Of a stretch of 51,366 nt of DNA, positions 1-51,366 are shown piece by piece. The DNA comes from an uncultured Bacteroidota bacterium (GTDB taxonomy: Bacteria; Bacteroidota; Bacteroidia; Chitinophagales; Chitinophagaceae). A program made the translations under genes and the position numbers. Below the pieces are notes generated by a model. It searched no databases. It was given only the letters and a program-made list of their open reading frames with translations, and was not told the DNA's origin. Each line of letters opens with the position of its first letter. Position 1 is the first letter of the stretch. The stretch covers positions 1 through 51,366 of the forward strand of contig CAIVEH010000249.1 of assembly GCA_903904855.1 (NCBI GenBank). The letters are read 5' to 3'.

Positions 1-55
1 CCTTATAGTAGGTAATCATCAGCTCTTCCACTTCATTTGAGTAGAAATCTCTCAT
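1..55 (-). CDS. N-terminal fragment of an unidentified protein (cut by window edge)
   Basis: Reading leftwards from an ATG at 55-53 gives 18 clean codons, MRDFYSNEVEELMITYYK, running off the window. The composition (acidic, amphipathic helix) looks like real coding sequence. Openings of this kind occur at the N-terminus of some transposases (ISAzo13-type proteins have a similar helix before their DDE domain), but 18 residues cannot decide this. The bases upstream of the ATG are AT-rich, as expected for a promoter region. Confidence 0.4.
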   Translation of the reverse strand, partial: MRDFYSNEVEELMITYYK

Positions 56-215
56 TGTAAAACCCTTTAGTTTTACAATATTACAAAATATTTTGGTGTA
101 CTTTATTTAATCGACTTTACTAAGGTATTTTAAGATTCCTTATAATAAACTGGACAATATCAATCCGGAGGTAGGGAGTTTAAATTTCAGGGAGGAAGAT
201 ATAGATGATGACGCT

Positions 216-581
216 TTGTTCTGGCTAACATCAAGGATAAAATCAATCGGCCAGCTGGATTTTGATTATACATCTATTACCGATGAAGGAATAAAGCACC
301 TTACAAACCTGAAAACAATAAGAGAACTCAGGTTGAAAGGATGCAATATTACTGATCATTGTTTGCCTGATCTCAATAAACTGCACACATTAGAACTCCT
401 TCATTTAGGTAACACCCTTATAAAACTGGATGATATTACACTTGTTTCATCCTTGCAAAATTTAAAACTACTGCTCCTTTCCTCGTCAGAAGATGAAGAT
501 TTGAATGAGGAAAAAGCAATTGGGTTAAAAATAGTACTGCCCGAATGTGAAATTATTATCAATCATAAATCATACGATTAA
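216..581 (+). CDS. Leucine-rich-repeat protein fragment, start uncertain
   Basis: The 121 residues from a TTG at 216 contain ribonuclease-inhibitor-like leucine-rich repeats: 'ITDEGIKHLTNLKTIRELRL', then 'NITDHCLPDLNKLHTLELLHL', then a weaker third unit ending near residue 85. Such repeats form a solenoid used for protein binding; no partner is evident. The frame stays open upstream to a stop at 108-110 and reads plausibly (KLDNINPEVGSLNF...), but it contains no ATG or GTG, so either a rare start is used or the 5' end has been lost. No signal peptide is visible. The short length, missing start and position beside a possible transposase start suggest a truncated gene. Function unknown. Confidence 0.45.
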   Translation: MFWLTSRIKSIGQLDFDYTSITDEGIKHLTNLKTIRELRLKGCNITDHCLPDLNKLHTLELLHLGNTLIKLDDITLVSSLQNLKLLLLSSSEDEDLNEEKAIGLKIVLPECEIIINHKSYD

Positions 582-1024
582 TTAGTTACAACCTCCTTTA
601 ATCCCATGGTATACTATAAATATAAAAGGACTCGGGTTCAGCGTCTGGCTGCTCTCTCAATCTTAACCCTTATCTCTTTGCACACCTCCCACGCGCATAA
701 AAATTTCCTTAAAACATAACTACTCTATTAACGCCAATGAATAGGGTATTCGCAGATGCTGATGTGGTTAGGGTATTTCCAGATATATGTATAATATCTG
801 CTGAATGCTGGCCATAGCATAAAATCAGACCATTTAAATAGTCCATCCTTGTTTATCATAACCCTCATTATTATCTGCGTTCCTTACTTCATGTATTAAT
901 ATTTCAGGCATAAGTAGGGGTTTTATTTTACTCAGTTGTCTTATAATAAACGAAGAAATTGCCGGAAGCCATTATCTTTAACCTAAGGAATCCTGAATTG
1001 CTGATGCACAATGAGCGTGGGTAT
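582..1024 (+). other. Intergenic region, promoter region of the sigma factor operon
   Basis: These 443 bases are AT-rich with frequent stops in all frames. The upstream regulatory sequence for the ECF sigma operon must lie here. I could not pick a convincing TAnnTTTG box, and an ECF-type autoregulated promoter would not have one. The frame of the sigma factor extends back to a TTG at 959, but the extra 22 residues do not resemble the start of a sigma factor. Confidence 0.5.
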
Positions 1025-1582
1025 ATGGTAGCCAATACCGATAGTTCGGTGCTGTTTGAACGTGTTTTTAAATCTGAATTTAAGAACCTTCATAGCTATG
1101 CCTGTTCCATTCTGAAAGATGAAGTTTCCGCCGAGGAAATTGTTCAGCAGGTATTTTATAAGTTATGGGAAAAGCGCGATAATTTAAATGAATTGCAATC
1201 CATCTCTGCCTATTTATATAGGTCGGTACATAATGATTGTCTGAATTATATTAAGCATTCAAAGGTAAAAGCGGCTCATGTGGCTCATTCGGTATATACT
1301 GGTAAAGAATCAGGTATGCATGATGATCAGCTGACACTAAAGGAATTGCAATACAGAATAGATAATGCAGTAAATGACTTGCCTGAACAATGCCGGACAA
1401 TATTCCAGATGAGCAGATTCGAGGATATGAAGTATAAGGATATCGCTCTGCGCCTGGGAATATCAATTAAAACTGTTGAAAACCAGATGGGTAAAGCACT
1501 CAGGACTATGCGCTCAAAACTAGCTGAATATTTACCTGTTATAGTATTGATTTTTATAAACGTGTTAAATCTGATAAAGTGA
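1025..1582 (+). CDS. ECF-family RNA polymerase sigma factor
   Basis: This is a 185-residue sigma-70 factor of the extracytoplasmic-function class common in Bacteroidota. Region 2 (about residues 8-75) contains 'YACSILKDEVSAEEIVQQVFYKLWEKRDNL', the -10 recognition helix region. Region 4 (about 115-165) contains 'LPEQCRTIFQMSRFEDMKYKDIALRLGISIKTVENQMGKALRTMR' split by its helix-turn-helix. The hydrophobic tail (LPVIVLIFINVLNLI) is frequent in this lineage. I chose the ATG at 1025 because sigma region 2 begins right after it; in-frame alternatives are an ATG at 1004 and a TTG at 959. Its stop overlaps the GTG of the anti-sigma gene by four bases, so the two are translationally coupled, as usual for a sigma/anti-sigma switch. 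The target genes are unknown; there is no SusC/SusD pair nearby, unlike typical FecI-type loci. Confidence 0.9.
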   Translation: MVANTDSSVLFERVFKSEFKNLHSYACSILKDEVSAEEIVQQVFYKLWEKRDNLNELQSISAYLYRSVHNDCLNYIKHSKVKAAHVAHSVYTGKESGMHDDQLTLKELQYRIDNAVNDLPEQCRTIFQMSRFEDMKYKDIALRLGISIKTVENQMGKALRTMRSKLAEYLPVIVLIFINVLNLIK

Positions 1583-2577
1583 AAAAAGAACGCCAATTGT
1601 CCGACGAATTACTGGTAAAGTATCTTCTGGGTGAGGTGTCTGAAATGGAACAGAAGGAAGTGGAAAACTGGATCAGTCAAAGCTCAGTAAATAAAAACGA
1701 ATTCGACACTTTCAGGCTGATATGGGAGCAGAGCAGACAAATACAGCAAACTGCTTTGTCTGATAGCGATGCTGCCTGGGTAAGATTTCAAAACCGGATT
1801 TCAGATCATAAACCAGCTCCAAAAACAATCCCGGTTCCGCAACGCAATAAATGGCTGAAGGCAGCGGCAATACTACTGTTATTTGCAGGGGCTAGCTGGT
1901 TTACCCTACATCACAATTATTTTAGCAGCAGGCAGGTGGCAGTTAATATTCAACCCGCCCAGCAGGTTAGTCCGGTTGCAGGGCCAACGCCCTCCGAATC
2001 GGTAAATCCGGTTCCGGTCAGGCCAGTTCAGGATCAGGTTACCACCATAGAAAAGGTAGAAAAACAGGTGAATAATAATAGTTTGGCTCTGGCAGGTGGT
2101 AGCCTGGCATCGCCAAAGAAAAAACACCTAAAGGGCGTAAAAAAATATGAATCAAATGGGAATGTTACCAAAACTAAAATCAACCAGTTTATCTGCAACA
2201 GTACACCTTATCCTTTTGAAATATGTATTACTCAGTCGGTGAAATGCAAAAAAAATGATCAGCCCACTGCCATATCCACGTGCAGTGTTCTGGAGCCCGA
2301 TCAGTCGGGGCAGCTGAGGTACAAAGCCTTTGACAAGATCGCCAAAAACTGTAAAGCTACTATTGAGGAAATCACAATTACCAAAATTACTACCGGTGAA
2401 ACAATAGTATTAAACGATCATTCAACACCAACCACAGCACAGAATTTCTTCAACCATATTACAGGGAAAAAGAAGGGCGATGTATTTGCCGGCATGTTCC
2501 ACTGCGATGGAAATGAACGGATTGATGATTGCGGCCTTACATTCAACAGTAGTTTTGGATATCTAAGTCTTCAATAA
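1579..2577 (+). CDS. Transmembrane anti-sigma factor with unusual Cys-rich ectodomain
   Basis: The N-terminal cytoplasmic part (residues 1-75, with 'LLVKYLLGEVSEMEQKEVENWI') matches the sigma-binding domain of FecR/DUF4880-type anti-sigma factors. A single transmembrane helix spans about residues 93-110. A Pro/Val/Gln-rich linker follows to about 190. The last 140 residues would be periplasmic and do not look like the FecR sensor or STN-interacting domain. They contain seven cysteines (FIC, EIC, VKC, STC, KNC, FHC, DDC), suggesting disulphides. It starts with GTG, overlapping the sigma gene by four bases. By family knowledge it holds the sigma factor inactive until a periplasmic or envelope signal arrives; what its ectodomain senses is unknown. 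Confidence 0.8.
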   Translation: MKKERQLSDELLVKYLLGEVSEMEQKEVENWISQSSVNKNEFDTFRLIWEQSRQIQQTALSDSDAAWVRFQNRISDHKPAPKTIPVPQRNKWLKAAAILLLFAGASWFTLHHNYFSSRQVAVNIQPAQQVSPVAGPTPSESVNPVPVRPVQDQVTTIEKVEKQVNNNSLALAGGSLASPKKKHLKGVKKYESNGNVTKTKINQFICNSTPYPFEICITQSVKCKKNDQPTAISTCSVLEPDQSGQLRYKAFDKIAKNCKATIEEITITKITTGETIVLNDHSTPTTAQNFFNHITGKKKGDVFAGMFHCDGNERIDDCGLTFNSSFGYLSLQ

Positions 2578-2622
2578 AAGTTAATTATGAACTTAAAAAC
2601 AGTTAAAACCACAAATTTTCTT

Positions 2623-2630
2623 TACTTTTA
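2623..2630 (+). promoter_or_regulatory. Possible -7 box of the DUF1573 gene
   Basis: TACTTTTA lies 20 bases upstream of the ATG at 2650 and matches the Bacteroidota -7 consensus TAnnTTTG at all but the last position. No clear -33 TTTG is seen at the usual spacing, so this is a position-based suggestion. It would allow transcription apart from the sigma operon. Confidence 0.35.
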
Positions 2631-2649
2631 AAACCAAAAAACAAGAATT

Positions 2650-3222
2650 ATGAAAAAAGTGTTCTTTTCGCTCCTTTGCCTGACCATAGGCACAACGTAT
2701 GTGATAGCACAGGAAAACCACGCACCTGTCGCTACACCGAAAGCTAATGCAGCTCAGCCGGCAATGCCCGCTGTTCAGCCTCCGCCTCCGGCTCCTGCCG
2801 AAAAGAAGGTTGACCCGGATGCTGGTATCTTCAAATTCAAAGAAGAAACACATGATTATGGTGAAGTTCCGGAAGGCCCATTGGCTGAAACAGATTTCGA
2901 ATTCAAGAATGTTGGTAAGAAACCAATCAACATTACAGAAGCGCACGGTTCTTGCGGATGTACTGTTCCTCAGTGGCCACATGAGCCAATTATGCCAGGT
3001 AAAAAAGGTGTAATCCATGTAGCTTATACTACACAGGGCCGTCAGGGTATGATCATGAAGGATGTTTCCATCAATTCAGATGCACAGCAGAGCCCGATGA
3101 CATTGCACATCCGTGGTACAGTGAAACCAAAGCCAGTTGATCCGAATGCAGCTCCTCCAGTTCCTGCACAAGCTCCACCGGTAGCTCCACCACCACCACA
3201 GTCAGTTCCTGCGCATAAATAA
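2650..3222 (+). CDS. Secreted DUF1573 protein with Pro-rich arms
   Basis: A signal peptide (residues 1-21, ending VIAQ) is followed by a Pro/Ala-rich arm. A DUF1573 Ig-like domain runs over about residues 62-160, with the family hallmark 'ETHDYGEVPEGPL...FEFKNVGKKPINI' and the conserved 'GSCGCTVPQWP' motif. A second Pro/Ala-rich tail (PPVPAQAPPVAPPPPQ) closes the protein. DUF1573 proteins are abundant exported proteins in Bacteroidota; their function is not established, and the CGC motif suggests metal binding or a disulphide. The proline-rich arms on both sides are less common and may act as spacers in the cell wall or periplasm. A strong hairpin terminator follows directly, so it is the end of its transcript. 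Confidence 0.85.
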   Translation: MKKVFFSLLCLTIGTTYVIAQENHAPVATPKANAAQPAMPAVQPPPPAPAEKKVDPDAGIFKFKEETHDYGEVPEGPLAETDFEFKNVGKKPINITEAHGSCGCTVPQWPHEPIMPGKKGVIHVAYTTQGRQGMIMKDVSINSDAQQSPMTLHIRGTVKPKPVDPNAAPPVPAQAPPVAPPPPQSVPAHK

Positions 3223-3244
3223 GTAATTATACTTGCGATATTTT

Positions 3245-3273
3245 AACCCTGCCTAGTTATAGGCAGGGTTTTT
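3245..3273 (+). terminator. Rho-independent terminator of the DUF1573 gene
   Basis: A perfect 11-bp stem (3245-3255 with 3260-3270) encloses the loop GTTA and is followed by a run of T at 3269-3273. It lies 22 bases after the DUF1573 stop codon. Confidence 0.9.
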
Positions 3274-3338
3274 GCATATCAGTAAATGGGATGTTACTTA
3301 TTGTAAGTTTAGTATATTTACTCATTCAATGTTTTCAA

Positions 3339-4523
3339 ATGAAATACCTGCTGCTTATATCTCTGATAGTGCTTTCATGGAATTGTATGGCACAAATTGA
3401 TGATAAGGAAATAAGGCATAAGAAGAAAGATAAAGTCAAAACCTTCAGGGTGAACTATCCCGATGGCATGAAATACGTTCCTTCAGGCTCCTTCAAAATG
3501 CAGGGAAAAGGTTATAGCAGTAATGCCACCGCTGCTAATACCCGGCTCATGCAAATGACTGGATTTTATATGGATGCCACAGAAGTAACTAATGGGCAAT
3601 ATGGGCAATTCACAAATTGGGTAAAGGATTCTATAGCCAATACTTTGGTCGGCGATAATGTTTTAGTACCAGGTGGTTCGCAAAAGGTAGAGAAGAAAAA
3701 GATAAACTGGAATGATACCAAGGTGCAGCAACAACTCTCTTCTATATATCCGCTTGATAAAAAATCGGGTGAACGGCGGGTCGATGTCATCAAGCTGGTA
3801 TACCGATATGATTTCTTTGATTATAATGCGTATAAAAGGAATACTAAAGAAAATCCGGTATTATATTTATATGGTTTAGAGGTACCTGTATATCCTGATA
3901 CCTCTGTATTGGAAACCGCATATTCATACAACGATCCTATTGCCCGGCAATATTTCTCGTTCCAGAGCTTTAGTAATTACCCGGTGGTAGGGGTAAACCT
4001 GATGCAATCTATTGCCTACTGCGACTGGCGAACCAAAATGTGGAATGAGGAACACAAAGATGATGTAAATGTAATTGAAAGTTCATTCCGGATACCTACC
4101 GAGGAAGAGTGGGAATGGGCATCCAGAGGTGGAAGCAATGCAGTACCTCCGATATTACAGCCAGTTCTGGGCAAGAACGTGCCTGGTAATTTAATAAAGG
4201 AGACTAATAAAGCAGATAATGCTGCCAATGGCTATGGGCTCAGGAATATGGCTGGGCAGGTATCGGAATGGACAATATCCGGCGCACCTGATTATTATGA
4301 AGAGCAAACCAGTGTGACCGTGTTGATAAAAAAACATGATGGGACCCTGCCAACTGATGATGCGAATAGAAAAATAGTGCGTGGTGGCAACTGGCGGCAC
4401 GATCACAAAGACAGGCAGGCAGGGGTGAAATTCCTGTATGCGATTGACTCCGCTTCAGCCTATATAGGATTCAGGTGCGTGTTTTCGCAGGTGTTTACCG
4501 GAACGAAGAAAGGTGGAAATTAA
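3339..4523 (+). CDS. GldK/GldJ-like protein of the formylglycine-generating-enzyme fold
   Basis: 394 residues. A signal peptide (1-19, ending CMAQ) leads to an FGE/SUMF1 fold with 'MKYVPSGSFKMQG', 'GFYMDATEVTNGQYGQFTNWVKDSI', 'SNYPVVGVNLMQSIAYCDWRT', 'FRIPTEEEWEWASRGG', 'YGLRNMAGQVSEWT' and 'VRGGNW'. The segment 'PDTSVLETAYSYNDPIARQYFS' is characteristic of the GldK/GldJ branch that forms the outer-membrane ring of the T9SS and gliding machinery, rather than of true sulfatase-modifying enzymes. The Cys in 'SWNC' is not in a good lipobox, unlike GldK and GldJ, which are lipoproteins. I chose the ATG at 3339; the ATG at 3291 would put 16 extra hydrophobic residues ahead of the signal peptide. 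No gldL, gldM or gldN follows, so it is probably an accessory paralogue. Confidence 0.75.
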   Translation: MKYLLLISLIVLSWNCMAQIDDKEIRHKKKDKVKTFRVNYPDGMKYVPSGSFKMQGKGYSSNATAANTRLMQMTGFYMDATEVTNGQYGQFTNWVKDSIANTLVGDNVLVPGGSQKVEKKKINWNDTKVQQQLSSIYPLDKKSGERRVDVIKLVYRYDFFDYNAYKRNTKENPVLYLYGLEVPVYPDTSVLETAYSYNDPIARQYFSFQSFSNYPVVGVNLMQSIAYCDWRTKMWNEEHKDDVNVIESSFRIPTEEEWEWASRGGSNAVPPILQPVLGKNVPGNLIKETNKADNAANGYGLRNMAGQVSEWTISGAPDYYEEQTSVTVLIKKHDGTLPTDDANRKIVRGGNWRHDHKDRQAGVKFLYAIDSASAYIGFRCVFSQVFTGTKKGGN

Positions 4524-4526
4524 ATA

Positions 4527-5774
4527 TCATCCCTTCCTGCGAGCAGGTACTGAGCCGGGTGAATACTGGAAGCCTCTGTTCACCGGGGTACTTGTTGGCA
4601 TTGGTTTGTATGGTACAATAGGAGAGAGCGGTTTCGCAGCTTCTGCCGGTTTTTTGTCTGTTTTCTTAACGATGGGCTGCGGGGGTGGTGGAGGCGTAAT
4701 TTTGCGCAACACATTATTCATTTGCTCGGCAACATAAATATTACCTGTGGCATCGGTGGCAATACTGTAAGGGGCATTCATTTCACCTGAGAGAGCATTG
4801 CCTCCGTCGCCACTGTAGCCTGCATTACCGTTGCCCGCCATTGTGGTAATTATGCCTTTTGTAGTTATCCGGCGGATACGGTTATTGGCCTGATCGGCAA
4901 TATAGAGGTCACCTCCTTTGCCGAATGCTAATCCGGTAGGCAGATTGAGCAATGCAGAAGTGTCTTCCCCGCCATCTCCTTCATATCCGGCAAGGCCTGC
5001 ACCTGCTATAGTAGTTATAAATCCTGAAGGGGTTACCCTGCGTATGCGGTAGTTCCATGAGTCTGCAATATACAGGTTCCCGATACTGTCGAGAGCAAGT
5101 GCAACGGGTGTGTTCAGTTGCGCTTTGATTGCAGATCCACTATCGCCTTTGTAGCCTGCAATACCAGTGCCTGCAATAGTACTGATTAATCCATCCGGGG
5201 TAACCTTACGAATACAGTTATTACCTGCATCGGCTATGTATACATTGCCTGAGGTATCAGCTACCATTCCGGCCGGTATATTCAGTTGAGCAGTAATGGC
5301 CTTGCTGCCATCGCCGCTATAGCCTTGTTGTCCATCTCCGGCAAATGCATATATGATTCCCTGTGGTGTTATTTTACGAACACGGTTATTATACTTATCG
5401 GCTATATACAGATTGCCCCATCGGTCGGTAGCCACGCTTGTGGGTCCATTCAGCTGGGCATCGGTGGCCGGGCCGTCATCGCCCCTGCTGCCAGTGTAGT
5501 CGTTGCCAGCAATAGTTGTCATACTGCCGCCCGGCATGAATTTGCGGATGCGGTTGTTCCGGCCATCTGCTACATATATAATGCTTCCACTTACCGCTAC
5601 TCCTGTCGGAGAATATAGCTGCGAGGTAATAGCCTGAGGCTCATCGCTGTAGCCGGCCTGACCGTTTCCGGCAATAGTGCTCATAGTCTGAGCAATGGAA
5701 TAATTATTTAATGACAGTAGCAATAGCAAAAGTACTGATATGCAGTTCGTTTTGAGTGTAATTAGTTGAGGCAT
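4527..5774 (-). CDS. Secreted NHL-repeat beta-propeller protein
   Basis: 415 residues. A signal peptide (about 1-29, ending SIAQ) is followed by six NHL repeats. Each has the form 'AGNGxAGYSGDGG...AQLNxPxGVAxDxxGNxYIADxxNNRIRK'; the six closing motifs are NNRIRK, NNRVRK, NNCIRK, NYRIRR, NNRIRR and NNVLRK. Six blades make a closed propeller, normally a binding scaffold. The last 55 residues are Pro/Lys-rich and low-complexity, with no T9SS sorting signal, so it may stay periplasmic. Its 3' end meets the GldK-like gene tail to tail with three bases between them, and no terminator is visible in that gap. A paralogue with a T9SS tail lies at 13289-15001. Confidence 0.85.
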   Translation of the reverse strand: MPQLITLKTNCISVLLLLLLSLNNYSIAQTMSTIAGNGQAGYSDEPQAITSQLYSPTGVAVSGSIIYVADGRNNRIRKFMPGGSMTTIAGNDYTGSRGDDGPATDAQLNGPTSVATDRWGNLYIADKYNNRVRKITPQGIIYAFAGDGQQGYSGDGSKAITAQLNIPAGMVADTSGNVYIADAGNNCIRKVTPDGLISTIAGTGIAGYKGDSGSAIKAQLNTPVALALDSIGNLYIADSWNYRIRRVTPSGFITTIAGAGLAGYEGDGGEDTSALLNLPTGLAFGKGGDLYIADQANNRIRRITTKGIITTMAGNGNAGYSGDGGNALSGEMNAPYSIATDATGNIYVAEQMNNVLRKITPPPPPQPIVKKTDKKPAEAAKPLSPIVPYKPMPTSTPVNRGFQYSPGSVPARRKG

Positions 5775-5917
5775 AATCGGAACTTTGAAAAGTGAAGTGC
5801 AAGTAGTATGATTAATTATGCAATTTACCTATTATTTCTTTTATAGTCAAATGCAGCCTTGTGTGAGCAATTCCCAAAATGCATTGAGCTGTCAGTATGT
5901 TTTTAAACACCGGCACA

Positions 5918-6589
5918 CTAAAATTTCAGAATCAGGTAAACTACAATTGGTAGATTGAAATTACCCTGATGAATACCGGGCCGTGTTTTTGATTCAGTAA
6001 ATGTAGATGGATTGACCGAATAGGTAGTAGTTACATCCACTGTCTGGTTCTTAGTACCTGTAGTGTAATATAAACTACCCTCTGTGCCAATCAGTATCCT
6101 TTTACCAAGGTGGTAATTTATTTTGCCAAATACACCTCCTCCAAAACTTAGTACCTTGGTTTTAGTAGTAGTTAAAGTGGTGTCGTACTGGTTAAAATTA
6201 TTTACGGTGTTGTTATCATTCTGGCTGTTTATTATAAGATCGAAACCGGTTCCTGCAGTCCATTTTGGTGCTATTTCAATAACTTTTTCGATACCGGCAC
6301 GGAATTGGAAATCGGTATTGTCGGTAGTAGTAAGGCTACTGGCGCCAGCCGTGGAATTTGCGGTTGCATTCAGGCCAGCCCCGAACCTTATGCCCCATCC
6401 AGTTTTGTGGTTGTTCATACTATATGTAACCAGATAAGGATTGCCTGTGCCAATGGAATTGGCGTTTGAGTTGAATAGATGCATGATTAGCTGGCCCACC
6501 TGTGCGCCTAAATAATGATCAAAGACAGGTTCATCTTTTTTGTCATTGGCAGATTGAGCCAGGCAATACTGGGAGCATAGCGATAGCAT
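5918..6589 (-). CDS. Outer-membrane beta-barrel protein, start unclear
   Basis: About 223 residues with alternating hydrophobic/polar strands and a C-terminal 'NLPIVVYLILKF', ending in an aromatic residue as outer-membrane barrels do. Segments such as 'GWGIRFGAGLNA', 'KWTAGTGFDLII' and 'GKINYHLGKRILIGTEGSLYY' look like barrel strands. The ATG at 6589 yields MLSLCSQYCLAQ, a signal peptide lacking its charged start. The open frame continues upstream as 'KCNEKTALIF' to a stop near 6652, without any ATG, GTG or TTG; this suggests a non-standard start (ATA or ATT) or a lesion just upstream. Function not recognised. Confidence 0.65.
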   Translation of the reverse strand: MLSLCSQYCLAQSANDKKDEPVFDHYLGAQVGQLIMHLFNSNANSIGTGNPYLVTYSMNNHKTGWGIRFGAGLNATANSTAGASSLTTTDNTDFQFRAGIEKVIEIAPKWTAGTGFDLIINSQNDNNTVNNFNQYDTTLTTTKTKVLSFGGGVFGKINYHLGKRILIGTEGSLYYTTGTKNQTVDVTTTYSVNPSTFTESKTRPGIHQGNFNLPIVVYLILKF

Positions 6590-7020
6590 GAATATTAGTG
6601 CGGTTTTTTCATTGCATTTTATATTAGGAAATAAATTTACGATATTTATTCAGGAACGATGAAAAATAACTACCACCATCTTACTTGTTCTTTTCCAGTT
6701 TTATTTTATTGTAGAAGCAGTCTTTAAATAGTTCATTATTCGCATACCTGCCTGCGGGAAGGTTTTACGCATCATAAAAAATAAATATAACATATCAATA
6801 TGGTGGAACTTATTTTTCCAACTTTCCTAATGCATTGTGTTATACTTTACTGAATAGATCTGCGATGTTATTTCCCTCTTAATGGCTTTGTGCAGTTATC
6901 TCCGAAGAATCGGGATTTTCAACTCAGTGCCGACCTATGTCGCATTGTGTAATTAAAAATATAAAGTCAATAATTTAGTAAAAAGTAGAGAATGTTTGGT
7001 AGCAATTATAAAAACAAACT

Positions 7021-7231
7021 CTAAATATTGATCTTCTGCAACACAAATACATTAATAAGCTATTAATAAACTATTAATATTGAAAATTACAACGCCTTAA
7101 TCATCGGGAATGTTCGGTTGGGCTTCTATAATTAGAATTCCAAATAATGATCTTTTGCCGCACAAATAAATATTAGTAAATATTTAATATATTAAATTGC
7201 ATCGCCTAAATCATCGAGAATGTTTGTGTTC
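7021..7231. repeat. Degenerate tandem direct repeat, two copies of about 95 bp
   Basis: Copy 1 (7021-7116) and copy 2 (7140-7231) share two blocks. The left block is 'AAATAnTGATCTTnTGCnnCACAAATA' and the right block is 'CGCCTnAATCATCGnGAATGTT', with an AT-rich TATTAATA-like middle that differs in length. No protein frame spans either copy, so this looks like a non-coding repeat. Confidence 0.65.
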
Positions 7232-7519
7232 CTGGTTGCTGAGGGGGTAAAAAGTCCTTCAATTTACTCAGGAAGAAATAATAATTGTTTCATAGTTTAA
7301 TAAATTGTCAATTATCCTAATAATTTGGAACAAAGGTAAAATAAGCAGTTCGCAATTCCTAATATTTGTGCAGATTTATTTTATATTGTTGGTTATGGTG
7401 GAATTTTTGGTTCGGTAACGTGTTGTGCAGAGTCGTCCTGCCTTAAATACATATGGCTTTACAAAGGAGATGTCGGCTACAGGTGGTGTGAAAAGCGATA
7501 GCATATCCACAGCCGTATT

Positions 7520-7542
7520 GGTCGGGATTGCAAAACCCGGCC
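7520..7542. repeat. REP-like inverted repeat
   Basis: GGTCGGG at 7520-7526 pairs with CCCGGCC at 7536-7542 (one G-T pair) around a nine-base loop. It sits in a GC-richer block (7440-7640) unlike its AT-rich surroundings. Hairpins of this kind resemble repetitive extragenic palindromes. No second copy is seen in this window and no REP transposase is nearby. Confidence 0.35.
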
Positions 7543-7684
7543 AGCTGGACTGCCTTGCGCGGGGTTGTTGGTGAATTCAGCGACACGAGTGTTGATTAGC
7601 GCAGGCTACTGATTATCAATTTTTTTAGAAAATGGTTGTACCGAAGGAACACGAACAACGGCGAAAATTCAGTTAGCCCCCCAA

Positions 7685-8338
7685 TCACCACATACTCACC
7701 GTATTCGCAAAATCGTTTACCTTTTGTTCCTTTTTAGGGGCGTCAGCATCATTGGGGAAGGTAGCTGCGAGTTTCACTTTGGTTTCTGAGGCGCCGTATT
7801 GTATGCGAATAAAGACTTCCATATCCAGGTCTTGCTTATCGGTAAATGTGATGCGGTAAGTGTAGGCCATGTGATAAGGATTGTCGTCCTTCATCAGTTT
7901 GCCTACTTTATAGTGTTTTATGTCGGCCGGCTCTTTTTCTTTGGACTCATCATGCTGCTGCTCTGCAAAAGTCTTTACTGCCGAGCTATTGTGCACGGAG
8001 CTCATACGCAAGTAAAAAAAGCCATGAGCTATGGTTATCAACGCCATCCCATTTGCCGACCGGTTTATTATGCTGTCGCCGGGTGAAAAGTAGAACCCGA
8101 TTTTGTATGCCGTGTCTACATAGTGATTGCCTGTAATTACCGGACCAGGTTTAATTCCGGAAATCCGCTGCCGGTCGGCCTCCTCCATACTGGCGCGCCA
8201 CTTGCGGGCCAGGTCAGCATTTTCGTCGTTGGTTTGGGCAAGGCTGGGTAAAGCAGACAGGCAAAACAGCCAAACAAGCGGGTAGCGCAGGTTATGGAAA
8301 GGCGCACTTTTAGTTATTGACGTTATCAGGTAAAGCAT
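7685..8338 (-). CDS. Secreted protein of unknown function
   Basis: 217 residues from the ATG at 8338. A hydrophobic signal segment (YPLVWLFCLSALPSLAQ) ends near residue 35. The mature protein reads as a compact alpha/beta domain ('HYVDTAYKIGFYFSPGDSIINRSANGMALITIAHGFFYLRMSS', 'HMAYTYRITFTDKQDLDMEVFIRIQYG') with no motif I recognise. The frame opens further upstream to 8407, but the added residues (APHCCSKLL) do not look like a signal peptide start. It stands alone, with gene-poor DNA on both sides. Secretion is inferred; the role is unknown. Confidence 0.65.
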   Translation of the reverse strand: MLYLITSITKSAPFHNLRYPLVWLFCLSALPSLAQTNDENADLARKWRASMEEADRQRISGIKPGPVITGNHYVDTAYKIGFYFSPGDSIINRSANGMALITIAHGFFYLRMSSVHNSSAVKTFAEQQHDESKEKEPADIKHYKVGKLMKDDNPYHMAYTYRITFTDKQDLDMEVFIRIQYGASETKVKLAATFPNDADAPKKEQKVNDFANTVSMW

Positions 8339-9000
8339 AGGTATCAAAAGTTTGGAGCAGCAATGGGGTGCATAAAAATACTTATTAATTGGAGCATGTG
8401 CAAACACTGCCTGAATTCATCACACGCACATTACGAGTGGGGTGTGTACCCGAGTGGACCACCACGTACTGACTCTGCTCCCCAAAGGGGAACCGTCAGT
8501 TTGTCGCCCCTCAAAAAACTGGGTTGGAGTATGTTGTGCATTTCTTATTTCGTGCATTTATTTGGCAGAAAATGGGCAGGAATTTAATGGGCTTCTTGAG
8601 GTTCTTCATGAGTTTTTTCGACTTCACCATGAAAAGGGCTTCCATCGAAATGACGGCTTTGATTTCCATGCTCCCTTCGGCTATCGCTCAGGGCAGGCTC
8701 AACAGAAATCCGAGGATGAGGCGCAAACGCCCATGGGGCTTTATAGCAGTAATGAGGCTGGTACCCAATAAATATTTTAAAACGACAATTTGTGGCATGC
8801 AATTAATACTTTTTAAGGCCCATTCCCTTTCTACAACAGCACAGTGCCGGTGGTGTGGGTGATCTGGTACATTATGAAATACTGGCTATAAAAACATTTA
8901 TTAAGTTTTGTTATTTAGCTTTTTTATGTATTTTTATCTTCTGTAAAAATCAGTAAACATAGTTTTATCAAAATCTATTTAAAACCCCAAAATTGTAAAT
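8339..9000. other. Gene-poor stretch before the Gly-rich T9SS gene
   Basis: Overlapping short frames occur on both strands, but none has a start region, composition or motif that convinces. The segment 8460-8780 is GC-richer than its surroundings and includes a hairpin at 8469-8499; it may be decayed repeat DNA. The last 150 bases are AT-rich and would hold the promoter of the gene at 9001. Confidence 0.5.
8469..8499. repeat. Nested inverted repeat
   Basis: CTGAC (8469-8473) pairs with GTCAG (8495-8499), and inside it TCCCC (8479-8483) pairs with GGGGA (8487-8491) around AAA. There is no T-tract and no adjacent gene end, so it is not an obvious terminator. It resembles the 'CCCCAAAGGGG' hairpins scattered between genes in many Bacteroidota genomes. 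Confidence 0.4.
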
Positions 9001-10299
9001 ATGCATATTAGAAATTTACTCAAACCAATATTGTTAGCCGGTCTTATTACCGGAATCGTCAACCAGGTTTCAGCTCAGTTAACCACCTTTGGTTATACCG
9101 GCTCTGTTCAATCGTATACTGTACCTGCCGGTGTTACCAACCTTTGTATTGATGCCCAGGGGGCAGCAGGTGGTATGGGATATGACGGCAGCGTGGCCGA
9201 TAGCGGAGGCAAAGGTGGCAGAGTGGAGTGTAATCTTGCCGTGACTGCAGGGCAGGTACTCAGTATTTATGTTGGTGGAGCTGGCCTGACAGGTAGCTTC
9301 AGTACAATGGGAGTAGCAGGCGGATATAATGGCGGGGCAGCTTCGGCCTATGTTATTGCAGGCAGTGGTGGCGGCGCTACAGATATACGTATCGGTGGTA
9401 CAGCTCTAACAAATAGAGTAGTTGTAGCCGGTGGCGGCGGCGGTGGTGGCAGTGGCACTCCTCCTATAGCCGGGCATGAAAGAGGCGGGAGTGGCGGTGG
9501 TCTTATTGCCGGGAATGGTTATTTTACCAATATAGATACCGGAACTTCAGTGGGCCATGGTGGCAGCCAGACAGCTGGTGGAATTGGCGGGCATTATAGT
9601 ATGATTGCTCCCAATGGCACCCTGGGAACAGGCGGCACAGGCGGATCTGGCGGTTACAGCGGCGGCGGTGGCGGCGGGTACTATGGTGGCGGCGGCGGCT
9701 CTTTCTCAGGTGGTGGCGGTGGTTCATCCTATACAGATCCATTACTTGTATCCTTTTACACACATACAATGGGATACAGGGCAGGTAATGGAATACTATC
9801 AATAAATACCACTGGTTGCCTTAGCGGGATTTCTGGCACAGATACAGTTTGTGAAAGTAGCATGGCACCACTAACCAACACCTATCTTACAGGCATCTGG
9901 AGCAGCAGCAATCCATCGGTAGCCACTATCGGATCATCTTCGGGCATTATTAGTGGAGTGTCGGTTGGTTTAACTACCATATCCTATACCGATGGCAGTC
10001 ATTATGTTTCGAAAAGTAAAACTGTTAAAACTTGTCCTACACTTGGTATTAGTGGCTCTACCACCTCATTTGTAGAAATCTATCCAAACCCTGCAAATGA
10101 GGCGCTTACTCTTAATACATCAGCAGCTGATTATACAAATTTCGCCATCAGCAACAGTATTGGCAAGCAATTGATTGCCGGAACTATTACTACTAAACAA
10201 ATGAATATTGATATTAGTACTTTGCCATCAGGAATCTACCTTATCGACCTGAGAGGGGCTTCAGGTTCTCAGGTGCTTAAGTTTGTAAAACAGAATTAA
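9001..10299 (+). CDS. Gly-rich surface protein with Ig-like domain and T9SS type A tail
   Basis: 432 residues. A signal peptide (1-25, ending VSAQ) leads to a glycine-rich domain (about 30-265) with long runs such as 'GGSGGYSGGGGGGYYGGGGG'. A bacterial Ig-like (BIG2) segment follows (about 290-340: 'GIWSSSNPSVATIGSSSGIISG'). The C-terminal T9SS sorting domain (about 350-432) begins 'VEIYPNPANEALTLN' and ends 'GIYLIDLRGASGSQVLKFVKQN'. It should therefore cross the outer membrane by the type IX system and be cell-surface attached or released. The Gly-rich part resembles structural or adhesive proteins; ligand unknown. It is monocistronic and closed by a strong terminator. Confidence 0.85.
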   Translation: MHIRNLLKPILLAGLITGIVNQVSAQLTTFGYTGSVQSYTVPAGVTNLCIDAQGAAGGMGYDGSVADSGGKGGRVECNLAVTAGQVLSIYVGGAGLTGSFSTMGVAGGYNGGAASAYVIAGSGGGATDIRIGGTALTNRVVVAGGGGGGGSGTPPIAGHERGGSGGGLIAGNGYFTNIDTGTSVGHGGSQTAGGIGGHYSMIAPNGTLGTGGTGGSGGYSGGGGGGYYGGGGGSFSGGGGGSSYTDPLLVSFYTHTMGYRAGNGILSINTTGCLSGISGTDTVCESSMAPLTNTYLTGIWSSSNPSVATIGSSSGIISGVSVGLTTISYTDGSHYVSKSKTVKTCPTLGISGSTTSFVEIYPNPANEALTLNTSAADYTNFAISNSIGKQLIAGTITTKQMNIDISTLPSGIYLIDLRGASGSQVLKFVKQN

Positions 10300-10331
10300 T
10301 AAATCCTGGTCAAAATACCAGTTTATATTGC

Positions 10332-10374
10332 AGGGGCTTTCTTAAAATTGAGATTTTGAGAAAGCCCCTTTTTT
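10332..10374. terminator. Bidirectional terminator between convergent genes
   Basis: An 11-bp stem (10332-10342 with 10359-10369) contains a second inner stem (AAAAT 10344-10348 with ATTTT 10353-10357). On the plus strand it runs into TTTTTT, and on the minus strand an A/T-rich tract follows. It lies between the Gly-rich gene and lptC, which face each other. Confidence 0.85.
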
Positions 10375-10435
10375 GTTTTGTCTTGTTTTGTTTCCCTCAA
10401 GATTGTAAAGTAAAAATCGGCATGTTTTCTATCTC

Positions 10436-11023
10436 TTATTGCGGCACTTCTCCTTTCTTCACCTGCACTGTGCCTTTGGGGTGGATGATCTTGTACCAGG
10501 TAAAGTCGCTGTTGGCTTCCATTCCATCTCCGAAGAGTATCTGTGTGGGGGTGGTGATACGGACGGGTTTTTCGGTAAAGAATTTCTGGATGCTCTGGTT
10601 CCATACCAGTTCATCGGTGTTGAGCTGCTGGCCGCTGCGGCTAACAATATGCACGCTGTCCCATACCAGCACATTGCCCTGGGCTTCGTAGTAGCGGCAA
10701 GAGTCGGCAGTGAGAACATTATCTATGCGGCCACTGTCGTCGTAAAACTCGGCTACCAGGTGGTTGTTCATATCAATGTAGGGTGGGTTAGCGCCTTCGT
10801 TGCGCACAAAATCGCGTGCCGAAACGCGCATCTTTATTTTGCCTTCTTTGCTGTAAATGAAGGTTACATCCTTCATATGATCGGCCTGGTTGCCGGATCT
10901 TGATGTGAGGGCTCTTATTTCGTTAGGGTCGTTTTTGCAGGCAGCTATTGCACAAAACAAAATACCCGGAATTATTATCCGGGCTTTTATCTTGTAATAA
11001 TATGTTGTGCGGCAATTAGTCAT
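10436..11023 (-). CDS. lptC: LPS export protein LptC (lipoprotein)
   Basis: 195 residues. The N-terminus carries a lipoprotein signal with lipobox 'AIAAC' (Cys29), usual for Bacteroidota LptC, whereas proteobacterial LptC has a transmembrane helix. The body shows the LptC/OstA-like beta-jellyroll pattern: 'FIYSKEGKIKMRVSARDFVR', 'NHLVAEFYDDSGRIDNVLTADSCRYYEAQGNVLVWDSVHIVSRSGQQLNTDELVWNQ' (interrupted repeats) and 'PTQILFGDGMEANSDFTWYKI'. By family knowledge it bridges the LptBFG exporter to LptA in lipopolysaccharide transport. It overlaps the upstream outer-membrane protein gene by eight bases, and together with coaX forms a minus-strand operon. Confidence 0.85.
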   Translation of the reverse strand: MTNCRTTYYYKIKARIIIPGILFCAIAACKNDPNEIRALTSRSGNQADHMKDVTFIYSKEGKIKMRVSARDFVRNEGANPPYIDMNNHLVAEFYDDSGRIDNVLTADSCRYYEAQGNVLVWDSVHIVSRSGQQLNTDELVWNQSIQKFFTEKPVRITTPTQILFGDGMEANSDFTWYKIIHPKGTVQVKKGEVPQ

Positions 11024-12335
11024 ACCTGCGTTTCACAAACCACCTGTCATTGAATGATACGCCTAGTGTATACCTGATGTAGGTCTGCTGAAGTAAGGTT
11101 CCAGTTGTGTTGCCCAGCCTGCCTATATCGAAAGCCATATGCAGATGCGATGTTGAGCGCCTTACAGGCAGACTAAGACCTGCTGTAACACCATAGTTGG
11201 GAAGCTGTGTGCCTTCAATATTGAGATAATCGGTACCGTAATAAAGCCCCCAGCGGTAAGTAACCCTTGACCAGTAATTACGGATATTGTTCAGGTCAGG
11301 TAAATATTCGCCACCAAGACTTAGCTTATAAGCCTGACTGCCCACTGCAGTATTCAAGGTTGGGTCTATTGTACTTTTATAACCACTCCATTGGGTAAAG
11401 CTGTAATCGAGGCCCACACTCCATTTGTCATTTTTTGCAAACATAACACCAATACTGTACGACATAGGCATTGTCAGTTTGCCATGCTGCTCACCTTTAT
11501 TACCAATCGTATCATGCACTATAGTATCCTGAAAATTGAAGCTGGAAATCTCAAAAGCACTCAGTCTGTTGGTGAGGTTCTGTGAAAGTGCAAATGTACC
11601 ACCAAGGCGGAAAGTATAATCAGAATCAAGTTTGCGTTCGTACATAACTCCTGCTTTCCAGTAGAGGCCCCCTATAAGGTTGTAATTGGCAAACTCAGTA
11701 GTATAGGCTCTGTTGTAGGTATTGCTGTCGATAGGAATAGTAGACGTTAATTGCTGAATAGTGCCAAAAACATAACCCAGGTTAAGCCCGAGGCTCAATC
11801 CTTTATACTGCCATGCACCACCAATATATGGATAATTTAATCCACCCTCGCCTCTGTACGACCGCATTAATTCACCTATTGGCGACTTAGGAGAAAACAT
11901 GGTATCGACCATGGAATAATATTCATGCGAAACTGGTTTGAAACCAAAACAAAGCCCGGCATGATTACCAACCGGGAACCCAAGACTGAAATAAGATATA
12001 GTGGTAGTGCCTGTAGTATAGTTGAGGCCAGAAGATTTGATATACCTGACACTTGCAGTGGCTCCCATTTCGAAGGTAGTACGTGAAAGAAAAGAATAAG
12101 AAGCAGGATTTTCTGTATTCATTTCAAACGGGCTTTCAAAGGCAGAGGAAATATTACCCATACCCCTGAGCACAGTGTTGTTGCCATTGACGAGTTCGCC
12201 GATGCCAAATTTGGAATAAGGGTTGTTTTCCCTGCCTGAGAGGGGATCGCTTGTTGACCCTGTCTGTGCGGAAACTTTTATTCCGGTTAAAATAAGTAAA
12301 GAGAAAATTAATATTTTAACGGGGCTGAGCGACAT
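11016..12335 (-). CDS. Outer-membrane beta-barrel protein of the coaX-lptC operon
   Basis: 439 residues with a signal peptide (1-23, ending VSAQ) and an early 'RENNPYSKFGIGELVNGNNTVLRGMG' segment. Many amphipathic strands follow, such as 'YFSLGFPVGNHAGLCFGFKP', 'LGLNLGYVFGTIQ' and 'WSVGLDYSFTQWSGY', ending 'YTLGVSFNDRWFVKRRYD'. The overall form is that of a FadL/OmpP1-like barrel of Bacteroidota, though I cannot assign a substrate. It overlaps coaX by 20 bases and lptC by eight, so the three are co-translated. Placement with lptC suggests an envelope role, but this is inference from context only. Confidence 0.75.
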   Translation of the reverse strand: MSLSPVKILIFSLLILTGIKVSAQTGSTSDPLSGRENNPYSKFGIGELVNGNNTVLRGMGNISSAFESPFEMNTENPASYSFLSRTTFEMGATASVRYIKSSGLNYTTGTTTISYFSLGFPVGNHAGLCFGFKPVSHEYYSMVDTMFSPKSPIGELMRSYRGEGGLNYPYIGGAWQYKGLSLGLNLGYVFGTIQQLTSTIPIDSNTYNRAYTTEFANYNLIGGLYWKAGVMYERKLDSDYTFRLGGTFALSQNLTNRLSAFEISSFNFQDTIVHDTIGNKGEQHGKLTMPMSYSIGVMFAKNDKWSVGLDYSFTQWSGYKSTIDPTLNTAVGSQAYKLSLGGEYLPDLNNIRNYWSRVTYRWGLYYGTDYLNIEGTQLPNYGVTAGLSLPVRRSTSHLHMAFDIGRLGNTTGTLLQQTYIRYTLGVSFNDRWFVKRRYD

Positions 12336-13059
12336 TATAATTAAGAATTAGATTCAATCCCTTCAACAATAAGTCGGGGTCGGCAAATATCTTACTTTTA
12401 ATTTTGCTCACAAAGAAAGGAGCATCTCCTCCAGTTAATATGGCGTTAAAATCAGGAAATTGAGCTTCATATGCTTTCATCATACCTTCTATTTCAGCCA
12501 CCATTCCATTTACGGCGCCGCTTCTCATGCAGGTTTCGGTATCATAACCCATTAGTAAGAGGTCGCCATCAACCGGTACTTCAGGCAATTTGTCGGTAAG
12601 CGTGTGCATTGAAGTAAGCCTCATTTGCAGGCCCGGTGATATAGCTCCACCTCTGAATGTTTTATTTTTCTGCATCAGGTTGTAGGTAATGCAGGTACCC
12701 AGGCTGATAACCAGGTTATTTTTGTCGGGGAAAGCGCCATAAGCGCCGTTCACGAGGGCCAGACGGTCGGCCCCAAGTGTATCGGCTGAAAGATAGGCGT
12801 TATTGATAGGAGTGCGGGTATGCCCATCTAGCCTTACCAGGGTTTTAATATGCCCCTTTACAAGATCGGCCAGTTCATTGTCATGACTGACTACTGAACA
12901 TAAAATTGCTTTAACTGGTTTATAAGTGTTCAGGATATCTGTAACTTTTTCCAGGGAAGCCTCAGGTGAAAAAGTGAATTGCTTTGACAGTTTATCGTTA
13001 TCGAAAATTGCAGCTTTGATGCTGGTATTACCCCAGTCAATGCACAGATTTATGGACAT
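12316..13059 (-). CDS. coaX: Type III pantothenate kinase
   Basis: 247 residues. It phosphorylates pantothenate, the first step of coenzyme A synthesis. Visible hallmarks of the acetate-kinase superfamily are the N-terminal phosphate loop 'CIDWGNTSIKAAIFD', the pantothenate-site motif 'TLGADRLALVNGAY', 'VISLGTCITYNL', and 'GGAISPGLQMRLTSMHTLTDKLP'. Type III enzymes need a monovalent cation and are not inhibited by CoA. The ATG at 13059 is chosen because the kinase fold starts immediately; the frame continues to 13245 but that extension is not protein-like. It is the first gene of a minus-strand operon with the barrel protein and lptC. Confidence 0.93.
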   Translation of the reverse strand: MSINLCIDWGNTSIKAAIFDNDKLSKQFTFSPEASLEKVTDILNTYKPVKAILCSVVSHDNELADLVKGHIKTLVRLDGHTRTPINNAYLSADTLGADRLALVNGAYGAFPDKNNLVISLGTCITYNLMQKNKTFRGGAISPGLQMRLTSMHTLTDKLPEVPVDGDLLLMGYDTETCMRSGAVNGMVAEIEGMMKAYEAQFPDFNAILTGGDAPFFVSKIKSKIFADPDLLLKGLNLILNYNVAQPR

Positions 13060-13288
13060 AAGTCTTTGATTTTTTATGAAAGGACAGCAAATTAATAAAA
13101 ATTCACCCGATAGTAGGTAATAATTTTTTCGACAGTATTCAGATAGGGGGGGTAATGATTTTTTAACTCCTGTTTTGATTGTATTTATCTGGTTTATGGT
13201 GATACAATAAGTATTCCTTACCTTTATATCTGGTAAAAACACCAATCTCCTTATTATTGGTTTGCAGACTTAAAAACATATGCTTATT

Positions 13289-15001
13289 ATGAAAAAATCA
13301 CTTAGCTCCATCTGCCTGTTTACAGGTAATTTTCTTTTCGCTCTTTTGCTGCTATCTTCAACTCTGCGGGCACAATATACACACCCTGTTCTGGGTACTC
13401 TTGCAGGTACAGGTGTAAGTGGTTATTTTGGGGATGGCGGCCCGGCTACTGCTGCAAATTTTAATTATCCACAGGGAATAGCGGTAAATAATTCCGGAGA
13501 TGTGTTTATTGCCGATGAACTGAATAACAGGATAAGGAAAGTCCATGCAGGTATTATATCCACAGTGGCAGGATGTTCCTCAATAATTGACTCTTTTGCC
13601 GGTGACGGCGGGGCCGCTACTGCGGCATATCTGAATGCCCCTTTCGGGATCGCGCTTGATGCAGCTGGCAATTTATACATTGCCGATAATCAGAATTTCA
13701 GGGTACGTAAGGTAAATACATCTGGTATTATTTCTACCATAGCAGGCAACGGAATCGCAGGTTATACCGGCGATGGTTTTGCAGCTACTGCAGCAAAGAT
13801 TGGTTATGTGCAGGGCATGGGCATTGATCCTTCTGGTAATTTGTATATATCAGACAACGGTAATCATGTGGTACGTAAAATAGCTACTTCTGGTATTATT
13901 ACAACTTTTGCAGGTACAGGCGTTACCGGTTTCAGTGGCGATGGCGCTGCAGCTACCGATGCACAATTCAATACAACCAGAGGTATAACATCTGATGCTT
14001 CCGGAAATATCTATATAGCAGATAATGGAAACAAGCGTATTAGAATGGTAAATACATCAGGTATCATTACTACCGTTGCAGGATGTTCCGGCACTTGTCC
14101 GGGTGGACCAGCTACCGCAACTGTTATCGGCAATCCCCAGGCTGTTGCGTTTGATGCCTCTGGCAATATGTATATATCTGTTGACCATGGCGGAGGGCTG
14201 ATTTATAAGGTAGATGTAGCTGGCTACCTCACCCCATTTGCAGGAGGGGGGGCAAATGATTCCATACCATTTAATAATTGTGATCCATTTGAATACATGC
14301 TGGATGGTTCACCCTATGGACCAAGCTTTATGGCCATGAACAACCATAACGAATTATTTTGCTCCATTACCGGCCAGCATACGGTAGCCGTTTTTACCAA
14401 TAACCGGCCTCCGGCCTTTGCTTTTGGCCGTAATCTAAATGTTACAATATGCAACAATGTAACATTTGCTCATCTGGACTCTATCCTTGCCATTATAGAT
14501 TCCGACAGAAATCAGTGGGAAAACTGGCATGTGCTGGCACCACCGGTAAACGGTTCGGCAACAATTAGCTATAATACGCCTTCAAGCGGAGATACTACTA
14601 ATCCTGCAGGAGCATTTTATTTCCCTGCAACTGGTTATACTGGAACAGATTCCATTGTTGTAGCCGTTACCGATTGCATAGGCGCCTCAGATACTGCAAA
14701 GATACATATTAGTATAAACAATTGTTCATTAGGGTTGCATGCCGGTCAATGCATAGGATCTGGATTGGGAATTACAGTTTATCCGAACCCATGTCTGGGA
14801 ACTTTCAGTTGCACCATACATTCCGGCACTATCCAGGATGCTAGCCTGGTAGTTACCAACGTATTAGGTCAGCAGGTAAAGTCGGTAAACATCAGCACCA
14901 ATAAGCAGGAGACTATTAAAACCGATCTGCCACCCGGCGTTTATCAGCTTTCAGCCCGTACCGCTGATGGTGTATTTAATTCAACTATCTCGATAAGGTA
15001 A
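13289..15001 (+). CDS. NHL-repeat propeller protein with T9SS type A tail
   Basis: About 570 residues. A signal peptide (1-29, ending LRAQ) is followed by NHL repeats with closing motifs NNRIRK, NFRVRK, NHVVRK and NKRIRM plus a fifth degenerate unit (LIYKV). A cadherin-like beta domain follows (about residues 390-480: 'ATGYTGTDSIVVAVTDCIGASDTAKIHISI'). The protein ends in a T9SS sorting domain starting 'ITVYPNPCLGTF' and containing 'LPPGVYQLSARTADG'. It should be secreted to the cell surface. The ATG at 13289 is preferred to one nine bases upstream because it gives a lysine-rich start (MKKS). It diverges from coaX. The blade sequences are close to those of the propeller at 4527-5774, so the two are paralogues. 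Confidence 0.85.
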   Translation: MKKSLSSICLFTGNFLFALLLLSSTLRAQYTHPVLGTLAGTGVSGYFGDGGPATAANFNYPQGIAVNNSGDVFIADELNNRIRKVHAGIISTVAGCSSIIDSFAGDGGAATAAYLNAPFGIALDAAGNLYIADNQNFRVRKVNTSGIISTIAGNGIAGYTGDGFAATAAKIGYVQGMGIDPSGNLYISDNGNHVVRKIATSGIITTFAGTGVTGFSGDGAAATDAQFNTTRGITSDASGNIYIADNGNKRIRMVNTSGIITTVAGCSGTCPGGPATATVIGNPQAVAFDASGNMYISVDHGGGLIYKVDVAGYLTPFAGGGANDSIPFNNCDPFEYMLDGSPYGPSFMAMNNHNELFCSITGQHTVAVFTNNRPPAFAFGRNLNVTICNNVTFAHLDSILAIIDSDRNQWENWHVLAPPVNGSATISYNTPSSGDTTNPAGAFYFPATGYTGTDSIVVAVTDCIGASDTAKIHISINNCSLGLHAGQCIGSGLGITVYPNPCLGTFSCTIHSGTIQDASLVVTNVLGQQVKSVNISTNKQETIKTDLPPGVYQLSARTADGVFNSTISIR

Positions 15002-15199
15002 TGAAATAATCAAACCCGAGTGATTGTAGTTACGCAAATTGATGACTTTGCGCACTAAATTGTATTTATGTTTACTTGTCAGTAATAGAATTGCGATTTG
15101 GAGTGAGACGTTTTATTGCAATATTCTATTCCCCTGTAAACAAAATATTTAAACCCTCTTCGCGCCATCTTCCCTAACTTTATCCAAAAGAAACAAATT

Positions 15200-16048
15200 A
15201 TGATTGCATTCCTTGGAATGGGCCACCTCGGCGCCAACTTTGTAAAAGCATTATTGAAAAAAGGAGAACAGGTAAACGTTTGGAACCGTACCGCCTCTAA
15301 AGCAAAGGCCCTGGAAGCCGATGGCGCCAATGCGTACGACCATGCTGAAGATGCCGTAAGAGGCACCACAAGAATTCACCTGACACTGAAAGATGATGAA
15401 GCAGTAAATGAAATACTCGAAAAAGCCAGCACCGGCTTCGAGCCCGGAGTGATTATTATTGACCATACCACCACATCGGCCAATGGCGCTGCCGAACGCA
15501 CCGAACTCTGGAAAAGCCGTGGCTATACATACCTGCATGCTCCGGTATTTATGGGGCCTCAGAATGCACTGGAGAGTACAGGCTCTATGCTTGTATCGGG
15601 CGATCAGGAACTGATCAGTATGCTGGAACCTGAACTGGCCAGGATGACCGGTAAAGTAATGAATTGCGGGCCGAAGAATAATACAGCTGCAGGCCTGAAA
15701 CTGATTGGTAATTTGTTCATAATTTCCCTGACCGGCGGGCTGACAGATGCTTTATTGCTGGGTAAATCATTAGGCATTGCACCAACCGAAGTGGGTAACC
15801 TGCTCAATATGTGGAACCCAACCAATATGATCTCTTTCAGGCTGAATAAAATAACCAGCAATACCTTCGACCAGCCTACCTGGGAGCTGAACATGGCCCG
15901 CAAAGATGCCCGCCTTATGATAGAAGGCGCTGAGCAGGGCGGTAATCACCTACTGGGTATACCCGCCATAGCCGCCGAAATGGACAAATGGATAGAAAAA
16001 GGCTTCGGGCAAATGGACTGGACAGTTTTTGCAAAAGATGCGGTATAA
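15200..16048 (+). CDS. NAD(P)-dependent beta-hydroxyacid dehydrogenase
   Basis: 282 residues. The N-terminal Rossmann fold has 'MIAFLGMGHLGANFVKALLKKGEQVNVWNRT' (GxGxxG dinucleotide loop; Asn-Arg-Thr suggests NADPH preference). The substrate-binding loop 'DHTTTSANGAAERTELWKSRGYTYLHAPVFMGP' and the catalytic-lysine helix 'GPKNNTAAGLKLIGNLF' are typical of the 3-hydroxyisobutyrate dehydrogenase / glyoxylate reductase / 6-phosphogluconate dehydrogenase-like family. The exact substrate cannot be read from the sequence. It stands alone, followed by 385 bases of non-coding DNA. Confidence 0.88.
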   Translation: MIAFLGMGHLGANFVKALLKKGEQVNVWNRTASKAKALEADGANAYDHAEDAVRGTTRIHLTLKDDEAVNEILEKASTGFEPGVIIIDHTTTSANGAAERTELWKSRGYTYLHAPVFMGPQNALESTGSMLVSGDQELISMLEPELARMTGKVMNCGPKNNTAAGLKLIGNLFIISLTGGLTDALLLGKSLGIAPTEVGNLLNMWNPTNMISFRLNKITSNTFDQPTWELNMARKDARLMIEGAEQGGNHLLGIPAIAAEMDKWIEKGFGQMDWTVFAKDAV

Positions 16049-16433
16049 GAATTAAAATCTTTTTGTCTTTGCCTACTCTTACTGGTACACAGGACGAAGC
16101 CCTGCTTCTTTCTGATATATTGAAGTGTCTCGCTTCCGAATAATAAATTTGCTGCACCATTTTCTTGATTCCACGTAGGGGTAGGGCTAGCCCCTGCCCA
16201 ATAAATCGCCATTCAAGCCCCTCCAACAAGAGTTTTCAGCTAACAAACAGACTGACTATTCTATTAGTTGATGTAGCCTTGGGCGATAGGAATCTCTCTG
16301 GAGTGCATGAAATAATTATTTATATAGACATAATGTAGCAGTATATAATCTTCTGACTATTTTTATCGTCGTTCCTTAAATTAAATTCACTTTTTATCGA
16401 AAAGTATTTCCTGATTTTATAAAATCAAAACAG
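16049..16433. other. Intergenic stretch without a gene
   Basis: No supportable frame is present. The only structure is a weak palindrome (GGGCTAGCCC at 16184-16193, with a further GGG/CCC pair after a three-base mismatch) in a GC-rich patch around 16170-16225. The last 150 bases are AT-rich and should hold the promoter of the TraB-like gene. Confidence 0.45.
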
Positions 16434-19400
16434 TTGTTCAGATACCTATTATTGTTGCTTTTTTTGCCATTAACTGTTTCTTCACAGGAAACTGAGAAGA
16501 CCTTATTGTGGCGGATTTCCGGTAAAGGCTTAGAGCGGCCGTCCTACCTGTATGGGACAATGCACCTTAAAGACAAACGGATTTTTCATTTTGGCGATTC
16601 AATGTATGCGGCAATTGCCCATACAGAGGGATTAGCATTGGAACTGGATATGAATGAAATGGTGGGCTATTATATAAACAAGTATGTAGACCAGACGGTG
16701 TTCAAAAAGAAAATCAAAGATGTGCTCGACAATGACGATAATGTAAAATATAAGGAGCGTCTTGAAAAGAAATTCGGTAAGGACTATGATGAGATTACCA
16801 CCAAAGACATCATAGATGAGAAAAACAAATGGCTTGATGAATACAGCAAGAAGGGGGAAATGACCACTTTTATAGATGCTTACCTGTGCGACCTTGCAGC
16901 AAAACAAGGTAAATGGACGGGGGGGATTGAAGATATTGAAGACCAGGTATCTTTGGTTGATGAATCAGATATTCAGGATGCGCTGGCCACAAACAATGAC
17001 AAATCCGATGTGCTCAATGAATCCGCAGAGCAGATGATTGGGTATTATGTGAATGAGGACCTGCCCGCGATCAACAACATGTTTAATGGACATAAAGTTT
17101 TAAAATACAGGCTACTGACTAAGAGAAATATTAAAATGGCCAGAAGGATGGACAGCCTGATGGCTTTCAGGACAATGTTTTTTGCTGTTGGCGCTGCTCA
17201 TTTGCCGGGAGATTCTGGTGTGATCAATATGCTTAGGGCAAGGGGCTTTACTGTGGATCCCGTTTTTTCGAAAAGTAAAATATACTCTAAAGACTACAAG
17301 TTTAAAGAGGTCCCCGCTTTATGGAGCGAAGTAACGGATGATCAACATTTGTATACAGTCAGCATGCCTGGCATTCCGGCCTCACTGAAATTATTCGGGC
17401 TTGTGGAATTAAAATTTATGATCCGGCTTTCGAATTTATCCGGTTTTTGTACCATGGCCGCAATAACTCCTGATGACAGTCTGTCGGCTGAAGAACATTT
17501 TAAAAATGTAGCTAAAAAGATGATTGGGAAGGAAAAGATCAGGGAACCCCAAAAAATATGGAAGGAAGGAGTTCAAGGTTTTGAGTATAGAGACTTTAGA
17601 GATAAATATTATTACAGAATTAATTTATTCAGGAAAGGTAATGCGAATTACGTTGTTTGGTTTTTTGGAAATGAAGAAAGCGATCTGACCTCACCAGAAG
17701 CTGAGCGTTTTTTTAATTCACTGAAACTAAATGAAATAAAACCTGCAGTTAATGCTAAAGTACGGTTCTCGGATTCAATGTTGGGAATAACATTCAAATC
17801 ACCAGCTTTAATTGGACCCAATAAAGAAATGACCGACAAGTCGAATAAACTACCCGGCTGGGACCTGCAGTTCTGGTCAGGCCAGAACAAAGAAACCGGG
17901 TCCTATATATTTCTATTTTATAAGCAGGTAAAAGCAGGAAATACGTTAAGTAATGACAGCATACTACTGAATGGTTTTGCTGATTATTACAAAAAGGATT
18001 ACAATTCAACTAGTAAATGGACTAATTTTAAAGGGTATCCTGCAATGGAAATAGAAGGGGATGTCAAAAATGCTCATACCAAAATACTTTCATTTGTAAG
18101 AGGCAATAAACAAATAGCTATAATGGTTATAGCCCAAGGCAAGGGCATAGATGCCAATGAAGAAGAAATATTCCGGAGTTTACAATTAATACCATACGGT
18201 CATTTTAGGTGGGAATTAATTAGCGACTCATTAAAGACATTCTGTACCACAGGGCCATCGCCATTTACAGCATTTGATAGAGACTCCACCAGTGATGATA
18301 GCCATACATTTTTATATTGTTTCGATTCGGGGTCGGCAACAAGCTATATGGTATATACCGACACCCTGAATAAATATTTTTGGGAGACCAATGATTCCCT
18401 CTTCCTGAAAAAGCAACTTTCTACACTCATTAGTGAAAAGGATAGCCTGATATGGGAAAGGATGACCAAAAACGGAAATGATGGATCCATCGAAGGGTTG
18501 ATTCAGAAAAAACACTCACATAGATTTGAGCGTGCAAGGGTTATACTTCATGGTGATATTGCTTATATATTATATGCATTCAGTGATAGTGAGGGTCTCA
18601 CATGGGAATACTCAGGAAAGTTTTACGATGATTTCTTAGCCAAATCACCTGTAGCACGCAATATTCATGAGAATAAAATGGCGATGCTCACAAAAGATTT
18701 GCAAAGCACCGACTCAGCCACTTTTCGCCAGGCGTATGGCGCACTGAGTGATCAGGAATTGACTCCCAATGATGTACAGCTACTGATGCCCATCGCTTTT
18801 AAGGAATATCCGTCATTATACCCGGGTGGCGATGATTTGGCGGCCAATCAGTTGCTGGCCAATAAAATCAGCAAAGTGGGATCTGCCGGCACTGTGGCTT
18901 ATATAAAGAGCCAATACCCAAAACTGACGGGCAAGAAGGAGTCTTTGAAAAATATCGCATTAGGCATACTCGCGGATCTGGGTACCAAGGAAAGTTTCAG
19001 CGCCCTGGCTAAGCTGATTAAGGAGCAACCGCCAAAAGAAGGAAACCATTACCTGTTCGCCACCAAAATGCTAAACAAGCCAGAGTTACTAAGGGATATT
19101 TTTCCAGATATTCGTGGGCTGATTGCAGATACCGGAGTGGGCTTGGTTGTTGCCTGGCTCGGGGGAAAACTGCTTGACTCCGGTTTAATTACTATTGAAG
19201 AAGTAGCTATGTGTGAAAAAGCACTCATTGGCCTTACTTCAAAGAAAATACCTGGATTAAAGGATGAAATCTCTTATCATTTTGGATTTAAAACAGTGCT
19301 ATACCTCCTGGATACACTGAATACAAAGGAGACCCGGCAATCGATAAGGGAATATACTACTGTAAAAAACAACTACCTGAAGATGAGGGCAGCATTATAC

Positions 19401-19862
19401 CTGGCAAAAAGAAATGAGCCTGTACACGATAGCATTTGGAATGAACTGGCTGCAGGCCCGGAAACCAGATTGGAATTGTATAATAGTCTGGTGGATATAA
19501 ACAAGGAATCCTTTTTTCCGGTTGCAAAACTGAACCAAAAATCATTTTCAGAATCACTGATTTATGCATCTGCTACCGATAATGAGGAAATGGAGTTTCT
19601 TTCAGAAACGCTGGTTGCAGAAGATACGGCTGAAGTAAAAGGAGTGCAATACAGGTTTTTTCTATATAAAATTACTTATGGCAACGATTCGGATAATGCT
19701 TCTTATCTGGGCGTAGCAGGTGGTTACAGTCTTACTGACCCATCAAATTTAGAAACAGAACCAAAGTATACCGGTGTATTTACTAATGAGAATTATGACG
19801 AAATCAAGGTGAAAGAGCTATTTCAAGTCTACCTCAAGATTATGGACGAAAGTGATAAATAG
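16434..19862 (+). CDS. Giant secreted TraB/GumN-family protein with HEAT-like C-terminus
   Basis: 1142 residues. A signal peptide (1-18, ending VSSQ) is followed by a TraB/GumN domain (about 22-285) with the hallmark 'PSYLYGTMHLKD' (GTMH at 41-44), 'LALELDMNE' and 'FAVGAAHLPGDSGVINMLRARGF'. TraB/GumN domains belong to a metalloprotease-like (Tiki-type) superfamily; the two motif histidines are typical. Stand-alone family members are usually 280-350 residues, so about 850 residues are extra. Residues about 290-740 form mixed alpha/beta segments with no family I recognise. Residues about 770-960 look helical and repetitive, HEAT-like ('SLKNIALGILADLGTKESFSALAKLI'). No T9SS tail is seen. The start is TTG at 16434, the only candidate that places the signal peptide correctly. 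Confidence 0.75.
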   Translation: MFRYLLLLLFLPLTVSSQETEKTLLWRISGKGLERPSYLYGTMHLKDKRIFHFGDSMYAAIAHTEGLALELDMNEMVGYYINKYVDQTVFKKKIKDVLDNDDNVKYKERLEKKFGKDYDEITTKDIIDEKNKWLDEYSKKGEMTTFIDAYLCDLAAKQGKWTGGIEDIEDQVSLVDESDIQDALATNNDKSDVLNESAEQMIGYYVNEDLPAINNMFNGHKVLKYRLLTKRNIKMARRMDSLMAFRTMFFAVGAAHLPGDSGVINMLRARGFTVDPVFSKSKIYSKDYKFKEVPALWSEVTDDQHLYTVSMPGIPASLKLFGLVELKFMIRLSNLSGFCTMAAITPDDSLSAEEHFKNVAKKMIGKEKIREPQKIWKEGVQGFEYRDFRDKYYYRINLFRKGNANYVVWFFGNEESDLTSPEAERFFNSLKLNEIKPAVNAKVRFSDSMLGITFKSPALIGPNKEMTDKSNKLPGWDLQFWSGQNKETGSYIFLFYKQVKAGNTLSNDSILLNGFADYYKKDYNSTSKWTNFKGYPAMEIEGDVKNAHTKILSFVRGNKQIAIMVIAQGKGIDANEEEIFRSLQLIPYGHFRWELISDSLKTFCTTGPSPFTAFDRDSTSDDSHTFLYCFDSGSATSYMVYTDTLNKYFWETNDSLFLKKQLSTLISEKDSLIWERMTKNGNDGSIEGLIQKKHSHRFERARVILHGDIAYILYAFSDSEGLTWEYSGKFYDDFLAKSPVARNIHENKMAMLTKDLQSTDSATFRQAYGALSDQELTPNDVQLLMPIAFKEYPSLYPGGDDLAANQLLANKISKVGSAGTVAYIKSQYPKLTGKKESLKNIALGILADLGTKESFSALAKLIKEQPPKEGNHYLFATKMLNKPELLRDIFPDIRGLIADTGVGLVVAWLGGKLLDSGLITIEEVAMCEKALIGLTSKKIPGLKDEISYHFGFKTVLYLLDTLNTKETRQSIREYTTVKNNYLKMRAALYLAKRNEPVHDSIWNELAAGPETRLELYNSLVDINKESFFPVAKLNQKSFSESLIYASATDNEEMEFLSETLVAEDTAEVKGVQYRFFLYKITYGNDSDNASYLGVAGGYSLTDPSNLETEPKYTGVFTNENYDEIKVKELFQVYLKIMDESDK

Positions 19863-20125
19863 CAGGAATTATAAAAAGGCAGTTTCAGTGTCTTTCAAGA
19901 ATCCATATTGTCGCAACCTACTTCTCCATTGTCATCCATTTTGTGCGCCTGCGGAGGCAACGCATGAGGGAAGCAAGTGATAGTCTTAAAGCAACACGAT
20001 GCAGGGCATCCAAAAGCTTACTTTCTTTCGTCCCTTATAATTTGTTAAATATTCCTTTAGCCCCATATCTGTGCAATAAATACAGAAATGCTGTGTTTAA
20101 AGTAACAATCAAAATTGCACGCCAC

Positions 20126-21337
20126 ATGAAATTCTTTTCAGTAAAATCAAAAGCTCAGGCCTCAGACAAAAATATAAAAGCAAAGAAACCTGCCTGGCGC
20201 GAATGGCTCGATGCAGGCATATTCGCATTGTTTGCTGCTACCCTGATTCGGTCTTTTGCCTGTGAGGCATATACTATTCCCAGCAGTTCGATGGAAGGCA
20301 CTTTGCTGGTGCATGATTACCTGTTTGTAAGCAAAATGGCCTATGGCCCGCGCATACCTATGACACCTCTGGCAGTGCCACTGGTGCATAATACATTGCC
20401 GGTTCTGGGTGGCAAATCATATAGTGAAGCAGTAAAGTGGAAGTACCACCGGCTGCCGGGTTTCGGGCATGTGGAGCACAATGATGTGGTGGTGTTTAAT
20501 GGCCCTTCCGGCGATACCGCTATAGTGGAAGAACCCGAGATGGACTATTACCAGGCCTGCAGGCTATATAGCCGCGATGAGGTAAATACAAAATATACCA
20601 TCGTAAGCCGGCCTGTGGATAAACGAGAAAACCTTATAAAACGCTGCATAGGCCTGCCGGGCGATGTGGTGGAAGTTAAAGATGCAATTGTGTATGTGAA
20701 CGGGCAGGTGGCGCGGCAGTTTCCGCACACAAAACTTACCTATATGGTGAACACAAATGGTAAGGTTCCTGATGTGGAGGACAAAGTAGAACTGCTGCAG
20801 AGAGTAAGCAATAACCTCTATGTTTATCATATAGCTAATGACCAGTTGGATGCAGTAAAGAAAGCCACGAATGTAGTTGCTGTGAAATTATATGAAAGCG
20901 AAAAACCAGGCACAGCACCCAAAGAACCCGGAGATTGGGTTTTTCCGCAGGATACAGCCAACCATAAGTGGAACCGCGATAATTATGGCCCCATAACCAT
21001 CCCCAAGGCCGGTACGACAGTTGCGCTAACCCCTCAGAATATAGCCCTGTACCGGCGAATTATAGGTAGTTATGAAGGCAACACGCTGGAAGAGAAGGAT
21101 GGAAAGTTTATCATTAACGGCCTGGTAGCTACCAGCTACACTTTTAAAATGGATTACTACTGGATGATGGGCGATAACCGCCACAATTCACTGGATTCGC
21201 GCTATTGGGGTTTTGTGCCCGACGATCATATTGTAGGTAAGGCCTCATTTGTATGGATGAGTTATGGCGACGGTGGGCCAATTGCAGATATGCGGTGGGG
21301 AAGGCTGCTGCATGGTATACATTCACTGGAACAATAG
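20126..21337 (+). CDS. lepB: Signal peptidase I
   Basis: 403 residues. It cleaves signal peptides from exported proteins at the inner membrane. A transmembrane segment (about 30-50: 'WLDAGIFALFAATLIRSFACEAY') precedes box B 'IPSSSMEGTLLVHDYLFVSKMAYG', whose SM serine is the nucleophile. Box D 'NLIKRCIGLPGDVVEV' supplies the catalytic lysine, and box E is 'MMGDNRHNSLDSRYWGFVP'. An insertion of about 150 residues lies between boxes D and E, common in Bacteroidota LepB. The ATG at 20126 is chosen; the frame opens to 19943 but the extension is basic and low-quality. Confidence 0.93.
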   Translation: MKFFSVKSKAQASDKNIKAKKPAWREWLDAGIFALFAATLIRSFACEAYTIPSSSMEGTLLVHDYLFVSKMAYGPRIPMTPLAVPLVHNTLPVLGGKSYSEAVKWKYHRLPGFGHVEHNDVVVFNGPSGDTAIVEEPEMDYYQACRLYSRDEVNTKYTIVSRPVDKRENLIKRCIGLPGDVVEVKDAIVYVNGQVARQFPHTKLTYMVNTNGKVPDVEDKVELLQRVSNNLYVYHIANDQLDAVKKATNVVAVKLYESEKPGTAPKEPGDWVFPQDTANHKWNRDNYGPITIPKAGTTVALTPQNIALYRRIIGSYEGNTLEEKDGKFIINGLVATSYTFKMDYYWMMGDNRHNSLDSRYWGFVPDDHIVGKASFVWMSYGDGGPIADMRWGRLLHGIHSLEQ

Positions 21338-21492
21338 GTTACCAGGTTTGTTTATGAGGTTCCACAATTTTTTTGAATGGTTGAGAATCATCCCAGGGAT
21401 ATGAATTATCTGTAAGGATATTGGCTTAGCGATATTATTCTTCCCTTGTTTTACCTAATTTTATTCCAGCTATTATTATTAATACCTCAATT

Positions 21493-22143
21493 ATGGAATA
21501 CCTCTTCGATAAGCCAGTGCAGGGCAGTATTGGTGTGCAGCCTTACAAAATAACTATAGCCTGGCGCAATGGCTCTTTCGTAAGTGATGAGCCTGTAAAA
21601 AGCGGCGGCCAGGATCTTGGGCCGGATCCATATACTTTGCTGCTCTCATCACTTGCTTCGTGCACACTTGCTACACTACGCATGTATATAGACAGGAAGG
21701 ATTGGAAAATTGCCGATATGGAGGTGAATGTGAACATGTACCAAACTATTTTGTCGGGCAATATGGAGACGACCATAGACCGCGACATAAAATTCATAAG
21801 TCCGGTAACAGAGGAGCAAAGAAAGCGGCTGAACAATATTGCTGCCAACTGCCCGGTATCTAAAATACTGCAGGGAGATATTAAAGTAAGAACCTTCACA
21901 CAAAGCGATGCCGATATTGAGAAAAAGTTGAAATATGCCAATGATGACATAGCGGTGGTTTGGAAACCCGAACTGTGCAAGCACTCAGCCAGATGTGTAT
22001 CAGGTCTGCCGAAGGTATTTGATGTAAATGCCAAGCCATGGATAAATGTGGATGGCGCCAATGCTGACAAGATTGCCGAACAGGTAAGCAAGTGTCCGAC
22101 CGGGGCGCTGAGTTATGAGGTTATAAAAGAAACAGGGAAGTAG
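21493..22143 (+). CDS. OsmC-type peroxidase domain fused to a divergent [4Fe-4S] domain
   Basis: 216 residues. The first 135 are an OsmC/Ohr fold with 'GPDPYTLLLSSLASCTLATLRMYIDRK' (Cys57) and 'NNIAANCPVSKIL' (Cys120), the paired reactive cysteines of peroxide-reducing members. The last 65 residues match the 'divergent 4Fe-4S mono-cluster' family (Fer4_19): 'CKHSARCVSGLPKVFDVNAKPWI' (split; Cys162, Cys168) and 'VSKCPTGALSYEV' (Cys201). A single chain thus joins a thiol peroxidase-like domain with an Fe-S domain, suggesting electron transfer or redox sensing. It follows lepB by 155 bases with no clear operon link. Confidence 0.85.
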   Translation: MEYLFDKPVQGSIGVQPYKITIAWRNGSFVSDEPVKSGGQDLGPDPYTLLLSSLASCTLATLRMYIDRKDWKIADMEVNVNMYQTILSGNMETTIDRDIKFISPVTEEQRKRLNNIAANCPVSKILQGDIKVRTFTQSDADIEKKLKYANDDIAVVWKPELCKHSARCVSGLPKVFDVNAKPWINVDGANADKIAEQVSKCPTGALSYEVIKETGK

Positions 22144-22177
22144 GGATAAATGTGCGCATTCAATATACTGCCATACA

Positions 22178-22206
22178 AGATTAGAACTTTTTGAAAGTTC
22201 TAATCT
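22178..22206. repeat. Perfect 13-bp inverted repeat (hairpin family member)
   Basis: 22178-22190 pairs perfectly with 22194-22206 around TTG. It lies between the convergent OsmC-fusion and lysA genes, so it could terminate either, but no T-tract follows. The core AACTTTTTGAAAGTT (22185-22199) recurs in the opposite orientation in the hairpin at 29597-29629. Confidence 0.8.
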
Positions 22207-22260
22207 ATTCTAATGTCTGAATGACCAAGTTGCAATGTTGAAGAGCAGATCTTACAATTA

Positions 22261-23469
22261 TCAGATTATCTGATTCCTCAGCAGATCTTCAAACACATCA
22301 GCCCGGCGTATTAGTTTGAATTCTCCGTCTTTATACATTAACTCGGCAGGCTTGAGCCTTGAATTGAAGTTGCTGCTCATCTCAAAACCATAAGCCCCGG
22401 CATTGTGGAAAGCGAGCAGGTCGCCTTCCCGCACTTCGTTTAGAACGCGGTCCCAGGCGAAAGTGTCGGTTTCGCAAATGTTACCTACTACAGTATAGAT
22501 CCGCTTAGCGCCATCGGGGTTGGAGATATTGCTGATACGGTGGTAAGAATCATAAAACATAGGCCGTATGAGATGGTTGAAACCTGCATTAACGCCCACA
22601 AATACGGTGGCTGTTGTCTGCTTTATGACATTGGCCTTAACTATAAAATAGCCACACTCGCTTACCAGGTATTTTCCCGGCTCAAACCATATCTCTATAC
22701 TGCGGTTGTATTCTTTTTCAAACTCAGCCGCTGCCAGCGCCACTTTATGGCCCAGTGTAGTTACATCGGTTTCGTGTTCATCTTCGCGGTAGGGAACCTT
22801 AAAACCGCTGCCAAGATCGATAAAATCAAGCCCTTCGAACCGCGATGCTATGCCAAACATAATATCGAGTCCGCGCAGGAAAACATCAATATCCTTGATC
22901 TCACTGCCGGTGTGCATATGCAGGCCCTGAACGTGCAGGCCGGTGGTTTTTACAATACGCTCTATATGCCTCAATTGGTGTATGGATATACCGAATTTAC
23001 TGTCTATATGCCCGGTGGATATCTTATAATTGCCCCCGGCCTCTATATGCGGATTGATACGGATGCAAACCGGGTAACTACCCCCGAACTGATTGCCAAA
23101 CTGCTCCAGTATAGAGATATTGTCAATATTGATTCTTACGCCTGCTTCTTTGCCTGCAAGTATCTCACTAAAGTCAACACAATTGGGTGTGAACAGTATT
23201 TCATTAGGTTTATAACCTGCCATCAGCCCAAGCTTCACTTCATTGATGCTCACGCAATCGAGGAGTGCGCCAAGGCTGTTCATATATTTCAGTATGTTTA
23301 CATTGGTTAGAGCCTTACAGGCATAAAAGAAGCGGGTAGGGTGTTCCTTGAATGCCTCAGTAAGCTTGTTGTATTGCTCCTCAATTTTTCGGGTGTCATA
23401 AAGGTAAAGTGGTGTGCCAAAATCAGCAGCGGCAGTGGTCAGTTGTTCATTACTTAACGGTTCGTACAT
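22261..23469 (-). CDS. lysA: Diaminopimelate decarboxylase
   Basis: 402 residues. It decarboxylates meso-diaminopimelate to L-lysine, the last step of lysine synthesis. This is a fold-III PLP enzyme: 'RFFYACKALTN' carries the PLP lysine (Lys52), 'GLHMHTGSEI' and 'IDLGSGF' bind the cofactor phosphate, 'WFEPGKYLVSECGY' contributes the EPG motif, and 'GNICETDTFAWDR' holds the active-site Cys-Glu. The start is the ATG at 23469; one six codons upstream (23487) is possible but less usual. It is monocistronic, with the next minus-strand gene over 900 bases away. Related carboxynorspermidine decarboxylases share the fold, but the motifs and 'MFYDSYHRI' favour LysA. Confidence 0.9.
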   Translation of the reverse strand: MYEPLSNEQLTTAAADFGTPLYLYDTRKIEEQYNKLTEAFKEHPTRFFYACKALTNVNILKYMNSLGALLDCVSINEVKLGLMAGYKPNEILFTPNCVDFSEILAGKEAGVRINIDNISILEQFGNQFGGSYPVCIRINPHIEAGGNYKISTGHIDSKFGISIHQLRHIERIVKTTGLHVQGLHMHTGSEIKDIDVFLRGLDIMFGIASRFEGLDFIDLGSGFKVPYREDEHETDVTTLGHKVALAAAEFEKEYNRSIEIWFEPGKYLVSECGYFIVKANVIKQTTATVFVGVNAGFNHLIRPMFYDSYHRISNISNPDGAKRIYTVVGNICETDTFAWDRVLNEVREGDLLAFHNAGAYGFEMSSNFNSRLKPAELMYKDGEFKLIRRADVFEDLLRNQII

Positions 23470-23605
23470 GCGGCAAAAATACTTCAATACCTCTTATTCC
23501 GAACAGACAGAAGCATTCAGACAATAAATAGGGGCTTGTTATTGCCCGTTTTTTTTGTGTTTTTGCCAATGATTATCCACTTTTGCACATTATTCGTTGG
23601 TTTGT

Positions 23606-23636
23606 TTTGGAGAAATGAAAGTTTGACATATCTTTA
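23606..23636 (+). promoter_or_regulatory. Bacteroidota-type promoter of the barrel gene at 23681
   Basis: TTTG (23606-23609) is separated by 19 bases from TATCTTTA (23629-23636), matching the -33 TTTG and -7 TAnnTTTG consensus with one mismatch at the last base. Transcription should start near 23643, about 38 bases before the ATG. Confidence 0.6.
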
Positions 23637-23680
23637 ACCCTTATTATCCTGAAATTACAACCAGTCTTAAATACCAGATT

Positions 23681-24253
23681 ATGATGCAAAAGAGGATCTT
23701 TAGTATATGCTTGGCTTTATCAATGTTCGTTTTAATCTCCGATAGCTTTGCGCAACGTGAGAAAAGCGAAATCTCAGGGGGCTTAGGTTACTACAGTATT
23801 TATTCCATGATCAACAGGGGAAATGGCTATCCTTATAGCGGTTCCAATGGCAGCTGGACATTGTCTTACAGGTATTATCTTACAAAAGATGTTACACTTG
23901 GCCTTGGAGTAGGCGCTGAAAATATCACTACATGGGGTAGTTTTGTTACCATTGCTCCTGAACTTACAGTTAGCTATCTCGATACCCGTCAGTCTACTGT
24001 AAGGGTAAGGTTATATGGTTCGGTATCATATGGTATCACCCTTTTCAATAATACTACACTTAAGCCCGACCAGGTTGATAATTCAGGCGTATGGGCAACC
24101 GGTTTCCAGGCTACGCCATTTGGTCTCCGCATAGGCAGGCAGGTGGCTTACTATTGCGAAGTTGGGGTAGGTTACAAAGGCTTGTTCAATACCGGAGTTT
24201 GCCTTCGTTTCCCTCGTATCCTTGCCCGCAACAGGCATCATATTGATGATTAA
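23681..24253 (+). CDS. Small outer-membrane beta-barrel protein
   Basis: 190 residues: a signal peptide (1-25, ending SFAQ) followed by about eight amphipathic strands such as 'NGSWTLSYRYYLTKDVTLGLGVGAEN', 'TVRVRLYGSVSYGITLF' and 'VAYYCEVGVGYKGLFNTGVCLRF'. The size fits an eight-stranded OmpW/OmpA-like barrel of unknown role. The final segment resembles the end of the barrel at 35980-36654 ('FAEFGFGYKGLANFGCSYKLRPKYR'), so the two are likely distant paralogues. It has its own promoter and a strong terminator, so it is a single-gene unit. Confidence 0.8.
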   Translation: MMQKRIFSICLALSMFVLISDSFAQREKSEISGGLGYYSIYSMINRGNGYPYSGSNGSWTLSYRYYLTKDVTLGLGVGAENITTWGSFVTIAPELTVSYLDTRQSTVRVRLYGSVSYGITLFNNTTLKPDQVDNSGVWATGFQATPFGLRIGRQVAYYCEVGVGYKGLFNTGVCLRFPRILARNRHHIDD

Positions 24254-24285
24254 TTCTGATACTGTTTAAGCATAAAGAAAATATT

Positions 24286-24306
24286 GGCTCCATAGGAGCC
24301 TTTTTA
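24286..24306 (+). terminator. Rho-independent terminator of the barrel gene
   Basis: GGCTCC (24286-24291) and GGAGCC (24295-24300) form a 6-bp stem around ATA, followed by TTTTTA. It lies 33 bases after the stop codon at 24253. Confidence 0.88.
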
Positions 24307-24368
24307 TTTTGATTATTATTCATTCAAATCTCCCAATTGTTGAATTATCAGATTGTCAAATATCCCAA

Positions 24369-24608
24369 TTACTTCCCCGTTATCTTATCTATTTCTGCAG
24401 CCAATATTCTGTCGGCATCAGTTACCTGGTTTCCTTTTGAGTGGGTGGTGAGCCATATTTCCACATGGTTCCAGGTATTCTTCCAGGTAGGGTGATGGTC
24501 TTGCTTTTCGGCCAGTAGGGCTACATGTGTCATAAAGGAGAATGCTTCTCCGAAATCCTTAAATTTGAAGCTGCGATACAGCATATTGTCTTTCTCTTCC
24601 CAGGCCAT
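24369..24608 (-). CDS. Pterin-4a-carbinolamine dehydratase (PCD/DCoH)
   Basis: 79 residues, with the PCD signature '[51 protein letters not shown]' (read across its parts). The HHP pair and the later TTH histidine are the catalytic residues of the family. The enzyme dehydrates 4a-hydroxytetrahydrobiopterin in recycling of the phenylalanine hydroxylase cofactor, though bacterial members also occur without that enzyme. It is shorter than the usual 95-110 residues at its N-terminus, starting right at '[16 protein letters not shown]'. The ATG at 24608 is preferred; an ATG at 24656 would add 16 residues with two cysteines that are not family-like. Confidence 0.87.
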
Positions 24609-25112
24609 GGTGTTATTTTGATATTTTGGTAATGTGCAAATTCGGCAATGAAACAAAATGTTCTGCTTGCCTATAATTGCACAGATTTATTGATAAAGTT
24701 AGTCCTTATTAGAAATATGGAGTGTTAATTCGGAAATCCTTAGAGAAGGCAAGCCATGTGGAATTGGTACTAAAATGTGCGAGTGAAAAACACTTCCCAC
24801 TTGCTTCTAATTTCTACTCACTTTTGCGTCAGGGGTAACGCAAATTGTTGCGTTTTATTTATTTAATTTTCATTCGCAAAGATTTCAATGAAACGTAGGT
24901 GATTCTCGCTGAATTTACTTTAGAAGAACTAAATTACTTGAAATGTATGGGCAAGCAGGAGCTAGCAGGTAATTATCATCATATCCGGAGAAGTAATCAA
25001 TCAGTCAATAAAAGTCTGGAATTTATAGCCTGATAGATATCCGAAGTAGAACTGCGCCATAGCCACTTACGCTTAATAGCTTAGGAGGAGCCAGGAACAA
25101 CCTTTTTTTATA
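24609..25112. other. Intergenic stretch without a gene
   Basis: About 500 bases between two minus-strand genes with no supportable frame. A 7-bp hairpin (AACGCAA 24837-24843 with TTGCGTT 24848-24854, loop ATTG) is followed on the plus strand by an AT-rich tract, but no plus-strand gene ends upstream of it, so its role is unclear. Confidence 0.45.
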
Positions 25113-27509
25113 TTACTCCCTCATCATTTCCTCAATCACTGCGGCTATATCTTCGGCATTAGGTTTGGAGAAATAGTCGCCGTCGGTAGCGTAGGCCGGG
25201 CGGTGGGCATTGGCGGTGATGGTGCGCGGGGCAACATCGAGCCATCGGAAGCCGCCTTGTTTTTCCATTACCTGCTGGAACATATATGCACTGGCGCCAC
25301 CGGGTACGTCTTCGTCGATGAATATTATTCGGTTTGTTTTTTTGAGCGACTCTACAATGATGTGGTTGATATCGAAGGGAAGGAGGGTGCGCACATCTAT
25401 TACTTCACAACTAATGCCCTGCGGCTCGAGGTAATGGGTGATAGCATCTTCAATAACCCTGAGGGTTGAGCCGTAGGAAACGATGGTGATATCTGATCCC
25501 TGACGAATGACTTCGGGTATTCCAAACGGGACGGTATAGGTATCGAGGTTGGTGGGTACTTTTTCTTTAAGGCGGTAACCGTTCAGGCACTCTATAACCA
25601 GTCCGGGTTCATCGCTCTGCAGCAGGGTATTGTACATGCCGGCGGCCTGGGTCATATTGCGTGGTACGCATAGATACATACCTCTGATGGAGTTGATGAT
25701 CATTCCTATAGGCGAGCCGCTGTGCCATACGCCTTCGAGGCGGTGGCCACGTGTGCGCACAATGATGGGGCATTTTTGCCCGCCACGGGTGCGGTACTGC
25801 ATAGTGGCCACATCATCGCTGAGGGGCTGGAGGGCATAAAGCAGATAATCGAGATACTGGATTTCGGCAATGGGGCGGAGGCCACGCATGGCCATGCCTA
25901 TACCCTGACCTATAATAGTAGCTTCGCGGATGCCGGTGTCGGTTATGCGGAGGGCGCCGTACTTGTCCTGCAGACCGGCGAAGCCCTGGTTCACATCGCC
26001 TATTTTCCCTACGTCTTCGCCAAATGCGAATACAACGGGGTTTTTGGCAAAGGTGAGATCAAAGAATTTGTTAAGGATTTCGTAGCCGTTGAGCATTGAG
26101 GTGGCGGCATCGAAAACGGGTGGCACTTCTTTCACCTTCATAGCATTGAAACGCGATTCGGAGTGGAGGTGTGAGGAGTATTTCTCTTTATTGTCGGTTT
26201 TGATATAGTTGTAAAAATTGCGAAGGGCACGTACTGCCTCACCATTTCCTGCACACAGACTAAGTACCTTGCCAACAACCTGCATTACATCTTTGCGGAT
26301 AGGCTCTTTGATGGCATTGAGTTCCTTAACCATAACTGCAACAGTGGAGGCATTGTCACCGGCCTCATACACTACCTGGTTGCAGAGATTTGTGGCCTGC
26401 TGTATCTGCTCACGGATAGGCTCCAGAAAATCGGCCCAGGCCCTTTGTTTGGCTTCACGTGCTTCGTTTTTGGCTTCATCTTCAACGGCGGTAATTTCGT
26501 CGTGGGTGGCGATTTTATTGTCGGTTAGGAATTGGCGCATTTTTACAAGGCAGTCCCATTCTTTTTCCCACTCAAGGCGATCCTTTGTTTTGTAGCGCTC
26601 GTGAGAGCCGGATGTGGAATGGCCCTGCGGCTGGGTCATTTCCTGCACATGAAATATGGCCGGGATCTGGGTTTCCCGGACCCGGGCTATGCCCTGCTGA
26701 AAGGTTTGCACAAGAGATGGATAGTCCCAGCCCTTAACGGTATAAATATTGATACCTCCTTTCTTATCGTCCCACTGCATACCAGCAAGGGCATCGGACA
26801 TGGAGCTTTTAGTAGTCTGGTATTTTTTAGGAACTGAGATGCCGTAACCATCGTCCCAAATGAAAATGGCAAGTGGTACCTGCAGCACTCCTGCCGCGTT
26901 GACACTCTCCCAGAAAGGCCCTTCGGATGTGGCAGCATCGCCAATTGTGCAAAAGATAACTTCGTTTCCGTGGTCGCTGAATTTCTCGAAGCCGGTTTCC
27001 AGTTCCTTTACGTTCCGGTACATTTTGGAGGCATAAGCCAGGCCTAAACCTCTTACCATCTGTCCGGCAGTGGGGGAGATATCACTGCTTGACTGTGGGG
27101 TTTTGGTGAGGTCTTTCCATTCGCCATGATCATCGAGCCAGCGGGTGCCATAGTGGCCATTCATCATCCGGCCGGCAGAGGAAGGTTCGTTTTCGATGCT
27201 CATATCTGAATAGAGCTGGGCGAAGAACTTCTGAATATCGCTCATACCTGTGGCAAACATGAGGGTCTGATCGCGGTAATAACCGGAGCGGATATCGCCG
27301 GGCTGGAAGCATTTTGCTGCTGCAACCTGCGCCAGTTCCTTACCATCGCCGAAGATACCGAACTTAGCCTTGCCGGTTAGCACTTCGCGGCGCCCGATGA
27401 GGCTGGCCTCACGGCTGGCCACCACCAGGCGGTAGTCATCGAGTACTTCTTTTTTGAACTCATCGAAGGACAATCTTGCGGACTTGGAAGCTGTGGCTGT
27501 TTGTGGCAT
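25113..27509 (-). CDS. Fused E1 alpha/beta 2-oxoacid dehydrogenase (first copy)
   Basis: 798 residues. Residues about 20-400 are the E1-alpha (thiamine diphosphate) half, with 'GRREVLTGKAKFGIFGDGKELAQVAAAKCFQPGD', 'SGYYRDQTLMFATG' and the TPP motif 'GDAATSEGPFWES...FIWDDGYGISVP'. Residues about 460-798 are the E1-beta half, with 'VFAFGEDVGKIGDVNQGFAGLQDKYG', 'EATIIGQGIGMAMRGLRPIAEIQYLDYL', 'GGQKCPIIVRTRGHRLEGVWHSGSP' and 'IDVRTLLPFDINHI'. It decarboxylates a 2-oxoacid and passes the acyl group to an E2 lipoyl protein. Branched-chain oxoacids are the likeliest substrate from the family, but this is not provable here. No E2 or E3 gene is adjacent. A second, different fusion lies at 31051-33105. 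Confidence 0.9.
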   Translation of the reverse strand: MPQTATASKSARLSFDEFKKEVLDDYRLVVASREASLIGRREVLTGKAKFGIFGDGKELAQVAAAKCFQPGDIRSGYYRDQTLMFATGMSDIQKFFAQLYSDMSIENEPSSAGRMMNGHYGTRWLDDHGEWKDLTKTPQSSSDISPTAGQMVRGLGLAYASKMYRNVKELETGFEKFSDHGNEVIFCTIGDAATSEGPFWESVNAAGVLQVPLAIFIWDDGYGISVPKKYQTTKSSMSDALAGMQWDDKKGGINIYTVKGWDYPSLVQTFQQGIARVRETQIPAIFHVQEMTQPQGHSTSGSHERYKTKDRLEWEKEWDCLVKMRQFLTDNKIATHDEITAVEDEAKNEAREAKQRAWADFLEPIREQIQQATNLCNQVVYEAGDNASTVAVMVKELNAIKEPIRKDVMQVVGKVLSLCAGNGEAVRALRNFYNYIKTDNKEKYSSHLHSESRFNAMKVKEVPPVFDAATSMLNGYEILNKFFDLTFAKNPVVFAFGEDVGKIGDVNQGFAGLQDKYGALRITDTGIREATIIGQGIGMAMRGLRPIAEIQYLDYLLYALQPLSDDVATMQYRTRGGQKCPIIVRTRGHRLEGVWHSGSPIGMIINSIRGMYLCVPRNMTQAAGMYNTLLQSDEPGLVIECLNGYRLKEKVPTNLDTYTVPFGIPEVIRQGSDITIVSYGSTLRVIEDAITHYLEPQGISCEVIDVRTLLPFDINHIIVESLKKTNRIIFIDEDVPGGASAYMFQQVMEKQGGFRWLDVAPRTITANAHRPAYATDGDYFSKPNAEDIAAVIEEMMRE

Positions 27510-27735
27510 AAGTTAGGCTTGATTCAGTATATGTACAAAGATAGGGTTTGGGAGGGAAATAGGAAATGGTGCAGGAAACAACAAAATATTTTAACCACAT
27601 TCAAATAAGTAAGGGTTAATAATCTTGGAATTAAGTAGAGTAAGGTTTTTCCGATTTTATAATTTCGGTTACAGATAAAGGCGATTGAAATGAAATAAAA
27701 CATATCTTGGAATCGAATCTTTAAAATCTTAAGAA

Positions 27736-28431
27736 ATGAAAATAGGAATTTTATTTATTGTACAACTTTTATTTACTTTATATTGTACAGCTCAGCAAGA
27801 TACAATAAGAGTTGAACCGATTGATTTAGGAAAACTGGAGGAAAACCCTGTAGCACTTAAAAATGCTCATGTTATTGTATGGAATGCTGCAATAAACAAA
27901 GTAAGGTCGGAATGTAACTATGTTGACGGAATGAAAAGTGGGATACAATTAGTATACAATAATAATAAGTCGGTAATGAGCGAGACTACTTATAAAAATG
28001 GTAAGAAGGATGGTACAAAAATTGTAAATTACATTGATGGGCTAATTGAAAGAAAGGAAATATTTAAGGAGGATAATTTTGTGTCTGGCAAATGTTATAA
28101 CCGTAAAGGTGAAGAAATTCCTTATTTTACAGAACCTTTCAGTTATGTTGAAAGAATGCCAAGTACTGGGTATGATCTTAAACATTATTTATTTAAGAAC
28201 GTAAAATATCCCCAAAGTGCCAAGGTTGCAGGTATTGAAGGAAGAGTTATGGTAGTATTTGTTGTAAAAGATGACGGTACTATTTTAAATGCATATGTGG
28301 CAAAAAGCCTTGAACCGGCCTGTGATGCTGAAGCAGTAAGAGTAGTAATGAATATGCCTGCATGGCAACCAGGCTCTAAAGATGGAAAAAATGTGAATGT
28401 ATATTTTACTTTACCTATTGATTTCAAGTAG
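27736..28431 (+). CDS. MORN-repeat / TonB C-terminal domain protein
   Basis: 231 residues. A signal peptide (1-19, ending CTAQ) leads to MORN/YwqK-type repeats (about 55-125: 'ECNYVDGMKSGIQLVYNNNKSV', 'TYKNGKKDGTKIVNYIDG', split). A TonB C-terminal domain follows (about 145-231) with 'YPQSAKVAGIEGRVMVVFVVKDDGTILNAYVAKSLEPACDAEAVRVVMNMPAWQPGSKDGKNV' in segments; 'YP..A...GIEGRV' is its hallmark. True TonB has an N-terminal membrane anchor and a Pro-rich spacer. This version has a cleavable signal, so it may be a periplasmic or lipoprotein-like variant rather than an energy transducer. MORN plus TonB_C architectures are common in Bacteroidota; their role is unclear. Confidence 0.82.
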   Translation: MKIGILFIVQLLFTLYCTAQQDTIRVEPIDLGKLEENPVALKNAHVIVWNAAINKVRSECNYVDGMKSGIQLVYNNNKSVMSETTYKNGKKDGTKIVNYIDGLIERKEIFKEDNFVSGKCYNRKGEEIPYFTEPFSYVERMPSTGYDLKHYLFKNVKYPQSAKVAGIEGRVMVVFVVKDDGTILNAYVAKSLEPACDAEAVRVVMNMPAWQPGSKDGKNVNVYFTLPIDFK

Positions 28432-28488
28432 TTGCGATAGGGAAATTTTGAGATAGACAAATTCATTAATTTTCAGGCACAACCCAAG

Positions 28489-28650
28489 CTAAAATTTAAA
28501 TTGTTTTTTGGCATCTTCCCAATCCATTAACCCAGCAGTACCATTTGCAATGTTCTTCAATTCTTCTTTACCTAATGCAACATGCCAATCAGGAATTTTA
28601 TAAGCAGATTCAATTTCTACCTCATCAAACTCTTTATATTTCTTTTTCAT
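28489..28650 (-). CDS. 53-residue antitoxin-like small protein
   Basis: ATG at 28650 to TAG at 28489 encodes 53 residues: MKKKYKEFDEVEIESAYKIP, then 'DWHVALGKEELKNIANG', then 'TAGLMDWEDAKKQFKF'. The charged amphipathic N-terminus and the closing 'MDWEDAKKQFK' resemble small addiction-module proteins of Bacteroidota that pair with RelE-type toxins, but the match is by feel and no toxin lies beside it. The start region is AT-rich and the frame has typical codon use. It is too short for default gene callers. It may be an orphan antitoxin. Confidence 0.6.
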   Translation of the reverse strand: MKKKYKEFDEVEIESAYKIPDWHVALGKEELKNIANGTAGLMDWEDAKKQFKF

Positions 28651-28769
28651 TTTTGATGCAGGTTATTAATCATTAATGCCTTTATAACAAAGATAATATA
28701 AATGCAGATTGAAGTTTATAAAAATGAAAATCTGGAAAGAATTTTAACTTTGATTTCCTTATGTTTTAA

Positions 28770-28907
28770 AAGAGAAATGAAGATGCAAAGTTAACCTTGG
28801 CTACTAATGAAGATGTAACTCAAACCAAGCTGGATATGGTGAAATGGATGGTTGGATTCAAGATCGTACAAATGGCGGCTATAATTGGGCTTTATCTGAA
28901 AAAATGA
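28770..28907 (+). pseudogene. C-terminal remnant of a DUF1640-like membrane protein
   Basis: The frame after a stop at 28767 reads 'KRNEDAKLTLATNEDVTQTK', then 'LDMVKWMVGFKIVQMAAIIG', then 'LYLKK', and stops at 28905-28907. The pattern 'LATxEDVxxTKxDMVKWM' followed by a membrane helix and KK is the tail of coiled-coil DUF1640/CCDC90-like proteins, which are usually 100-200 residues and sometimes sit beside toxin-antitoxin genes. No ATG or coiled-coil front part is present, so only the tail survives. It overlaps the 3' end of aat by 29 bases on the other strand. Confidence 0.5.
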
Positions 28908-29562
28908 TCTTCCCCTGAATTACTGCTTTCATAATTTCCAAAAAACACTCCCGCTCTATCATCCTCGCCCCTAAACTCTCTAAATGAGCTGTATGTACCT
29001 GGCAGTCAATTAAGACAATACCATTTTCTTTAAGCAATTCAACCCATTTTATAAATGCGAATTTGCTGGCATTGCTTACTTTACTGAACATGCTTTCGCC
29101 AAAAAAAATCTTACCCAGCATTACGCCATACAGTCCACCAACAAGGTTGCCAGCTTGCCAGGCTTCGGCGCTGAAAGCATAGCCGAGTTCGTGCAATTGA
29201 GTATAAGCATCTATAATTTCGCTGGTGATCCAGGTGCCGGGCTGGCCTTTGCGGTATACCTGGCTGCAATTGGCAATAACTTCTTTGAAGTTGGTATTGA
29301 TCTTGAATTCAAATTCATTTTTGCGGATGACTTGTTGCATACTTTTGCTCACTTTCAGCTCATCGGGGAAGAGTACAAAACGAGGATCGGGCGACCACCA
29401 AAGGGGAGGGTCTTCTTCGTTGAACCAAGGAAAGATACCGCTGCTATAGGCCAGCAGCAGTCGTTCAGGACTAAGATCACCACCGGCTGCCAGCAGGCCA
29501 TCGGGCATTGCTTCTTCCACCGGCGGAAACCATAATTCATCATCGAGCAGATATACGGGCAT
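28879..29562 (-). CDS. aat: Leucyl/phenylalanyl-tRNA-protein transferase
   Basis: 227 residues. It adds Leu or Phe from aminoacyl-tRNA to proteins with N-terminal Arg or Lys, marking them for ClpAP/ClpS degradation (N-end rule). Family motifs are plain: 'FPPVEEAMPDGLLAAGGDLSPERLLLAYSSGIFPWF', 'LWWSPDPRFVLFP', 'GTWITSEIIDAYTQLHELGYAFSAEAW' and 'VGGLYGVMLGKIFFGESMFSKVSNASKFAF', each seen as separate blocks. The ATG at 29562 is preferred; a start at 29607 adds a hydrophobic stretch not found in Aat. Length is normal (200-235). No clpA or clpS neighbour is present. Confidence 0.94.
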   Translation of the reverse strand: MPVYLLDDELWFPPVEEAMPDGLLAAGGDLSPERLLLAYSSGIFPWFNEEDPPLWWSPDPRFVLFPDELKVSKSMQQVIRKNEFEFKINTNFKEVIANCSQVYRKGQPGTWITSEIIDAYTQLHELGYAFSAEAWQAGNLVGGLYGVMLGKIFFGESMFSKVSNASKFAFIKWVELLKENGIVLIDCQVHTAHLESLGARMIERECFLEIMKAVIQGKIIFSDKAQL

Positions 29563-29596
29563 AAAAACGATGTAAAAATAAAACTCTAAAACAATA

Positions 29597-29629
29597 AGAT
29601 TTGACAACTTTCAAAAAGTTGTCAAATCT
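29597..29629. repeat. Perfect 15-bp inverted repeat (hairpin family member)
   Basis: 29597-29611 pairs perfectly with 29615-29629 around CAA. It lies between divergent genes (aat and the glycosyltransferase), so it cannot be an ordinary terminator of either. The reverse strand carries the same 15-base core AACTTTTTGAAAGTT seen at 22185-22199, and both hairpins begin AGATT and end AATCT. Confidence 0.85.
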
Positions 29630-29694
29630 AAAATGTAATAAAAATTGAAACACCAAAACTATTTCATTCTCTATCTTTACCAAGGTTTTAATTT

Positions 29695-30948
29695 ATGACT
29701 GAACGCAAACTCAATTTTGTAATACCTGCATTGTTGTTCCTGTTTATTACGGCAATGCTTCCTTACCTGCCAGGGCTGGTATTTGATAACCAGGACTGCT
29801 GGGAAGCATGGGCACATTATATCAAGGCTAATGGCTTACGGAATGCATATGGATCTACCACCGATTATATGCCGGTATACCAGTATTTTCTATGGTTTTA
29901 TATCAAGGTAACAGGATCTGATCAGGCAATAACTAATCACATACCTTACTTGCGGTGTATTACATTAGGGTTTGATTTTCTTGGTATCTGGTATGTATAT
30001 AAATGGATAGATAAAAAGGTGGCTTTTTATGCCTTGCTGGTAGTCTGTATCCTCAATATCAGTTATACCTACGATACAATAATATGGGGGCAGATGGATG
30101 GTACACTTTCGGCGCTCGTTTTTTTAGCTATTTATTTTGTGTGGAAAGGATCTAATTTCTGGGGTGCTTTGTTTATGGTGTTGGCATTTAATTTTAAGAT
30201 ACAATCAATTGTCATTATACCGGTTTGGGGGCTTTTGTTTCTTAATAATTTTCTGGAATCCAGAAGGATAAAAGATATTGCCTTACCAGTAATTGCAGCC
30301 GGTGTTTTGCAGGGATTGCTGTTTCTACCATTTACCTGGGGGCAATACAGTATTGGAAAAATATTGCATGTTATCTCAGGGTCATTCAATAAATACCATT
30401 CCATTTCGGTAAAGGCACCCAATATCTGGCATTGGCTGGTGAAAGGCAATTTATTGTATGCAGACGATACCAAAGTATGGTTAGCCGGGCTAACTTATAA
30501 GCAAATCGGGCTAATGTTGTTTTTTACAGCCTCTTTCTTTGCTTTGCTACCAATGATCCTGCTTGTAATTAAAAATATAAGGGAGACAACAAAGATAAAA
30601 ATCTCCAGGGAACTGGTCTGGACTACCGGAGCAATGGTGTACTTGCTATTTTATTTTTTCAATACCGAGATACATGAACGTTATTGTCATCCTGCATTTA
30701 TTTTCATTACGGCTTATACTTTTTATACCCGGGAGTACCTGGTATATATTCTATTCAGTTTTATGTATTTTATGACATTGGAATATTCTATGCACCATCT
30801 CCAATTGCCTGATTATGAGACAGTGTGGTTTAACTTTAAATTTTTAGCTGCCATTAATGTATTTATTATTTTGTATCTGTTTGTAAAGATCAGGAAATAT
30901 TTTAAAATATCATTACCAATTCAGGCTGACAGATCAGGTGATTATTAA
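29695..30948 (+). CDS. Multi-pass GT-C type glycosyltransferase
   Basis: 417 residues with roughly ten membrane helices. The first external loop holds 'LVFDNQDCWEAWAHYIKANG', whose acidic residues fit the catalytic site of GT-C glycosyltransferases that use polyprenyl-phosphate sugars. 'DTIIWGQMDGTLSALVFLAIYFVWKG', 'FKIQSIVIIPVWGLLFL' and 'NTEIHERYCHPAFIFI' are typical of the GT39/GT87/PIG-M-like mannosyltransferase clan ('WGQ.D', 'K.Q', 'ERY'). Substrate and acceptor cannot be read. It likely acts at the periplasmic face of the inner membrane. It has its own upstream region with TATCTTTA at 29672-29679, 16 bases before the ATG. Confidence 0.75.
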   Translation: MTERKLNFVIPALLFLFITAMLPYLPGLVFDNQDCWEAWAHYIKANGLRNAYGSTTDYMPVYQYFLWFYIKVTGSDQAITNHIPYLRCITLGFDFLGIWYVYKWIDKKVAFYALLVVCILNISYTYDTIIWGQMDGTLSALVFLAIYFVWKGSNFWGALFMVLAFNFKIQSIVIIPVWGLLFLNNFLESRRIKDIALPVIAAGVLQGLLFLPFTWGQYSIGKILHVISGSFNKYHSISVKAPNIWHWLVKGNLLYADDTKVWLAGLTYKQIGLMLFFTASFFALLPMILLVIKNIRETTKIKISRELVWTTGAMVYLLFYFFNTEIHERYCHPAFIFITAYTFYTREYLVYILFSFMYFMTLEYSMHHLQLPDYETVWFNFKFLAAINVFIILYLFVKIRKYFKISLPIQADRSGDY

Positions 30949-30982
30949 GCTAACAACTTCCCTGCGTTTCAGCTTAATAACC

Positions 30983-31006
30983 TATCAACTTATCAACCTA
31001 TCAGCT
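30983..31006. repeat. Three tandem 8-bp units upstream of the second E1 gene
   Basis: TATCAACT, TATCAACC and TATCAGCT follow each other without gaps, and a fourth TATCAACC lies at 31021-31028. They sit 45-70 bases upstream of the ATG at 31051, partly above the presumed promoter, a position where a regulator could bind. No regulator is identified. Confidence 0.5.
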
Positions 31007-31036
31007 AATCCCATTTCACTTATCAACCTTTCCCCT

Positions 31037-31044
31037 TACTTTTG
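31037..31044 (+). promoter_or_regulatory. TAnnTTTG box next to the start of the second E1 gene
   Basis: TACTTTTG matches the Bacteroidota -7 consensus exactly and ends six bases before the ATG at 31051. TTTC at 31014-31017 could serve as a weak -33 (19-base spacing). If used, the mRNA would be leaderless or nearly so. Confidence 0.5.
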
Positions 31045-31050
31045 CGCCCA

Positions 31051-33105
31051 ATGCTATCTAAAGATATTTTATTAAAGGCATACAGGCTGATGATGACTGC
31101 CAGGTCTATGGCGGAAATCTATGATGCCAACAGGCAGATATGTAAGTACGTGCATAGCACATCAAGGGGGCATGAGGCTATTCAGCTGGCTACGGGTTTT
31201 TTACTTAAGTCATGCGATTATGTAAGCCCCTATTACCGCGACGAAAGTATGATGCTTGGTATGGGTTACCGGCCTTATGAAATGATGTTGCAATTGCTGG
31301 CAAAAGGTGGAGACCCGTTTACGGGTGGCAGGGCTTATTACAACCATCCAAATATTCGCAGAGAAGGCTTCCCGACCATAATACACCAGAGCAGCGCTAC
31401 AGGGATGCAGGTGATACCTACTACAGGAGTGGCACAAGGTATACAGTACAGGGAAAAGGAAAAATTATCGGATTATAAAGTTCCCCCGGTTACTATTTGC
31501 TCACTGGGCGATGGTAGTGTTACGGAAGGGGAAGTGAGTGAAGCATTTCAGTTTGCAGTACTTAAGCAACTACCTATAATATATCTGGTACAAGATAATG
31601 ACTGGGGCATATCTGTGAGCAGTGATGAGGCAAGAACGATGGATGCCTTTGAGTATGCGGCAGGCTTCAAAGGGATGGAAAGGGTGCAGGTAGATGGCAG
31701 TAACTTTACGGATGCCTTTAATACCATGGAATATACCATAAATTGGGTCAGGGAACACCGAAAGCCAATACTGGTACATGCCAGAGTACCATTGCTGGGC
31801 CATCATACATCAGGTGTGAGAAAGGAGTGGTACCGTTCGCCTGAAGACCTGGCAAAACATGCTGCTAATGATCCGGTACCCAAACTGAGAAAGCTGTTAT
31901 TGCTGCAAAAAGGCATTAATGCGTCATTGCTTGATAAAATAGAAGAAGAAGAAAGGGTATATGCACAGGCTGAATTTGACCAGGCAGTTGCTGCCCCGGA
32001 TCCAAACCCTGCGGGGGTGACCGATTTTGTTTATGTGCCAACACCGGTAACGGAAGAGAGAGGGGAAAGATGCCCCGAAGGGCGCGATAAGGTGGTGATG
32101 GTTGATGCAGCTCTTCACGCAGTAGAAGAATTATTGCAGGACTATCCGGAAGCTTTGTTTTATGGACAGGACGTAGGAAGAAGGTTAGGTGGGGTTTTCA
32201 GAGAAGCAGCAACACTGGCTGATAAATTTGGCGATAACCGGGTATTTAATATGGCCATACAGGAAGCCTATATAGTAGGCTCTTGCGCTGGTATGAATGC
32301 AGTGGGGCTAAAGCCGATAGTGGAGGTGCAATTTGCCGATTACATTTACCCGGGCATTAATCAACTGGTAACAGAAATCAGCAAATCGTGTTACCTGAGC
32401 TGCGGGAAATTTCCGGTATCTATGATACTCCGGGTACCAATTGGGGCTTATGGCGGGGGCGGACCATATCACAGCGGTAGCGTGGAGAGTACGCTGGCTA
32501 CCATTAAAGGTATTAAGATTGCATACCCCAGCAATGCTGCAGATATAAAGGGACTGATAAAGGCAGCGTATCTGGATGGAAATCCGGTAGTGATGCTGGA
32601 ACATAAGGGCCTGTACTGGAGCAAAGTGCCGGGTACAGAAGAAGCCAAAACCGTAGAACCCGACAGGGATTATGTACTGCCTTTCGGGAAGGGGAATATA
32701 GTTTTGATGGCTGATGAAGAGACGGTAGAAAATGGGGAGTCCATATGCATCATTACCTATGGCATGGGTGTGTACTGGGCGAAGAATGCAGCCAAACAAT
32801 ATGCAGGCCATGTGGAAATAGTAGATATCCGGACAATATATCCGCTTGATGAAGCGCTTATTTATAAAACAGTGAAGCGACATGGTAAGTGCATAGTGTT
32901 GACAGAGGAACAATTGCGGAATTCATTCTGCGAAGCAGTGGCAGGCCGAATTGCTCAAAACTGTTTTCAATACCTTGATGCAGCTGTGCAAACAATTGGT
33001 GCCCTTGACCTGCCCTGTGTGCCGATGAATGTGGGGCTGGAGGCGGCAATGCTGCCAAATGCATATAAGGTAGCTGAAAGAATAGGGGAGTTACTTAGGT
33101 GGTGA
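31051..33105 (+). CDS. Fused E1 alpha/beta 2-oxoacid dehydrogenase (second copy)
   Basis: 684 residues from the ATG at 31051 (a TTG nine bases upstream is less likely). The alpha half (about 1-320) has 'STSRGHEAIQLATGFLLKSCDYVSPYYRDESMMLGMGY', 'TGVAQGIQYREKEK' and the TPP motif 'GDGSVTEGEVSEAFQFAVLKQLPIIYLVQDNDWGIS'. The beta half (about 350-684) has 'LFYGQDVGRRLGGVFREAATLADKFG', 'QEAYIVGSCAGMNAVGLKPIVEVQFADYIYPGINQLVTEISK', 'IGAYGGGGPYHSGSVEST' and 'VEIVDIRTIYPLDEALI'. It belongs to the branched-chain/acetoin E1 class. It is about 110 residues shorter than the copy at 25113-27509 and clearly not a recent duplicate: the alpha TPP motif is GDGS here and GDAA there. E2 and E3 must come from elsewhere. 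Confidence 0.9.
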   Translation: MLSKDILLKAYRLMMTARSMAEIYDANRQICKYVHSTSRGHEAIQLATGFLLKSCDYVSPYYRDESMMLGMGYRPYEMMLQLLAKGGDPFTGGRAYYNHPNIRREGFPTIIHQSSATGMQVIPTTGVAQGIQYREKEKLSDYKVPPVTICSLGDGSVTEGEVSEAFQFAVLKQLPIIYLVQDNDWGISVSSDEARTMDAFEYAAGFKGMERVQVDGSNFTDAFNTMEYTINWVREHRKPILVHARVPLLGHHTSGVRKEWYRSPEDLAKHAANDPVPKLRKLLLLQKGINASLLDKIEEEERVYAQAEFDQAVAAPDPNPAGVTDFVYVPTPVTEERGERCPEGRDKVVMVDAALHAVEELLQDYPEALFYGQDVGRRLGGVFREAATLADKFGDNRVFNMAIQEAYIVGSCAGMNAVGLKPIVEVQFADYIYPGINQLVTEISKSCYLSCGKFPVSMILRVPIGAYGGGGPYHSGSVESTLATIKGIKIAYPSNAADIKGLIKAAYLDGNPVVMLEHKGLYWSKVPGTEEAKTVEPDRDYVLPFGKGNIVLMADEETVENGESICIITYGMGVYWAKNAAKQYAGHVEIVDIRTIYPLDEALIYKTVKRHGKCIVLTEEQLRNSFCEAVAGRIAQNCFQYLDAAVQTIGALDLPCVPMNVGLEAAMLPNAYKVAERIGELLRW

Positions 33106-33196
33106 AAACCTGAATTTATATGTATTAGAAATTTGCCATTTTCTTTTTTCCATAGTTATTTCTTACTTTGGCTCTTTATTAAGTAATTCACGGGGC

Positions 33197-34153
33197 ATGA
33201 TCACTAAAATTAAAATAGCTGCATTCGGATTAATTAGCTTGCTGGCATGTAAATCTTATGCACAGGAGTGCCATAATGTATATCCTTATGTTCAGGGCAT
33301 AGTGTCGGACAATAATGGCTATGACCTGTTTGGATTCATGAAAAAGAATGCAAAAGATGTGGAGGTAAAAGCCCCGAAAATAAAGGAGTATTCAGGCGAT
33401 ACCTGGGGATACCTGCAGATAAGGGGGGTAAAAGTGCCATCGGTAGATATTAACCGAATAGATGACAGGTGGGAGAAAAACCACCTGAGTTACAGCCAGT
33501 TTATTAATGCAACGCTTGCATTATGCAATACAAAGGATGGTATGAAAGCGACTTGGTGGACCCGCCAATGCAACAATCCTAAAGGGCCGGTTTTTAATAT
33601 GAGGACCGATGAAGATGCAAAAGGTGAAGTGCCAATTGTTAAGTATACTGATATAACTAAAGAGCTGACTGAAAAGAAATTTACCCTTATTGAATACAAC
33701 AATACAAATTACAACCGCCGGGATTTTGATCAGTTTGTAAAGAACTACATTACTGTAGAAAAAGGCATTATTAAGGATGCCGAGGAGTATAAATCCATTA
33801 TTGAATTCTATAACAATTTCCTTAGCAAGTTTACTTACGTAGAAGATCCATTGCTGGAGGATAAGTCATTCCTGACCTTCTTTTCTACAAGCAAGAATAA
33901 ATTTATGGGCTGGTTTAATATCGAGAATTCAAAACTTTCGGGCCATATTGAACCACTGGATCTGCAATTTGAAAGGGATAGGGATACTGTAGTGAACCAC
34001 GTTTTCAAAAAGCTGGAACATAAGACAGTGTATGTGTATGGTGATGATGTCTTCGGTATGGAAAAAACCTTACTGAATTACGGATACGACCACCATATCA
34101 AGATGATCCGTAGAAAAACTTCGACCGATAAGAAATTCAATAAGGAGAAATAA
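33197..34153 (+). CDS. Secreted protein of unknown function
   Basis: 318 residues with a signal peptide (1-22, ending SYAQ). The mature part is charged and mostly alpha/beta: 'SGDTWGYLQIRGVKVPSVDINRIDDRW', 'CNTKDGMKATWWTRQCNN', 'NYNRRDFDQFVKNYITVEKG' and 'KTVYVYGDDVFGMEKTLLNYGYDHHIKMIRRK'. Three cysteines lie in the mature region. I recognise no family. The gene is followed by a good hairpin terminator and separated from the E1 gene by 91 bases, so it may share its transcript. Confidence 0.7.
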   Translation: MITKIKIAAFGLISLLACKSYAQECHNVYPYVQGIVSDNNGYDLFGFMKKNAKDVEVKAPKIKEYSGDTWGYLQIRGVKVPSVDINRIDDRWEKNHLSYSQFINATLALCNTKDGMKATWWTRQCNNPKGPVFNMRTDEDAKGEVPIVKYTDITKELTEKKFTLIEYNNTNYNRRDFDQFVKNYITVEKGIIKDAEEYKSIIEFYNNFLSKFTYVEDPLLEDKSFLTFFSTSKNKFMGWFNIENSKLSGHIEPLDLQFERDRDTVVNHVFKKLEHKTVYVYGDDVFGMEKTLLNYGYDHHIKMIRRKTSTDKKFNKEK

Positions 34154-34176
34154 TACCTCTTAATTGTTAATCTTCC

Positions 34177-34208
34177 AATGTCCTGGGTTTATTCACACCC
34201 GGGACATT
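34177..34208 (+). terminator. Rho-independent terminator
   Basis: A 12-bp stem (34177-34188 with 34197-34208, one T-G pair) around an eight-base loop, followed by GTATTTAT. It lies 24 bases after the stop at 34153. Confidence 0.75.
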
Positions 34209-34368
34209 GTATTTATGGAAAGAGAGCAAGTGTTAATCCAATATTATCTTTTCAATCCGGTATACTTTTGAAATAAAAAGTTATACAGAAACGGTGCATA
34301 AGTTTCGTATGTACAATCTGACAGCAATGGTTGAATCTCGTTAATTTCACTGCAAACATTAACTCTGC

Positions 34369-34824
34369 ATGAAAGTAATGATAATAATGGGTTCACAGAC
34401 CGATGAGTCTGTGATGAATGAATGCGCCAAATGGCTTGCATGGTTCAATATAGAACATGTAATGGTAGTGGCGTCCGCTCACCGAAATCCTGATAAGGTT
34501 AAGGACCTGATGGTAAATGCCAAAAGCAATGGTTATGGTGTGATAATAGCTGCTGCTGGTATGGCTGCTGCCCTTCCCGGCGTTTGTTCGGCCTATACGT
34601 CATTGCCAGTATTGGGAGTTCCACTTGATGGTGGCCTGCCGGGTGGTATTGATGCATTGTACAGTATTGTTCAGATGCCTGCAGGGTTACCGGTAGGAAC
34701 ACTGGCTGTGGGTAAAGCCGGAGCACGAAATGCAGCTGCACTGGCTGCAAGAATATTTGCGCTTTCGGATTCTGTAATTGCTGCAAGACTGGAAGAGTTT
34801 AAGGCAAACGACTACAGGATATAA
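34369..34824 (+). CDS. purE: PurE-family enzyme (N5-CAIR mutase) with altered active site
   Basis: 151 residues. PurE rearranges N5-CAIR to CAIR in purine synthesis (or carboxylates AIR directly in class II). Visible are 'MIIMGSQTDESVM' (nucleotide-binding GSxSD loop, Thr for Ser), 'VVASAHRNPDKV' (the conserved SAHR histidine at residue 38) and 'SIVQMPAGLPVGTLAVGKAGARNAAALAARI'. In E. coli PurE the block 'AGGAAHLPGM' contributes a second active-site histidine (His75). Here it reads 'AAGMAAALPGV', with alanine at that place (residue 68), and the following 'QSAALSGVDSL' region is 'DGGLPGGIDAL'. No purK lies in the window. The fold is unmistakable, but the activity should be checked. Confidence 0.85.
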   Translation: MKVMIIMGSQTDESVMNECAKWLAWFNIEHVMVVASAHRNPDKVKDLMVNAKSNGYGVIIAAAGMAAALPGVCSAYTSLPVLGVPLDGGLPGGIDALYSIVQMPAGLPVGTLAVGKAGARNAAALAARIFALSDSVIAARLEEFKANDYRI

Positions 34825-34918
34825 TGGTAATTCTGAAAAAAACAGTTAGTAGCTCTTTATATTATCGGCATAAGGCATAGTTAAATTGGATGCGATTTTT
34901 CTTAACCAAGCTTTAATA

Positions 34919-34947
34919 TTGACTTTGGCACGTTGTTTGTACCTTTA
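34919..34947 (+). promoter_or_regulatory. Candidate promoter of phoH
   Basis: TTG (34919-34921) is followed after 18 bases by TACCTTTA (34940-34947), close to the Bacteroidota -33/-7 pattern. It lies 26 bases upstream of the TTG start codon at 34973. Confidence 0.45.
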
Positions 34948-34972
34948 AATTAACCTCTTAAATTAACCCACA

Positions 34973-35977
34973 TTGACAGAAGCTATCATTAATCTAGAAA
35001 CGGTCAACCCGATTGAATTTTTCGGGGTCAACAACAGCAAGTTTGAGATACTGAAACGCAAATTCCCATTGCTCAAATTATTATCCAGGGGTACGCAGAT
35101 AAAATTGTCAGGTCAGCCAGACGAAGTAAGCGCTGCCCAGGTGAAGATAGGCCAGGTGATACAATATCTGGAGCGTAACGGTCACCTGTCTGAAAACTAT
35201 TTCTCAAAAATTCTTGGAGATGATGAGCAAGGTGATACAGGTAACGAAGATCCTGCCAATAACGATATTCTGGTATTTGGACCTAACGGAAGGGTAGTTA
35301 GGGCTAAGACCCAGAACCAGAAACTGATGGCCCAGGCATCTGAGAAGAATGACATCATTTTTGCAATAGGCCCGGCTGGAACCGGTAAAACATATACTGC
35401 TGTAGCGCTTGCAGTACGGGCGCTTAAAAATAAAGCTGTAAGAAAAATCATTCTTACCCGTCCGGCTGTGGAAGCAGGGGAGAGCCTTGGGTTTTTGCCC
35501 GGCGACCTGAAAGAAAAGATTGATCCTTACCTGAGGCCGCTGTATGATGCACTTGATGATATGATACCCAGCGATAAGCTGAATTATTATATGGCCAACC
35601 GCATTATTGAGATAGCACCTCTGGCCTATATGCGTGGTCGTACGCTTGATAATGCATTCATCATACTGGATGAGGCGCAAAACTCAACAGAACTGCAGTT
35701 GAAGATGTTCCTTACCCGTATTGGTTCCTCAGCCAAAGCTATTATTACCGGTGACCTCACCCAGATTGACCTGCCTAAAAATCAGAAGTCCGGATTGTTT
35801 AAAGCAACCCGGATATTGCAAGGTATTGAAGGTATAGCCCACATTACATTGGATGAAGCGGATGTGGTGCGGCACAGGCTTGTTAAGATGATTATCAGGG
35901 CATATGACAAAGACCAGGTGAGGGAGGATGAACTGGAAGAAAAGAGAGCAGCCAGAAGGGATCAGGCTACTTCCTGA
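34973..35977 (+). CDS. phoH: PhoH-family P-loop ATPase
   Basis: 334 residues. An N-terminal KH-like segment (about 20-70: 'FKILKRKFPLLKLLSRG'-type, seen as 'FEILKRKFPLLKLLSRGTQI') precedes the PhoH ATPase core. Walker A is 'GPAGTGKT' (133-140), 'LTRPAVEAGESLGFLPGDLKEKIDPYLRPLYD' is the family block, and Walker B is 'ILDEAQN' (231-237), followed by 'TGDLTQIDLP' and 'DVVRHRLVKMII'. PhoH proteins are RNA-associated ATPases linked with ybeY in RNA metabolism. The start is TTG at 34973; there is no ATG before the conserved region, so a TTG start is needed. It ends two bases from the convergent barrel gene. Confidence 0.92.
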   Translation: MTEAIINLETVNPIEFFGVNNSKFEILKRKFPLLKLLSRGTQIKLSGQPDEVSAAQVKIGQVIQYLERNGHLSENYFSKILGDDEQGDTGNEDPANNDILVFGPNGRVVRAKTQNQKLMAQASEKNDIIFAIGPAGTGKTYTAVALAVRALKNKAVRKIILTRPAVEAGESLGFLPGDLKEKIDPYLRPLYDALDDMIPSDKLNYYMANRIIEIAPLAYMRGRTLDNAFIILDEAQNSTELQLKMFLTRIGSSAKAIITGDLTQIDLPKNQKSGLFKATRILQGIEGIAHITLDEADVVRHRLVKMIIRAYDKDQVREDELEEKRAARRDQATS

Positions 35978-35979
35978 TT

Positions 35980-36654
35980 TTAGTTTTGCTGGGTGAATTT
36001 GCGGTATTTAGGCCTTAATTTATAGGAGCAGCCAAAATTGGCGAGGCCTTTGTATCCAAAGCCGAATTCGGCAAAGACTCCGAACCCATTACCGACTCTG
36101 AAACAAATCGGAGATAATTGTGCATTTAAAAAAAGCGGACTAGTGGAAGGATCATTAGTGTGAGGCGTCTGTACTTCGCTGAAATACCGGAGTCCTAACC
36201 CCATAAAGCTGTATAGCTGAAAATACTTACCAGATTCGTTTTCGGACTCATCATCACTTTCGTGGAAATACTCTCTCTTGATTTCAAAAGCAACAGTGAC
36301 AACCGATGCCTTGGTGGTATAGCTGGGAAACATAAATTTGCTACCTGAATTAGTATAAGTGTAAGCCAGGCTCTGGTAGCCGGCTGTAATTCCAACTGAA
36401 AAATTATCACTGGTATACCAGCGGTATGTAGCAAAGATGTTTCCGGTATGTGCTGTCTGAGTATAAGAGCCATCTTCATATACACCATGCCCGAAAGCGG
36501 GTAGAATGTATTCTGTTCCTGATATCAAGCCATAGCTGATGGCTATTTCCTTATCTCCTTTTAAAGATTGAGCAAATAAATTTGATGTAAACTGGCTGGT
36601 AAAGCAAAAGAATATAATAGAATATATTAGGGGCCTAAAAGTAATTGCAGACAT
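35980..36654 (-). CDS. Outer-membrane beta-barrel protein
   Basis: 224 residues from the ATG at 36654. A signal peptide (about 1-29: 'PLIYSIIFFCFTSQFTSNLFAQ') precedes barrel strands such as 'KEIAISYGLISGTEYILP', 'NIFATYRWYTSDNFSVGITAGYQSLAYTY' and 'FGVFAEFGFGYKGLANFGCSYKL'. An upstream in-frame ATG at 36729 would put 25 polar residues before the signal peptide, so it is rejected. Length and strand pattern fit a small barrel like the protein at 23681-24253, with which it shares its C-terminal motif. The coding ends of this gene and phoH lie two bases apart with no visible terminator. Function unknown. Confidence 0.75.
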   Translation of the reverse strand: MSAITFRPLIYSIIFFCFTSQFTSNLFAQSLKGDKEIAISYGLISGTEYILPAFGHGVYEDGSYTQTAHTGNIFATYRWYTSDNFSVGITAGYQSLAYTYTNSGSKFMFPSYTTKASVVTVAFEIKREYFHESDDESENESGKYFQLYSFMGLGLRYFSEVQTPHTNDPSTSPLFLNAQLSPICFRVGNGFGVFAEFGFGYKGLANFGCSYKLRPKYRKFTQQN

Positions 36655-36748
36655 TTTATTATCACCTTGGTAATTACCGCCAAAATACAATAATTGTTGA
36701 AAATTTAATGAAGAATTATTATTGGACATTGTTGCAAAATGAGATGAT

Positions 36749-37453
36749 TTAATTCAACAATTGATTTTGCAATTCCTTTGCCATATTAACAGATACGGGT
36801 GTATTCATCGCCAGTAGTTGTTCAATCATTTTTTCTCTATTTACCTTGGTGAATCTATCCTTTACTTTCGTCATTTTTTTCCTACCTGGGTCCACATTGT
36901 CAAACATTTCACGGATAGAATCATTAACTACAATATCCATAACGAGATGTACCCTGTCAGTTAATCCGAAATTGTTGATGCGGTGCGGCAGGTCGAAATT
37001 CATATACCAGCATTCACCTGCTTTCATGTCTACCCGCTCATTATCAATATAAAATTCCACCTGTGGGTTAGTAATTATTGGCACATGAATACGTGCTTCA
37101 CCTTCTTCAAAACCCAATTCCCTGTCGCGGTGTTCTTTTATGATAGCGCCAGGCTTAAGGTTGAGCAGACGGGTGGCTTTATGTTCGCAGGCGAATTGTT
37201 GATTGATGCTTTTCATGTAGGGGCATTGGTCCATCAGTATGGTATCCATAAATGCGGTGCCATTCCTGTTGTCGGCGAAAAGATTGGTCAGACTTCCATT
37301 TATTGATCTCAGTGGTAATGCGCTCCAATCGCCTTCATAGTCGTTGGTATTGTAGTGTCTTACCCATTGCTCATTCAGGGCGCTGAGTTCGGCCTGGAGT
37401 TTTTCGGCAGAAAAAGTAAATGGAAGCTGAAGGTATTTTATGATTGTTTTCAT
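36749..37453 (-). CDS. Aspartyl/asparaginyl beta-hydroxylase-like dioxygenase
   Basis: 234 residues. The double-stranded beta-helix core shows 'LLNLKPGAIIKEHRDRELGFEEGEARIHVPIITNP' with the HxD iron ligands (His-Arg-Asp in 'EHRDRE'), 'GECWYMNFDLPHRINNFGLTDRVHLVMDIVVND' with the distal His, and 'R.HLV' that would bind 2-oxoglutarate. Family members hydroxylate Asp or Asn residues or free amino acids with Fe(II) and 2-oxoglutarate. The substrate is unknown here. The C-terminal 60 residues are helical and basic, outside the core. It begins a minus-strand gene run, but spacing of about 50 bases to the next gene does not prove an operon. Confidence 0.85.
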   Translation of the reverse strand: MKTIIKYLQLPFTFSAEKLQAELSALNEQWVRHYNTNDYEGDWSALPLRSINGSLTNLFADNRNGTAFMDTILMDQCPYMKSINQQFACEHKATRLLNLKPGAIIKEHRDRELGFEEGEARIHVPIITNPQVEFYIDNERVDMKAGECWYMNFDLPHRINNFGLTDRVHLVMDIVVNDSIREMFDNVDPGRKKMTKVKDRFTKVNREKMIEQLLAMNTPVSVNMAKELQNQLLN

Positions 37454-37505
37454 AGGGTTAATGTTACAAAATTTTCCGGATTTTTTAACGTCTAAAGTCG
37501 TTCTG

Positions 37506-38276
37506 CTAACCTGATCCCCGATTGAACATCTTCTCCAGCATTGAATACAATTCCGGGTGATGCTCTTTCAGCTTATCTGGCTTCTCGAAAAAATATTCCG
37601 AAATCACAGCAAAAAACTCGGCATCATTAGTAGCGCCATAGCTGTCGATATCTGAGTGGCTTGTGGCGCGCATATGTTGAATGGTTTTGTGAATCTGGCT
37701 GGCCCAGGGCAAAACCTCAGGGCGGGTGAGCAGGTATTCGGGAATGCCATCAGTCGCACCATCGGCCTTATCTAACAGGTGTGCAAATTCGTGAATTGCG
37801 GTGTTACGGCCGTCAGTGGGGTTATTAAATGAGGAGCGGAGAGAAGGCTTTGAAAGCAGCATTTCGTGATGCAGTGCGCCATCGCCCACCATGCCCAGTA
37901 CATTTCTGCCTTCGCCTTCGGTTTCGAAATTTTTGCTGAAGGTGCCTTTGTACAACAGTACCTCTGAAATGTTATTGTACTTCCAATCGGGGAACGGGAA
38001 AATGAGTATTATGGCACTAGCGGCTACAAGGATGCGGTCCAGATCTTCGATCTCCACATCTATGCCGCGAATACTGGTATGCTCTATGAAGTCCTTTACA
38101 CGGGTTTCAAATGCCAGTTTGTCTTGGAGTTGGAGGTTTTGGTAAAAAGAAACATTGTCTTCCAGCAGCTGGCTCGTTGTGTCAGGAGCCTTATATTTAA
38201 GGGTACGTCCTTTATGATCGTAATAAATAAATGCACCAATTGCCATTGCAATAATCAGAATTATCAAGCCTGCCAT
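37506..38276 (-). CDS. mtfA: MtfA-like zinc metallopeptidase
   Basis: 256 residues with an N-terminal membrane helix (1-18: 'LIILIIAMAIGAFIYYDH'). The core has the MtfA/M90 pattern: 'LLEDNVSFYQNLQLQDKLAFETRVKDFIEHTSI', 'LVAASAIILIFPFPDWKYNNISEVLLYKG', the gluzincin motif 'AIHEFAHLLDKADGATDG' and 'AEFFAVISEYFFEKPDKLKEHHPELY' with the third ligand Glu. In E. coli MtfA is cytosolic, binds the Mlc repressor and has aminopeptidase activity. The membrane anchor is a known variant in Bacteroidota. Its partner here is not evident. Confidence 0.85.
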   Translation of the reverse strand: MAGLIILIIAMAIGAFIYYDHKGRTLKYKAPDTTSQLLEDNVSFYQNLQLQDKLAFETRVKDFIEHTSIRGIDVEIEDLDRILVAASAIILIFPFPDWKYNNISEVLLYKGTFSKNFETEGEGRNVLGMVGDGALHHEMLLSKPSLRSSFNNPTDGRNTAIHEFAHLLDKADGATDGIPEYLLTRPEVLPWASQIHKTIQHMRATSHSDIDSYGATNDAEFFAVISEYFFEKPDKLKEHHPELYSMLEKMFNRGSG

Positions 38277-38304
38277 GTTAGTAAAGTTAAGTGATATGAA
38301 TCAA

Positions 38305-39240
38305 TTAAAATACCATGCTGCTTATGGCATTGTAAAGATTGGTAACTATATAACTCATGCGTGCATAATCGAGGGTGTCGGGGGTATCGGTTGCCTCGTG
38401 ATAATTGGCGTTTCTGTAAAATGCAGTATCTATAATCATAAGGGCATCCCAGCCATAGGCCCAGTAATTGAGGTGGTCGGAAAAGTCAATACCGGGTAGC
38501 CATTTGGGTGCCTTAAATACTTTTGTAACTATGTTACCTCCATGTTTGAACCGGTGTGTAAATCTGCGAGTGAATTTCCCGCCTTTCAGTTTTCTTGCAA
38601 CAGTAATAAAGTTTCCCCTGGAGCCATAAAACCACTTTAAAAAGCCAACAGGATAATGCTGAGTATGGCGGGCATCTTTGTAAAAACCGATCATTTCGAT
38701 GCTGATCATACCTGCAACATTCACATTGTTGTCGGATAGCGCTTTGGCATGAACTGCGCTCCCCATATTCTGCGTCCGGAAAGATGGTGGCTCCTCAAGC
38801 GTATATGCTACAAGATCAATTCTGTATTTCCAGTTAGTGGTTGGCTCAAGTGATAATAACCGGGCTAATTCAAGTAGGGCAGCGATGCCACTTGCATTAT
38901 CATCTGCGCCTTTCTGATTATCGCATACATCATAATGTGCCCCAATAATTATCCGGGGAGCATCAGCAGGTCCAAATGAAGCAATAATATTTGAGTATGT
39001 TTTGCCTTTAACGGTATATGACTGCCTGGCAATAGTCTGGCCGGTTGCCCGTTCCAGTTCGTTGAAAATATAGGATGCAGTAATGTTTAATGCATTTGTG
39101 TCGTAAAAATTTCTGTATCCCTTACTTCCGGTTATCTGATAAACGTGCGTTTTCAAAATGGCTGAATCAGCTACAGGTTCACCATTTTTAGCGCTGCTGA
39201 TTATTGAGGGTAATAACAGCAGCAGGAGTAGTTTTTTCAT
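38305..39240 (-). CDS. Secreted M28-family metallopeptidase
   Basis: 311 residues. A signal peptide (about 1-20, ATG at 39240) precedes an M28 di-zinc exopeptidase domain. The metal ligands appear in 'IIIGAHYDVCDN' (His, Asp), 'GADDNASGIAALLELARLL' (bridging Asp), 'VAYTLEEPPSFRT' (catalytic Glu pair), 'SIEMIGFYKDA' and 'YHEATDTPDTLDYARM' (last His). Such enzymes act as aminopeptidases or glutaminyl-cyclase-like proteins. It should be periplasmic or exported. It ends 28 bases before mtfA, and exbD lies just upstream, so these may be co-transcribed. Confidence 0.87.
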   Translation of the reverse strand: MKKLLLLLLLPSIISSAKNGEPVADSAILKTHVYQITGSKGYRNFYDTNALNITASYIFNELERATGQTIARQSYTVKGKTYSNIIASFGPADAPRIIIGAHYDVCDNQKGADDNASGIAALLELARLLSLEPTTNWKYRIDLVAYTLEEPPSFRTQNMGSAVHAKALSDNNVNVAGMISIEMIGFYKDARHTQHYPVGFLKWFYGSRGNFITVARKLKGGKFTRRFTHRFKHGGNIVTKVFKAPKWLPGIDFSDHLNYWAYGWDALMIIDTAFYRNANYHEATDTPDTLDYARMSYIVTNLYNAISSMVF

Positions 39241-39269
39241 TTGGGTCAGTATCTGCAACCTATAAATAC

Positions 39270-39674
39270 CTATCTGTGATTATTCTCAACCGCCAGAACG
39301 GTGCGGAGGTTGAGGTCGTGGGCGGCGCGCATTACGGCTACTATGTTGTCGGCAGTGGCTTGCTTGTCGGCATTTATAACAACAGTTGGCTCGGCATCCT
39401 GCGATTTGGCTATGGCGCGGGAAATCCAGGGCTTGAGGGAATCTTCGGGAACAGATGTTGTACCTACAAAAAACTCCTGTTTGTCGTTGATTGATACAAC
39501 AACAGTCTGCTTGGCCTTGGTATCGCTTTTGGCTTTGGGGATACTGAGCTTAACCACATTGGGGTTGGCCAATGTGGATATGATCAGGAAGAATAAAAGC
39601 AGGATAAACAGGATATCATTCAATGCTGAAGCGTGCCCTGCCTGATCGTGCTGTGATCGTCTTTTTATTTTCAT
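39270..39674 (-). CDS. exbD: ExbD/TolR-family biopolymer transport protein
   Basis: 134 residues. A short cytoplasmic tail, one membrane helix (about 18-38: 'LNDILFILLLFFLIISTLA', with the conserved Asp in 'LNDI') and a periplasmic domain ('VVVSINDKQEFFVGTTSVPEDSL', 'PTVVINADKQATADNIVAVMRAAHDLNL'). It works with ExbB to feed proton-motive force to TonB. It starts ten bases after exbB ends, so the two form an operon. A MORN/TonB_C protein lies 11 kb away; a true tonB is not in the window. Confidence 0.92.
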   Translation of the reverse strand: MKIKRRSQHDQAGHASALNDILFILLLFFLIISTLANPNVVKLSIPKAKSDTKAKQTVVVSINDKQEFFVGTTSVPEDSLKPWISRAIAKSQDAEPTVVINADKQATADNIVAVMRAAHDLNLRTVLAVENNHR

Positions 39675-39683
39675 GTGGGGCGC

Positions 39684-40400
39684 TTAATGATGTGTATCCT
39701 GAATAATATCCAAAAATTCAACTGATGCCGCTTCCATGCGGTTTACGTTTTTATTGATTTGTGCAATTAGGTATGCATTGCCCATATAGGCTAGCAATCC
39801 TATTATCAGGCCGGTAGCAGAGGTTACCATCTTAGTATAAATACCACCTGCAATTGTCTCCAGTGAAAAACCCTGGTGCTGCACATTGAAAAACAGTATG
39901 ATCATACCGGCAATGGTTCCCAGGAAACCCAGTATAGGGGCTATGCCGGAAATGGATGAAATGATGGACAGGTTTTTTTCCAACTGGTAGACCTCTAGGC
40001 TACCTTCATTTTCCATCGATTTTTCGATAATTTCAATGGGTTTATCCATGCGGGTTACACCTTTTTCTATGATCCGGCCAACGGGATTATTCAGTTCTTT
40101 GCAGATAGCTATTGCCTTTTCTTTATTGCGCGATTCGATCTGCTCCCTGATGCGTTTCATAAACGACCGGTCGATAACCGATGCTTTACGGATAAATAAC
40201 AGCCGCTCAACAAATACATAAACCAATATTAAGGAGCAGAGCAGCAAAGGAATCATCAAAACGCCACCCTCGCTTAATAAATGCAACAGTGAAATTTTTT
40301 CGATGGTTGTTGCTGCCTCCTGCTGTGCTGCAGTTACCAGGCTATCGGCCGTTGCAGGGGTGGCATGAGCCTGAAGGAATAAAGTTGTTAAGAAAGTCAT
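39684..40400 (-). CDS. exbB: ExbB/TolQ/MotA-family proton channel protein
   Basis: About 238 residues from the ATG at 40400 (an ATG seven codons upstream at 40421 is possible). It has a first helix or signal-like segment, then 'LLSEGGVLMIPLLLCSLILVYVFVERLLFI', a cytoplasmic loop rich in Lys and Glu, and two closing helices, 'ISSISGIAPILGFLGTIAGMIILF' and 'GGIYTKMVTSATGLIIGLLAYMGNAYLIAQIN', carrying the conserved Thr and Gly residues of the proton path. With ExbD it energises TonB-dependent outer-membrane transport, or a related motor. Confidence 0.92.
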   Translation of the reverse strand: MTFLTTLFLQAHATPATADSLVTAAQQEAATTIEKISLLHLLSEGGVLMIPLLLCSLILVYVFVERLLFIRKASVIDRSFMKRIREQIESRNKEKAIAICKELNNPVGRIIEKGVTRMDKPIEIIEKSMENEGSLEVYQLEKNLSIISSISGIAPILGFLGTIAGMIILFFNVQHQGFSLETIAGGIYTKMVTSATGLIIGLLAYMGNAYLIAQINKNVNRMEAASVEFLDIIQDTHH

Positions 40401-40714
40401 GAGTGGAATTTGGATAAACAAATGTAACTAAATAACCTCAACCCCTAAAGGTGCTATCTTATAAATTTATAGAAATGCTAACGTTTGAATAGGGTAGAGC
40501 TGCTGGGTTTAGGCTATCTGTATGAATAATTTTTTTTTGAAAATTGTATTCTACTAATTTGTAATGTACTTATGAGAGCGAGAATTGTTTTAAACTTGTT
40601 TTTGTCCAGCCATTATTTTAATTTTTTGAAGGGAATATCCTGAATTCGAATTGAAATACTGTTTTTAATAGGTCTGAATGTTTAATCTGCATCTGAGTTT
40701 TCAGCCTCCCCCCT
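40401..40714. other. Intergenic stretch without a gene
   Basis: About 314 AT-rich bases between exbB and the RelE-type toxin gene, with stops in all frames. It contains the 5' region of exbBD. No hairpin or repeat is evident. Confidence 0.45.
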
Positions 40715-40966
40715 TTAATCATAAACATCTTTTTTGTTGCCTGCAGCAAGAATCAGCACCGTGAGCATCCGGTCGTTTATATCATAGATTATTCGATAAT
40801 CACCCTGACGTATCCTATAGCCAACCCTGCCCCTCATCTTTTTACAGCCTGCAGGTCTTGGATTTTGGGCTAAGCCAAGAATACAATTTCTGACTCGCGT
40901 ATAATCAGGCTCAGGAATTTTTTCCAGTTGTTTTTCAACCTGCTTTTCAATAAGCAACCGGTACAT
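40715..40966 (-). CDS. RelE/ParE-family toxin
   Basis: 83 residues. The fold is recognisable from 'MYRLLIEKQVEKQLEKIPEP', 'ILGLAQNPRPAGCKKMRGRVGYRIRQGDYRIIYDINDRMLTVLILAAGNKKDVY'-type blocks, in particular 'YRIRQGDYRIIYDI', the RelE catalytic strand pair. Members cut mRNA in the ribosome A-site. The start ATG shares one base with the stop of the upstream antitoxin gene (TGATG), a normal antitoxin-toxin coupling. The length is typical. Confidence 0.88.
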   Translation of the reverse strand: MYRLLIEKQVEKQLEKIPEPDYTRVRNCILGLAQNPRPAGCKKMRGRVGYRIRQGDYRIIYDINDRMLTVLILAAGNKKDVYD

Positions 40967-41193
40967 CAGTTATGTTTTCGTTTTTGCTCTATCGCTTTAA
41001 ACATATCCTCTGCAGGTACAAACTCCATTTTTCTGGCTTTAACTTTATCATAAGCTTTAATGCAAGCATATTCATCCAGGTCATCCAGCATTTTTTCGTA
41101 ATCTTTTACAGATAGTATGACACCTACTTTTTTACCTCCTGCATCGGTAATAAATTGATTTTTAGTTATCATTTTTTCAATATTATTGCTCAC
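40966..41193 (-). CDS. Phd/RelB-type antitoxin
   Basis: 75 residues: 'MITKNQFITDAGGKKVGVIL', 'SVKDYEKMLDDLDEYACIKAYDKVKARKMEFVPAEDMFKAIEQ'-type helices. The N-terminal part binds DNA as in Phd/YefM, the C-terminal helix caps the toxin. It precedes the toxin gene with a one-base overlap. An internal ATG at residue 8 is an alternative start. Antitoxins of this class repress their own promoter together with the toxin. Confidence 0.82.
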   Translation of the reverse strand: MSNNIEKMITKNQFITDAGGKKVGVILSVKDYEKMLDDLDEYACIKAYDKVKARKMEFVPAEDMFKAIEQKRKHN

Positions 41194-41318
41194 TCAAAGA
41201 TAAGCTTTTCATTAATGTCGAGCTAACGCAATTAATTTGTATCCATTTAAAGTTAACAACCTGTGCGTAAAAATGTATGACATTGGTCATTGAGGTTAGG
41301 ATTTAACTTTTCAGGTAG

Positions 41319-41326
41319 TATCTTTG
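41319..41326 (+). promoter_or_regulatory. -7 box of the sdh operon promoter
   Basis: TATCTTTG matches the Bacteroidota -7 consensus TAnnTTTG exactly and lies 41 bases before the sdhC ATG. A clear -33 TTTG is not visible; TTAG at 41296-41299 is at roughly the right distance. It would drive sdhC-sdhA-ATPase-nuclease-sdhB as one transcript. Confidence 0.55.
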
Positions 41327-41366
41327 CAGCGCATTTCTAAAAAGTTACTAAATTCAGCCGGATCGT

Positions 41367-42047
41367 ATGAACTGGAAAGATTATTTCAGCACTTCTATAG
41401 GTAAGAAAATTTTGGTAGGCGCTACAGGTTTATTTCTTATTATTTTTCTGGTAGTTCATTGCTATGTAAATGCAATGATTTTCTGGCCCGATAATGGCAA
41501 ACATTTTACCGATGCTGCGGCATTTATGGGAGGTAATCCTGCCATCAGGATAGTGGAAATCGGACTCTTTGCTGGATTCGCTGTGCATATCATCATGAGT
41601 CTGATGCTGTGGAGCCAGAATGCAAAACGCCGGACAGTAGGTTATGAAGTAAAAGCCGGAAACAAAACCAGTAAATGGTATAGCCGCTCAATGGGGCTGC
41701 TGGGTACCTTGATACTGATGTTCCTGATATTGCACCTTTATCATTTCTGGGCACCAAACCGCTATGGGCAGTTTTTTGACCCGACCTGGACTGAGGGTGG
41801 ATTGTATAAAAACATGCTGATTACCTTTTACCCGCCATGGGTTGTTGCAGTATATCTGTTGGGTTGCTTCTCGCTTGCATGGCATCTGATGCATGGCGTT
41901 AAAAGCAGTATGCAAACATTCGGACTGGCTACACACCGTTATAAAGGCTTTATCAGCTCGGTAGGCGCTGCATTTGCAATTATTATACCTCTGCTGTTTG
42001 CGACCATGCCATTATATCTTCATTTCCTTGGCCATATGGCCAGGTAA
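41367..42047 (+). CDS. sdhC: Succinate dehydrogenase cytochrome b subunit
   Basis: 226 residues with five membrane helices, the single-subunit (type B) diheme anchor found in Bacteroidota and epsilonproteobacteria. Helix segments include 'KKILVGATGLFLIIFLVVHCYVNAMIF', 'FAVHIIMSLMLW', 'LLGTLILMFLILHLYHFW', 'WVVAVYLLGCFSLAWHLMHGVKSSMQT' and 'AIIIPLLFATMPLYLHFL'. The histidines within them (HC, VH, LH/YH, WH, MH) supply heme ligands and the quinone site. It opens the operon 77 bases upstream of sdhA. Confidence 0.93.
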   Translation: MNWKDYFSTSIGKKILVGATGLFLIIFLVVHCYVNAMIFWPDNGKHFTDAAAFMGGNPAIRIVEIGLFAGFAVHIIMSLMLWSQNAKRRTVGYEVKAGNKTSKWYSRSMGLLGTLILMFLILHLYHFWAPNRYGQFFDPTWTEGGLYKNMLITFYPPWVVAVYLLGCFSLAWHLMHGVKSSMQTFGLATHRYKGFISSVGAAFAIIIPLLFATMPLYLHFLGHMAR

Positions 42048-42123
42048 TGATGCTGCAAAATCAGGAAGAAAGAAATTTTGATTTACAATAAATAATTCCA
42101 ATAAGCGTACAAGAATCCAGTAT

Positions 42124-44100
42124 ATGGCACTTAATTCTAAAATACCTGCAGGACCGATAGCCGAAAAATGGAAGACATATAAATCGACCTGCAAACTGGT
42201 TAACCCTGCCAATAAACGCCAGCTAGAGATAATAGTAGTAGGCACCGGTCTTGCCGGCGCTTCTGCGGCAGCATCGCTTGGCGAAATGGGTTATAAAGTT
42301 AAAGCATTCTGTTTTCAGGACAGCCCACGCCGCGCGCATTCCATTGCCGCGCAGGGGGGGATAAATGCAGCTAAGAATTACCAGAATGACGGAGACAGCA
42401 CTTACCGCCTTTTTTATGATACCATAAAGGGTGGCGACTACCGTGCACGTGAAGGTAATGTACATCGCCTGGCAGAGGTGAGCGCTAATATTATAGATCA
42501 GTGCGTGGCACAGGGGGTTCCTTTTGCCCGTGAATATGGAGGCTTGCTGAGCAACCGTTCGTTTGGTGGTACACAGGTGCAGCGTACTTTTTATGCTGCA
42601 GGACAGACAGGGCAGCAGTTGCTTATTGGCGCTTACCAGGGGCTTGAAAGGCAGATATCGTTGGGTACTGTGACTATGTACAACCGCCACGAGATGCTGG
42701 AAGTGGTGAAAATTGATGGCAAAGCACGTGGTATTATAGCCCGTGATCTGGTAACAGGGGAGTTGGAGCGTCATTTCGGTCATGCCGTTTTGTTGTGTAC
42801 TGGTGGCTATGGTAATGTGTTTTACTTATCGACCAATGCGATGGGCAGTAATGCCACCGCAGTATGGAAGGCTCATAAGCAAGGCGCTTATTTTGGCAAT
42901 CCATGCTTTACCCAGATTCACCCAACATGTATTCCTGTAAGCGGTGACCACCAATCGAAACTGACATTGATGTCGGAATCACTGAGAAATGATGGTCGGA
43001 TCTGGGTGCCTAAAAAACAAAATGATACCCGTAAAGCATCGGATATACCAGAAGATGAGCGTGATTACTACCTGGAAAGAAGGTATCCTGCTTTTGGTAA
43101 CCTGGTTCCACGAGATGTGGCCAGCCGTGCAGCTAAAGAGCGTTGCGATGCAGGCTATGGCGTAGGGTCATCGAAAATGGCAGTATACCTCGATTTTGCA
43201 TCAGCTATAGATCGTTATGGCCATGTGGAAGCTCACAAAAATGGTAATCCGACTGCAGATAAAGCAACTATTTATGCATTGGGAAAAGATGTTGTGAAAG
43301 AAAAATACGGCAACCTTTTCGAGATGTATGAAAAGATAACCGGCGAGAACCCATACGAAATACCGATGAGGATATATCCGGCTGTACACTATACAATGGG
43401 AGGCCTTTGGGTTGATTATGAACTAATGACAAATATACCCGGTCTGTACGCACTGGGTGAAGCTAACTTCAGCGACCATGGCGCTAACCGTCTCGGTGCA
43501 TCAGCATTGATGCAGGGGCTTGCTGATGGGTATTTTGTGATACCTTATACTCTGGGTAACAACCTCGCTGATGATATTCGCACTAAATCTATACCAACCG
43601 ACCATCCGGCATTTGTAGCTGCTGAAAAAGAAGTTAGTGATAGGATCAACAAGCTGATGGGCATTAAGGGTAAGCAGAGTGTAGAAAGTTTCCACAAACG
43701 CCTGGGTAAAATAATGTGGGAAAAGTGCGGAATGGGTCGTACTGCAAAGGGACTAACAGAAGCTATTGAAGAAATTAAGGCTTTACGTAAAGAATTCTGG
43801 AGTAATGTGTTTATACCCGGGGAAATCAAAGAATTCAATACCGAACTGGATAAAGCTGGGCGTGTTGCTGACTTCCTTGAGCTTGGCGAACTGATGTGTA
43901 TGGATGCACTGAACCGCAAGGAAAGCTGCGGCGGCCATTTCCGTGAAGAGTCGCAAACTGAAGAAGGAGAAGCATTGAGGGACGATGAAAACTTTATGTA
44001 TGTAGCGGCATGGGAATTTAAGGGTGAGAGTAAGTTTGAAATGCACAAAGAGGATCTGGTTTACGAAGTTGTTCATCCTAGTGCTAGGAGCTACAAATAA
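42124..44100 (+). CDS. sdhA: Succinate dehydrogenase flavoprotein subunit
   Basis: 658 residues. It oxidises succinate to fumarate at a covalent FAD. Motifs include '[24 protein letters not shown]' (FAD-binding Rossmann loop), '[24 protein letters not shown]' (His for covalent FAD), '[20 protein letters not shown]'-type active-site segment, '[13 protein letters not shown]' and '[32 protein letters not shown]'. The length and motif spelling are of the Bacteroidota/epsilon fumarate reductase-like type. In this operon it should be followed by sdhB, but two unrelated genes intervene. Confidence 0.95.
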
Positions 44101-44116
44101 AATTTAATCAAAGAGA

Positions 44117-45223
44117 TTGTCTGAAAAGCTAATTGTAAAGAATTTCGGCCCGATTAAACACGTTGAACTTGACATTAAAAAGGTAAATGTTTTAATTGGT
44201 GAACAAGGCACTGGGAAAAGTGCCTTGGTTAGGCTTTTACATTTATTTCATAATCAATCATTTTTATTTGAAGACCCATATAAGTTTTTGGATATTTTTG
44301 ATTTTCCTTTTAAGAAAAATACAATTTTAGAATATCATTCTGAAAATTATTTTATTTCCTACAATGAAGGCAAATTCAACATTAGATATAAAGGACAACA
44401 CCTTGAAATTTTGGAAAAAATTTTAGTTTTAAGTAATAAATACCTTCTTGAACATGATTTTAAAGTTGAAAATGAATATAATTCCTTAAATGATTGGTAT
44501 TTAAATAACATTGGATTAAGTGTTTATATCCCAGCTGAAAGAATAATTCTTCCTATAATATATAAAATCCCGCGAATACCAAACGCTCCATACATTGATT
44601 ATTTAGGCATAACTTATAATCAGGCACGATACAAAATTAAAGAGTTGGATATTCCATATCTTAATCAAGTTAAGTATAAATTAGAAGGTGATGATGATAA
44701 AATAGTCTTAAATAATGAAACAATATTTCTTCATCAGACATCCAGTGGTTTTCAGGCATCCATTCCTTTGGCTATTATCGTTGAATCTTTTACAAGTCGT
44801 AAGGAAAGGTTCAGATTTATTATTGAAGAGCCGGAACTAAACTTATTCCCTGCTACACAGAATGAATTGATGAAGTATTTGATTGAAAAAACTAGTCAAG
44901 AGAAGAATGGATTGTTTTTAGCTACTCATAGCCCTTACATACTTACATCCATTAACAACATGATTTTTGCCGAGCAGGTAGGAAAATTGGATCATGAAAA
45001 GACAGCAGGTATAATTGAAGAAAAATATTGGCTGAATTCAAATGATGTCTCCGCCTACCTGTTGAGGTATGATGAAGAAGCAGGAGGGATCATTCAGGAG
45101 AATATAATGGACGATGAAGTGCAGCAAATAAAGGCAGAAAAGATTGATGAAATATCGCGGCAATTTAACAGGGAATATGATGAAATGCTTGACATAAAAT
45201 ATCCGGTAAGTAATGAAGGATAG
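44117..45223 (+). CDS. AAA/ABC-type ATPase of the OLD/RecF-like class, inserted in the sdh operon
   Basis: 368 residues. Walker A is 'GEQGTGKS' (28-35) after 'LIVKNFGPIKHVELDIKKVNVLI'. The family motif 'YIPAER' follows at 137-142. The ABC signature-like 'SSGFQ' is at 209-213, Walker B 'FIIEEPELNLFP' at 234-245, and the switch histidine lies in 'ATHSPYILTSINN' (269-281). This is the AAA_15/AAA_21 group, the ATPase half of many anti-phage systems. There is no TOPRIM domain, unlike true OLD proteins; the C-terminal 80 residues are helical and charged. It starts with TTG 16 bases after sdhA and overlaps the next gene by 11 bases. Base composition is far more AT-rich than sdhA: 44281-44340 has 11 G or C of 60, against 32 of 60 in 43081-43140. 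This marks it as acquired. Confidence 0.85.
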   Translation: MSEKLIVKNFGPIKHVELDIKKVNVLIGEQGTGKSALVRLLHLFHNQSFLFEDPYKFLDIFDFPFKKNTILEYHSENYFISYNEGKFNIRYKGQHLEILEKILVLSNKYLLEHDFKVENEYNSLNDWYLNNIGLSVYIPAERIILPIIYKIPRIPNAPYIDYLGITYNQARYKIKELDIPYLNQVKYKLEGDDDKIVLNNETIFLHQTSSGFQASIPLAIIVESFTSRKERFRFIIEEPELNLFPATQNELMKYLIEKTSQEKNGLFLATHSPYILTSINNMIFAEQVGKLDHEKTAGIIEEKYWLNSNDVSAYLLRYDEEAGGIIQENIMDDEVQQIKAEKIDEISRQFNREYDEMLDIKYPVSNEG

Positions 45224-45647
45224 ACTTAAGGGCTGCGAAAAATACAGAGATAACCGTTCTAACCCTTCAGTAACTGAAAAAGGAAAAACTTTTCAGTTAG
45301 ACAATAAAAGCAGATTAGAAGTAGGTTGTATAAGAATTGATGATTGTGTTTTTAAAGGGAGAGATGGTATTAAATGTGATTTTTTATTTGAGGTGGAATC
45401 AAAGAGAAAATTATTTTATGTTGAGCTAAAAGGGTCAGATATTTTAAAAGCTATAAGCCAGATATATGAAACGCTGAAACAAACAAAATCAGTTTATCCG
45501 GGTTGGGTTTATGAAGCAAGGGTAATTGCAAGCGGAAAAATTCCGCCGCAAATATCAGACAGAAGGGAGTTTGAAAATTTAAGGCGTATTTGCAATGGTG
45601 GGAAATTAACGATCCACCACAAAAATTTATATATAGAACCATTATAA
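45213..45647 (+). CDS. Small PD-(D/E)XK nuclease-like partner of the ATPase
   Basis: 144 residues. The central part has a restriction-nuclease-like core: 'CDFLFEVESKRKLFYVELKG' gives Asp56 and, on the next strand, Glu71-Leu-Lys73 (ExK), followed by a helix with Gln83 ('DILKAISQIYETL'). That order (D, then ExK, then helix Q) is the PD-(D/E)XK pattern seen in Holliday-junction-resolvase-like and VRR-NUC enzymes. The N-terminus has two cysteines (C8, C39) and basic residues; the C-terminal helix (about 118-130) is charged. It overlaps the ATPase by 11 bases, so the two are translationally coupled and probably form one complex. It lies nine bases before sdhB. The nuclease call rests on motif and spacing only. 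Confidence 0.65.
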   Translation: MKDRLKGCEKYRDNRSNPSVTEKGKTFQLDNKSRLEVGCIRIDDCVFKGRDGIKCDFLFEVESKRKLFYVELKGSDILKAISQIYETLKQTKSVYPGWVYEARVIASGKIPPQISDRREFENLRRICNGGKLTIHHKNLYIEPL

Positions 45648-45656
45648 AGGGACAAT

Positions 45657-46427
45657 ATGCAACACTACAATATGAATCTCACTCTCAAGGTGTGGAAACA
45701 AAAAAACTGCAAAGAGAAGGGCAAATTTGAAACCTATCCGGTTTCTAATATTTCATCTGAGATGTCTTTTCTGGAGATGTTTGATGTGCTCAATGAACGC
45801 CTGGTAGCAGAGGGCAAGGAGCCAATTGCTTTCGATCACGATTGCCGTGAGGGGATCTGTGGTATGTGCAGTATGTACATTAATGGCCGTCCCCACGGTC
45901 CTTGGCATCAGACCACTACCTGCCAGCTCCATATGCGCGAGTATAAGGATGGCGATACTATTGTGGTTGAGCCATGGCGCGCTAATTCATTCCCGGTTAT
46001 TAAAGATCTGGTGGTCGACCGTACTGCCTTCGACCGCATTATAGCTGCCGGCGGCTACATTTCAGTAAATACAGGTAATGCTGTTGATGCCAATTCATTG
46101 CCTATTGAGAAGCAAAAAGCTGATGAATCATTTGCTGCAGCAAGTTGTATTGGTTGCGGTGCCTGTGTGGCAGCTTGCCCTAACGCTTCTGCAATGTTGT
46201 TTGTTTCGGCAAAAGTTTCTCATCTGGCATTATTGCCACAAGGCGACCCGGAGCGTAAGGTTAGGGCTGTAAATATGGTGAAACAAATGGATACCGAAGG
46301 TTTCGGCAGCTGTACCAATATTGGTGCTTGCGAGGCTGAATGCCCTAAAGGAATTTCGCTTGAAAATATTGCACGCCTGAATCGCGAATATATCGGAGCA
46401 GTTTTTTCCGGCAGTATTGAAGGTTAA
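45657..46427 (+). CDS. sdhB: Succinate dehydrogenase iron-sulfur subunit
   Basis: 256 residues. It relays electrons from the flavin to the quinone through three clusters. Cluster motifs: '[19 protein letters not shown]' with 'TTCQLH' ([2Fe-2S]), '[13 protein letters not shown]' and '[15 protein letters not shown]' ([4Fe-4S] and [3Fe-4S]). The ATG at 45657 gives [13 protein letters not shown]; a second ATG at 45672 (MNLTLKVW) is equally possible. In most genomes sdhB directly follows sdhA. Here it sits after the ATPase-nuclease pair, nine bases from the nuclease stop, and a terminator closes the operon. Confidence 0.95.
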
Positions 46428-46451
46428 ATATAACTCCTTATTATTTTTTTT

Positions 46452-46480
46452 GAAAGGCTGTCTTATTCAGATAGCCTTTC
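46452..46480 (+). terminator. Terminator of the sdh operon
   Basis: A 12-bp stem with one G-T pair (46452-46463 with 46469-46480) around TATTC, followed by GTTATTTTG. It lies 24 bases after the sdhB stop and 14 before the next ATG. The T-tract is only moderate, so read-through is possible. Confidence 0.75.
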
Positions 46481-46493
46481 GTTATTTTGTAGC

Positions 46494-47660
46494 ATGTTCA
46501 GGAAACTTCTTTTTGTACTCATACTAATTACAGTCTTTTCTCCTGTTATTGCCCAGCATAGTAATCGCTTACGCATAAGTCTGATAACATGCGGGCCGGG
46601 TGATGAAGAAGTATGGGAGGTATTCGGACATACCGGAGTCAGGGTTGTAGACAGCGATGCGCATACCGACAGGGTATTTAATTATGGTACATTCGATTTC
46701 GGGCCCGATTTCGAACTCCAGTTTATGAGGGGGAAGTTGCTCTACTCTGTTGCTGTTGAAGATTTCAGTGGGTTTATGCAGGTGTATGTGCAGGCTAACA
46801 GAAGTGTGGAAGAACAGGTTTTACTACTTGATACACTTCAGAAAGAGCATTTTTATGAGTTTCTTCTCTGGAATGCGGAACCAGAAAACAGGTACTATAA
46901 GTACGATCAGTTTTTCAATAATTGTGCAACCCAGATACGCGATATTTTCCCTAAACCACAGGTGTTTGGCAAGGCGTTTCAATTTGGTAAGGCTATACAA
47001 CCGGAAGTCAGGTTATCCTTCAGAGATATTATCAACAGCTATTTTTACCGCGACCACTGGACCAGACTTGGTGTAAATATACTGCTGGGAAGCAGGATAG
47101 ACCAGGTAATGAGCAATACAGACATTATGTTTCTGCCCGACTATCTGAGAGATGGCATCAAGGGTGCAACGGTAAAAGGCCGCAGAATATCGACCGATCC
47201 TCAACTCATATTGCCTGGCAGCAAGATGGGGCCTGCCGGGTTAAACGGACCATTTTTGATAACCCTATTTGTGGCGCTGATTACCATAGCCGGCCTTTCG
47301 GTTAAAAAATTGCGATTGCTGGGCAGAATCATGAGTACATTATTATTAATTGTTACGGGCTTATTGGGCATCCTGATTCTTGGAATGTGGTTTGGAACCG
47401 ATCATCAGGGGTGCGCCGATAACTTCAATCTTTTGTGGTGCCTGCCAACAAACCTGATTATTGCTTTTATCAAACCAAAGGGTAGGGGGCGATATGCGAT
47501 AGTCTGTATCATACTGCTTATACTATCATTAATACTGCATATTTTCAAAGTACAGGGTCTAACCATCCTGGAGTTATCGCCTTTGTTCCTTGCGCTGCTC
47601 TTCATATATGGCTCGGTTTACAGAAGCAGCAAAATAAAAACCAAATCTGCCAATGCCTGA
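46494..47660 (+). CDS. DUF4105 (Lnb N-terminal periplasmic domain) membrane protein
   Basis: 388 residues. A signal or anchor segment (1-20) is followed by the DUF4105 domain (about 25-225) with 'CGPGDEEVWEVFGHTGVRVVD' (conserved FGHT), 'FNYGTFDF', 'FMRGKLLYSVAVEDF' and 'YKYDQFFNNCATQIRD' (conserved NNCAT cysteine). The C-terminal 140 residues hold about four membrane helices (LITLFVALITIAGL, LLLIVTGLLGILIL, etc.). As I recall, this family has recently been linked to N-acylation of lipoproteins (Lnb) in Bacteroides, with Cys and His as catalytic residues; this is not proven here. It overlaps the next gene by eight bases. Confidence 0.8.
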   Translation: MFRKLLFVLILITVFSPVIAQHSNRLRISLITCGPGDEEVWEVFGHTGVRVVDSDAHTDRVFNYGTFDFGPDFELQFMRGKLLYSVAVEDFSGFMQVYVQANRSVEEQVLLLDTLQKEHFYEFLLWNAEPENRYYKYDQFFNNCATQIRDIFPKPQVFGKAFQFGKAIQPEVRLSFRDIINSYFYRDHWTRLGVNILLGSRIDQVMSNTDIMFLPDYLRDGIKGATVKGRRISTDPQLILPGSKMGPAGLNGPFLITLFVALITIAGLSVKKLRLLGRIMSTLLLIVTGLLGILILGMWFGTDHQGCADNFNLLWCLPTNLIIAFIKPKGRGRYAIVCIILLILSLILHIFKVQGLTILELSPLFLALLFIYGSVYRSSKIKTKSANA

Positions 47661-48465
47661 AATCAGCACACCGGTTTGTAAGGGTTTATTCTATCGTAAA
47701 ATGGGAAATGGCCCGGTATTGATCTTAATACATGGATTCCCATCAGATGGAACTGTCTGGAGCCAAATTCAGCAAGAACTTTCTGAATCATTTACCCTGC
47801 TTATCCCTGACTTGCCAGGAAGCGGTAGCAGCCATTTGGAGGGTATTGCCGACATTGGTTATATGACCGATTGTATTAAGGCATTAATGGGAGCAGAAGG
47901 CATAAAAAAGGCTGTTATAGCCGGTCATTCGATGGGTGGCTATGTGGGGTGCGAATTTGCAGTCCGTTATCCGGATTTGGTTGCCGGATTATCGCTTATT
48001 CATTCCGTTCCTGTAGCAGATGATGAAGAAAAGAAAAATCTCCGGTTAAAATCTATCGAACTTATACGAAAAGGAGGGAAATCTACGTTTATCAGGCAGC
48101 TGATACCTAATCTGTTTTCAAATAACTTTAAACAAACTAACCCGGCTGTTGTTGAATCTCAGGTTAAATTGGCGCTTGAGCTGGATGACAAGAGTCTGAT
48201 AAATTTTTATTATGCAATGATTGGCAGAAGGGACAACAGGAGTGCTTTGATCGATTCTGGATTCCCGATTCAATGGATAATAGGGATGGATGATAATGTT
48301 ATTTTTTATAAAAAAATATTAGAACTTTGCTATAAATCTCAAATTAACTTCGTAACTTTTAAAAATAATTGTGGACATATGTCAATGCTGGAAACCCCCG
48401 CATCATTAATTACAGACTTAAAAGAATTTACAGAATATTGTTTTCACTATGATCCGCATGTATGA
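47653..48465 (+). CDS. Alpha/beta-fold hydrolase
   Basis: 270 residues without a signal peptide. The fold shows 'ILIHGFPSDGTVWSQI' (oxyanion HG), 'VIAGHSMGGYVGCEFAVRYP' (nucleophile Ser in GHSMGG), 'IQWIIGMDDNVIFYKK' (Asp) and 'FKNNCGHMSMLETPASL' (His). Length is typical of the esterase/haloperoxidase-like group. The substrate cannot be read. The start overlaps the DUF4105 gene by eight bases, and its stop overlaps the next gene by four (ATGA), so these are co-transcribed. Confidence 0.9.
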   Translation: MPEISTPVCKGLFYRKMGNGPVLILIHGFPSDGTVWSQIQQELSESFTLLIPDLPGSGSSHLEGIADIGYMTDCIKALMGAEGIKKAVIAGHSMGGYVGCEFAVRYPDLVAGLSLIHSVPVADDEEKKNLRLKSIELIRKGGKSTFIRQLIPNLFSNNFKQTNPAVVESQVKLALELDDKSLINFYYAMIGRRDNRSALIDSGFPIQWIIGMDDNVIFYKKILELCYKSQINFVTFKNNCGHMSMLETPASLITDLKEFTEYCFHYDPHV

Positions 48466-50432
48466 ATAAAACCTTATCAGCCATAATATTATCCATATTG
48501 TCCCTGACATTTTACCGGGCAGATGGATCACATATTGTTGGCGGAGAGGTAACTTATCAATTCCTTTACGATAGTATTGGTGCAGGAACACATCTGAACT
48601 ACTATATGTACAAGGTAAATGTTATAATTTATGAAGATTGCCTGAATGGGCAGCCTCTTGCCATTCAGGAGGACAACCCGGCCTGGGTATCTGTATACTA
48701 TGGCAATGGTGCTGTTTTTGAGTTGGATACTGGCGATAACCCTAATGGTAAAGGTATCCAATTTGCATCCTCAATTTCAGTGCCTGCTAATTTCAGTAAT
48801 GCATGTATTACCAAGATTCCGGCTACCTGCCTGCTTAAAAAGACGTTCACGAAAATTTATACCTTGCCTGCAAGTTCCTCCGGTTATGTTGTATCCTATC
48901 AGCGGTGCTGCCGCAATGGTGCTACTGTAAATATTATGGACCCCGCGAATAACGGGGCAACCTATTACTGTACTATTCCGCCAACACCGTTTGCAAACAG
49001 CAGCGCTATTTTCAATAATTATCCACCCCAGATTATATGTCTTAATAATCCATTGTATTATGATCATTCGGCTTTCGATCCTGATCATGATTCATTGAGC
49101 TACGAATTTTGTCCGGCATGCACTGGGGCAGACCAAACAGATATAAAACCAACTCCAGCTCCTCCCGATCAATTGCCTCCTCTGTATTATGATAGTGTTT
49201 CCTATCTGCCAGGTTTTAGCTCGAAAAATCCTTTAACCAGTAATCCTAGAATACAGATTGACCCTCATACAGGTTTGATAACAGGAACGCCCAACCGTGT
49301 AGGGAGATTTCTTGTTACTGTTTGCTGCCACGAATGGAGGGATGGTATTATGATCAATACTGTGAAAAGAGAGTTTCAGTTTGTAGTTACTCCATGCACC
49401 AAAGTAGTTGTTGCTGACATTCCTCAATATTCCACAGATCCCAATACGTATATAGTCAACTGCAATGATTATACGGTTAGATTTCAAAATACCAGTAAAG
49501 GAGGATTCACCTATCATTGGGATTTTGGTGTGCCCGGAGCTCCACAGGATTCATCGGATGAATTTGAACCTACATTTACCTATCCCGATACGGGAACATT
49601 TACAGTAGAGTTGATGGTAAATCCACGCTCTACCTGTTCCGACAGTATTTCCAGGTTTGTAAAAGTTTATCCGAAATTCCGTGCTGACTTTGCCGATAGC
49701 GGGGCTCAGTGTACTGGTGCACCAGTACATTTCAGGGATTTATCCACTTCTACACTAAAACCTATAACTTACTGGAAGTGGATGTTTGGCGATGGCGAAA
49801 CATCTATTGAGGAGAACCCGGAACATACTTACTTATCTCCGGGGCTATATAATGTTACACTTATTTCAGAAAATATCAGGTCATGCATAGACACAGCATT
49901 TTCGCAGGTAGTAATCGATAATTTTACTCCATTTGCGGGCAATGATACTTCCATAGTAAAAGGCGAATCAATTCATTTTAACGCTACCGGGGGGGTAAGG
50001 TTTACATGGACTCCTTCATCCAATCTTTCAGATACCAGTATACACAATCCTATAGGATATTACCCCGATACCGGGCGATATACCTATTATGTACAGGTTG
50101 TCAGCGCTTATGGATGTTCAGGAACAGACTCAATAAAAGTAGATGTTGTGAACCAGGCGGCATTTGTTGTACCAACAGCCTTTACGCCCAATGGTGATGG
50201 ACTTAATGATATTTTCCGACCTTTGGCTGTAGGTTACAAAAATCTGAATTATTTCAGGATTTTTAACCGGTGGGGAGATGAAGTATATTTTTCAACTACC
50301 CTTGAGGTAGGGTGGAATGGTTATTACAAAAACAAAGAAGCAGAGATGGGTACTTATTTTTGGGAGATTAGTTTTAATGACCGGTTTGGGAAAAAAGGAT
50401 TTATGAAAGGGGATGTACAATTGTTACGTTGA
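48462..50432 (+). CDS. PKD-domain surface protein with T9SS type B tail
   Basis: 656 residues. A signal peptide (1-22) is followed by a conserved start 'SHIVGGEVTYQFL'. A Cys-rich N-terminal region (about 25-300) contains 'CCRNGATVNI', 'PPQIICLNNPLYYDHSAFDPDHDSLSYEFC' and 'VTVCCHEWR'. Two PKD domains follow (about 320-410 'YHWDFGVPG...FTYPDTGTFTV' and 420-495 'WKWMFGDGETSIEENPEHTYLSPGLYNVTL'). The tail (about 570-656) is the CHU_C/type B sorting domain 'FVVPTAFTPNGDGLNDIFRPL...RIFNRWGDEVYF', used with SprF-type partners. It should be displayed on the surface or secreted, with roles such as adhesion inferred from domain type. No sprF-like gene is seen in the window. Confidence 0.87.
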   Translation: MNKTLSAIILSILSLTFYRADGSHIVGGEVTYQFLYDSIGAGTHLNYYMYKVNVIIYEDCLNGQPLAIQEDNPAWVSVYYGNGAVFELDTGDNPNGKGIQFASSISVPANFSNACITKIPATCLLKKTFTKIYTLPASSSGYVVSYQRCCRNGATVNIMDPANNGATYYCTIPPTPFANSSAIFNNYPPQIICLNNPLYYDHSAFDPDHDSLSYEFCPACTGADQTDIKPTPAPPDQLPPLYYDSVSYLPGFSSKNPLTSNPRIQIDPHTGLITGTPNRVGRFLVTVCCHEWRDGIMINTVKREFQFVVTPCTKVVVADIPQYSTDPNTYIVNCNDYTVRFQNTSKGGFTYHWDFGVPGAPQDSSDEFEPTFTYPDTGTFTVELMVNPRSTCSDSISRFVKVYPKFRADFADSGAQCTGAPVHFRDLSTSTLKPITYWKWMFGDGETSIEENPEHTYLSPGLYNVTLISENIRSCIDTAFSQVVIDNFTPFAGNDTSIVKGESIHFNATGGVRFTWTPSSNLSDTSIHNPIGYYPDTGRYTYYVQVVSAYGCSGTDSIKVDVVNQAAFVVPTAFTPNGDGLNDIFRPLAVGYKNLNYFRIFNRWGDEVYFSTTLEVGWNGYYKNKEAEMGTYFWEISFNDRFGKKGFMKGDVQLLR

Positions 50433-50488
50433 TTGGTAATTTTGTACAGGCTTTGGCTAATTATTAAAATATTATTTGTGCATAAATA

Positions 50489-51366
50489 TGCGTCATTTTC
50501 AATTACTGTCTAAAATACTGGTTTTACTTATTTTATTTACTTTATACAGTAGAGAAATGAAAGCCTCGCATATTGTGGGAGGTGATATTACTTATCAGCA
50601 TATAGGCGACACTGTTATTGGTTTTACTGTTTACAAGAAATACCAGGTAAATCTGGCGATATATGAGGATTGCCTGACAGGCAGCCCCGGGGCTATTGAG
50701 CAGGATAATCCTGCTTACCTGGGTGTGTATTCGGGTCCTGACTTTGGTACCCTTATTTTTGAAGACAGTGTCAATTTTGTTTCAGCACAGGGTATACCAA
50801 CTGGTTTCAGTAATGCCTGTGTATCAGATATTCCTAAAACCTGCCTAACCAAGAAGATATTTGTATATACTTATTATCTGCGGCCAAATTCAAACGGATA
50901 CCTTGTGGCTTATCAACGATGCTGCAGAAATGGCTCAATAGCCAATATTATTTCGCCCTCAAGCACAGGCTCAACATTTTTCTGTATCATACCGCCACCA
51001 CCTTTAATAAACAACAGTGCGGTTTTTAAAAATTACCCACCACAGATTATATGCCTCGACAATCCATTGTATTATGATCATTCGGCTACCGATGCCGATC
51101 ATGATTCTCTGAGTTATGAATTCTGTACTTCTGTAAACTGCTGTCTCAGCTGCTGCCCTAACATCATCAAGCCTTGGCCGCCAGACCCTCCGGATGTTAC
51201 TGCCCCCAATTATTATGATCCGGTTCAGTATTTATCAGGATATTCTGCAGCTACTCCGATAAGTAGTTATCCACTGATTCATATAGACCCGGTTACAGGG
51301 TTGATTACTGGTACACCCAACAGGGTAGGCCGGTACCTGGTTACTGTTTGCTGCCACGAATGGAGA
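50489..51366 (+). CDS. Tandem paralogue of the PKD/T9SS protein (cut by window edge)
   Basis: ATG at 50489 opens a frame that runs off the end (292 codons seen). A signal peptide (about 1-26) leads to 'SHIVGGDITYQHI', then 'YQVNLAIYEDCLTGSPGAIEQDNPAYLGVY', 'TCLTKKIFVYTYYL', 'AYQRCCRNGSIANI', 'PPQIICLDNPLYYDHSATDADHDSLSYEFC' and 'VTVCCHEWR'. The order of blocks equals that of the gene at 48462, with a local insert 'CTSVNCCLSCCPN' in place of 'CPACTGADQTD'. It begins 57 bases after its neighbour. The PKD and sorting domains would lie beyond the window. Confidence 0.88.

Follow-up and report, generated by a model that had tools for sequence, protein, structure and literature searches.

Two genes between sdhA and sdhB

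What do two genes unrelated to succinate dehydrogenase do between sdhA and sdhB, and how are they maintained there? The question is raised by the window, i.e., the whole 51,366-nt stretch of Bacteroidota DNA analyzed here, in which the two genes (hereafter X and Y) lie on the same strand as the sdh genes. We hold it about 70% probable that X-Y is an anti-phage ATPase-nuclease module of the PDC-M29 type that is locked to this site, carries an exchangeable sensor, and is read from the housekeeping operon.

The open reading frames of the window gave the gene order sdhC (41367–42047), sdhA (42124–44100), X (44117–45223), Y (45213–45647), and sdhB (45657–46427), all on the plus strand. Pfam support was firm for the flavoprotein subunit sdhA (FAD_binding_2, 1.1e-51; Succ_DH_flav_C, 1.9e-38) and the iron-sulphur subunit sdhB (Fer2_3, 2.7e-25), and weak for the membrane subunit sdhC, the first gene of the operon (Sdh_cyt, E = 0.017, below the cut-off). 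The first-pass annotation had given the gaps as 16 nt (sdhA to X) and 9 nt (Y to sdhB) and the X-Y overlap as 11 nt, with 11 of 60 G/C at 44281–44340 and 32 of 60 at 43081–43140, and all of these values were exact. The G+C content was ~0.45 in sdhA and dropped to 0.25–0.36 over X-Y.

The spacer between sdhA and X (44101–44116, plus strand) is too short for a promoter or terminator, and as it leaves no promoter room, X-Y is probably transcribed from the sdh promoter. The overlap of the two genes would couple their translation. No terminator-like site was found on the plus strand of the sdhA-sdhB interval. A terminator-like hairpin just 3' of sdhB (46451–46481, plus strand; 13-pair stem and T-rich tail) likely marks the operon end, in a region with four such sites against 5.0 expected in shuffles. 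A Bacteroidota-type promoter motif lies inside X at 44267, one of three in the window against 3.0 expected, and sigma-70-type sites numbered 17 against 17.9 expected; because these counts equal the chance expectation, the scan is uninformative about a promoter of X-Y itself. The gene arrangement is not a chance one, given that 25 loci have the same.

X is a PtuA-type ATPase and Y a candidate nuclease

X (368 aa) is an OLD/PtuA-type ABC ATPase with AAA_15/AAA_21 Pfam domains. Its best PADLOC match was PDC-M29A (2.5e-34), a profile matched at E ≤ 1e-10 by all 40 aligned X homologues. The AlphaFold2 (AF2) model (pLDDT 87.3) resembled Septu PtuA (Foldseek 1.3e-11, TM 0.50), and a profile search matched X to the PtuA structure 8ee4 (4.9e-9). 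The conserved columns were G28-S35, S210-Q213, E237/E238, and H271, the first three of which we take to be Walker A, a signature-like motif, and Walker B, respectively. TTG is the sole possible start of X among ATG, GTG, and TTG, since an in-frame stop begins 12 nt before it and ATG does not occur in frame ahead of the P-loop.

Y (144 aa) is a small PD-(D/E)XK-like protein. Its best PADLOC match was PDC-M29B, at a weak 1.4e-4, and 36 of the 44 aligned Y homologues matched this profile at E ≤ 0.01; no Pfam family was matched at E ≤ 1. D43, D56, and E71 are invariant across the 44 sequences, and C8, C55, L72, K73 (in at least 90%), G74, Q83, and P111 nearly so. A D...ExK active-site motif is thus present as D56...E71-x-K73, and no histidine is among the invariant or nearly invariant columns. 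The AF2 model (pLDDT 93.4) gave middling matches with nucleases on top in VIA-align, and no match at E ≤ 0.001 in Foldseek, where APOBEC3G and clamp-loader chains were the top rows. A search of the Y sequence against solved structures returned two matches only (E ~3), which we judged to be chance. The initial description of X-Y as a defence-like pair is supported to the extent that an ATPase and a nuclease-like protein of a defence-candidate family are present.

Several known systems resemble this pair in part. Both partners of PDC-M29 were matched, adjacent to each other, by the window pair and by most homologues; however, the match of the window's Y was weak, and we did not find docking at sdh or a variable block described for that system. 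X also matched the AriA profiles of PARIS (1.4e-24), as did 40 of 40 homologues. The PARIS partner AriB is a Toprim/DUF4435 protein, whereas Y matched neither an AriB profile at E ≤ 1 nor a Pfam family, although the fold lists would still allow a Toprim-type partner. X is similar in sequence and fold to the ATPase half of OLD and of Gabija GajA, in both of which a nuclease domain is fused to the ATPase, while X stops at 368 aa without such a domain. Septu is alike in having an ABC ATPase of the PtuA fold and a separate small nuclease-like partner, but its PtuB is an HNH nuclease, whereas Y has D..ExK, no conserved histidine, and no Pfam family. For Septu, the Walker and nuclease motifs are both required and the system cleaves tRNA-Tyr; the same paper describes PtuB as HNH and the OLD nuclease as fused to its ATPase (PMC13096335). 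Phage-defence candidates of the PDC kind are largely untested according to another paper (PMC12988326). Judged by title and the beginning of the abstract, none of the open-licence PMC papers found on the sdh operon and phage defence, defence in housekeeping operons, hypervariable PtuA, TCA enzymes and defence islands, or inserts between sdhA and sdhB described the present arrangement.

The 22 sdh-located X tested form one clade

Pairs were collected from a genome scan (71 loci) and a survey of the order (396 genomes), in which Y was matched in 28 genomes, five of them with Y beside sdhB. After removal of duplicates, 22 distinct X-Y pairs were located at sdh, with the sdhA side of L120 and L123 confirmed. 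The addition of L107, L150, and L177 brought the total to 25 distinct Bacteroidota loci with X-Y behind sdhA; sdhB was visible in 24 of these, the contig of L107 ending inside X. The carriers included Chitinophagales and four metagenome-assembled genomes (MAGs) labelled Flavobacteriaceae; several others were labelled just Bacteroidetes or uncultured bacterium, and one Beijerinckiaceae. As far as they can be placed, the carriers are Bacteroidota, and most of them are metagenome assemblies. Transfer across phyla, which the Beijerinckiaceae label of the contig at L055/L169 would imply, was rejected: the X-Y is the same as that of G511:C71, a genome of the window's family, and the label is probably wrong.

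The 22 sdh-located X formed one clade in a tree of 97 X (SH-aLRT 95) and again in a careful 38-row tree (support 96/95). The larger tree excluded L106, L114, L116, L117, and X shorter than 280 aa (including L107), and L150 and L177 were in neither. Within the operon, the spacing of X and Y was between −17 and +4 nt at each of the 22 loci (using the Y start nearest to the X stop), and that of Y and sdhB was −19 to 30 nt in 21 and 91 nt in one. The spacing of sdhA and X was 4–121 nt in 18, but ~936 nt in the pair L049 and L051 and several hundred nt in L120 and L123. An extra gene of secreted type precedes X in L049 and L051, and a glycosyltransferase-like gene follows Y in L177.

The start codon of X differed between sdh and other locations. 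At sdh it was TTG or GTG in 14 of the 22 loci, ATG in seven, and not clear in one, whereas outside sdh TTG or GTG was found in 3 of 78 (Fisher 4e-9, with kinship between loci ignored); the start-codon type requires at least four changes on the X tree. Among the loci added later, X starts with TTG in L150 and with ATG in L177 and L107. This pattern suggests damped translation within a strong operon, by which the dose of X at this site would probably be lowered.

The G+C content of X and Y was below that of the adjoining sdh genes in 22 of 22 carriers (for two, sdhB only). Being constant across the carriers, the AT-richness is a standing property, and it cannot date a gain.

Occupancy of the sdhA-sdhB junction among relatives

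The sdhA-sdhB junction was readable in 27 of the 35 genomes of the genus. X-Y was present in five (the window, G001, G031, G027, and G030), an IVP-like ORF in four, and another gene in one, while 16 junctions were shorter than 200 nt. In G003 (L026), Y is alone between sdhA and sdhB and X is absent, as if lost. At the family level, 122 of 147 junctions were resolved and 25 remained unread; the 122 were read from a continuous match (n = 23), two visible matches (n = 14), a joined open frame (n = 9, inferred), fetched DNA (n = 72), or other surveys (n = 4). A total of 88 junctions were shorter than 200 nt and 34 were at least 200 nt, and X-Y occupied seven of the latter. X-Y is a minority and patchy occupant of the slot among these relatives.

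The 30 large family junctions that were fetched held X-Y (n = 4), an IVP-like ORF (at least 15, by eye), other genes (n = 7), or no clear ORF (n = 4). Four-helix proteins of the 23S-rRNA-IVP-like kind were the commonest other cargo of the slot, and among the five cargo proteins subjected to Pfam, the 23S_rRNA_IVP family was confirmed for two, i.e., both of those tested for it. Such cargo was seen at L018, L030, L031, and L032 and in about half of the large junctions in L149–L197. Several empty junctions had similar short AT-rich repeats (by eye), and the cargo of L170 (G435) is a PDDEXK_3 protein, another member of the PD-(D/E)XK family. The short spacers of the slot, compared by eye, had no common sequence from which a target duplication could be read.

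These results bear on how X-Y came to lie here. The first-pass annotation had taken the AT-richness as a sign of horizontal gain, had called the insertion clean, and had suggested comparing the junction in relatives, where the pair in most of them, with matching composition, would have spoken against it. The comparison yielded both empty sites and other cargo, and the pair in only 5 of 27 genus and 7 of 122 family junctions. X and Y are indeed AT-richer than the sdh genes, but as this holds in every carrier measured, the reading of a recent one-off gain from composition was rejected, and the occurrence of the same pair in 25 loci, including the four Flavobacteriaceae-labelled MAGs, disagrees with a single recent insertion.

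An unlikely but serious alternative is that the junction simply tolerates inserts, X-Y being one of many passengers whose position has no meaning for function. The proportion of large family junctions (34 of 122), just seven of them with X-Y, is what such tolerance would give, as is the frequency of IVP-like ORFs (at least 15 of 30) and other genes (7 of 30) in the large ones. Tolerance also seems specific to this junction: among fetched loci with both gaps measurable, a gap of at least 200 nt separated sdhC and sdhA in only 5 of 60 and sdhA and sdhB in 20 of 60, although large sdhA-sdhB gaps are over-represented in the fetched set and the family-wide proportion (34 of 122) is the less biased estimate. 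Random passengers, however, would be expected to include many X-Y lineages, whereas the slot holds one clade, and other X-Y clades are located elsewhere, several of them behind other core genes.

A variable block within X

The middle of X (44252–44716, plus strand; about residues 46–200, bounds approximate) is hypervariable, and we propose it as the sensor. Compared with its two nearest sdh-slot relatives, the window's X had an identity of 0.29–0.47 in the middle and 0.42–0.79 after residue 180. The contrast was sharper in the pair L049 and L051, whose sdhA and sdhB share 0.93 nucleotide identity: residues 46–165 of X were 43% identical (0.578 at the nucleotide level), while the flanks of this block were 100% and 92% identical in amino acids. 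Neutral drift cannot explain the block, given a difference of just 0.27 (98/364) at the 4-fold sites of sdhA and sdhB. A second close pair located outside sdh, L139 and L140, had a block of ~420 nt at 0.40–0.68 nucleotide identity, with 0.97–1.00 in X on either side and 0.85–1.00 further downstream. Most of the other 13 close pairs dipped in the same region of X to varying degrees, with the exceptions of L142/L143 (no dip) and L073/L080 (slight dip), and unlike most, L052/L064 had the lowest identity at the C-terminus of X.

In the pairs L049/L051 and L139/L140 the X middle looks to have been replaced block-wise. L049 is a mosaic: its X middle is of one type, while its X C-terminus and its Y both belong to that of the window. 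Only 1 of 36 4-fold sites in Y differed between L049 and L051, against 98 of 364 in sdhA plus sdhB (Fisher p 4e-4), which points to a recent exchange. Judged by these sequence patterns, recombination probably takes place inside the docked module, with the variable block as the proposed sensor.

Tree conflict was examined for proof of X-Y transfer between species at the slot, and such proof was not obtained. With X alone, seven rows that form one clade for sdhA plus sdhB were split in the X tree (AU p 0.084), and part of this conflict may come from the mosaic L049; with X plus Y or Y alone, the single clade of these rows was not rejected in four of four variants, and the same seven rows weakly formed one clade in two of them. 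A single scan of viral contigs yielded one weak relative (residues 1–42), and a search of plasmids with Y alone yielded none at E ≤ 0.01.

The near-identical Y of L049 and L051 amid older flanks, and the patchiness among close relatives, could also be the work of a selfish element in which Y, together with X, cuts the empty junction and repair copies the module in, as with free-standing homing nucleases, defence being secondary or absent. We regard this as improbable. Y is PD-(D/E)XK-like and the sdh clade keeps its slot, as homing would have it, but Y is small (144 aa) with no added DNA-recognition domain seen, 16 of 27 genus slots are still empty, and a variable block in X suits sensing in an arms race more than it suits binding to a site that is conserved.

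As an anti-phage module, X-Y would work as follows. The hypervariable middle of X would most likely sense a product of infection, and an ATP-driven change in X would then release or activate Y, which as a PD-(D/E)XK-type nuclease would cut DNA or RNA and so stop the infection. Recombination within X would swap the sensor segment, and the module would probably persist or spread at the slot by homologous recombination in the conserved flanks.

X-Y relatives and other ATPase pairs behind core genes

Of the 76 loci outside sdh, 57 showed which gene precedes X; it was co-directional and within 250 nt in 43, and opposite or farther in 14. Pfam was run on 19 of the upstream proteins. The first ten, picked for looking like core genes, were GAPDH (n = 3), aconitase (n = 2), Hsp70, MTHFR, a class-II tRNA synthetase (lysyl by eye), a biotin/lipoate ligase type, and a MutS2 type. 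Of the next nine, four were arguably core (complex I 30 kDa, cyclophilin, IspD, and an M24 peptidase) and five non-core (an AraC regulator, UPF0014, an amine oxidase, a TMEM260-like protein, and one that matched no family). Of the three ATPase relatives directly behind GAPDH (L010, L012, and L113), one belongs to another phylum and the other two to the window's genus. Flavobacterium had 11 X-Y pairs, eight of them directly behind dnaK (L067, L072, L073, L076, L077, L079, L080, and L082; from an identical start, one by Pfam), the exceptions being L065, L074, and L081.

A second family behaved similarly. The window's genome encodes PDC-M31A-type ATPases with a small partner 141 nt behind aconitase (L277, G000:C214) and 128 nt behind citrate synthase (L278, G000:C51), so that three ATPases of two candidate families lie behind sdhA, aconitase, and citrate synthase. 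These pairs are like X-Y in combining a variable-middle ATPase with a small partner behind a core gene, and in the PDC-M31 pairs compared the ATPase again had conserved ends and a variable middle. They differ in the partner, that of the citrate-synthase dock matching PDC-M31B and that of the aconitase dock having no PADLOC match at 1e-8 (the two are 33–34% identical), and in their docks. Ten of 13 PDC-M31-type loci (own genome included) had the upstream gene visible: citrate synthase in four (also in G028, G008, and G020), aconitase in two (also in G008), a RecJ-like gene (by eye) in two, and neither in L290 and L291, the latter with the ATPase nearest to the aconitase-docked one. Docks recur within clades, with exceptions.

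As a control, 20 other AAA_15 ATPase loci were taken from the top of the matches listed, and the ATPase was identified in 18. Five of these lay behind core genes, i.e., aconitase, citrate synthase, a ComM-like gene, RecQ (Pfam), and PurL (by eye), so these loci cannot serve as a null, and docking extends beyond PDC-M29. The window's genome also has HEC-01-type ATPase/DUF4276 pairs behind the ComM-like gene (L281, G000:C121) and RecQ (L282, G000:C260).

A functional tie to succinate dehydrogenase or the TCA cycle, with X-Y as a guard or sensor of central metabolism, is doubtful, despite the three TCA docks in one genome (Poisson for at least 2 of 9, 3e-4, a rough value that assumes ~5000 genes, 13 TCA genes, and 10 ATPases, for a category named after sdhA was seen), because both families are also found behind dnaK, GAPDH, MTHFR, or RecJ-like genes, for which strong steady expression is the simpler common factor, and because most relatives lack X-Y with sdhA still adjoining sdhB. 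The suggested wiring of X-Y to respiration is better seen as a wider pattern, in which members of its family are also found behind dnaK, GAPDH, and aconitase, and ATPases of the sister family behind citrate synthase and aconitase in this genome.

Beyond the anti-phage module at sdh, we tentatively suggest, at somewhat less than even odds, a more general rule: for several Bacteroidota families of ATPase-nuclease defence pairs, the 3' ends of core genes with strong expression would be heritable docks, TCA-cycle genes (sdhA, aconitase, and citrate synthase) being conspicuous among them. Each clade would largely keep its dock in the long term, borrow the transcription of the host gene, damp its own translation inside operons, and confine exchange to the sensor block of its ATPase. 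Islands, prophages, and mobile elements are where defence systems are usually sought. If the rule is true, it would amount to a dispersed parking of defence, unlike defence islands and prophage hotspots, and searches based on islands may miss a class of stably docked pairs for which the flanks of core genes would be a cheap place to look. The variable block would then mark the trigger-sensing part of OLD/PtuA-like ATPases. The pattern suggests that bacteria may park fast-changing defences beside their most basic genes.

Two further loci were seen in the course of this analysis. In the window's genome, an ATPase with an HNH-like partner (by eye), and thus Septu-like, lies at L280:2728–4918 (G000:C167), flanked by two genes that resemble Fe-S oxidoreductase subunits (by eye). 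Upstream of sdhC in the window, two adjoining small ORFs (40715–41193, minus strand) resemble what we take to be a RelE/RelB-type toxin-antitoxin pair.
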